NCBI GenBank assembly: GCA_905182715.1
Contig: CAJJCP010000034.1
Span: forward strand, 1-36,775
Reading direction: 5' to 3'
Source: an uncultured Candidatus Poseidoniales archaeon
Lineage (GTDB): Archaea > Thermoplasmatota > Poseidoniia > Poseidoniales > Poseidoniaceae
Length of the DNA: 36,775 nt
Shown: positions 1 through 36,775 of the stretch, in pieces
Numbering within the stretch: position 1 is the first letter of the stretch
Layout of the letters: every line of letters starts with the position of its first letter
Made by a program: the position numbers and the translations under genes
Notes under the pieces: generated by a model
The model's database searches: none
What the model saw: only the letters and a program-made list of their open reading frames with translations
Told to the model about the DNA's origin: nothing

Positions 1-61
1 CAAGCGGGTTGCTGGTAAGCAAGCGTTCCCTCCACCAGGCTCGGGTGGTTCAAAGCCAAAT

Positions 62-2746
62 ATGGCTACACGAGATCTTGATTTCATTCCTGAATCCGTT
101 GGTGGCAAAGAGCCGCAACCAGCAGGCTCTCACATCCACGACCGTGTTCGAACCGGTACCAGTGTTGGCCGAGAAATGCCTCTGGTTGATTCGAATGCTA
201 AAGTGACGGGCCAAGCATGGTACGGCGATGACGTTCGTTTGCCGAATGAAGTGATTGGTAAGATTTTGCGTTCACCTCATCATTATGCCAGAATCAAATC
301 GATTGATACTTCACGCGTTGAAGCCCTCCCTGGCGTTCTCGCCGTGGCTACAGGTGCTGATGCCCCTCATCGATTTGGCGTTCTTCCTGTAACAAAAGAC
401 GAGCATGCTATGTCTGTTGAGAAAGTTCGGCACGTTGGAGATTTGGTTGCATGCGTTGCTGCAATTGATGAGGCAACCGCTTTGGAAGCGCTCAATCTTT
501 TTGATGTTGAATGGGAACTTCTTGAGCCTGTATTCGACCCTAAAAAAGGGCTTGAAGATGCCGACGAACCAATCCATTGGAGGGGTAAGTATCATTTGGC
601 AAAAACCAATGTCCAGAAGCGAGTTTTCCAAGAATTCGGAGACCGTTCACTCGTCGAAAAACCACACGCTGAATCTCATGGGAAATGGAGTATGGCTGGT
701 GTCCATCATGGCTTCACAGAACCACATGCAGTGGTTGCGCATTGGGATCCGAATGGGCGATTGCAACTCTATACTCCTCAACAAGTGCCTCATTATACGC
801 ACCGAGCCCTTTCGACAGTTCTCGATGTTCCTATGCATCAAATCAATGTCATTCGTACCTTCGTAGGCGGTGGTTTTGGTGGTAAATCTGACCCGTTCCC
901 TCATGAAATGTGTGCGGCGATTTTATCGCGCAAATCAGGCCGACCAGTACGAATAACATTTGACCGAGAAGAAGTGTATTGGATTAATCGAGGACGACAT
1001 CCGAGTCACATCGAAGTCAAAATGACTGCAGATGAAGATGCTCGAATTTCTGGCTTTGATATCGATGCACTCATCGACGGCGGTGGTTTTGCATCGTTCG
1101 GTCACGTCACTTCATATTACAACGGAGTCTTGGCAACAGCGCCCTACGAATTGGGTTCTTTCCACTATACGGGCGCTCGTGTCTGGACAAATAAACCAGC
1201 TTCAGGTGCTATGCGTGGTCACGGAGCAGTGAATACACGGTGTGCTGTTGAAGTGGGATTGGATGAAATGGCAGAAACGATGCAAGTTGACCCTATTGAT
1301 TTGCGATTGGCAAACCTTCTCCCACCTCACAGTCGAACCATCAGTGGGTTCCGAATCACTTCAAACGGAATGCGTGAAGCCTTGGAAAAAGTTCGAAACG
1401 GCTCGAACTGGGGAGAAAAGTTCAGAAAGATGCCTCTCGGTAAAGGAATTGGCATTGGATGTGGATTCTTTATTTCAGGTTCTGGACTACCTATTCATTG
1501 GGATCCAAACCGATTCCCTCACGCAACGGTTCACATGCAAGTTGACATGGATGGCGGCGTAACGGTTCATACTGGTGCCGCAGATATCGGTCAAGGTTCG
1601 ACCACTGCAGTCGCTCAAGTTGTGTCGGAAGTTCTCGCACTCCCGATTGAAATGATTCACGTACGAAGTCACGAAAGCGATACCTCGCCGGTTGATTTGG
1701 GTTCATATTCCAGCCGTGTTACGTTCATGAATGCGAATGCTGCAATACGTGCGGCACTCGAAATCCGTGAACAACTTCTCAATGCGGCATGGGAGATTCT
1801 CGGTTACCATCCGAATAACCTCATCATGAACGACCGCCGTATTTACTACAAACACGACCCCGCAATTGGTGTTTCATACCTCAAAGCCCTTCACAAAGCA
1901 CAAGAAGACAAAGGCGCATTGATTGCAAGTGGTGCTTATCGCTCACCTCCAATGGGTGGAGTTCACAAAGGAGCAGCAGCAGGTTTGGCTCCAGCCTATT
2001 CGTTCTCAGCCTATGTTGCCGAAGTCGATGTTGATATTGAAACTGGAATGATTAAGTGCACCAATGTATGGGCGGCACACGATTGTGGAAAAGCACTCAA
2101 TCCTTTGGCAGTCAAGGGGCAAATCATAGGATCTTGCCATATGGGCCTTGGCCAAGTTCTCTCAGAAAAGATGGTGTATGGCCGAACCGGTCATCTTCAA
2201 AATGCAAACCTTCTCGATTACAAAATCCCATCCGTTCATGAAATGCCACATGTCGTACCAATCATCATCGAATCGTGTGACCCCGAAGGCCCATTCGGCG
2301 CTAAAGAAGCCGGAGAAGGCCCTCTTCTCCCAATACTTCCTGCGGTTGTCAATGCTGTTTACGATGCGATTGGAATCCGTCTGCGTACTCTACCACTCAC
2401 TCCAGATGTGGTATTCAAGGGCATTGAAAAGACACTCAAGGCTTCTAAATTTGATGACCCGACAGACTTGCCTTCACCGAGACTTACGTTCAGTTCGATG
2501 CAACCAAAGTTAGTTGCTCGAGCACAAGAACACAAAATCAGAGATAAGGCTCGTCAGCGAACCGAAGACACAAGCCCCTATGTGAACGGAGTCTTGTTCG
2601 GATTTGACCCAACTATTCCATTGGAAGATCAAGTGGAAGGCTGGCGTACTGCCACAGAACCCGATCCTGAACAACTTGCTGAACTTGGACTTGCAGGCCG
2701 TGCTTGGCTCAAGAAAGAACAGCGACAAATGGAAGGTGAAAATTAA
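62..2746 (+). CDS. Molybdenum hydroxylase large subunit, 4-hydroxybenzoyl-CoA reductase alpha (HcrA)-like
   Basis: Molybdopterin-binding subunit of the xanthine dehydrogenase family. The order is an N-terminal a/b-hammerhead domain (about residues 45-160), then the Mo-cofactor region with GGGFGGK at 269-275 and AMRGHG near 383-388, then a C-terminal GAKEAGEGPL motif at 746-755. In that motif E752 aligns with the catalytic glutamate of the family. The KEAGEG form resembles 4-hydroxybenzoyl-CoA reductase alpha more than xanthine or CO dehydrogenases. The length of 894 residues exceeds the usual ~770 because of N- and C-terminal extensions. The reading frame stays open to the left edge and no Shine-Dalgarno precedes ATG 62, so the start may lie further upstream. 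The stop overlaps the next gene's ATG by one base (TAATG). The [2Fe-2S] subunit is not in the window and may lie to the left. Substrate is inferred only. Confidence 0.85.
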   Translation: MATRDLDFIPESVGGKEPQPAGSHIHDRVRTGTSVGREMPLVDSNAKVTGQAWYGDDVRLPNEVIGKILRSPHHYARIKSIDTSRVEALPGVLAVATGADAPHRFGVLPVTKDEHAMSVEKVRHVGDLVACVAAIDEATALEALNLFDVEWELLEPVFDPKKGLEDADEPIHWRGKYHLAKTNVQKRVFQEFGDRSLVEKPHAESHGKWSMAGVHHGFTEPHAVVAHWDPNGRLQLYTPQQVPHYTHRALSTVLDVPMHQINVIRTFVGGGFGGKSDPFPHEMCAAILSRKSGRPVRITFDREEVYWINRGRHPSHIEVKMTADEDARISGFDIDALIDGGGFASFGHVTSYYNGVLATAPYELGSFHYTGARVWTNKPASGAMRGHGAVNTRCAVEVGLDEMAETMQVDPIDLRLANLLPPHSRTISGFRITSNGMREALEKVRNGSNWGEKFRKMPLGKGIGIGCGFFISGSGLPIHWDPNRFPHATVHMQVDMDGGVTVHTGAADIGQGSTTAVAQVVSEVLALPIEMIHVRSHESDTSPVDLGSYSSRVTFMNANAAIRAALEIREQLLNAAWEILGYHPNNLIMNDRRIYYKHDPAIGVSYLKALHKAQEDKGALIASGAYRSPPMGGVHKGAAAGLAPAYSFSAYVAEVDVDIETGMIKCTNVWAAHDCGKALNPLAVKGQIIGSCHMGLGQVLSEKMVYGRTGHLQNANLLDYKIPSVHEMPHVVPIIIESCDPEGPFGAKEAGEGPLLPILPAVVNAVYDAIGIRLRTLPLTPDVVFKGIEKTLKASKFDDPTDLPSPRLTFSSMQPKLVARAQEHKIRDKARQRTEDTSPYVNGVLFGFDPTIPLEDQVEGWRTATEPDPEQLAELGLAGRAWLKKEQRQMEGEN

Positions 2747-3720
2747 TGTTGATGCCACCGTTTACACTTCATAACCCTACAACTGTTGAGGAAGCCTGTT
2801 CACTTGCGGGAGTCTTGCTTGAAAAAGGCGAAGAATTTGATTGGGTTGCAGGAGGTACTGACCTTCTCCCAAATTACAAATGGCACCTTAATCCAAAACC
2901 GCATGTCATTTCCCTTGCACGAATCGAAGGTGTTGACACGTTATCTCTTCATGAGATTGGTTGCATGGCTCGACTGGCAGATTTGACAGTTGAAAACGGC
3001 ATTCATCCATTGATTGTGGAAGCTGCGAGCAAAGTTGCTTCCTCCCTCGTTCGCCGTAACGCTACACTCGGCGGAAACCTTTGCCTCGATACTCGATGCT
3101 TTTGGTATAATCAAGGCGAACTATGGCGTCGCTCTATAGATTGGTGTCATAAAGCCGACTGTGGAACGGGTGCCGATTGCCGTGTGATTCCGAATCAAAA
3201 CACATTATGTGTTGCAACCTACCAAGGGGATATTGCTCCAACATTGATGGTACTTGGCGCTGAAGTACATTTGATTGGGCCCAATGGTTTGCGAACACTC
3301 CCTCTTGCTGAGTTCTACCAACTCGACGGTATGACGAAAAATATTCTCAAAAAGGGAGAATTCTTGCTTAAAGTGACTCTTTCCAAAGAAGGCGCTGCCC
3401 GTATGGGTTCGTATCAAAAATTACGAGTGCGTGATTCATGGGATTTCCCTGAAGCAGGGGTTGCAGCATCATGGATTCCTGGTGACGTGAACTCACTTCA
3501 AATTGCAACTACTGCACTGGAATCTATTCCACGATGCCACCCTGAAGAAGTGGCAGCTGTACTTGAACAAGGGTGGGATGGAATGGTTTCGGTCAAAGCG
3601 CTTGCCGCTGGAGTGCGAAAGAGTGTCCAACCTGTCAATAATACCTCTTTACCACCTCGATATCGTAAATCCATGGTTCGCGTCTTAACCAAGAGAGCGG
3701 TTCAAAAAATGCTAGAATGA
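2746..3720 (+). CDS. Molybdenum hydroxylase FAD subunit with extra Fe-S insertion, HcrB-like
   Basis: FAD-binding medium subunit of the same molybdenum hydroxylase, translationally coupled to the large subunit through a TAATG overlap. The FAD-site motif AGGTDLLPN lies at residues 35-43 and the second flavin motif (RRNATLGGNL) at 103-112. Between about residues 113 and 155 there is an insertion rich in cysteines: C113, C118, C134, C139, C145 and C155. Such an insertion is the hallmark of the beta subunit of 4-hydroxybenzoyl-CoA reductase, where four cysteines hold an additional [4Fe-4S] cluster. Ordinary xanthine dehydrogenase FAD subunits lack it. A CO-dehydrogenase C-terminal domain follows (about 210-310). 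The length of 324 residues is normal for HcrB. The reducing aromatic-CoA reaction is an inference; an oxidative role is possible. Confidence 0.85.
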   Translation: MLMPPFTLHNPTTVEEACSLAGVLLEKGEEFDWVAGGTDLLPNYKWHLNPKPHVISLARIEGVDTLSLHEIGCMARLADLTVENGIHPLIVEAASKVASSLVRRNATLGGNLCLDTRCFWYNQGELWRRSIDWCHKADCGTGADCRVIPNQNTLCVATYQGDIAPTLMVLGAEVHLIGPNGLRTLPLAEFYQLDGMTKNILKKGEFLLKVTLSKEGAARMGSYQKLRVRDSWDFPEAGVAASWIPGDVNSLQIATTALESIPRCHPEEVAAVLEQGWDGMVSVKALAAGVRKSVQPVNNTSLPPRYRKSMVRVLTKRAVQKMLE

Positions 3721-3729
3721 AGTGATATC

Positions 3730-4704
3730 ATGAAACAATCTTTTGTCGCCATTCTGTTGACTCTTCTCCTCGGATGTTCGGTGATGACCATCCTCCCAGT
3801 TCACGCACAAGGCCCCATTGATGGTTCCTCCTGGACTCTTGGCTGGGCTACTGATATGGATTCAAAATATATTGTTGAAATGGACCTTGATTGGGATGCT
3901 GACGGTGAAATAACTGCGTATGTCGAAAACAATCGAATGTCGCCACTCGAAGTCGAACTCACGTATGAGTTCGATGACTGGGTCCCGTTTACATTCAGCG
4001 GACCAGATTCCTTTTCAGTTGCTGCGAACAGTAATGATACTTTTACCATCACTTTCGGTTCAATCAATGACGACGATGCACGTGAATACAATCCCGATAA
4101 TACTTCGACCTTGGTCATAACTGCTGAAGAGAAAGTTGGCGATACATCGGCAAGTACACAAGAAATCGAAGGCGACGTTGGTGTTCCAAGAATTTTTGAT
4201 TTGCGTTCGGAAATTACCCTCTCTGAAGAGACCTTATATGCCGGATCATGGATTGAGATTTCAGCAAAACTCACCAATAACGGAAACGCTAGAGATGCAG
4301 TTAAACAAGCGAGTGTTCAATTCCGCAGTTGCCCGCATCTCTCCATGCCTGGTGTGGAAGACCTCGCAAATACGATCGTAGAGACGACCAATGCTCAAAA
4401 CGGGAAAGACACCTATGTAACGCTTCGACTTGAAGCGTCTGAGAGCCAACCGAATCGAGTTTGTGAAATTACATTGTCCTTGACCTCTGAAGGCGATGAG
4501 GCTTCACGCAGCACAACCTTTGAACTTGAAGCCATGGCAGTAGATGAACAAGACTCTTCTTCGACTTCGCCCGAAACAGGTGATTCAGATGATGGTGATA
4601 GCTTGTCACAGGAGTCCAATGCCTTGCCTTGGGTTGGTGGGTTCGAACTTTTGATACTGTTGAGCATGGTTGCACTTAGAAGAAGCAATACGCGTCGATA
4701 CTGA
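3730..4704 (+). CDS. Exported membrane-anchored protein of unknown function
   Basis: 324 residues, unrecognised as a named family. An N-terminal signal peptide (hydrophobic stretch about residues 5-20, ending in a VHA site) is followed by two acidic beta-rich domains. The second (about 155-275) looks like a CARDB/adhesion-type domain with the phrase ITLSEETLYAGSWIEISAKL. Near the C-terminus comes an acidic Ser/Asp linker, a Gly-Phe, a hydrophobic segment and a basic tail (RRSNTRRY). This is either a simple membrane anchor or an archaeosortase-like tripartite sorting signal. The start follows a weak AGTGAT ribosome site 9 bases after the HcrB-like gene's stop, so it may be co-transcribed with it. 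Function in the cell envelope is inferred from topology only. Confidence 0.7.
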   Translation: MKQSFVAILLTLLLGCSVMTILPVHAQGPIDGSSWTLGWATDMDSKYIVEMDLDWDADGEITAYVENNRMSPLEVELTYEFDDWVPFTFSGPDSFSVAANSNDTFTITFGSINDDDAREYNPDNTSTLVITAEEKVGDTSASTQEIEGDVGVPRIFDLRSEITLSEETLYAGSWIEISAKLTNNGNARDAVKQASVQFRSCPHLSMPGVEDLANTIVETTNAQNGKDTYVTLRLEASESQPNRVCEITLSLTSEGDEASRSTTFELEAMAVDEQDSSSTSPETGDSDDGDSLSQESNALPWVGGFELLILLSMVALRRSNTRRY

Positions 4705-4711
4705 AACACTG

Positions 4712-4744
4712 TTTTTTTGATATTTTTAGCGATTTTCTCGCTAA
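4712..4744 (+). terminator. T-rich tract plus 7-bp hairpin
   Basis: A run of seven T (4712-4718) and a second T run (4723-4727) lead into a perfect inverted repeat, TTAGCGA at 4726-4732 and TCGCTAA at 4738-4744, with a 5-base loop. It lies directly after the stop of the exported protein and before the DUF4350 operon, so it probably ends the upstream transcript. Archaeal termination relies mainly on T tracts, so the hairpin itself may be incidental. Confidence 0.45.
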
Positions 4745-4928
4745 TTCCTCCTTTTGAAACATTTGGATGTTATTTGATTTCCATCCCCTATTAAGTTGTG
4801 GCCTCTAATCACGCATGAAAAAGCATTAAGTGTGGAGCGAGGTTCCGACGGTTGTTATACTGTTCAAGAGTACGGCAAGCGCACAAGGAGGGAGAAAAAT
4901 AGCAGACCAAGAATCATCAAAAATAGCC

Positions 4929-6485
4929 ATGGAGACTTGGCTTAAAGTTGGACTTGTTTCTTCCCTTTTCCTCTCTGTTCTTGTGATCAGTGTTGTGAGT
5001 TGGGACAAAAATACTGTTCTTTCGCCCTACAACAATGCTGCTGACGAATATTCAATGCAACAGTTGACCGAAATGAGGGTCACCCTTGAGGGTGACGATC
5101 AAGACTACAGCATAGCGAACACAATGTCAACACCAATGCTGGTCAACGATTGGAATGACCCTCACAGAACTCTGTTGGTTATTGCTGGGCCAGAAAAACC
5201 ATTCGATGCCGCTGAAGCATCTGCGCTCCATGACTTCGTTACCAAGAAAGGTGGAAAAGTCATTCTCGCAGCAAGTTCGACCAACGCTCAACTTGTAGCA
5301 TCAGAATTCGGTGTCAAATACTTCGACGCACCGGTCTATGATGACCAACGCTACTACGAAGTCGAAGATTCCGTTGGAGTCCTCCAACCTGCTGATTACC
5401 GACGTCTTTGGTCTGCAGCAAGTGTAAATCAAAACATCAGTGAAATGGGTGCTGAGAAATTAATTCCATGTTCCGAAGAGTCTGTAAATAATGCTCAAGT
5501 TGACAATTGCCGGATGCCAGTTCTCTTCCATCGGCCAACAGCAATCCAGGTTCTCGATGAACAATCCGATTCAAATCGAGACATCAGTATTCTCGCCGCA
5601 GCATCGACTTCCGCTCGTGTCGCTAAATTCCCCGATAACATTGACAGTGACCAAAACCCTACATTGGGTGAAGGAATGACAGGACTCATCATCCGTATCG
5701 ATTACCCTGTTTCAGGCGTCCTTGATGTCATTAAGAACAATGATTACGGAGAAATCGATGTTACGGGATCTATTGTTTTCGTCTCCGACCACTCTGTTCT
5801 TGCAAACCATCTTTGGGATGCTGATTTGGCTGAAGAGAACGGATACCTGCAATGCACATCTCCTGCCTATGTCGAAAACGGCCACAACTGCTGGGACTCT
5901 GACCCCGATGGCCTCTCCTCTGCTCAAGGCAGTACTGATTGGAATGGAAACAGCCAATACTTCTCTGCTTTGATTCGTGACATGATGGAATTCGACAATC
6001 CTGAATTGTCAACTACCATCACCCGTTCTCCTTCTGAATTCTATGTGGTCTTTGACGAGAGCCGTCACGTTTCAAGCCCTCTCATCTCTCCATTCACTGA
6101 AGCAATGGGTGCTGTAGTCTTGCTCACAAGCGACGTTGTCCTCAAGTGGCTCATTATTCTCAATCTCTTTGCTTTGCTTGCCATTGCAATCATGGTCGTA
6201 CCAGAAAAAGAAAACTGGAGGCACGTATTCGACTTGACACGGTTCAGAGAACGCCCTTCCAAACTAGACCCCTCCCAATACCAAGCTCGGACTCGTGACG
6301 CACTCCTCTCGAAAGTACGGCAGTTCAATGACTTGACGCGTGATGAATTCATGCGTAAATCCCCTGCGGAGATCATGCAAATGGTCCGTGACCCGCGCTT
6401 GGTCGAGCTCATCAGCTCAACCCGTTCCTACTCCAACGAAGAATTGCGAGAAGTTATTCCGCAAATCCGACGTTGGGGAAATTGA
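4929..6485 (+). CDS. DUF4350-like membrane protein of the MoxR/DUF58 operon
   Basis: First gene of a DUF4350-MoxR-DUF58 operon, a widespread arrangement whose exact role is unknown (membrane-associated protein maturation or quality control is commonly suggested). One N-terminal transmembrane helix (about residues 4-25) is followed by an extracytoplasmic glutamine-amidotransferase-like region. That region has an LLVIAGPEKPFDAAEASAL segment and a VFVSDHSVLANHLW segment, both typical of DUF4350. A second helix (about 403-425) and a basic cytosolic tail complete it. Start choice is uncertain. ATG 4929 is used here. A strong AAGGAGGG ribosome site at 4885-4892 instead sits 6 bases before an ATA codon at 4899, which would add IADQESSKIA. 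A GTG at 4830 has no ribosome site. Confidence 0.75.
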   Translation: METWLKVGLVSSLFLSVLVISVVSWDKNTVLSPYNNAADEYSMQQLTEMRVTLEGDDQDYSIANTMSTPMLVNDWNDPHRTLLVIAGPEKPFDAAEASALHDFVTKKGGKVILAASSTNAQLVASEFGVKYFDAPVYDDQRYYEVEDSVGVLQPADYRRLWSAASVNQNISEMGAEKLIPCSEESVNNAQVDNCRMPVLFHRPTAIQVLDEQSDSNRDISILAAASTSARVAKFPDNIDSDQNPTLGEGMTGLIIRIDYPVSGVLDVIKNNDYGEIDVTGSIVFVSDHSVLANHLWDADLAEENGYLQCTSPAYVENGHNCWDSDPDGLSSAQGSTDWNGNSQYFSALIRDMMEFDNPELSTTITRSPSEFYVVFDESRHVSSPLISPFTEAMGAVVLLTSDVVLKWLIILNLFALLAIAIMVVPEKENWRHVFDLTRFRERPSKLDPSQYQARTRDALLSKVRQFNDLTRDEFMRKSPAEIMQMVRDPRLVELISSTRSYSNEELREVIPQIRRWGN

Positions 6486-6504
6486 TAATTGGAGGAAAAT
6501 AGAC

Positions 6505-7680
6505 ATGCAACCCCCCGCACCCCCAGCAGCCCCGCCCGCGCCAGCGCCAGCAGCGCCTGTGGCCCCAGCAGCACCTGCAATGCCTGCACCAGCAGCGCCA
6601 ATGCCAGCGGCACCAATGCCCGCAGCACCAGCGCCTATGGCCGCAGCACCTGCAATGCCCGCACCAGCCCCAGCACCTGCAGCACCGGCCGCTCCGGCCC
6701 AGCCGAAGCACCAAACTAGCCCAGAAAACAAAGAGAAGTTGAAAGCCGTCGGTTCGATTGCAAGCGCAATCGCAGCCGAAGTAGCGAAAGTAATTATCGG
6801 TAAAGCACACGTTATCGATAACGTACTCATCAACATTCTTTCCAACGGTAACCTTCTGTTCGAAGATTACCCAGGTCTGGCTAAGACATTGATGACCAAT
6901 ACCTTTGCTGATGCACTTGGTTGCGATTTCAAGCGTGTTCAATTTACGCCTGACTTGCTCCCTGCTGACATCACTGGTACCAACATCTATGATGCAAAGA
7001 AAGGTGAATTTACTTTCAAACCAGGACCTTTGTTCTGTAACCTTCTTCTTGCTGACGAGATTAACCGTGCTCCTCCAAAGACCCAAGCTGCTTTGCTTGA
7101 GGCTATGCAAGAGAAGCAAGTTACCATTGGTACTGTGACGCACAAGCTCCCAGCACCATTTATTGTTATGGCAACTCAAAACCCAGTCGAACAAGAAGGT
7201 ACTTACCCACTCCCTGAAGCACAACTTGACCGTTTCATGTTCAAGATGTCCGTCGGATACCCAGACCGTGCTGACGAAGATGAAATTCTTCGCCGCCGTA
7301 TTCAGCGTGGACAAGACGCTGTCGAAGTCGATGTGATCACTCACCCTGAGATGGTCATTAACATGCAACAAGCATGTGAATTCGTCTACGTTGACCCTGC
7401 TCTCCGAATGTACATGGTTGAAATCGTTTCCCGAACACGTGAAGATCCTCGTGTTTTGGTCGGCGCTTCTCCTCGTGGTTCCCAAGCATTGCTCAAGACC
7501 TCTCGTGCTGCAGCAGCACTCCGTGGTCGTGACTTCGTCACTCCTGACGATATCAAAACAATCGCAGAACTTGCACTCGCACACCGAATTATTCTCAAGC
7601 CTGAGCATCAAATCAAGGGTCTTGAGTCTGGTGAAGTGATTCAAGCTATTCTACGAGAAGTTCGAGTTCCTACCGTTTGA
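6505..7680 (+). CDS. moxR: MoxR-family AAA+ ATPase with Pro/Ala-rich N-terminal tail
   Basis: AAA+ ATPase of the MoxR family, a chaperone-like enzyme thought to act with DUF58 and vWA proteins. The P-loop is EDYPGLAKT at residues 120-128. Walker B is LLADEIN with D184-E185, followed by the conserved RAPPKTQAALLEAMQE stretch. The sensor and arginine-finger region (ATQNPVEQEGTYPLPEAQLDRF) is also present. The AAA lid domain follows (PRGSQALL). The 391-residue length is longer than the usual ~320 because of a roughly 68-residue tail made almost only of Ala, Pro and Met. ATG 6505 is chosen because GGAGG at 6491-6495 lies 9 bases upstream; the frame is open further up but overlaps the preceding gene. 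The tail DNA is strikingly GC-rich compared with its surroundings. Cytosolic. Confidence 0.93.
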   Translation: MQPPAPPAAPPAPAPAAPVAPAAPAMPAPAAPMPAAPMPAAPAPMAAAPAMPAPAPAPAAPAAPAQPKHQTSPENKEKLKAVGSIASAIAAEVAKVIIGKAHVIDNVLINILSNGNLLFEDYPGLAKTLMTNTFADALGCDFKRVQFTPDLLPADITGTNIYDAKKGEFTFKPGPLFCNLLLADEINRAPPKTQAALLEAMQEKQVTIGTVTHKLPAPFIVMATQNPVEQEGTYPLPEAQLDRFMFKMSVGYPDRADEDEILRRRIQRGQDAVEVDVITHPEMVINMQQACEFVYVDPALRMYMVEIVSRTREDPRVLVGASPRGSQALLKTSRAAAALRGRDFVTPDDIKTIAELALAHRIILKPEHQIKGLESGEVIQAILREVRVPTV

Positions 7681-7713
7681 TTGTAGAACGAAACTGATTT
7701 TGAGGTGAATGTG

Positions 7714-9027
7714 ATGTGGAGTCGTAAATCTGCTATGTTAGGAAGCTTGGCTATTGCCATGTATTTACTTGGTTTAACCTTGCGAAATTCCCAACTGGTT
7801 ACGATTGCCGTCGTCATCTTCGTGTTCCTGACTTGGGCTGCCTTGTTTGGCGGTCACGCAGACGTTGCCGCTACTGGCCGTCGTGCAGAAGAATGGACCG
7901 GAGAAGAAGGTGCAGCATTGAACAGTGTGAGTGCTATGCGCAAACTGTCCAGTGCCCGTATTTTCGAAGACGGAGAACTCAACATTACACTGAGGATGCA
8001 AAACCATTCCTCGCTTGCCAAAATTCTCGAAGTTCGAGATCGAGTTCCTGAAGTAATGCGTATCAAAGACGGTGCGAATTACATCTTGATGGAACTTGGT
8101 CCTCGCCGTGAAACATTCATTGAATACACCGTTGAATGTCCTCTTCGAGGTTTCTATAGTGTTGGTCCTGTGGCTGTCAGGATTCAAGACCCCTTCGGAT
8201 TATTTCACAAGGAAAAAGAGTTGCATGTCTACAATGACTTCCTTGTGTTCCCGAAAATGGAAGACCTCTCCGATACATTCGTCAAATCTCGTGTTCCGAA
8301 GATTTTCACAGGTGCTGTCAACATTCGTCAACCAGGCCCTGGTTCAGAGTTTTATTCTCTTCGTGAATATTTCGAAGGTGATTCGTTCCGAGCCATTAAC
8401 TGGTCTGCTTATGCCCGCTCTGGTAGACTCATGGTGAATGAGCGAGAACGTGATGCTGTTTCAGACATCATCATTATCGTTGATTCTCGTTCAGTTGCTG
8501 AAACTGGACCCGTCTCTCGTAACGCACTGGTTTACTCAACTCGAGCAGCCGCATCGCTTGCGAAGTACTTCCTCGGTCGTCGTGACTCTGTCGGTGTTGT
8601 CGTCTACGGCGATGAAGTTGTCAGTGTTGATCGAGATACAGGAAAGAAACAACTCTACGTTATCTTAACCAAACTTTCTGGTGCTGTGGCACGAGGAAAC
8701 ATTCCACTTCAAGTGGTTGTGAATCGTATCTTACCACACATCAACAAAGGAAGTCCAATTATCTTCTTGTCAAATCTCGAAGATGACCCAACCATTGTGA
8801 ACGCTCTGCGTGATTTCCGTGCTCGTGATTTCGATGTCACAGTTCTCACGCCTTCGTCTCTTGAGTTTGAATTCGATGCACGTCGTATCGACCGAACTGG
8901 GTATGAAATTATGAAGACCGAGCGCGATGTTCTCATTAGTGAACTTCGTGGTCTTGGTGTCAATATTATGGATTGGGAGCCGGATATGTTGCTCTCAACA
9001 GCACTTGCAGGCGCAAGAGGATTCTGA
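7714..9027 (+). CDS. DUF58 domain protein, MoxR partner
   Basis: Two N-terminal transmembrane helices (about residues 5-45) are followed by a beta-rich linker and the DUF58 domain. That domain has the hallmark stretch with REYFEGDSFRAINWSAYAR and LMVNERE, then a vWA-like fold (IIIIVDSRS). DUF58 proteins are nearly always encoded beside MoxR ATPases, as here (33 bases downstream), and are thought to be their partners. The function is not established. ATG 7714 is preferred because GAGGTGA at 7702-7708 precedes it at good spacing; GTG codons at 7705 and 7711 are alternatives. About 437 residues, typical of the family. No broken motifs are seen. Confidence 0.88.
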   Translation: MWSRKSAMLGSLAIAMYLLGLTLRNSQLVTIAVVIFVFLTWAALFGGHADVAATGRRAEEWTGEEGAALNSVSAMRKLSSARIFEDGELNITLRMQNHSSLAKILEVRDRVPEVMRIKDGANYILMELGPRRETFIEYTVECPLRGFYSVGPVAVRIQDPFGLFHKEKELHVYNDFLVFPKMEDLSDTFVKSRVPKIFTGAVNIRQPGPGSEFYSLREYFEGDSFRAINWSAYARSGRLMVNERERDAVSDIIIIVDSRSVAETGPVSRNALVYSTRAAASLAKYFLGRRDSVGVVVYGDEVVSVDRDTGKKQLYVILTKLSGAVARGNIPLQVVVNRILPHINKGSPIIFLSNLEDDPTIVNALRDFRARDFDVTVLTPSSLEFEFDARRIDRTGYEIMKTERDVLISELRGLGVNIMDWEPDMLLSTALAGARGF

Positions 9028-9073
9028 GGTGACAATATGACTGTATCCAAGACCTTCCAGCGACACATCTCAC

Positions 9074-9967
9074 TTGTATGATGGAAAGACCGTTCGTTCA
9101 TCAGCCCCTTCTCGAAAGAAGATTGCTGGTCAAATCGGAACTGGAAGTGAAATTCCAAAGGATGCAATTCCTGAAGTCGAGATTCCAAGTTTCATCGAAA
9201 GTCTTCTTGGCGGTCCTTTGGTCCCGAAGACGAAGTTCTTACCACCTGCAAAGATGGTTCAAAACCTCCAACTGGGTGTTTACGGAGTTCTCGTTGCTTT
9301 ATCTCTCTTAACCTACATGATTTCGCCTGCAGAAGGCACAATCTGGTACATGATTACGGGTAGCCTTGGAATTGCAACGATCCTTCAATTGCTTCTCATC
9401 GCAGCTGCAACTGGAACTGGGTTTTGGGGGACCTTCCAACGAGATGGACGTTTCACACTCATCAGCAACCTGATGTTCATTCTCGCTATCTTGCGTTTTG
9501 CTTCCTCAAAAATCATGCTTTCCAACGATATGTTTGGACTCCAAGATAAACCGTTTTTACTTTCAGCCCTTGTCGTTGTCTATGCAGTGCTTTTGATTAT
9601 GTATTTCGAACTTACCAACGGCGTTATCCGTTATTCAATGCTTGATACAAGTATTCGAACCAATGAAGTCTATGTCATGAATCCACAGAAGATCGTTGGT
9701 AAATACCACCGTTCCCTTCTCATCAACCCGCTTATTGCTACCGTGTTAGCAACGATTGTTCTCTCTGCGAACACGATTCTCCCTTTCTTCGTTGGAATCT
9801 TTTCCAAAGATACCGCCCTTCGCATGGAAGAATCAGTTGAACTGATTTCGGTCTATGGAGTGGCACTTGGGACTTTCTTTGTGTTCTGTGTTGTTGGCGG
9901 ATTGTTTGCACTCAACCTTCCAACCCACCTGCAGAGTTTCCGTGAGAAGCGTGCAGGCGATGACTAA
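9074..9967 (+). CDS. Six-helix membrane protein at the end of the MoxR operon
   Basis: 297 residues, family not recognised. A hydrophilic N-terminus of about 60 residues with basic and Pro-rich segments is followed by six hydrophobic helices, at roughly 68-88, 95-122, 130-152, 160-180, 213-241 and 255-280. It lies 46 bases after the DUF58 gene and is probably co-transcribed, so it may be a membrane scaffold for the MoxR/DUF58 complex (inference). The start is odd. The strong GAGGTGA site at 9025-9031 points to ATG 9037, but that ATG opens only a 14-codon frame ending at 9081. The long frame begins with TTG 9074, or possibly CTG 9041. Its stop overlaps the end of the convergent aspartokinase gene by four bases. 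Confidence 0.65.
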   Translation: MYDGKTVRSSAPSRKKIAGQIGTGSEIPKDAIPEVEIPSFIESLLGGPLVPKTKFLPPAKMVQNLQLGVYGVLVALSLLTYMISPAEGTIWYMITGSLGIATILQLLLIAAATGTGFWGTFQRDGRFTLISNLMFILAILRFASSKIMLSNDMFGLQDKPFLLSALVVVYAVLLIMYFELTNGVIRYSMLDTSIRTNEVYVMNPQKIVGKYHRSLLINPLIATVLATIVLSANTILPFFVGIFSKDTALRMEESVELISVYGVALGTFFVFCVVGGLFALNLPTHLQSFREKRAGDD

Positions 9968-11287
9968 GCCTCGATGGCGAGTTCCAAATGGTCTGCTAAT
10001 ACCTTGAGCATCGAATGCACATCTTTGTTTTTCGAGATAAGTCGTATTGCATGCTCATTTATTGAGAGTACTTCTACTTCAAGAAGTTCTTTGAGTTGTT
10101 GTGTCAAAATGAATTCCGAATCTTCTGGAAGTTTATTTCCTACCAATGAAAACATAACTCCAAATTCGGAGATTTCATGTTCAGTAAAGTGTTCGCTGAC
10201 GATTCTTGTAGCAACAGTAAGGTCATGTTGTGATACGATCCATGAGATGTGCCCAGGGACTGAGTCTAAATTCCAGCAAGGAACATTTTCTTGAGCCAAT
10301 TGAATTAACACTCGGCCTAGTTTTTCGCTCTGCACTTCAAGTGATGGCGAATCTACACTAATTCGTGCAATGCTTGGTAAACACCCAATCGCTTTCACTT
10401 TTCGAGTTTGGTGTAAATCTGGCCCGATAATTGAGGAGGCCTTTTCTTGGTGAACTCCTCGTAAGTCTCGGATTTCAAGAGGAATTCCAATGCTCCGAAG
10501 AGGTTCGACAGTTGCAGGATGTAATACTGGAGTGTCCAATCGAGCAAGTTCTACCGCTTCCCCATAGCCAAGGTAGGGAATTGGTTTGGATTCAATTCCC
10601 CATCGAGGATTCAACGGTAAAACACCTTCAACGTCTTTCCATAGAATGACCTTGTCGGCATTCACTAAATGCGCAATAGAAGTTGCAGTATGGTCGCTTC
10701 CTCCACGCCCAAGCAGTGCGAGTTCACCATCCGTACCTTCACCAAACCATCCGGTGATGACGGGTGTCCCAAAGAGGGCAGAGTGGTCTAATTCTCTCCA
10801 TTGAGGCATCAATGTCGACAATAGGCGCTCGATTGATTCCCTTCAATTTCAAACCGATATCTTCAGCTCCAACAGGATGGGCTTGAATATCAAATTCTTG
10901 CAAATGGTGTGCGACAACCAATGCCGACAAGCGTTCACCCGCTGCAAGTAATCGATTTGTAGCATTCCAATCATCTGGGCTTCTGGACAATTCTTCCAGT
11001 GAATGTTCGATGCCTTTCAATACCGAATTGAACAGATTTGCATTCTTGCTGTCGATTAACCCTGGTGCGAATCGTAAATGCTGTCTGGAAAGGTCACTTA
11101 CCAATCGGCTTGCATATCGCGGTTCTTGACTTGCCCGCATTAAGCGGTCGGTTGTACCCCATAAGGCAGAAACAACGAGAATAGATTGGCCAGGCCAGAA
11201 TTTGATCACTTCAGCAATACGATTCAAGTCCGAAATATCTCGAAGGCAAGAACCTCCAAACTTGTGAACAGTGATGGTCTTATTCAT
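9964..11287 (-). pseudogene. lysC: Aspartokinase, frameshifted once
   Basis: Catalyses phosphorylation of L-aspartate, the first step toward aspartate semialdehyde. The N-terminal part has the nucleotide-binding VHKFGGSC motif at the start. The second half of the kinase domain has GRGGSDHTATSIAHL and the KDVEG motif. Two ACT-type regulatory domains form the C-terminus, suggesting feedback control by an amino acid. The protein is split by one single-base shift near 10805. Upstream of it the frame ends at 10739; downstream it is open from 10821 to 9964. Joined, it gives about 440 residues, normal for the family. ATG 11287 follows a good GGAGGT site and overlaps the end of aroC by 8 bases, implying coupling. 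Its place in a shikimate operon fits the archaeal route that consumes aspartate semialdehyde. The shift is probably a sequencing error. Confidence 0.85.
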
Positions 11288-12377
11288 CGAAAAAACCTCC
11301 ACGTAATGCGAGGTCACAGAGAACAAGTTTGGCCATTGCTTCTACAACTGAAACTGCACGTGGGCCCAATACTGGGTCGTGACGTCCACCGACAACCAAT
11401 GGTTCGATCGAATCTGTTGCAAGATTCAAGGTGAGTTGTTCCGAAGCAATGCTCGATGGTGGTTTGAATGCAACCGATACATGAATCGGAGAGCCCGTAG
11501 CAAGGCCTGCCAGAACACCGTCAGGTTTCTCACCCATCAATGTTGGAAGTTCATTTGTTCCACCCCACACATCATTGTGTTCTAAGCCAGACATTTCGAC
11601 AACATCGAACCCTCGTCCAAATGTTACGCCGCGTGCGGCAGGAATGGCCATCATAGCACGTGCTAGAGCAGGTTCAAGTCCATCAAACCAAGGTTCGCCT
11701 AATCCAAGAGGTACACCAGTGACACAGAGGTCCACACGGCTTCCGATCGAATTGCGACCCATTCGATGTTGCTCAACCGTTTCAACCATCGCCAAGGCGG
11801 CAACAGGGTCTCTGCATCTCATTTCTTGGCAGGCTTCATTTTCCCACCTCGGGGGGCAGAGTTTCATTGATTTGGCTTTGACTTGACCGATTGCTCCAAC
11901 ATGCGCCTCGCATTCGATGCCGACTTTGTTGAGAAGAGGCGAAAGAACGGCCGCAGCAGCCACTAAAGCAGCGGTTAAGCGAGCACTTGAACTTCCTCCG
12001 CCGCGAAGGTCAGCCTCGCCATTGGTTCGCTTCTGCATCACCATGTCTTGGTGGCCAGGGCGTGGATGGTCGGGTAGGAAACTGTAATCACGAGATTTGG
12101 CATCCGTGTTTGCGATAGAGATTTCAATTTCATCCCCAGTTGTTTTGCCATCCACTACGCCAGTCCGAATTTCTACGTGATCGGCTTCCTTCCGCTTACT
12201 TGCATAACGTCCACCTGGGCGTCGTGAAGCCATTGCCTGTTCAAGAGCAGGATAATCGAGAACAATTCCAGCTGGTACACCCTTGAGTATTGCGCCTACG
12301 CGGGGTCCATGGCTTGTCCCAAAAAGGGTGAGCCGGATACGTTCTCCGAGGTGCATATGCATTGGATTCAGTTTCAC
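11280..12377 (-). CDS. aroC: Chorismate synthase
   Basis: Converts 5-enolpyruvylshikimate 3-phosphate to chorismate using reduced FMN; last step of the shikimate pathway. All three family signatures are visible: GTSHG near residue 20, GGGSSSARLTA near residue 130, and RHDPVLGPRAVSVVEAM near the C-terminus. DHPRPGHQD is also present. The length of 365 residues is typical. The start is GTG 12377, preceded by a GAGGGTGG ribosome site. ATG codons inside (Met6, Met8) are less likely because the family core GERIRLTLFGTSHG starts right after. The gene is intact, unlike its neighbours shikimate kinase and aspartokinase, and its last codons overlap the aspartokinase start. Confidence 0.96.
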   Translation of the reverse strand: MKLNPMHMHLGERIRLTLFGTSHGPRVGAILKGVPAGIVLDYPALEQAMASRRPGGRYASKRKEADHVEIRTGVVDGKTTGDEIEISIANTDAKSRDYSFLPDHPRPGHQDMVMQKRTNGEADLRGGGSSSARLTAALVAAAAVLSPLLNKVGIECEAHVGAIGQVKAKSMKLCPPRWENEACQEMRCRDPVAALAMVETVEQHRMGRNSIGSRVDLCVTGVPLGLGEPWFDGLEPALARAMMAIPAARGVTFGRGFDVVEMSGLEHNDVWGGTNELPTLMGEKPDGVLAGLATGSPIHVSVAFKPPSSIASEQLTLNLATDSIEPLVVGGRHDPVLGPRAVSVVEAMAKLVLCDLALRGGFFDE

Positions 12378-12406
12378 GAGCCACCCTCACTTGAAGAAGG
12401 TGTGTC

Positions 12407-13301
12407 TCATATTGTTTCTTCTCTTTCGATGCTCAAGAACGATGTTTCAATCACTTTGACAACATCTTTGTTGGCTTCAAACAATTTCCTTAGGCGGTCA
12501 CAAATTGGCTATGCTTACTTTTGGTGCGACCACGATGATCGCATTTCCAGAACCACTCATTCCGGCTGCACGTGCGCCATTGATCATTGCGTCGTTGGTA
12601 ATCTTACGGCCTTGGATATCATTCATGACGGCAACAGTTCCGCGACCATTCCAAGTCAATGCAACCAGTTCATTCATTTCTTGTAATGCTTCAAGTGAAT
12701 TCTGAAAGGCCTTTTGGTGAGGTATGAAATCTTCTAATTCAGGCCGCTTGGTCCGTTCTCCACGGCATACAATCATGACAAGCCAATGTTCCATGTTGGG
12801 GCCATCGCCTTCAAACAATACACCTTCAGCAATACTGTTTGCATGTGGGTCGATGAGTTTCCATCCTGGTGTAGGCAAGCCCACGCATCATCGATCGAGC
12901 CGGTAAGTGATACCTTTGAATCCAAGTTGGGCTTGTGCGGCCATTGCCACGTACTCTTCTTCACTTACTTCAGATTGAGTGGCGTCCGCAAGCGCTCGAA
13001 GAGCACCTATGGCTGTTGCAGCACTCGATTTGAGGCCTTGGCGTGGAGGGACTTGGCTGATGACAGCCCAATACAGTTCTTCCTTGGCTAGGTCGTTTGG
13101 AAGCTTGAATCCACCAGCTAGCCAAGCATCGATAATGGCCGGAAGTAACCCATCGGGGTCATCGAGGTCTCGTTTGCTCGGCCGGTCGAGTAAACGAACT
13201 GCTAACGGCAAGTCGAGACCAATACTTGCTCCATAGCCAAGGCCAGCAGCATGCAGTAAACTACAACCACCGTTCGCCTGTCCAGAGCCTAAGACCGCCA
13301 T
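12407..13301 (-). pseudogene. aroK: Archaeal GHMP-type shikimate kinase, frameshifted
   Basis: Phosphorylates shikimate at the 3-OH. This is the archaeal GHMP-superfamily enzyme, unrelated to bacterial AroK. The N-terminal substrate segment reads GLGYGASIGLDLPLAV. The ATP-binding motif reads PPRQGLKSSAATAIGALRALADA. A TGSIDDAWA motif and the C-terminal GMSGSGNAIIVVAPK motif follow. Three single-base shifts break the frame: near 12916 (AAA run), near 12866 (GG that would read GGG) and near 12508. Past the last one a well-formed tail, RKLFEANKDVVKVIETSF, continues to a stop at 12407. Joined length is about 298 residues, normal for the family. ATG 13301 lies five bases beyond the DHQ synthase stop, with aroC 29 bases downstream. 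Conserved codons in all frame segments favour sequencing error over old decay. Confidence 0.82.
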
Positions 13302-13305
13302 TGCA

Positions 13306-14337
13306 TCATCTCTCAGTGACGATACTTGAGATTGAGGCACCAATATGCCTCGCTCCTACATCGCACCATCCGAGGACAATCTCACCTTCTTTCAATGCGG
13401 TAATTGATTTGGTTTTGTTGTCAAGGCCCACGACTCGTACCGTCTCTGCTTGTTGCAAGAACATACTACCTTCTTTATCATTTTCATCGAGCCATTTTAT
13501 CAAAAGCATTGGGCGAATTTCAATTTTAAGCCTACCAATCGTGGCACTGCGGAGCATTCCCTCCGTATTTACCAAGAGGATTTCATCACCCGTATGAAGT
13601 TCTGAGAGATATTTCGTATTACCATTGGACATGCGCACATAAGCATGCGGTGGACCAGCATTGACGCGAAATGGGCGTGTAGGTACAAATTCCGATTCAA
13701 CAGTTTCTCCATGTACGAACAGAAAACTCGAGGCACTCGAACCGAGTAAAAGTCCTTCGCCATGCTTCAATAGACGAGTCATGTCGATACAATATCGCTC
13801 AGCAGTCCCCCTGATTCAACCGATGTGATGGTGAGTTTTCCCATGCCAACTTTTGCAGAAAAAGAAGCCTCCTCGTTCGATTCAATTTGTTCAGATTCTA
13901 AGCGTTGAGATTTGACGATGAGGGCTGCCTCGAGCATTTCCACCGAAGGGCTCACCACTAATGGCCTCTACTCCTCGTTGTAATGCAAAACCAGCTCCCT
14001 TGGGCTTGCTCAGGAGTCGAAAGAACGGCAGCGATTTTGGTAGGTGTTCCCTCACAGGCAGCTAAGAGGTTCTCAATTGGAATCATGGACCAGTCGGAGA
14101 ACTCGAGGACTAACCATTCGACACTGCCTACCAAAGAACGTGCATGATTTTGTGATGCTTCTCCATCCAGCATCACTAAACTTCCAACAAGTTGGTTTGA
14201 ACGCATTAAACGATGTCCATCAGTGAAAAAGTCAATTTCCGAATCGGTTGCTTTTGCGTGAAGCATGCGGTCTGCACCTTCGAATGTGCTGGACTGCTAC
14301 TTTCTATAGAAAAGCGCTTATCAATCCAAACTTCCAT
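13306..14337 (-). pseudogene. aroB': 3-dehydroquinate synthase class II, frameshifted
   Basis: Archaeal class II enzyme that oxidatively deaminates and cyclises ADTH (2-amino-3,7-dideoxy-D-threo-hept-6-ulosonate) to 3-dehydroquinate with NAD. The N-terminus begins MEVWIDKR at ATG 14337, after a GAGG site. A central IPIENLLAACEG motif follows, and then the diagnostic C-terminal half: GEGLLLGSSASSFLFVHGET, RPFRVNAGPPHAYV, YLSELHTGDEILLV and the final IEIRPMLLI. Four single-base shifts are needed to join the frames, near 14300, 13998 (GGG), 13960 and 13785. They sum to zero and give about 343 residues, near the family length. The ADTH synthase gene lies 34 bases upstream and shikimate kinase directly downstream. 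Sequencing error is likelier than loss of function, since pathway neighbours are intact or equally conserved. Confidence 0.82.
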
Positions 14338-14371
14338 ATGTATTCCTCAAAGTCCACAGGCATTCATCGCT

Positions 14372-15145
14372 TCATCTCACAGTAGAATCTTGATGTACAA
14401 GCATCATCAATGCTTTGGCAATTGCTTCGACATTTGGATGAGCAAACACTTGCCGACCCATGCATATTCCAGATGCACCGGCATCAAGTGCATCACGCAC
14501 CATTGTCAAAATTGCTTTCGAATCACCAGTTGCAGGTCCTCCCGCAACTAATACGGGGATTGGTACAGCGGAAGTGATTTTCTTGAAACTCTCTTTGTCA
14601 CCTGTCCATGTTGTTTTAGCAGCGTCACAACCGAGTTCAAAAGCGAGTCGAACGGCATGTGCGTTTGCGTTCGTATCGTCTCCTTCCATGACTGAGAGAT
14701 GTTCGCCGCGAGCATATACCATCCCAAACATTGGCAACTGGTGATGCAGTGCTGCTCGGCTCATTTGACCCATGCGCTCAATCATTACTGCCTCGTTTGG
14801 GCTACCCATATTGACTTGGCAAGAAACACCGAGTCCACCTCTGGGTAGAACTTCATCAGCATTACCTACCAAGACCTTGTTCGCACTGTCTGGTCCCGCA
14901 TGCCTTGTCGATACCGAGAAGTGAACAACCATGTCAGTCGAAGAGCCTTGACAGAGGTGGCCATAGTGGCTCACCAATCCCTTTTGCGCGACAATTGCAT
15001 CTACGCCAGCTCGCACCAGTGAACGGATCACATGCTCAGTATCCGTAAGTCCGTCAACTGGGAAATCGGATGCACCATGGTCAATTGGAATCCACACGCC
15101 TCGTCCATTTGGAAGTAATGAGTCCAAACGAGATGCCTTGTCCAT
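14372..15145 (-). CDS. aroA': ADTH synthase / class I (DhnA-type) aldolase
   Basis: Class I aldolase of the DhnA family. In archaea lacking DAHP synthase, the member beside DHQ synthase II is ADTH synthase. It joins 6-deoxy-5-ketofructose 1-phosphate to aspartate semialdehyde, the first step of aromatic amino acid synthesis. Visible are IDHG at 21-24, GMVYARG at 141-147, the Schiff-base lysine K177 in DAAKTTWTGD, and the C-terminal phosphate-binding VLVAGGP and GASGICMGRQVF. Length 257, close to the family's ~260-275. Lead gene of the aromatic operon, with no obvious ribosome site before ATG 15145, so the transcript may be leaderless. A plain fructose-bisphosphate aldolase is possible, but the context argues for ADTH synthase. 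Confidence 0.85.
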   Translation of the reverse strand: MDKASRLDSLLPNGRGVWIPIDHGASDFPVDGLTDTEHVIRSLVRAGVDAIVAQKGLVSHYGHLCQGSSTDMVVHFSVSTRHAGPDSANKVLVGNADEVLPRGGLGVSCQVNMGSPNEAVMIERMGQMSRAALHHQLPMFGMVYARGEHLSVMEGDDTNANAHAVRLAFELGCDAAKTTWTGDKESFKKITSAVPIPVLVAGGPATGDSKAILTMVRDALDAGASGICMGRQVFAHPNVEAIAKALMMLVHQDSTVR

Positions 15146-15186
15146 GGTTCGCCCAAAACCCGCTTGTTCTCAAGGTTTTGCCCGCG

Positions 15187-15853
15187 TTATTCGGAATCAA
15201 TTTGCTCACTCGACCACTTCATCATGGCCAATTCAGCCCGATTGAGGTGTTCTTGTAAGGTTGAACGTGGTATTTTCATCAATTCAGAAAGTTCTCGTAA
15301 TTTGATTTGTTTAGGATGGTCGTAATATCCCGATGTAGCGGCTACTTTGACGCATTCCATCTGGCGTGCTGTGAGGATTCCTTCGATAAGGCTCGCATTA
15401 TCTTCCATTTCCACAACTTTGACGACATCTGGTGGTAGCAATTCTCTGCATGTTTTCAAGAACTGAGAAATACCTGCTGGTACACCCTCGTACTGTAATA
15501 TTTATTCCCTCTCCACCATAGGTGTATGGTGGAAGAATATGAATGTTGGAAAAACGTATTGCTGCTATCGAAAGTGGATGTGAGTTCCAAACGACAAGAT
15601 AGCCGGACTGACCCCCATCAAGTTCCGATTCAACCGTCAAAAAGGGGACATCATTCAAGTCCTGAGGACCCTTTCCTTCACAAAAGTGCGGGAAAATCAA
15701 TTGTCGAATCCCCTTTTCACCAATATCGAGATGGCCTACGACCTCTAAAGAGTGGGCAATTTTGGCAATTGGGCCATATTCGGACCTTGCGACCGTTTCA
15801 GCCGTCCACTTTAGATGAATTTCCCGCACATCCATACCACTTGATAATCTCAT
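15187..15853 (-). pseudogene. Bat-like HTH_10 transcription regulator, frameshifted once
   Basis: Resembles bacterio-opsin-activator (Bat) type regulators: an N-terminal sensor-like region and a C-terminal HTH_10 domain. The HTH part reads LTARQMECVKVAATSGYYD, then LRELSELMKIPRSTLQEHL, close to the family pattern. The N-terminal part (from ATG 15853 or ATG 15835, both better than GTG 15895) ends out of frame. An extra base in the AAA run near 15502 restores a continuous read into QYEGVPAGISQFLKTC and the HTH. Joined length about 220 residues. It lies 41 bases upstream of ADTH synthase on the same strand, so it may regulate the aromatic operon or respond to its product (inference). A T/A-rich TTTATAT just upstream of ATG 15835 could be part of a promoter. 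Confidence 0.72.
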
Positions 15854-15966
15854 ATAAATTACAGGTAAAGATGTTTTGCTAGCGATAATAATCACTAAAT
15901 TTCCAGATTAGATTCAAATTTACGAGTCGTTTCCACCGATGCTACCAAAGGCTATCACCTCTTGCG

Positions 15967-15975
15967 AGTTATAAT
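15967..15975 (+). promoter_or_regulatory. Candidate TATA box
   Basis: GTTATAATG-like sequence in the 140-base gap between the divergent Bat-like regulator and the coiled-coil/EF-hand gene. It would put a plus-strand transcription start near 15995-16002. Found by eye only; no purine-rich BRE is clear. Confidence 0.3.
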
Positions 15976-16037
15976 GGCGGATAGTGAGCTGGCAGGGAAT
16001 ACTGGTTGAATATGTCCCTTGATAATGACAACTCTCC

Positions 16038-17240
16038 TTGCTGGAGGTTTTATTTTCGGACTTTGGAGAGATTCTTACTCGTCAAGATGTGACCGTTTCA
16101 ACACGTCAAGGCATGAACCCTGAAGGCCTCCGCTATGGATCTGGTTCTCAGGGCTTTGGAAGTGCTAAAATCGAAATCGATCGGAAATTGGCTATTGTAG
16201 CAACTCGACGACGACGACAAGAGTCAATTGCAAACCATTTGGCCATTGAAACTACAGAACGTCAAGCGAAAGAACAACTTGTACAAACACGTGCTCGACA
16301 AGAAGCCGAGCAGCAACAAATGTATGCTGATGCTCAAGAAGCAGCACATGAAGAGGCACGTTTAGCGTCTGAAGCGGCTCAACTCATACGTGACCAAGAA
16401 GATGCGGCTCGACGTCGTGAAGAAGAAGAGGCCCGCCTCTCTGCTGAGCGAGAGAACCAACGTCAGGCAGACTTTTTGGCTGCTGAAGAGGCTCGTCTCG
16501 CAGAAATTGCAGCAGCCCAACAGCAACAAGTATCTTCCACGAATGCAAATTCAAAAGCCATTAAAGAACTTCAAGCACGATTAGAACGTGAGGGTGCTAA
16601 ATCTTCTGACGTTCAAGTTTCACTTATGTGGAACAATTACAATGACCTTGACTTACATATTGTCTGTCCTTCAGGCGAGCGTCTTCACGGCGGAAACAAA
16701 ACTTCAGCCTGTGGCGGAATTCTTGACGTGGATGCAAATGTGCGTGCGGAAACCCGTAAGCCAGTTGAGAATGTCTTTTGGCCAGAGGGAACTGCTCCAG
16801 GTGGACAATATCATGTCTATGTGCATTATTACAAAAAGCACAACAAGCGCCGTTCCAAAGACCCAACAAGTTTCCAGATTATGGTGAACAGTGGCGGAGA
16901 AATGACCGAATACACTGCTGAACTCAGCAAGGGTGACCCAATTATGCAAGTCTGTTCGTTTGAGGTTTCATCGAAATCAGAGCGAGAGCGAGTAAAGCGT
17001 GAACTTGAATCGGAACTTGAAGCACTTAAGAACAAGTTTACCGATGCAGATGCAGACGGTAGTGCTCAACTTTCAGTTGAAGAACTTGCAAAGGCTACTG
17101 GTATGTCCATCCAAGATGCTGAAGTCATTCACAAGAAGGCCGACAAAGATGGCGACGGTTCAGTTTCACTTGATGAATATCTTTCTGCTTCCGATGTTCC
17201 GAGTGCTCCTGATTTGGAATCATTGAGCAATGACGACTGA
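16038..17240 (+). CDS. Coiled-coil, DUF2135 and EF-hand protein
   Basis: 400 residues with three parts. Residues about 60-180 form a long Ala/Glu/Arg/Gln-rich coiled coil. Residues about 190-320 match the DUF2135/YfaP-type beta domain, with LMWNNYNDLDLHIVCPSG, GGILDVDAN and a PVENVFWPEG stretch. The C-terminus holds two EF-hands: a variant loop starting D336-A-D338-A-D340-G, one residue longer than canonical, and a canonical loop D369-K-D371-G-D373-G ending at E380. Calcium binding is therefore likely. No signal peptide is seen, so it is probably cytosolic. The start is unclear: TTG 16038 opens the frame, ATG 16113 is the first ATG in frame, and no ribosome site fits either. ATG 16012 with a shift is also possible. 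Role unknown; a calcium-responsive structural protein is a guess. Confidence 0.7.
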   Translation: MLEVLFSDFGEILTRQDVTVSTRQGMNPEGLRYGSGSQGFGSAKIEIDRKLAIVATRRRRQESIANHLAIETTERQAKEQLVQTRARQEAEQQQMYADAQEAAHEEARLASEAAQLIRDQEDAARRREEEEARLSAERENQRQADFLAAEEARLAEIAAAQQQQVSSTNANSKAIKELQARLEREGAKSSDVQVSLMWNNYNDLDLHIVCPSGERLHGGNKTSACGGILDVDANVRAETRKPVENVFWPEGTAPGGQYHVYVHYYKKHNKRRSKDPTSFQIMVNSGGEMTEYTAELSKGDPIMQVCSFEVSSKSERERVKRELESELEALKNKFTDADADGSAQLSVEELAKATGMSIQDAEVIHKKADKDGDGSVSLDEYLSASDVPSAPDLESLSNDD

Positions 17241-17309
17241 TCAATTCAAATTGATTTGCATCGAACTGTTGAACCATACATTGATTGATTTAGCCTCATA
17301 CTCTTGAAC

Positions 17310-17326
17310 GAGTATCTTCGATACTC
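17310..17326. terminator. Hairpin between convergent genes
   Basis: Perfect 7-bp inverted repeat GAGTATC (17310-17316) and GATACTC (17320-17326) with loop TTC, flanked by a further partly pairing CTTG and CAAG. It lies between the plus-strand EF-hand gene and the minus-strand purP, overlapping the purP stop, and could end transcription from both sides. No strong T run follows on the plus strand. Confidence 0.4.
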
Positions 17327-18437
17327 AAGAAAGAATATCTTCGAGATGGTTGCCTTCACATGCCTTGCGAATCGAACGAGCAATTCGACGTCCTGTTGAC
17401 ATACGTTGTTCATTGATGTCAGAGTACGGAGAGCCACCGACGAAGGGGTTTGAACCAGCGACAATACGTGCGCTGATTTCAAACACTTTGAATTCGAGTG
17501 CATCAGTGACAATCGTTTCGAGGCAGAACGGTCCAATCATTCCACGGCTTCCTTCTTCCAATTCAAAAGATTCAGCCACAGTGCCTTCTGCCATTTCAAA
17601 AGCCCTTGGGAGTAGAGATTCACGGATGACGACCGGTTGGTTGCCTGTGACGACGAAAGAAGGTTCAACACCCATTTCACGTAAGTCGCGGAGCGAACCT
17701 AATTTGTAGAATTCATCGACATTTGACTCATCTCTTCGGTCCATTGAAAGTAATTCCAGTCGGCCGAGGTTCTTTCCAGCATGCGAGCCTTTACCACGGA
17801 CTTGGAATCCATCGGTTGCTGTAGGGTCAAAGAAAAAGTGGAGGTAATATCGGCATCCAAGGACGTATTCTTGAATTGTAAACTCTTCTTCAATATCGAC
17901 ATTTCTTCTGAAATCACGGTAATTTCGAGCGATGAAATAGCCTCTACCACCCTTTGCTCCCGCATATTTCACAATAACTGGACCTTCGATATCATGGGGG
18001 TCTTCGAGAACTTTCGGCATTGTACAGCCACCGCCTTCTAGCCACTGACGTTGACGTTCTCGGCTACTTTCCCAATGGAGAATTCCACGGTTTCCAAATG
18101 TCGGGACTTTGAGTTCTCGGTAATTTGACGAACCAAGATATTCGACTAAAGACCCGTGAGGGATAATCACTACATTTCTCTCTCGGAACCATTCAGCATG
18201 GTCGAGCATCTCACGATAGTTTTCGAGCATCAACCACTCGTCGGGTTCAGCACCAGGGAATGCTTTGTAGAAACGTCGTCGGTTTTCACCCACTGCAATT
18301 CCAAGCGTGCGGAAACCTTCAACACGAGCTCCATGCAGTATTTGCAAAGAAGAATGTGAGGCAACAACACCGATTGTAATGTTGTCTCGGTCGTAGTTGG
18401 CGAGCCACCCCGCCAGTGTATCTGAATCTACGCCCAT
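17325..18437 (-). CDS. purP: PurP, ATP- and formate-dependent FAICAR synthetase
   Basis: Archaeal ATP-grasp enzyme that formylates AICAR to FAICAR with formate and ATP in purine synthesis, replacing bacterial PurH transformylase. Family stretches are clear: ASHSSLQILHGARVEGFRT near residue 26, IIPHGSLVEYLG near 91, PTFGNRGILHWES, VIVKYAGAKGGRGYF, IQEYVLGCRYYLHFFF, GNQPVVIRESLLPR, GMIGPFCLETIV, VFEISARIVAGSNPF and SPYSDI. The 370 residues match the usual ~360. ATG 18437 has no ribosome site, so the message may be leaderless. The gene is convergent with the coiled-coil/EF-hand gene and divergent from the small DUF3147-like gene. Cytosolic, intact. Confidence 0.96.
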   Translation of the reverse strand: MGVDSDTLAGWLANYDRDNITIGVVASHSSLQILHGARVEGFRTLGIAVGENRRRFYKAFPGAEPDEWLMLENYREMLDHAEWFRERNVVIIPHGSLVEYLGSSNYRELKVPTFGNRGILHWESSRERQRQWLEGGGCTMPKVLEDPHDIEGPVIVKYAGAKGGRGYFIARNYRDFRRNVDIEEEFTIQEYVLGCRYYLHFFFDPTATDGFQVRGKGSHAGKNLGRLELLSMDRRDESNVDEFYKLGSLRDLREMGVEPSFVVTGNQPVVIRESLLPRAFEMAEGTVAESFELEEGSRGMIGPFCLETIVTDALEFKVFEISARIVAGSNPFVGGSPYSDINEQRMSTGRRIARSIRKACEGNHLEDILS

Positions 18438-18584
18438 GTCGAGGGGTTCAGTATTTGCGATATGAGTGTTATGATTGGAATATCTTCCCGTAAGTATTTT
18501 TTTGCATTCTCAAGGCACTCTGTAACCGTCTCCAAATCGTGTTTTTGCCACAACAACGACAAACCCTCTGTTCCAACGAGTGCT

Positions 18585-18935
18585 ATGGCATGGGTACAAC
18601 TTGCATTCCGAGTTCTTCTTTCTGGTGGATTGATTGTCGGTGCGAGTGAAATCGCAAAGAAGAACGATGTCTTTGGAGCTTTTATTGCTTCTTTGCCCTT
18701 AATTTCCATCTTTGCCATGGTTTGGTTATACAATGATACTGGAGATACTGAACAGATTGCAATATTCAGTAAAGACATTTTTTGGTTGGTCATCCCGTCT
18801 TTGGTATTGTTCCTCGCCCTGCCTCTTCTACTACAGAGAGGTATGGATTTTTGGCCAGCGCTCGGGATATCGCTCTTCCTCACTCTAATCGCCTATGCTT
18901 TCGGTTTGAAAATAGCAAGTGGCTCGACCTCTTGA
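18585..18935 (+). CDS. Small four-helix membrane protein, DUF3147-like
   Basis: 116 residues from ATG 18585. Four hydrophobic helices fill it (about 6-25, 30-52, 64-84, 90-112). The pattern GGLIVGASEIAKKNDVFGAFIASLPLISI is typical of DUF3147 proteins, an uncharacterised small membrane family with an inverted-repeat look. The frame is open upstream to 18462 but that part overlaps the purP promoter side, is Cys/Ser-rich and does not look like protein. No ribosome site is seen before the ATG. Function unknown; small-molecule transport is conceivable. Confidence 0.7.
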   Translation: MAWVQLAFRVLLSGGLIVGASEIAKKNDVFGAFIASLPLISIFAMVWLYNDTGDTEQIAIFSKDIFWLVIPSLVLFLALPLLLQRGMDFWPALGISLFLTLIAYAFGLKIASGSTS

Positions 18936-18946
18936 ACACCAGAGTC

Positions 18947-18972
18947 CACTCATAATCCTCATAGAATGAGTG
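18947..18972. promoter_or_regulatory. 7-bp inverted repeat upstream of tryptophan dioxygenase
   Basis: CACTCAT at 18947-18953 pairs with ATGAGTG at 18966-18972 across 12 bases. It lies in the 70-base gap between the DUF3147-like gene and the tryptophan dioxygenase start, 33 bases before the latter's ATG. It could be an operator for the dioxygenase or a weak terminator. Nothing in the sequence decides between them. Confidence 0.3.
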
Positions 18973-19005
18973 AAGAGTTCAAGGGCTTGACCCCTATCGA
19001 AAAAC

Positions 19006-20100
19006 ATGACCGACGACGCACCATCCCATCGCATGACTTACGGGGGCTACTTGCAATTGGATGAGTTACTGACTCTCCAAGACGGTCCTCAAGGTTACAG
19101 CCCGGCTCCCTCCAACGATGAACAACACTTCATCATCGTCCACCAAGCCTTTGAATTGTGGTTCAAACTCATTTTACGTGAATTAAAAGAAACCCATGCC
19201 TTGCTTAACCAGGAGCATGTTCCAGAAGAAAAATTACCTCAAATGGTTCATCATTTAGACCGTGTGACTGAAATTTTCCGCCTTCTTTCGAATCAATGGA
19301 AAGTCATGGAGACACTCACGCCTCAAGGTTTCTTGGCTTTCCGAGATAAACTCGGTACTTCGTCAGGATTTGAATCATGGCAAATGCGTGAATTAGAAGT
19401 GATTCTTGGCCTCGATAATGCACAACGGATGGGTGGGATGGATCCTCTACTGCACATGAAAAAACTGGCCGGTGAAGGTAAAATTACAGCGTCGGTTCTC
19501 GCCAATTTCGAAGCAACATCAAATCAACCATCGCTTCGTGAAGCCCTTTCTTCTTGGCTCGCTCGGACGCCAATTAACGGTTCACTCGCAGGTTCTGAAG
19601 GCGATTCAAAAGTCATTGAAGATTTTGTCGAAGGTCATGTGCAAGCAATGCGTGCACATGGTGAAGATGTCATCGCACATATTGTTGCTATCGGCCATGG
19701 TGAAGAAGCACCGGTCCGTTCTCGAATTGAAGCCGGTACTGAGCAAGCTGCTGAATTTCTACGCCCTGATGGAATTATTTCACGTTCGAGAGCCGGTTTG
19801 CTGTTTATCGAATCCTACCGTGAATTACCTTTACTTTCTTGGCCTCGAAAACTTATTGACGCCTTTGTTGGACTTGAACAATCAATGATACTGTTCCGTT
19901 CAGCACATGCCCGAATGGTTGAACGAATGATTGGTCGTCGAATGGGAACTGGTGGTTCAAGCGGTGTGGATTATCTCGATGCTACTACCAAATACCGAGT
20001 TTTTGTTGATCTCTGGGCTGTACGAACAATGCTTGTGAAGCGTGAAGCACTACCTGATGTTGAACAGGCCGATTTCTACGGCTTTGCTACAAATGATTGA
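19006..20100 (+). CDS. kynA: Tryptophan 2,3-dioxygenase
   Basis: Heme enzyme that opens the indole ring of L-tryptophan to N-formylkynurenine with O2. Nearly all family signatures are present: TYGGYLQLDELLTLQ near the start, VHQAFELWFK with distal-side H46, SGFESWQMRELE, ESYRELPLL followed by PRKLIDAF, and the proximal heme ligand H301 in AHARMVERMIG. RRMGTGGSSGVDYL comes after that. Length 364 lies between bacterial (~280-300) and animal (~400) enzymes. ATG 19006 has no ribosome site. The stop lies one base before the convergent rpoK stop. No kynureninase or formamidase is beside it, so the downstream route is not visible here. The gene is intact and its codon use is like its neighbours. The family is unusual in archaea. 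Confidence 0.95.
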   Translation: MTDDAPSHRMTYGGYLQLDELLTLQDGPQGYSPAPSNDEQHFIIVHQAFELWFKLILRELKETHALLNQEHVPEEKLPQMVHHLDRVTEIFRLLSNQWKVMETLTPQGFLAFRDKLGTSSGFESWQMRELEVILGLDNAQRMGGMDPLLHMKKLAGEGKITASVLANFEATSNQPSLREALSSWLARTPINGSLAGSEGDSKVIEDFVEGHVQAMRAHGEDVIAHIVAIGHGEEAPVRSRIEAGTEQAAEFLRPDGIISRSRAGLLFIESYRELPLLSWPRKLIDAFVGLEQSMILFRSAHARMVERMIGRRMGTGGSSGVDYLDATTKYRVFVDLWAVRTMLVKREALPDVEQADFYGFATND

Positions 20101-20101
20101 T

Positions 20102-20356
20102 TCAATCAAGGTGTGGGTCGATATCGATTGGAATGAGTTCGTGTTCATACTCATACAAAGCAATCTTAAGAGGGTCGAGGACGAAGCGAACTGATGCTTC
20201 TTCAAGACCGTAGAGTGAGACGAGTTCGTCCATAAACGCTTCACGCAAGACTTCTTCGTTTGCATAAAGCGGAGCGCCCATTCCAATTTGGAGTGCGCGT
20301 GCGCCAATAATCCGTGCTCGTTCAAATCGTGTGTGGAGTCGTGCTGGTTTGACCAT
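20102..20356 (-). CDS. rpoK: DNA-directed RNA polymerase subunit K (Rpo6)
   Basis: Homologue of eukaryotic Rpb6 and bacterial omega, which stabilises the RNA polymerase core. The signature TRFERARIIGARALQIGMGAP lies at about residues 8-28 and the second conserved part (DPLKIALYEYEHELIPI) near the C-terminus. ATG 20356 follows an AGGTG site at good spacing and gives 84 residues. The frame opens upstream to 20428, but that part is Cys-rich and lacks family similarity. Two oddities: about 28 residues, many acidic, are inserted between the GAP and DPL blocks, and the C-terminus ends acidic (DIDPHLD) instead of the usual basic end. Convergent with tryptophan dioxygenase, one base apart. Confidence 0.9.
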   Translation of the reverse strand: MVKPARLHTRFERARIIGARALQIGMGAPLYANEEVLREAFMDELVSLYGLEEASVRFVLDPLKIALYEYEHELIPIDIDPHLD

Positions 20357-20442
20357 TAAGATACACCTGCGAGTACACCCGCATTCTGCCGACTTACCTA
20401 CTGGTCTTGAACCTAACCCTCGGTTCAATCGGATTCTGCGAC

Positions 20443-20595
20443 CTATTCTTCTTCATCCGTGACTTGTTTAGAGAGGTTCCAACGCATGTACATTGCGGGT
20501 GCTAAAGCAGCAAGAAGAATGCCGGTCCAGAGGCTCGCTCTTTGACCGGGTGACATGCCTTGTGTGCCCATCATTTGTCCTGTATCTGAAGTCAT
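20443..20595 (-). CDS. 50-residue single-helix membrane protein
   Basis: A short gene starting MTSDTGQMMG. It has one hydrophobic helix at about residues 22-37, then a basic patch (RWNLSKQ) and an acidic end (TDEEE). Its ATG overlaps the stop of the thioredoxin-like gene as ATGA, the classic sign of translational coupling, so it is probably real and expressed with it. Met- and Gly-rich residues 8-17 lie on one side of the helix and the charged tail on the other. No family recognised. Given its neighbours, it could assist the secreted thioredoxin-like protein or cytochrome oxidase assembly (inference). Confidence 0.55.
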   Translation of the reverse strand: MTSDTGQMMGTQGMSPGQRASLWTGILLAALAPAMYMRWNLSKQVTDEEE

Positions 20596-21341
20596 CGTAC
20601 AATTCCAATCCACTCGCCGTAGTTCGTTGAATCACTCACTAATTGGTACGTGCCTGCTCGTTCTAATATGACGACTAAACTTCCATTGAAATTTCCAAGT
20701 AAGCCAGAAACATTTCCAGACCCGTTTGAAGCATTGAATTGCATCATGTCAGTGGCGAGTGTTGGGTGTGTGCGATTTCGATTTGGGTGTTCTATTGCCT
20801 CAGTTCGCCACACACTGACCCGGTCACCTTGCGATGCTTGCCAAGTAAGGCTTCCATTGTGCAGTTCTATTTCTGAGAGGCCGGTATATGCGGTCGAACG
20901 CTGGCTAAGTGCATTCGAGAGTTCGAGGCCTTGACTTGAACCGGTAAGCAAACCTTGGCCATCGATGACTAGACTCGGTAGGCAATCGCAATAATCGATG
21001 CTCATATTCAAATCGTAGTTTCGAAGCACTGAGGAATGAAGCATCGGCAGGAGAGGGGTGATGTTGAAGAACAAAGGTATCCGTGCGATTCAGTGTCTCT
21101 ATATCTTCTTCAATCAATTCGCAAGGTTCGCACCAATCGGCGCCATAGTACTCGACCAAATGTTCCACCCGTTCACCTGTGCACGGGGTGGTATTGAGGC
21201 AAGATGAGTCAAAAACCACCACGTCATACATGGTGGCAAAGTAGGCTCTTCTGCCGAGGTGTACACCGTTGAAGGCAAAGTACTCGTCATCACGAATACC
21301 AGAATCAATATTGACAAAATCTGCGTCTTGGTTCTCGACAC
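20592..21341 (-). pseudogene. Secreted thioredoxin-like protein, frameshifted
   Basis: Thioredoxin-fold protein with the redox motif CEPC in VEYYGADWCEPCELIEED, followed by HHPSPADASFLS. The N-terminus, from GTG 21341, is a clear signal peptide (hydrophobic ILSILILVFVMTSTLP, then a TSA site), so the protein probably acts outside the membrane. Two single-base shifts interrupt the frame, near 21231 and near 20979. Past the second the read continues LPSLVIDGQGLLTGSSQG, which fits the cis-Pro part of the fold. A beta-rich C-terminal domain of about 100 residues follows. Joined length about 250 residues. It is divergent from the heme A synthase gene, 53 bases apart, so oxidase or cytochrome assembly is a plausible role (inference). 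No ribosome site precedes the GTG. Confidence 0.68.
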
Positions 21342-21394
21342 GGTTGCTGGGTAGTAGGAATGTGTTCAAAAGGGAACTGCTCTCACCACTACCT

Positions 21395-22454
21395 ATGGGG
21401 CAGGCATGGTGGCGGCGACCGTCGACCCTTCCACTTGTCCTCCTCGTAATGGCACTGTGCGTCATTATCGCAGGTGGTACAATTCGTATCAACGATGCAG
21501 GTGAATCATGTCCAGATTGGCCTCAATGCTTTGGCACATGGGGCTTTGACGTCTCTGCCGATGAACAAGGTGTATATTGGGATGAGAACCCCGATGAAAT
21601 CGATTCACGCGGCATCGATCACCGATATACAACGTTTGAAATCTTTTCTGAATGGTTCCATAGATTCTTAGTTGCTGTCATTGCTATACCTGTTCTGTTG
21701 AATGCAGTACTTGCTTGGAAAATGATGGCAACTTATGGTAAAACAGTGTACCGTTCAACTCTTCTTTCTGGCGTGTTGCTGATTGCACAAGCTTTGGTTG
21801 GGGCGTTGACTGTTTCGATGGATAATGTCGATTGGTCAGTGGCCTTACACCTTTCTCTCGCCAGTATCTTTACTTCCACTTTCTTATTCCAGCATTATGC
21901 AATGCGGAAAGCAGAGGGTTCTGAGTCAGCCTTATTTTCTATGACTTCTGAATATGTTTCAACAAATCGACGCCGTGTCGATGCTATGGTTGGTTCAGTG
22001 TTTACCCTCTTGATTCTTGGAGCATGGGTTTCGTCAACTGCTGGTGGGCAATACAACCAAGGTTGTTCAGTTGGATTCCCAAACGGCTGGCCAAAATGTA
22101 ACGGCAACTTCCTTCCATCCTTCGATGGACCTGGTGTTTTGGTTCAAATGATTCATCGGTTTGGTGCAGTATTGGTTGGCTTAGTTTTGGTTTCAGGGTC
22201 TGCTCGCCTTCGAAGTGAAGCACGGACTTCACAATGTCACTCCTTCGTTCGGCCGCATCACCGACTTTGCCGCAGGGTTATGGATTCTCAATGTACTCGT
22301 TGGCGGTTCCTACATTGTTCTTGCCGATATGGATGATTTCCCAGAATGGGTTTCACTTCTCCACTTGGTTTTCGGAATCGCTTGTTTCCTCGTTGCTGTT
22401 TCAGCCTCTTTCTTCTTACGGTTAAGCACCGACTCCGGATTCATCCGAGGAGGA
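21395..22454 (+). pseudogene. ctaA: Heme A synthase (CtaA/COX15) domain, frameshifted, fused to CtaB
   Basis: Converts heme O to heme A for aa3-type cytochrome oxidases. Eight hydrophobic helices are seen in two four-helix halves. Each half has a cysteine pair on its first outer loop: C39/C45 in CPDWPQC, and CSVGFPNGWPKC in the second half. Heme-ligand histidines are present in EWFHRFLV, VALHLSLAS, MIHRFGAV and LLHLVFGIA. One single-base shift near 22222 (an extra C would explain it) breaks the frame just before helix 7. After it the frame runs through helix 8 and straight into CtaB with no stop, so the two are one polypeptide of about 693 residues once repaired. ATG 21395 is chosen as it directly precedes the first helix; the open frame further upstream overlaps the divergent gene. 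Confidence 0.85.
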
Positions 22455-23477
22455 ATGAACGTGACCGATGAGGCACCAGGGGATTTATCGCCACATCCTG
22501 GTTGGTTCAAGGTGTTCACGCAATTGATGAAACTTCGCGTCATCGTCTTGCTTCAAGTCACCGCAGTTTGCGCTATCCTCATCCACGACCTTCTCGCTCG
22601 TCATGGATTACTCGATGTTGATCGCTCTTGGATGGATACTTTCTCAACTGTCCTTCTTACTGTGGTGGCAGGTACCCTTTCAGCAGGTGGTTCTAATTCC
22701 ATCAACATGTGGTATGATGCGGATATCGACCCTCACATGCGCCGAACAATGAATCGTCCAGTGCCACAAGGCCATATCTCTGCTCGAGGCGCCCTCATCT
22801 TTGGATTAATCATAGCGATATCCGGTTCTTCACTGTTCTTTTTGGTTCATTGGAAGGCCGCTTTTTGGTCCTTTTTCTCCGTGGCATTCTATGTCCTTGT
22901 GTACTCCATCTGGTTAAAACGCCGCACACCTCAAAATATCGTGATTGGAGGCCTTGCAGGGGCTACTCCTCCGCTGATTGGTTGGGCAGCTGCTGCCGCT
23001 TCCTCAATTGATTCAAGCAACCCGTTCGATTTGGGTTCACCTATTCCGTGGATGTTGTTCATGTTGATTTTCTTGTGGACTCCTCCACATTTTTGGGCTT
23101 TGGCACTGTATCGTTCTGGTGAATATGGAAAAGTCAACATTCCTATGATGAATGAAGTTAAAGGCCCTGAACATACTCTCTTTCAATCGAAAATATACTG
23201 TGTACTGCTTATGATGCTCGGCTCTGTTCCTTGTTTTTGGCCACAAAGTGGACTTCCGCTTTTGTGGGCATTCCTTGCTGGTGGCTTGACAATCTGGTAT
23301 TCAAAGTCAGTTTGGGATATCGATCCACGGGAAGAACTTGATGAAAACGGTCGTATGCCGAAGGCCGCTCGTTCCTTTTTCCGTTCTATCTATTACCTGG
23401 GTTGGATGCATGTTGCTCTCGTGGCTGTCTGTGTCATCCCTCCAGAATGGCTTGGAGTTCTCGGACCATTGGCCTGA
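22455..23477 (+). CDS. ctaB: Protoheme IX farnesyltransferase (CtaB/CyoE) domain of a CtaA-CtaB fusion
   Basis: UbiA-superfamily prenyltransferase that adds farnesyl to heme B to make heme O. The first Asp-rich motif, NSINMWYDADID, is followed by RTMNRPVPQG. The second conserved region has LKRRTPQNIVIGGLAGATPPLIGW and WTPPHFWALALYRSGEYGKVNIPM. About nine helices, 340 residues from ATG 22455, normal length. This ATG is preceded by GAGGAGG only one to two bases away, too close for normal initiation. The heme A synthase frame enters from upstream without a stop, so the domain is probably the C-terminal half of a fusion. Together the two catalyse consecutive steps heme B to O to A at the membrane, feeding a cytochrome oxidase not in this window. 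Confidence 0.93.
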   Translation: MNVTDEAPGDLSPHPGWFKVFTQLMKLRVIVLLQVTAVCAILIHDLLARHGLLDVDRSWMDTFSTVLLTVVAGTLSAGGSNSINMWYDADIDPHMRRTMNRPVPQGHISARGALIFGLIIAISGSSLFFLVHWKAAFWSFFSVAFYVLVYSIWLKRRTPQNIVIGGLAGATPPLIGWAAAAASSIDSSNPFDLGSPIPWMLFMLIFLWTPPHFWALALYRSGEYGKVNIPMMNEVKGPEHTLFQSKIYCVLLMMLGSVPCFWPQSGLPLLWAFLAGGLTIWYSKSVWDIDPREELDENGRMPKAARSFFRSIYYLGWMHVALVAVCVIPPEWLGVLGPLA

Positions 23478-23556
23478 GTCCATCGTTTTTACAACCGTTT
23501 GGTGAACTGTGGCAACCGTCATGTTCATGACTGCCTCGCCGGTCGCCGAGTTTACT

Positions 23557-23643
23557 GCGGCAGTCGCATAGCCTGGCCATTGCGCTGGATTGCTAATCCA
23601 GTGGTGTTTCACCTCGGGAGTTCGAATCTCCCCTGCCGCGCCA
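23557..23643 (+). tRNA. tRNA-Ser (anticodon GCU)
   Basis: Acceptor stem GCGGCAG (23557-23563) pairs with CTGCCGC (23633-23639); discriminator G 23640 is followed by an encoded CCA (23641-23643). The anticodon stem CTGGA/TCCAG (23585-23589, 23597-23601) holds loop TTGCTAA with anticodon GCT at 23592-23594, reading AGC/AGU serine codons. A long variable arm (GTGGTGTTTCACC region) marks a class II tRNA, as expected for serine. T loop TTCGAAT is canonical. No intron. It sits between ctaB and the surface-protein gene, whose stop is eight bases away on the other strand. Confidence 0.95.
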
Positions 23644-23650
23644 TCAATTC

Positions 23651-26603
23651 TCAATCAAAGAAATCTTCGAATTCATCTGCAGTCTCACGAGCGCCCGACC
23701 TTCGGTTACGTGCATTCATCACTCGCTTCAATCGCTTTCGCTTCTTAATGAGGAGAGGTAGAGAAATCATACTGATGACCAAAGTGAGCAAGGCTACAAC
23801 ACCAGTGGTTTTGAATTCATCAACGGCCATATAATCGGTGAGAGTACCGAGCCATTCCACTCCAAGTGGTGGTTCCGGCTCTGGAGGAGGGAGTGGTATG
23901 AGATGTTGATTGTAGTCCCACCACTGGTCATCGATGATCACACGTATTGAATTGACAGGATAGTTCACTTGCATTAACTGATTTCCTACAGAGTCTACAG
24001 GTGCAAGAATATAGTATGATGTTCGCCATGGTCGGATGTTTTCATCAATCGTTCCGCTAGTATTGTAATAACCAGTTTCACCAGAAACTCCTGTCATGCT
24101 AATTTCCAATGGTTGGAGGAATGTCAAATCGATTCCATCTGGCTTTTGGTCAGTCCGATACAAGTTCCATGTGACGTTCCCTGTTACCTCTTGTTCAGGC
24201 CAAACCCATGTCATGTTCAAATCATAGCACATGGACCAGTCGTTCTCAATCTTGTAACATTCAGTGTCATTGGTAAAGGTCGTTGTTACTTGAATCATGG
24301 ATACTGACTTTTCTGGTGCAACTGCATCACCACAAAAGGCTAAACTTTGTCCATTCTCATCACTCGAGATCTCGATATGCGTAAGGTCAGGGGTTCCTTC
24401 ACGGTCAGCAGGCATAATGGCGTACGATGCACATGTTCCTGTGGCGAGTGGTGTGGGGTCGACCCAAGACGTAGAATCAGGGGTTACGGATGCAGTGAGT
24501 GTATCTTCTGTCAATTGCTCCCAGATGAACTCGTTAAAATTGGGATATGGAGGCGGGAACACTGTGCCTGCACCATTCGCAACGGTTAGCTTGTAAATGT
24601 TCCATGAACCGATATATGGGTTATCTATATCTCCAGTAGGGCTCCATTCGAGTTGTATACTTCCTCCTTCAAGTTGTGTGAATTCAAGAGGTCCACTGCT
24701 TGCATTTGCAGGGGGGGCGGTTCCGATAATCAGTAAGACACCATTTTCTGTAAGCGTCACGTCAAAAGAATTGTCGACGTTCTTGGTGTAATCGTCGAGG
24801 TAAGTCCAGATGTTATCATCGAGGGATGATAAGAAGCGTACATCAACCGACTCGAGTGGAATGTTTGATGGTAGAAGTGCCGATGAATTGAGATGAATCT
24901 CCATGCGTTCCATGCCAGTGTTGTCCGAGTTGTCTTCATCTGCTAATATTTTGTACGAGAGCAACATCAGAGGTTGTCTTCCTTCGCCTATGCCATACTG
25001 AGTGCCAAGTACGGGCAGTATTGATTCATGTTCGAGGTAAGATAGTGAGCGCGTAACTGCTTGCCCTGTAAAAAATGGTTCGTTATCAAGAGATACATAA
25101 TTGTACAGTGTAATATCTTCGTGAACCGATTCAAGGCTTCCGAAGGCATCGGTTACGCGAAGAGTGATGGTGTGGTCGCCAAGCCCGAGTACTGAGCCTG
25201 AAACATTAAGCAGTTGCCCATATCCAATATTTATGATTCCTGAAACCCACCATGAATAGTTCAGTGGTTGAGCAGCTGTTGGCCCGGTTCGAGCCACCAT
25301 TTCTATGTTTTCTCCAGTGGTATAGGTGCCCTTGGAATTACCCTGCACGATTGCAGCATTGATGCCACCGGCAATGATTTCAGTTTGTTCACTGAGGCTG
25401 TTATCGCCGGTTTTGATATCGAATCCTTCTTGGAACGAAGCAGGCACGTTGATTGTTAACGTACGTCCAGCACCGACGGTTGAAAGATTGAACATACATG
25501 TGCGAGATTCAGCAGGTTTGAAATCGACGATTGTACATTGACTTCCTTCATCTAAATTTCCTGTTGAGTCGTAGACTTGGAACAAAATGGTGACTACTCC
25601 AACTGATACATTGCCTTTGTTAGTGATGGTTGAATGAACCATATCCTCTCCGTAGTAATAATCGCTGGAAGTCGAGTCATGGCCAGGTGCCATCGAAGTC
25701 GCTTGCAAGTCGAGGGTATTGTCCAATACGACGGTGATCTCTGAATTGTCGTTACTGGGGTTCAAATCGGCATATGGGGTTCCAGTGCTGCTGAACAGCC
25801 CCCATGTAAGTGTAAATGTCCCTTGAGAGGTATGAGTGAATGCTGGCATAGTGCGGGTGAAGGATGACACACCGCCCCATGATGGAAGGTTTGTCACGTT
25901 TGAATATGATTCCGAAAGTAAAATCGTTTTGTCTTCATTCCAAAGTTGCCAACCAAGTTGAGCTACAAAGTTACAGGTTCCACATGCTGTGACAGAGCCT
26001 TTGATCTCCATCAGTATAATCAGTATCTGTATTGAGAATCTTTTGTCCGTTATAGACGGACAGGTCAGTTAAGATGCTTGTCGGGTCGTGTGTTGAATCA
26101 ACAGCAAGATCTACAAATGAGCGCGTGAGGTTTATCTGGAATGTATAGGTATCATCCGAAGTGTCTTGGTCCAATAAATCAAAAGCATAAACGATGGTAA
26201 AAGTTCCTTCATCTCCTGATGGACTCCAAGCATTTGGGGCTGTGAAGTCCACGGTTGAGCCTGGATAAATTGTTGGTAAGGAGAAACTTCCGCGGTCATC
26301 ATAATTTGATTTACAAATCGAAGTTTCAATATCCCCTTCGCACACATACCACTTCAGGCCTCGATTCGCAATCGATTGCAGACCTTGATTTGAGATTGTG
26401 ATGTTAAACTGAATCGGGTTCCATGATGAGCCCCATGAGTCTTCAAGAGGTGAATTAGTTGCTTGAATCGACAAATCACCTGATTCTGCTGCTGCCGCAG
26501 TTGGCAGAGTGAGCAGCCCGGTGTAAGATGCAAAAAGAAGGATGAATACCAAGGAAATACTTCCGCTTTTCCGACTCGAATTACTTGGAGCATAGCGCGA
26601 CAT
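23651..26603 (-). pseudogene. Large cell-surface protein with CARDB/PKD-like domains, frameshifted once
   Basis: About 980 residues when joined. A signal peptide (about residues 14-37, ending in AAAA) leads a series of extracellular beta domains: CARDB-like repeats near the N-terminus (FNITISNQG, then later ATSMAPGHD), a PKD/Ig-like region (GLGDHTITLRVTDAFGS), and Fn3-like regions (LEWSPTGDID). A C-terminal helix (about 925-947, VVALLTLVISMISLPLLI) is followed by a strongly basic tail (KKRKRLKRVMNARNRR), so it is anchored with the bulk outside. Many N-x-S/T sites suggest glycosylation. A single-base shift near 26010 splits it. ATG 26603 follows GTGAGG at good spacing; GTG 26618 is less likely. 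Probably an S-layer-like or adhesion protein; ligand unknown. Confidence 0.75.
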
Positions 26604-26640
26604 TGAGAGGTGCCTCACAGCGGGGCTTCAAAGACTCATC

Positions 26641-26655
26641 GCCCCCGAAGGGGGC
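26641..26655. promoter_or_regulatory. Strong GC hairpin in a divergent promoter region
   Basis: GCCCCC (26641-26646), loop GAA, GGGGGC (26650-26655): a perfect 6-bp GC-only stem in otherwise A/T-richer DNA. It lies 38 bases upstream of the surface-protein ATG and 76 bases upstream of the divergent pilin-like gene. A TATA-like GCTATAATG (26662-26670) is adjacent on the plus strand. It may be part of the 5' leader or an operator; no terminator-like T run follows. Confidence 0.35.
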
Positions 26656-26730
26656 AGATTTGCTATAATGCGATGATTTACATCCACTCCATGCGGCAAC
26701 CTCTTGAATCGCCGAATATCACCATAGTTC

Positions 26731-27813
26731 ATGCGCGGTGATGGAGTTTGTTGTCTGAAAAGAGACGACAATGCTCTCACTGCTGTGATTGAATTCTTAT
26801 CGGCCTTTGCATTATTTCTCATGATTCTTACTGCTTTTTTGTCACTTGCCCAACTTCAAATGGGCTCCAATGACCCGAATGTAGACCGAATTGACCGTTC
26901 AGCAGTTCAAGGCTTAGACCGATTGACATCAGACGAAGGTTGGTTTGTTCCAATGGGTTCGGATGGGTTAGATTACGCTAATTCGACCTCTGAATGGCAC
27001 CTTCTTGATGCGGTCGAATTGGATAATGGCCGTGTACAAACAGGATTGGTAAAAGACGGAGTTCTTGATCACCAACGCATCGAAGCACTCCGGAATGTTT
27101 CCGAAGAAAACATGGCGATAGGTCTCGGTCTCGATGTCGGCTATACGTTGTTTTTATCGATTGAAATTATTGAATCAAACGCCTCTTCTCGGGTTGGTGT
27201 GAAATTGTTTTCTGGAGGTACGGAGCGCTCAACAGCATATTCTTCCTCAACCGCTAATCGGCAATTCGCTCAAGATGGAGAACTTCTCCAAGTTGTGCTT
27301 GAAGTTCATAAAGGTGGAAAGAAGAATAATGATCTCCATTTGACCGAGATTATGATTCGTCCAATCTCCTCAGGTCCTGAATGGATTGAAATCTATAATC
27401 CGAATGACTTCGCACTTGCTTTACGTGGTTGGTCTTTGAATCACACCTCCACTTCGAGTGCGAGTAATCTGTTATTCAAAGAAGGAGTAATCTCGGGCCA
27501 TTCGGTTCTTCTCTTGACCGGCGATGCCAGTTCTCAAGCATCAGGAAACGCTTCTCAAGTCCTTGATCTATCCCAGGAGTCTTTCCTTGGTGTTGGTTCA
27601 ATCAATCTTCTTGCGGATGGGCGTGGTGTTCTCTCACTTCGTTATACGCAGCTTGACGAGGCACAACCGTACGAGATCATGAGTGTTGAGTGGGGGGGTG
27701 ACACCGGTTTGTTCACTTCTTTGGGTCAATCGCTTGGTGCTGAACGTAATGTAGGCGGTTATGGTGCGAATTGGAGTACTCAACAAACACCTACGCCCGG
27801 AGACTATCTCTGA
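26731..27813 (+). CDS. Pilin-like N-terminus with C-terminal lamin-tail domain
   Basis: 360 residues. A short basic leader (LKRDDNA) precedes a hydrophobic segment at about residues 16-40 (LTAVIEFLSAFALFLMILTAFLSLAQLQ). This resembles the N-terminus of archaeal type IV pilins, in which the leader is cut by a prepilin peptidase, and the AVIEF core is typical. The middle has a beta-rich region, and the C-terminus (about 205-360) matches the lamin-tail domain: LHLTEIMIRP, GPEWIEIYNPND, LRGWSLNHT, SGHSVLLLTGD and a final TQQTPTPGDYL. This domain is common on secreted archaeal proteins. No ribosome site precedes ATG 26731. It lies 75 bases upstream of three KaiC-like genes. A surface or pilus-tip role is inferred; the pilin assignment is from the N-terminus only. 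Confidence 0.62.
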   Translation: MRGDGVCCLKRDDNALTAVIEFLSAFALFLMILTAFLSLAQLQMGSNDPNVDRIDRSAVQGLDRLTSDEGWFVPMGSDGLDYANSTSEWHLLDAVELDNGRVQTGLVKDGVLDHQRIEALRNVSEENMAIGLGLDVGYTLFLSIEIIESNASSRVGVKLFSGGTERSTAYSSSTANRQFAQDGELLQVVLEVHKGGKKNNDLHLTEIMIRPISSGPEWIEIYNPNDFALALRGWSLNHTSTSSASNLLFKEGVISGHSVLLLTGDASSQASGNASQVLDLSQESFLGVGSINLLADGRGVLSLRYTQLDEAQPYEIMSVEWGGDTGLFTSLGQSLGAERNVGGYGANWSTQQTPTPGDYL

Positions 27814-27888
27814 GGCAACCGTTCATGATTCGGACTCCATTTAGCGGATGCTTCATCTACCTATGGCCGCTGGTCTGTACAGATTCCC

Positions 27889-28677
27889 ATGCAGTCAACT
27901 TCAGTTTACACCCGTGACCGTTGCGTAACGGGTATCCATGGATTGGATGAAATCCTTCGCGGAGGTATCCCCCATGGTTCAACTGTACTTGCCGCTGGAA
28001 CCTGTGGTTCAGGGAAAACAACACTTGCAATGGAATTCTTAGTCCGAGGGGCTTTGGCCGAATTCCCAGAATCATGCGCACACTTTACAGCAACAGAACC
28101 TTCGATCAAATTACTTGAAAATATCCGGCAATATGCATTTTTCGATATGAAAATGGTCGATTCAGGTAAAATCAATGTTTTTGACATGGACGTCTTGTAC
28201 TCATGGCTTGGACTTGACAAAGCATCGTTTGACCTCGATGACGTCCACGCTCTCATTAAAGCGATTATTAACATCGTTCACGAAATCGGTGCAACTCGTT
28301 TGGTGATTGATTCAGTTACGACCTTGTGTTACAAAATCAAATCCGAACAGCTTATCCGGGATTTCCTCTTTACTCTTGGGAAGAAATTGGCATCACTCGG
28401 TTGCACAACTATTCTAATCTCTGAAATTACATCGGCAACAGAAAATGCCCATTGGTCTTCTTTTGGTGTTGAAGAAGCGATTGCAGATGGCATTATCGTC
28501 ATGGGGGATGTAGAGCGAATGGGCCACCTTCTCAGATTCTTGCAAGTCGTTAAAATGCGTGGAACAGCTCACAGTCGTGCTAAACACGCTATTGAATTGA
28601 CTCCATTGGGCGTTATGCTCACTCCTATGCTCAAGTGGGGCGCTCAACACGATAAGACCAATAAAGTGGGGAACTGA
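27889..28677 (+). CDS. KaiC-like RecA-fold ATPase with intact P-loop
   Basis: Single-domain KaiC/RadA-superfamily ATPase, 262 residues. Starts with the family phrase TGIHGLDEILRGGIPHGS. Walker A is GTCGSGKTT at 37-45 and Walker B ends at D141 in TRLVIDSVTTL. A glutamate near 70 (TATEPS) stands where KaiC has its catalytic pair, so the pair is incomplete. Domains of this type act as nucleotide-dependent switches, for example in signalling, gas-vesicle regulation and archaellum control (ArlH). ATG 27889 has no ribosome site. The next gene starts three bases after the stop. It is the only member of the three consecutive KaiC-fold genes that keeps a usable P-loop, so it is the likely ATP hydrolase of the set (inference). 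Confidence 0.85.
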   Translation: MQSTSVYTRDRCVTGIHGLDEILRGGIPHGSTVLAAGTCGSGKTTLAMEFLVRGALAEFPESCAHFTATEPSIKLLENIRQYAFFDMKMVDSGKINVFDMDVLYSWLGLDKASFDLDDVHALIKAIINIVHEIGATRLVIDSVTTLCYKIKSEQLIRDFLFTLGKKLASLGCTTILISEITSATENAHWSSFGVEEAIADGIIVMGDVERMGHLLRFLQVVKMRGTAHSRAKHAIELTPLGVMLTPMLKWGAQHDKTNKVGN

Positions 28678-28680
28678 TAC

Positions 28681-29286
28681 ATGTATTCTAACATTGTACT
28701 TGACGACCGGATTGCTGAACAACTTGCTGTTGATATCAGTCTTAGTAGTGCTATTCAAGTTCGATTCGGTAATTCGAACGCTTTCAATGTGACCGCCAGT
28801 ACTCTGATTCCGTTAATGCGAGACCACGATATGGGTGGTGTGTACATTTGTGCAAGCGTTGGTGCAGTAGAACGTATTGAAGAATTCAAGGCCATTGGAC
28901 TTTCAGATGAAGATATTTCACGAATTCAATTTATTGATTTGGTTTCTTCAGGAATTTTGGGTGGCACTGATGTCGCCTACACCAATATTCATTTTGTTGA
29001 CAGCCCAATTATGCTCGAATCAGTTCTTCTTCGAACCTTGTATATTCTCCGCATGACGACATCTGTACGCAATTTCGTATTTTTGGACAGCGTCAATGCC
29101 TTAGCCATCTACAATGACGAACGCATGCTTGCTGAGTACCTTCACACTTTCATCAATACCTTCCGTCAGAGAGAAGTTCTCTCAGTCATTCTGAATGTAC
29201 CTGACCAAACACCTCCTTTGGTTCTCTCCAATCTCGATTTATACTGTACCGACTTGATCGACAGAGGGCAAGTTCTCATTAATTGA
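28681..29286 (+). CDS. Degenerate KaiC/RecA-fold protein without P-loop
   Basis: 201 residues, weakly similar to its KaiC-like neighbours. The core beta-alpha pattern is kept: GGVYICASVGAVERIEEF, a strand ending in a Walker-B-like aspartate (NFVFLDSVNALAIYND), then RQREVLSVILNVPD. No Walker A is present; the N-terminus goes straight from LSSAIQVRFGNSNAF to LIPLMRDHD. It therefore probably does not hydrolyse ATP. It starts three bases after the preceding gene's stop, and the following gene begins 12 bases after its stop, so the three are one operon. A regulatory or scaffold partner of the active ATPase is the best guess. Family name not recognised. Confidence 0.65.
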   Translation: MYSNIVLDDRIAEQLAVDISLSSAIQVRFGNSNAFNVTASTLIPLMRDHDMGGVYICASVGAVERIEEFKAIGLSDEDISRIQFIDLVSSGILGGTDVAYTNIHFVDSPIMLESVLLRTLYILRMTTSVRNFVFLDSVNALAIYNDERMLAEYLHTFINTFRQREVLSVILNVPDQTPPLVLSNLDLYCTDLIDRGQVLIN

Positions 29287-29297
29287 GGTGTTTTACT

Positions 29298-30101
29298 ATG
29301 GCGCGAAAAATTGATTTTGACCCGGAAGATGAAGAATTCTTTGGAAAAGTAGGTTCGTTTGGCGTTCCGAAATTCGACAATGAAATGCACGGTGGTGTGC
29401 CACGTGGTTTCATCATGGTTGCTTTTACAGATACGGGTTCTGGAAGTGAGTTATTTGCGAAGCAATTTACCTCACCTGCTGAAGAATCCGATAATACGCT
29501 CTACATTTCAACCAATGAAGGTCAACAAGAAATTATTCGTATTTTCCAAAAGTACGATTGGCCGCTTGACATCAGTGTTCGAACCATAGGTGAAGAATAC
29601 AATTCGACTGTTTTGGAACGTGAACTTTTAGCCAGTCGTTACCGATTAGAAGGTTTCCGACTCGATGATATCCGACGACTTGCCCAAACTCGGTTCGTAG
29701 ACGATAATACGCAAGATTATTTGACAGAAGTCACCAATGAAGTCATGGCTTTAGGTCCTTATTTCAGAGCGGTTATTGACAGCCTTGATTTCTTTTTACA
29801 AAGAGAAGATCCTGCTCGTGTTATTGCAATGGTGCGTATGCTTCAAGCCCACGCTCAATTGAATCGAGGATTGATACTCATTTCGGTCTCGACCCACGGT
29901 TTGGACCCACTTGTAAAGCAAGAGTTGTCCTCAATCGCTGATATGGTTCTCTCTTTCCAAGTGCGAACCATCGGTACAGACTTTGAAACTTCAATGATTG
30001 TCTCAAAGTTCCGAAACGCTCCTGAAAATTTGAAAGTTCTCGTATTCCGTGTGACTCCAGAAGAAGGAATCACTCCAGAAACAGTTGAACGTATCGCTTG
30101 A
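29298..30101 (+). CDS. Degenerate KaiC-like ATPase, broken P-loop
   Basis: 267 residues from ATG 29298, which follows TTGAGGTG at good spacing; GTG 29283 overlapping the previous gene is less likely. It opens with a KaiC-type phrase, GVPKFDNEMHGGVPRGF. The P-loop position reads TDTGSGSE (44-51), where the invariant Lys and Ser/Thr are replaced by Ser and Glu. The Walker B strand survives (YFRAVIDSLDFFL). A C-terminal strand typical of the family follows (MVLSFQVR). ATP binding may be lost or altered. It completes the operon with the active KaiC-like ATPase and the P-loop-free protein. Pseudoenzyme subunit is the likely role; signal and output are not visible. Confidence 0.75.
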   Translation: MARKIDFDPEDEEFFGKVGSFGVPKFDNEMHGGVPRGFIMVAFTDTGSGSELFAKQFTSPAEESDNTLYISTNEGQQEIIRIFQKYDWPLDISVRTIGEEYNSTVLERELLASRYRLEGFRLDDIRRLAQTRFVDDNTQDYLTEVTNEVMALGPYFRAVIDSLDFFLQREDPARVIAMVRMLQAHAQLNRGLILISVSTHGLDPLVKQELSSIADMVLSFQVRTIGTDFETSMIVSKFRNAPENLKVLVFRVTPEEGITPETVERIA

Positions 30102-30188
30102 AGTACAGAATTGTTCGGGTTCCAACCCGAAGCATTGCCTGGTGCTTTTTGGCGACATCTCCAAAGAGGTCGGGTGTACCGAACCATC

Positions 30189-30938
30189 ATGGGCGACCGA
30201 GCGGCAACTGGCGGTTTCGACCCTTCCGGCATCGATCTTGATGCATGGGAGAAATTGGAAGAACAGCTTGAAGAAACCATTCCAAACTATGACCGGGTCA
30301 ACCGTTTGATGACGTTTGGCCAGGATAAGCGTTGGCGGAGAAATGTTCGGAATCATGCTACAGCGGGGATGAAAATTCTCGAAGTGGGTTGCGGTCCGGG
30401 TTCATTTGCTGAAGATCTGATTGGACTCGATGTAACCTGTCTTGACCCTTCATCCGAGATGTTGAAAGTCGCAAAGAAGCGTGTTGACGCTGCTCGAGAA
30501 TCTCGTGGTGAGCAACCGGCACACTACATCGAAGCCATTGCCGAATCAATTCCTTGCGAAGACAATACTTTTGATATGGTCTTCTGTCTTTTTTCATTCC
30601 GTGATTTCCAAGATAAAAAGAAAGGACTGGGTGAGATTTACCGTGTTCTCAAACCTGGCGGTAGGCTCGTTATTTGCGATGCAGGAAAAGCCAATTGGGT
30701 GCATGGTCTAGGTGGCCGAATCTGGATGGCAACCGTCGTTCAATGGATTGCTCGCTATGTCACCAAAGAGAAAAATCATCCGTGGAAGGGTCTTGCAAAT
30801 ACGTACACTCAATACGGTACAAACGGGTACTATCGGGCCATGATGAAGGATGTTGGTTTCGATGACGTACAGGGCCGCTTATTATGGCCTTTTTTGATGT
30901 CAAGTCGGTTTCGAGCAACCAAGCCAGAGCAGGAATGA
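30189..30938 (+). CDS. MenG/UbiE-like SAM methyltransferase
   Basis: Class I SAM-dependent methyltransferase, 249 residues from ATG 30189. The family-specific N-terminal phrase YDRVNRLMTFGQDKRWRR is typical of demethylmenaquinone methyltransferases (MenG/UbiE). The SAM motif I is ILEVGCGPGSF, followed by the acidic DPSSEMLKVAKKR. Motifs II and III are PCEDNTFDMVFCLFSFRDF and YRVLKPGGRLVICD. Start uncertain: GTG 30174 lies just after GAGGT, and TTG 30111 opens the frame. It lies between the KaiC-like operon and the ATP synthase genes. If it methylates menaquinone it links to the respiratory chain implied by the heme A genes, but the substrate is inferred. Confidence 0.82.
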   Translation: MGDRAATGGFDPSGIDLDAWEKLEEQLEETIPNYDRVNRLMTFGQDKRWRRNVRNHATAGMKILEVGCGPGSFAEDLIGLDVTCLDPSSEMLKVAKKRVDAARESRGEQPAHYIEAIAESIPCEDNTFDMVFCLFSFRDFQDKKKGLGEIYRVLKPGGRLVICDAGKANWVHGLGGRIWMATVVQWIARYVTKEKNHPWKGLANTYTQYGTNGYYRAMMKDVGFDDVQGRLLWPFLMSSRFRATKPEQE

Positions 30939-31030
30939 AACAACTTTACGGTTGGAAAACTCCATACTTTCCGCCCATTAGCCTCATAAACCCCTTCCGA
31001 TTCACCGAACCACTGGTGGTTTACTTGGGT

Positions 31031-31342
31031 ATGAAAGATGTTCTCCGAAAAATCAAAGAGGCCGAGCAGTCTGCCGAAAAGCGACTTTCTTCTGCTCAAA
31101 CTGAGTCGAGTAAAATTACTGGTGACGCACGAAGAGAAGCATCAGCACTTGTCACCGGTGCTACCGAAGACTCTGTGAGCGAAACTCAAACCGCTCTCGA
31201 CGCTGCCCGAAGCAAGGCAGGCAAAGAAGCAGATAGCGTTCAAAAAGAAGGTGCTTCGGTTGTTGACAAAATTCAATCCTCTGCATCGAGTCGAAAGGAA
31301 AAAGCAGTCAAGAACCTTCTTGACGCAGTTACTTCACAATGA
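31031..31342 (+). CDS. atpH: A-type ATP synthase subunit H (peripheral stalk)
   Basis: 103 residues, almost entirely a charged coiled coil (DVLRKIKEAEQSAEKRL onward), typical of the archaeal peripheral-stalk subunit H that pairs with subunit E to hold the catalytic head against rotation. ATG 31031 is chosen because the family begins here; the upstream open frame overlaps the methyltransferase gene. First gene of the ATP synthase operon, nine bases before subunit I. A TATA-like CTCATAAAC near 30982-30990 would start the transcript around 31010, close to the ATG. Confidence 0.82.
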   Translation: MKDVLRKIKEAEQSAEKRLSSAQTESSKITGDARREASALVTGATEDSVSETQTALDAARSKAGKEADSVQKEGASVVDKIQSSASSRKEKAVKNLLDAVTSQ

Positions 31343-31351
31343 GGCGATATC

Positions 31352-33697
31352 ATGTTTGCTACTTCTGAGATGTCCCGTCTTACAGTAGCAGCTCCTGTCG
31401 GTAAGATGGAAGAGATTCTCCGCCTCTGTAGCGAACTTTCATGTGTTCACATAGAAGAATACGGTCGCTTTGAAGACGGAATTGGTGTTGGGGCATCAAT
31501 GGATTCTGATGAGGCAAATGCCATTAGCAACTTGTTAGTGAAGGTTCAAGCAGTTTCTTCTTCAGTTCAAGCATCCAACATTGATGGTCCAGTTCCACAT
31601 GCTGACGCGGTCAAAATGGTTGCCTCTTTCGAAGAGAAGGTCGTTGCAGCATTGGCATACATCGATACCATCCGTGACGCCCAATCCACAATCGCTACCT
31701 CTCAAGAGCAATACCATGTTCTCAATCGTTTGGCTCCTCTTGACCTTCCGCTCGAATTGATGGGTGGATTTGAAGGCATTGAAGTGTTTGTAGGAGAGGC
31801 ACGAAGCACCTCGAAAGCATCAGAAATCTTTTCAGACATACTCTCAGAGATTGAGTTGCATGCTGCTGGCGGCCTGATCGCAGTCGCATGCCGTTCTGCA
31901 CATTCCGCTGAAGTTCAAATCTGCATGGCAGAGTTGGGTTCCAAACCTGTTCAAATCCCATCTGGAGAAGGTTCACCTGCAGAGAAGGCAAAAGCTCTTC
32001 TTACAGAAATCGAACGTTTAGAATCAAAAGTTGTGAGTACACAAGAAGATCTTGACGCTTGGACTCTCCGTAACGGGCGTAACCTTGTCACTGCTGAGGA
32101 ACATCTCGTGCGGGAAATGGCAATCTATACCGCCCCAACACTGGTTGCAGTGAGCAACCAAGCATTTGCTTTGGATGGTTGGGTTCCAGCCGACCAGGCA
32201 GATTATGTCGAAAGCCGATTGTCCAAGATTGCTTCTCACGTTAGCATTGAGGCCTATGTCGGTGGGCATCATCACGAACACCATGATGAACCAGCATCTG
32301 CTGACTTAGAAGAACTCATTATGCTCTCAAATTATCTTGTCAAGACCAATCAATCAATTTTCCAATTCTTCAAGGCCATTGATTTGGATGATTCAGGCCT
32401 CATTGATGGCTATGAATTCCAAAATGCTCTGAAAACTGCAGATGTTGCCAACCTCCCTCCATGGGAAATGGGTAAACTCATGTCAGCAGTTGACCTCGAT
32501 GGTGATGGAAAAATCAATTTGCCTGAATTGGACATCACACTCACTCGTATTCGAAACACTCCGACCCATGATGACGGCCACTACGATGTCGAGCCCCCGA
32601 TTCAATTCACCAACGGCTCAACTTCAGAACCGTTTGAACTGATGGTCGATTTAGTTGGCCGTCCTAAGTACGGAACGTTCGACCCAACGATGCTTATGAT
32701 GATGACTTTCCCATTCATCTATGGAATGATTTTGGGCGATTGGGGCTATGGAATCGTCCTTCTACTTCTGGGTGCATGGCTTGGAAGCAAAGCCTTCGCC
32801 GTTGATCCAATGGCGCAAAAAGGAATCACAATTCTCCGATGGATGGGCGTTTGGTGTATTATTTGGGGCATTATATTCGCAGAAGGCTTTGGCTTTGTAT
32901 GGGATAATACCGGTCAAATGGGAAGCAACTCTCCTTTCAATGGATTTTATGAATGGACCTATGCGAATATCCACGTCCCAGGAGCAATGGCCGACCTCTT
33001 GAACCTCGGAGGCCTCCACATGCCGTTCCACCGAGCATCGGAAGGTCACGGATTGCAAGAATACGTGATTCTCTCCATTTACTTGGGTGCTATTCACATC
33101 TTCCTTGGATTCATGCTTGGACTTATCAATGTCTTCAAGGCACACGGTGCAGCAGCAGCATTCTTCGAAAAGGGTTCTTGGATTCTTATTCTCATCGGCG
33201 GTTTCATGCAATGCCGAAACATGGTTTCAGGCTACAATGATCTGTTTGAATTCCAAATCTGGACCGTCTTACTTATTGTTGGTATCATCAGCCTCATCAT
33301 TGGTTTGGCAGTGTTCGAGAAATTCGGATGGGCTGGCGGCCTCATTATGGGTCCGATCGAAACCTTCGGTCTTCTCGCAAACACACTCTCTTATCTGCGA
33401 ATTATGGCAGTTGGTGTTGCAGGCGTTAAGATTGCAGAAGTGTCCATCACTATGGGCTTTGAGCCGATGATGAACTCATTTACCAGTGGCGGAATTATGG
33501 GGATCCTTGTCGGTCTCCTTTGCTTTGTCTTGTTCATCGGCATCCAAGTCTTTGCCATCGCTTTGGGAATCCTTTCCCCTACCATTCACGCTGCCCGTCT
33601 CCACTTTGTGGAATGGATGGGCAAATTCTACGACGGGTCCGGCCGTGCTTTTGCACCGCTCGGTGGCCGTAATCTCCATGTGGAGAATAAATCATAG
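31352..33697 (+). CDS. atpI: A-type ATP synthase subunit I (a) with an EF-hand pair inserted
   Basis: Stator subunit with the ion half-channels. The N-terminal cytosolic domain (1 to about 300) has the usual long coiled coils. The membrane domain starts near 425 with EPFELMVDLVGRPKYGTFDPT, then FIYGMILGDWGYG and about seven helices. The essential arginine is R683 in LSYLRIMAVGVA. The length of 781 exceeds the usual ~650-700. The excess contains a His-rich stretch (GGHHHEHHDEP, 304-314) and two canonical EF-hand loops, at 344-355 (D344, D346, S348, G349, E355) and 381-392 (D381, D383, D385, G386, E392). The insertion sits between the cytosolic and membrane domains, on the stator. The frame is continuous through it with no sign of a chimera. 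Calcium regulation of ATP synthesis is inferred. ATG 31352 overlaps GAGGCGAT at good spacing. Confidence 0.95.
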   Translation: MFATSEMSRLTVAAPVGKMEEILRLCSELSCVHIEEYGRFEDGIGVGASMDSDEANAISNLLVKVQAVSSSVQASNIDGPVPHADAVKMVASFEEKVVAALAYIDTIRDAQSTIATSQEQYHVLNRLAPLDLPLELMGGFEGIEVFVGEARSTSKASEIFSDILSEIELHAAGGLIAVACRSAHSAEVQICMAELGSKPVQIPSGEGSPAEKAKALLTEIERLESKVVSTQEDLDAWTLRNGRNLVTAEEHLVREMAIYTAPTLVAVSNQAFALDGWVPADQADYVESRLSKIASHVSIEAYVGGHHHEHHDEPASADLEELIMLSNYLVKTNQSIFQFFKAIDLDDSGLIDGYEFQNALKTADVANLPPWEMGKLMSAVDLDGDGKINLPELDITLTRIRNTPTHDDGHYDVEPPIQFTNGSTSEPFELMVDLVGRPKYGTFDPTMLMMMTFPFIYGMILGDWGYGIVLLLLGAWLGSKAFAVDPMAQKGITILRWMGVWCIIWGIIFAEGFGFVWDNTGQMGSNSPFNGFYEWTYANIHVPGAMADLLNLGGLHMPFHRASEGHGLQEYVILSIYLGAIHIFLGFMLGLINVFKAHGAAAAFFEKGSWILILIGGFMQCRNMVSGYNDLFEFQIWTVLLIVGIISLIIGLAVFEKFGWAGGLIMGPIETFGLLANTLSYLRIMAVGVAGVKIAEVSITMGFEPMMNSFTSGGIMGILVGLLCFVLFIGIQVFAIALGILSPTIHAARLHFVEWMGKFYDGSGRAFAPLGGRNLHVENKS

Positions 33698-33727
33698 TCC
33701 AACGGACAAAAAACGGAGGTAGTAAAT

Positions 33728-34039
33728 ATGAACGTAAATACCCTAAAAATGAGCCTAAGAACACTGATCCTTTTGGCAGCCATCACCATGGTTGCTCAAG
33801 GTGTCGCAGCAGCTGAAGACGCAGAACTCACTCAATCCGACGGATCGGGATACTCTGCTATCGGTGCTGGAATTGCCCTAGGACTTGCAGCAATTGGTGC
33901 AGGTCTCTCTCAAGCAGCCATTGGCAGCGCAGCTGTCGGTATGCTTGCAGAAGATGGAAGCAAGTTCGGTGTCGCACTTATTTTCACTGCTTTGCCAGAA
34001 TCCATCGTGATTCTCGGTGCTTTGCCTCTCTTCCTTTGA
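33728..34039 (+). CDS. atpK: A-type ATP synthase subunit K (c ring proteolipid)
   Basis: 103 residues: an N-terminal signal-like hydrophobic stretch (about 10-29, ending in AAAE), then the two-helix hairpin of the rotor ring. Helix 1 (about 42-72) contains Q62 in GAGLSQAAIG. Helix 2 (about 80-103) contains the ion-carrying E91 in ALPESIVILG. The combination of Q62 in helix 1 and E91-S92 in helix 2 resembles Na+-binding c subunits, so sodium coupling is possible; proton coupling cannot be excluded. A clear GGAGGT site (33715-33720) precedes ATG 33728. Single hairpin, not the duplicated eukaryotic form. Confidence 0.93.
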   Translation: MNVNTLKMSLRTLILLAAITMVAQGVAAAEDAELTQSDGSGYSAIGAGIALGLAAIGAGLSQAAIGSAAVGMLAEDGSKFGVALIFTALPESIVILGALPLFL

Positions 34040-34102
34040 GGAAGAAGACAAACATTCTGGGGCAACTCAGTAAAGTGAAAAAAAACACAAAGAGGAATAT
34101 AT

Positions 34103-34666
34103 ATGACGCTTGAAACACTCGCAAAAGATATCGCTAAATCTGCTGAGGCTGAAGCCTCGGCTATGGTCAAAGCGGCTAATGAAGAGGCAAAGGCAATACT
34201 TGCTGAAGCCAATACAAAGGCCGATACCATTCGCTCGGAAGCATCTGCTCGTACAGAACGTGAAGCAACTCAAATTGCCCGTGAAGTCGTAGCCAGTGCT
34301 CGCCAAGCCAACCAAAAAGAAATTCTCGTTGCTCGACGCAAGGTTCTCGATGAGACCTTCCAATCGACCAGTGACGAACTTGGAAACCCGAAACTCTCAG
34401 GAAGAGCAAGTTTGCTCAAGTCTCTGATGGCAAAGGCTGACAAGATTGGTGGTAATGATTACACAATTCGACCTGTAGAACTTGACCGTAAGTCACTTTC
34501 AGAAATTGCTGGTAAGCGCACGATTGGTGAACCAATCGTTGGGCTCGGTGGCTTTGTTCTTGAATCGCCAGATGGCTCAGTGTCCTATGATATGCGCTTT
34601 GATACCCTCCTTGAATCGACTTGGAGCGGAAAACTCGCTGAAATTAATTCAATACTTTTTGACTGA
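34103..34666 (+). CDS. atpE: A-type ATP synthase subunit E (peripheral stalk)
   Basis: 187 residues. The first ~100 form an Ala/Glu/Lys-rich coiled coil that pairs with subunit H. The C-terminal head (about 105-187) contacts the catalytic subunits and carries GEPIVGLGGFVLESPDGSVSYDMRFDTLLE, the family's best conserved part. Length typical. A good AGAGGA site precedes ATG 34103. Seven bases separate it from subunit C. Confidence 0.93.
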   Translation: MTLETLAKDIAKSAEAEASAMVKAANEEAKAILAEANTKADTIRSEASARTEREATQIAREVVASARQANQKEILVARRKVLDETFQSTSDELGNPKLSGRASLLKSLMAKADKIGGNDYTIRPVELDRKSLSEIAGKRTIGEPIVGLGGFVLESPDGSVSYDMRFDTLLESTWSGKLAEINSILFD

Positions 34667-34673
34667 GGGATAA

Positions 34674-35717
34674 ATGATGGTAATGCTTGGAAATACACCT
34701 TATGTTGCTGCCCGTGCTAAGTCACGCCGGCAGAAACTTGCGGACCGTTCTAGGCTACGCCAACTGATCAACCAATCACCCGAACAACTGACCGTTGCGG
34801 TCAGCGAAATGGGATACCGTGCAGAGATTGATCTCTATGCAGGGCAATTGACTGGTGGCGATCTAGTTGAAGCCGCATTAACCCATAACTTGGAACATGA
34901 ACTTGAACAGATGCTTTCGATGTGTAACGGTAAAATCCGTGCCATCGTCGAAACCTATACTTCACGGTTTGAGTATCACAATGCCAAGGTTGTTCTTCGA
35001 GCTGTAGTGAATGATGTGGAACTTGAAAAAGTATCACATTCGATTCTTCCTGAATTGAATGACATTAACACGCCATGGCTGAAAATCATTGAAAATGCTG
35101 ATGACTTGCGCTCTGCAGTTGTTCAGATGCGACGTAAATCGTTTGGTCCTGCGCTCAATGCAGTTCCGGAAGATTCCCGACTTTCAGATTACGAAGATGC
35201 CCTTGATGTCCATTATTTCAAGAAAGCCTTGTCTTCAATGACCGGTAAAGGCGCAGATGTCCGTTTCTTGAAAGAACTCCTTGGCGCTGAAATCGATCAC
35301 CGTAATCTCTTGAACATTCTTGAGTCTCAAGCGGTCGGTATTTCTTCAGAGGATGTTGTCTCAATGCTTGTTCCTGGTGGTCGCCTCGTACCTTCCCGCG
35401 CTTTCTCTTCGATTGCAGCAGGTGGTAAAGACGCCGCTATGGACTTATTACGAAGTTCAGGCCGATTTGATTTCCCTGCGTTTGAAGCAGCACTCGCTGC
35501 CTCGGATGAAATGAACAGCCTTGACCCCGTCGTTACTTGGTTCAAGGAACGAGAATACGCAATCATGAAGCGAATGAGTTTCCTTCATCCAGTTTCCGCA
35601 CTACCCGTTGTTCACTACATGGCCATGAAGGTCCAAGAAGTGAATGATTTGCGCCTAATCGTTCGTGGGCGCCTTGCTGGACTGTCTGTTGAAGTGCTTG
35701 AAGCACATATTTTGTGA
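34674..35717 (+). CDS. atpC: A-type ATP synthase subunit C (rotor-ring adaptor)
   Basis: 347 residues, all alpha-helical, V-ATPase subunit C/d family: the funnel that couples the central shaft to the c ring. Recognised from NTPYVAARAKSRRQKL at the start, repeated three-helix units, and the C-terminal VQEVNDLRLIVRGRLAG. ATG 34674 sits directly after a GAGGGA site that overlaps the subunit E stop; Met2 and Met4 are possible alternatives. Length normal. Confidence 0.92.
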   Translation: MMVMLGNTPYVAARAKSRRQKLADRSRLRQLINQSPEQLTVAVSEMGYRAEIDLYAGQLTGGDLVEAALTHNLEHELEQMLSMCNGKIRAIVETYTSRFEYHNAKVVLRAVVNDVELEKVSHSILPELNDINTPWLKIIENADDLRSAVVQMRRKSFGPALNAVPEDSRLSDYEDALDVHYFKKALSSMTGKGADVRFLKELLGAEIDHRNLLNILESQAVGISSEDVVSMLVPGGRLVPSRAFSSIAAGGKDAAMDLLRSSGRFDFPAFEAALAASDEMNSLDPVVTWFKEREYAIMKRMSFLHPVSALPVVHYMAMKVQEVNDLRLIVRGRLAGLSVEVLEAHIL

Positions 35718-35728
35718 GGTGATTATGT

Positions 35729-36028
35729 ATGGATATCGCAGTCGTAGGAACACCGGAATTCACTCTTGGATTCCAACTTGCAGGTATAGATAACCTGCAC
35801 AACCCTGAAGGAGAAGAGGCAACGGTCTCTACCTTCAAAAAACTACTCAGCACCAAAAGCGTAGGGATTGTCGTGGTTGACTCCACAATCCTTACTACGC
35901 TGCCAGAGCGTCTTCGTGACCAACTCTCGGCATCCGTCTCTCCGACCGTGCTTGGCATTGGAACGGAAGAAGACACCACCTTGCGAGATACAATTCGTAA
36001 GGCAATTGGAGTCGACCTGTGGAAGTGA
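35729..36028 (+). CDS. atpF: A-type ATP synthase subunit F
   Basis: 99 residues with the Rossmann-like fold of subunit F, a component of the central stalk that modulates ATPase activity. Conserved starts and strands: MDIAVVGTPEFTLGFQLAGI, GIVVVDSTI and PTVLGIG. ATG 35729 follows TGAGGTGAT; an ATG four bases earlier is in another frame. Last residues DLWK; 28 bases before subunit A. Confidence 0.9.
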   Translation: MDIAVVGTPEFTLGFQLAGIDNLHNPEGEEATVSTFKKLLSTKSVGIVVVDSTILTTLPERLRDQLSASVSPTVLGIGTEEDTTLRDTIRKAIGVDLWK

Positions 36029-36056
36029 AATTCCAAAAAAAATGGAGGAAATATAA

Positions 36057-36775
36057 ATGAGAAATGAAGGAGTAATTTATCGAATATCCGGTCCTGTTGT
36101 AACTGCAACTGGCATGAACGCTGCAATGTATGACGTGGTTCGTGTTGGCGATGAAGGTTTAATGGGCGAAGTAATTGAACTGCACGGCGATAAGGCTGTC
36201 ATCCAAGTGTACGAGGATACCTCTGGTATGCGTCCGGGTGAACCTGTATTGAACACTCAAGAAACGCTTTCTGTTTCTTTGGGTCCTGGTCTCTTAACCC
36301 AGATTTATGACGGTATCCAACGTCCTCTTCCTACTTTGGAAGAAAAGATGGGTGTTTTCATTACTCGGGGTGTTGATGCAGACGCATTCGACATGGAGAA
36401 GACTTGGAACTTCGAACCTCAAGTCGCTGTTGGCGATTCAGTGGTCGGTGGCCAAGTTATTGGTCACGTCCAAGAAACTGAAACTATTGTTCACAAGGTC
36501 ATGGTACTTCCAACCGTAAGCGGTGTCGTGAAGTCGATTGAATCCGGAGAATTCAATGTTACACAAACTGTTTGTGTGCTTGAAGATGGCACCGAAATGC
36601 AGATGATGCAGAAGTGGCCAGTCCGAACACCCCGACCTTACCAACAGAAGTACGCTCCAGAAACTCCTCTTATCACCGGTATGCGTATTCTCGATTTCCT
36701 CTTCCCTCTTGCAAAAGGTGGCGCAGCTGGAATCCCTGGTCCATTCGGTTCCGGTAAGACCGTTACACAACAATC
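36057..36775 (+). CDS. atpA: A-type ATP synthase catalytic subunit A, partial
   Basis: First 239 codons of the catalytic subunit that hydrolyses or makes ATP in the A3B3 head. N-terminal beta barrel ([12 protein letters not shown]), the archaeal bulge domain ([28 protein letters not shown]), then the nucleotide-binding domain up to the P-loop GPFGSGKT, which falls at the right edge. Start ATG 36057 follows a GGAGGA site. The sequence runs off the window, so B and D subunits are expected beyond. Nothing odd in the visible part; no intein is inserted up to and including the P-loop. Confidence 0.96.

Follow-up and report, generated by a model that had tools for sequence, protein, structure and literature searches.

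Results

An EF-hand pair is inserted in subunit I of an archaeal ATP synthase

The stretch of DNA analysed in this study (hereafter the window) is 36,775 nucleotides long, derives from an uncultured Candidatus Poseidoniales archaeon, and ends in a series of ATP synthase genes (Table 1). Among these is atpI, whose open reading frame of 781 codons carries no internal stop. Its product is assigned to the A/V-type ATPase subunit I family by a match to V_ATPase_I (PF01496) that exceeds the Pfam cut-off (105.2 bits versus 30.7, E 3.4e-30) and by the place of the gene in the ATP synthase operon. NCBIfam models likewise name the product V-type ATP synthase subunit I, with scores that fall under their whole-protein cut-offs, and residues 177-316 can be aligned to a chain of known structure, 3rrk, a V-type ATPase 116 kDa subunit (E 2.7e-5). 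The labels subunit A, NuoK, NuoM-like, NuoJ, COX3, permease and ZnuA used for genes in this study are backed by Pfam.

Table 1. Coordinates of the ATP synthase genes in the window and of the parts of subunit I
Feature	Positions	Strand	Basis
Putative G/H (peripheral stalk) subunit, V-ATPase G-like	30884..31342	+	Pfam, below cut-off
atpI, subunit I (subunit a) of archaeal A/V-type ATP synthase, 781 aa	31352..33697	+	PF01496, E 3.4e-30; NCBIfam
N-terminal cytosolic arm, residues 1-303	31352..32260	+	Alignment to insert-less relatives; 3rrk match
His/Asp-rich linker preceding module, residues 304-318	32261..32305	+	Comparable linker in insert-less relatives
Inserted module (conserved N-terminal helix and EF-hand pair), residues 319-403	32306..32560	+	Pfam, alignment, AlphaFold, Foldseek
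Extra N-terminal helix of module, residues 320-331	32309..32344	+	AlphaFold; conserved across hosts
EF loop 1, DLDDSGLIDGYE, residues 344-355	32381..32416	+	Translation, alignment of relatives
EF loop 2, DLDGDGKINLPE, residues 381-392	32492..32527	+	Translation, alignment of relatives
Variable linker after module, residues 404-413	32561..32590	+	Alignment
Membrane domain of subunit I, residues 414-781	32591..33694	+	Pfam, NCBIfam, solved-structure matches
c (K) subunit	33728..34039	+	Pfam
E subunit	34103..34666	+	Pfam
C (AC39, 'd') subunit	34674..35717	+	Pfam
F subunit	35729..36028	+	Pfam
Catalytic subunit A, start only, runs off window	36057..36773	+	ATP-synt_ab_Xtn E 1.6e-28; ATP-synt_ab_N E 2e-16

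A module of about 85 residues with two canonical EF-hands lies where the cytosolic domain of the protein gives way to the membrane domain. A preliminary description of this DNA had placed two EF-hand loops at residues 344-355 and 381-392, and both sets of coordinates proved to be exact. Pfam recognizes an EF-hand_7 pair (PF13499) over residues 335-392 with a score of 33.1 bits (cut-off 30, E 7.5e-8), and EF-hand_1 with 32.8 bits (cut-off 25.4, E 3.7e-8). Matches to an NCBIfam family named for XopAW are limited to the EF-hand part and score far below the cut-off, and this assignment was set aside.

EF-hand loops comprise 12 residues, with ligands at positions 1, 3, 5, 9 and 12, glycine at position 6 and a hydrophobic residue at position 8; both AtpI loops conform to this pattern. 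The combination of glutamate at position 12 with aspartate, serine or asparagine ligands is the pattern of Ca2+-specific loops. Given this loop chemistry, and because glutamate occupies position 12 in both loops, it is likely that the AtpI module binds Ca2+.

The preliminary description also expected the inserted region to form a paired EF-hand lobe, and AlphaFold and Foldseek agree on this prediction. When the module alone is modelled (15 sequences), helix 320-331 is followed by an EF lobe with block pLDDT values of 69-88 over the fold. The predicted structure contains two helix-loop-helix units, both of which include a short strand in the loop: in protein numbering, helix 336-341, strand 350-352 and helix 353-362, then helix 370-380, strand 387-389 and helix 390-402. 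For full-length subunit I, the model based on the window's protein together with 19 relatives is poor, at a mean pLDDT of 54, but shows the same module elements. Because this model is weak, the module cannot be positioned on the enzyme from it.

A Foldseek search with the module model returned 1192 matches, of which the best 50 have probabilities of 0.99-1.00 and are mostly lobes of calmodulin, centrin and ACF7 or other EF-hand proteins. TM-scores by target are about 0.5-0.73 for short single-lobe chains, and E-values are modest, the best being 3.5e-3, with none of the 1192 at or below 0.001. The chains ranked 1, 2 and 4 belong to ciliary doublet microtubules. By sequence, the nearest solved relatives of the module are a flagellar radial spoke protein and calmodulins. 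The AtpI module therefore has its fold and loop chemistry in common with the lobes of calmodulin, centrin and ACF7, but differs from them in being a single lobe, in having its own N-terminal helix and in being embedded in other proteins.

The AtpI module was gained within a single genus

A search for subunit I across 292 genomes of the order yielded matches in 281. The distribution of the insertion was then surveyed with a query of 170 amino acids, composed of the insert and its flanks, against 62 genomes of the genus to which the window belongs (g1). The insert and flanks are spanned in at least 48 of these 62 genomes. Among the matches listed, seven genomes (G291, G232, G089, G085, G161, G208 and G296) match in the flank only and have frames of 692-699 amino acids, and seven (G292, G244, G274, G294, G246, G228 and G266) have neither type of match. 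Subunit I of G228 starts at the end of a contig.

When 389 genomes of the phylum were searched, at least 26 of the 28 from g1 span the insert, and no spanning match was seen outside this genus among the matches listed (361 genomes). An EF-hand motif is likewise absent from subunit I in all 15 sequences examined from other genera. A search of other Marine Group II genomes, as proposed in the preliminary description, thus does recover the insert, but confines it to one clade in one genus rather than the group as a whole. In L066 and L067, about 120 extra residues in subunit I might suggest another insertion; these correspond to runs of N, and the two cases were rejected.

The 46 insert-type relatives that were fetched represent 46 distinct proteins, each of which keeps both loops. 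We constructed a tree of subunit I from which the insert columns were omitted, comprising these 46 rows together with the seven insert-less g1 proteins and 15 from other genera (68 rows in total; insert bearers G293 and G295 and the fragment L086 were left out). The 46 insert rows make up one side of a branch with an SH-aLRT support of 94. The seven insert-less g1 rows form a separate group (support 100), which is joined with the insert rows at 98. These supports come from a quick tree search without bootstraps, and the value of 94 lies just under the star level of 95. On this reconstruction subunit I gained the module once, with no loss, in an ancestor shared by most members of the genus. A secondary loss in the insert-less clade was also considered, and is not needed because one gain suffices on the tree.

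The predicted calcium ligands are under purifying selection

Positions 1, 3, 5, 6 and 12 of loop 1 are identical in all 46 sequences, with position 9 occupied by aspartate in 32 and by glutamate in 14. In loop 2, identity in all 46 extends to positions 1, 5, 6, 9 and 12, and position 3 is aspartate in 31 and asparagine in 15. Every sequence therefore presents Ca2+-compatible ligands at the chelating positions, while the codons at the ten loop places examined vary synonymously. Over the module, dN is 0.025-0.138 versus a dS of 0.36-2.8 in eight pairs, all of which have the window's gene as one partner. Judged by these substitution patterns, the predicted Ca2+ ligands are under purifying selection.

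This constraint does not extend equally to the rest of the module. Of the four closest pairs, three (L004, L005 and L007, but not L006) show a higher dN for the module than for either the arm or the membrane domain, and so the module is, outside its ligands, not the most constrained part of the protein. Mean column conservation is 0.72 for the arm, 0.75 for the module and 0.82 for the membrane domain.

Homologous modules reside in complex I and in an orphan membrane protein

Across the host survey the module is attached to AtpI in g1, to NuoL in g2 and to both NuoL and NuoJ in g19. NuoL of genus g2, identified as such by Pfam and NCBIfam, contains an inserted module with about 57% identity to that of AtpI, and its gene is flanked by nuoK and a nuoM-like gene. 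Of 30 g2 genomes, 27 have a match that spans this insert; of the remainder, G118 has the module covered by a match that ends with the contig, G202 matches in one flank and G561 has no match.

Genus g19 belongs to another family, and all three of its genomes that were searched carry a more distant module in the same loop of NuoL. Loop 1 of this version has arginine at position 6 in all three, and Ca2+ binding may therefore not be needed in every host. In two of the three g19 genomes, the second half of a split NuoJ also ends in a close copy of the module. The fused frames cover positions 78-146 (L133, E 0.0032) and 73-146 (L172, E 0.00025) of the chain-6 profile, both below the cut-off. In L133, the preceding frame covers profile positions 1-63 with an E-value of 1.2e-17, and nuoK follows the fused frame. 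The family designated f2 in our survey is probably the Thalassarchaeaceae.

A second copy of the module is present in the window's own genome (G000:C2:19743-20027), where it is 63% identical over the module and forms the C-terminal end of a polytopic membrane protein of about 656 amino acids. Across 23 genomes, every one of the 11 genera examined in the family has homologues of this orphan protein that carry the module, with membrane parts at least 29% identical. Searches of Pfam, NCBIfam and the PDB provided no name for it. Pfam finds only the EF-hand, plus SAP or HhH in some homologues, and the membrane part has no PDB match at E-values up to 10. We considered whether the protein might be a heme-copper oxidase, as its appearance suggested, and rejected this candidate: PF00115 matches other genes in the window's genome, and a profile comparison with the genome's own COX1 gave a probability of 0.5%.

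A tree of 105 module sequences over 91 columns places the modules of AtpI, NuoL (g2), NuoJ (g19) and the orphan proteins of g1, g2, g3, g5 and g8 in one group (SH-aLRT 98) that is separate from the zinc-ribbon EF proteins and other sequences. Outside this group are the orphan modules of g4, g6, g7, g9, g10 and g11, a second copy in L139 and the module of g19 NuoL. Mean identities are 0.53 between AtpI and g2 NuoL modules, 0.32 between AtpI and g19 NuoL, and 0.28 between AtpI and the zinc-ribbon proteins. Among other hosts, the AtpI modules are on average most similar to the orphan-protein modules of the same genus (0.59). AU tests on the order of copying, conducted on 93 rows after 12 long or odd rows were dropped, rejected none of four groupings (p 0.37-0.73). 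Our guess is that the orphan protein was the source of the module, an origin we favour because of the wide spread of this protein.

A module profile found no match at E-values up to 1e-10 in eight genomes from outside the order. EF-hand pairs are common in these genomes: counted as matches and not as proteins, they number 12 in the genome of the window, 11 in G002, 8 in G006, 2 in G003 and 0 in G299, and such matches occur in one of 14 control genomes. The existence of homologous modules in NuoL, in the second half of NuoJ and in the orphan protein is a larger finding than the AtpI insertion itself.

Insertion sites and side of the membrane

The preliminary description had noted that the flanks of the insertion align to the subunit I family, and our alignment with insert-less relatives supports this view. 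Subunit I proteins that lack the module have a short His/Asp-rich linker at the same point, where the arm joins the membrane domain, and the module sits inside this linker. Similarly, 11 aligned NuoL proteins without an insert, including that of the window's genome, have a His/Asp-rich stretch at the module loop. The module thus entered linkers of this type once in AtpI and at least once in NuoL. The g2 and g19 NuoL insertions may be two separate events.

The N-terminal arm of subunit a is cytosolic by established topology, and a title in the literature likewise describes the N-terminal domain as cytoplasmic. The AtpI module should consequently face the cytosol, as the preliminary description also held. 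That description further held tuning by Ca2+ to be plausible in view of the roughly 10 mM Ca2+ of seawater. This view needs amending, since a module facing the cytosol would not sense that Ca2+ directly. Subunit a of isolated Thermus Vo has an arm that pivots, its distal part being displaced by 25 A, and that is in contact with rotor subunit d, which in the view of the authors blocks rotation (PMC7367684).

In NuoL, the module occupies the loop between a helix with HLFNHAMAKG and a helix with GFWSK. We take these to be TMH11 and TMH12, respectively, by the numbering of E. coli NuoL. A plain hydropathy count gives only 14 helices and leaves this numbering provisional. Passages on the homologous Mrp complex describe helix HL as running from TMH15 to TMH16 on the cytoplasmic side (PMC7419157). 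By parity, loops that follow odd-numbered helices are then cytoplasmic. We infer from this that the NuoL module is on the cytoplasmic side, in the loop that precedes the proton-path helix TMH12.

Discussion

Possible roles of the module

An EF-hand pair with intact ligands is located, by observation or by robust prediction, at the joint where the arm of subunit I meets its membrane domain, and this pair is likely to bind Ca2+. We propose that Ca2+ loading would alter a hydrophobic cleft, such that an amphipathic helix, either the module's own N-terminal helix or one from a neighbour, is taken up or released. The joint might then be stiffened or freed and the position of the arm shifted, which could alter coupling, assembly or autoinhibition. 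The same kind of module on complex I in the related genus g2 would mean that one Ca2+-responsive part serves different ion-pumping machines. The explanation as a whole, in which a cytosolic Ca2+-responsive lobe, gained a single time by AtpI, was recruited repeatedly to ion-pumping complexes and alters their coupling, assembly or autoinhibition, has in our judgement about an even chance of being correct, and tuning of the ATP synthase by Ca2+ via this module is plausible.

A precedent is offered by the 'locking pin' of the ATP-Mg/Pi carrier, wherein an EF-hand domain and an amphipathic helix control a membrane carrier, as outlined in the sections drawn on here (PMC6283063). Two other systems count against Ca2+ control. 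The sections used on mEAK-7, a V-ATPase partner with an EF-hand-like domain, describe no Ca2+ response (PMC9263379), and Ca2+ does not activate some of the NDH-2 enzymes that have a putative EF-hand, according to the excerpted source (PMC6134880).

An alternative is that the lobe is a structural metal site, always loaded with Ca2+ or Mg2+, which acts as a rigid spacer or reinforces the joint and senses nothing. The insertion lies in a variable linker, and, on the portions of the report cited, the domain of mEAK-7 on the V-ATPase can be purely structural (PMC9263379). However, both loops keep glutamate at position 12 and their aspartate, serine or asparagine ligands in all 46 sequences, the pattern that marks Ca2+-specific loops. 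Moreover, a spacer has no obvious need of homologues in NuoL and NuoJ, whose surrounding architecture differs from that of AtpI. We therefore consider a purely structural role unlikely.

An equally low chance is assigned to the possibility that the module is a docking tag, an interface through which one partner protein would be shared by the ATP synthase, complex I and the orphan protein, and which Ca2+, if bound at all, would only stabilize. In favour of this, modules of one family occur on different hosts, and two stretches that provide no ligands, LPP between the loops and LPELDI beyond loop 2, are well conserved in most of the aligned hosts. Yet the module is present on AtpI and NuoL at once in none of the 45 genomes of the host survey.

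The module could also be a passenger, a mobile EF-hand segment that landed by recombination in low-complexity His/Asp linkers and is tolerated there. Its locations in AtpI and NuoL, inside linkers that exist without it, fit this scenario, as does the frequency of EF-hand fusions in these genomes. We nevertheless regard it as very improbable, because the ligands are under purifying selection despite heavy synonymous change and because no insert-less row falls among the 46 insert rows of the tree. Finally, an artefact of assembly or frame is hardly conceivable, as the preliminary description had maintained in calling the segment a true insertion and not a sequence fault, given that 46 distinct sequences from many separate assemblies share the module and that none of the 48 spanning matches listed contains an internal stop.

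Relation to known systems

EF-hands fused to transporters are known in mitochondria. The ATP-Mg/Pi carriers (APC/SCaMC) resemble AtpI in that an EF-hand part with an amphipathic helix is fused to a membrane transporter of energy metabolism, and in that they arose by domain fusion, as did AtpI with its module; the excerpts consulted describe four N-terminal EF-hands on a small carrier whose Ca2+ regulation is established (PMC6283063). AtpI, by comparison, is an archaeal stator subunit of a rotary ATP synthase, has a single EF pair in its interior and is only putatively regulated by Ca2+.

Type II NAD(P)H dehydrogenases are peripheral flavoproteins. Among them, NDB1 and NDE1 have a putative EF-hand in a respiratory enzyme, with Ca2+ activation proposed for some, and several have degenerate ligands and show no Ca2+ effect, as far as the excerpted text goes (PMC6134880). 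In contrast, the archaeal modules have intact ligands and are built into a rotary ATPase or complex I. mEAK-7 is similar to the AtpI module in that an EF-hand-like domain is associated with a V-type ATPase, but the cited portions describe a separate protein whose ligands are lost (PMC9263379), whereas the AtpI module is built in and retains its ligands.

Protein families that bear calcium-binding domains and are specific to the two family-level subgroups of Poseidoniales have been reported, and the passages cited name no ATP synthase or complex I subunit among them (PMC9258230). In our search of mainly open-licence literature, no title or abstract among the matches listed concerned an EF-hand in subunit a of an ATP synthase or in NuoL. 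In AtpI and NuoL, a fold that is already known occupies a position that is new and has been used repeatedly.

Rotary ATP synthases belong to the most highly conserved molecular machines. Should the module respond to Ca2+, the ATP synthase of these ocean archaea would possess built-in Ca2+ control. A broader reading, which we put forward only tentatively and with less confidence than the explanation above, is that the respiratory chain of Poseidoniales archaea is Ca2+-controlled, with a home-grown Ca2+-sensing module attached repeatedly to the ATP synthase stator, NuoL and NuoJ so that cytosolic Ca2+ sets coupling. Under this same tentative reading, such control would have evolved independently of that in mitochondria. 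Because a module of the same family occurs on complex I in a related genus, archaeal Ca2+ control of energy conversion is directly testable, by employing a small soluble domain and by comparing natural forms, for which the close relatives without the insert serve as natural controls. The Na+/Ca2+-exchanger family is represented in all 11 genomes searched and also in 11 of the 14 controls, and is therefore not special to this group.

EF-hands in other membrane proteins

A module homologous to that of AtpI forms the C-terminus of an orphan membrane protein of approximately 656 amino acids that was recovered in every one of the 11 genera searched. In two representatives additional sequence lies beyond the module, corresponding to a SAP domain (locus L124) and to a helix-hairpin-helix (locus L131). 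An EF-hand pair is also carried by an amino acid permease (locus L217); the fusion of EF-hands to membrane proteins is a trend in this lineage. Separately, the protein encoded by L221 1-1374 (+) appears similar to this permease when judged by eye.

A zinc receptor (locus L214) exhibits EF-hand matches along with very long repeated stretches of His, Asp and Glu. A His/Asp-rich stretch is likewise present in a cytochrome oxidase subunit III (locus L191), which suggests that such linkers may be common among the respiratory proteins of the lineage.

Features in the window and in loci from related genomes
Feature	Location	Strand	Remarks
Orphan polytopic membrane protein, ~656 aa	L121 2220-4187	-	module C-terminal; also L124, L127, L128, L131, L132
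Amino acid permease	L217 1568-3247	-	AA_permease_2 E 5.4e-43; EF-hand pair at C-terminus, E 1.4e-8
ZnuA-type zinc receptor	L214 2-2533	-	E 1.3e-16; L215 similar
Cytochrome oxidase subunit III	L191 2-1285	-	E 1.5e-12; adjoins cytochrome oxidase subunit I
Two KaiC-like ATPase genes, third frame between	window 27889-30101	+	directly upstream of operon
c subunit	window 33728-34039	+	motifs GLSQAAIG and ALPESIVI

Besides AtpI, the window encodes another EF-hand protein of approximately 400 amino acids (16038-17240, +). The N-terminal part of this protein is charged and coiled-coil-like, and its EF-hand pair (residues 328-383; Pfam, E 3.6e-9) is no near copy of the one inserted in AtpI.

The ATP synthase and its surroundings

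Compared with the insert-less sister clade of the same genus (L069-L074), the AtpI arm (window 31352-32260) retains 45-47% identity, whereas the membrane domain retains 69-72%. From these alignments, the arm has diverged far more than the membrane domain, as if it had changed together with gain of the insert. In two other genomes, G165 and G192 (L066 and L067), subunit I seems to contain large insertions, but these are runs of N and not real.

Upstream of the operon, the frame between the KaiC-like genes yields weak similarity below the cut-off (E 0.036); the genes themselves match at E 2.2e-51 and 2.1e-16. Within the operon, the Q and ES pattern of the c subunit resembles that of sodium-binding c-rings such as the one of Ilyobacter, and because of this resemblance the ATP synthase may use Na+.
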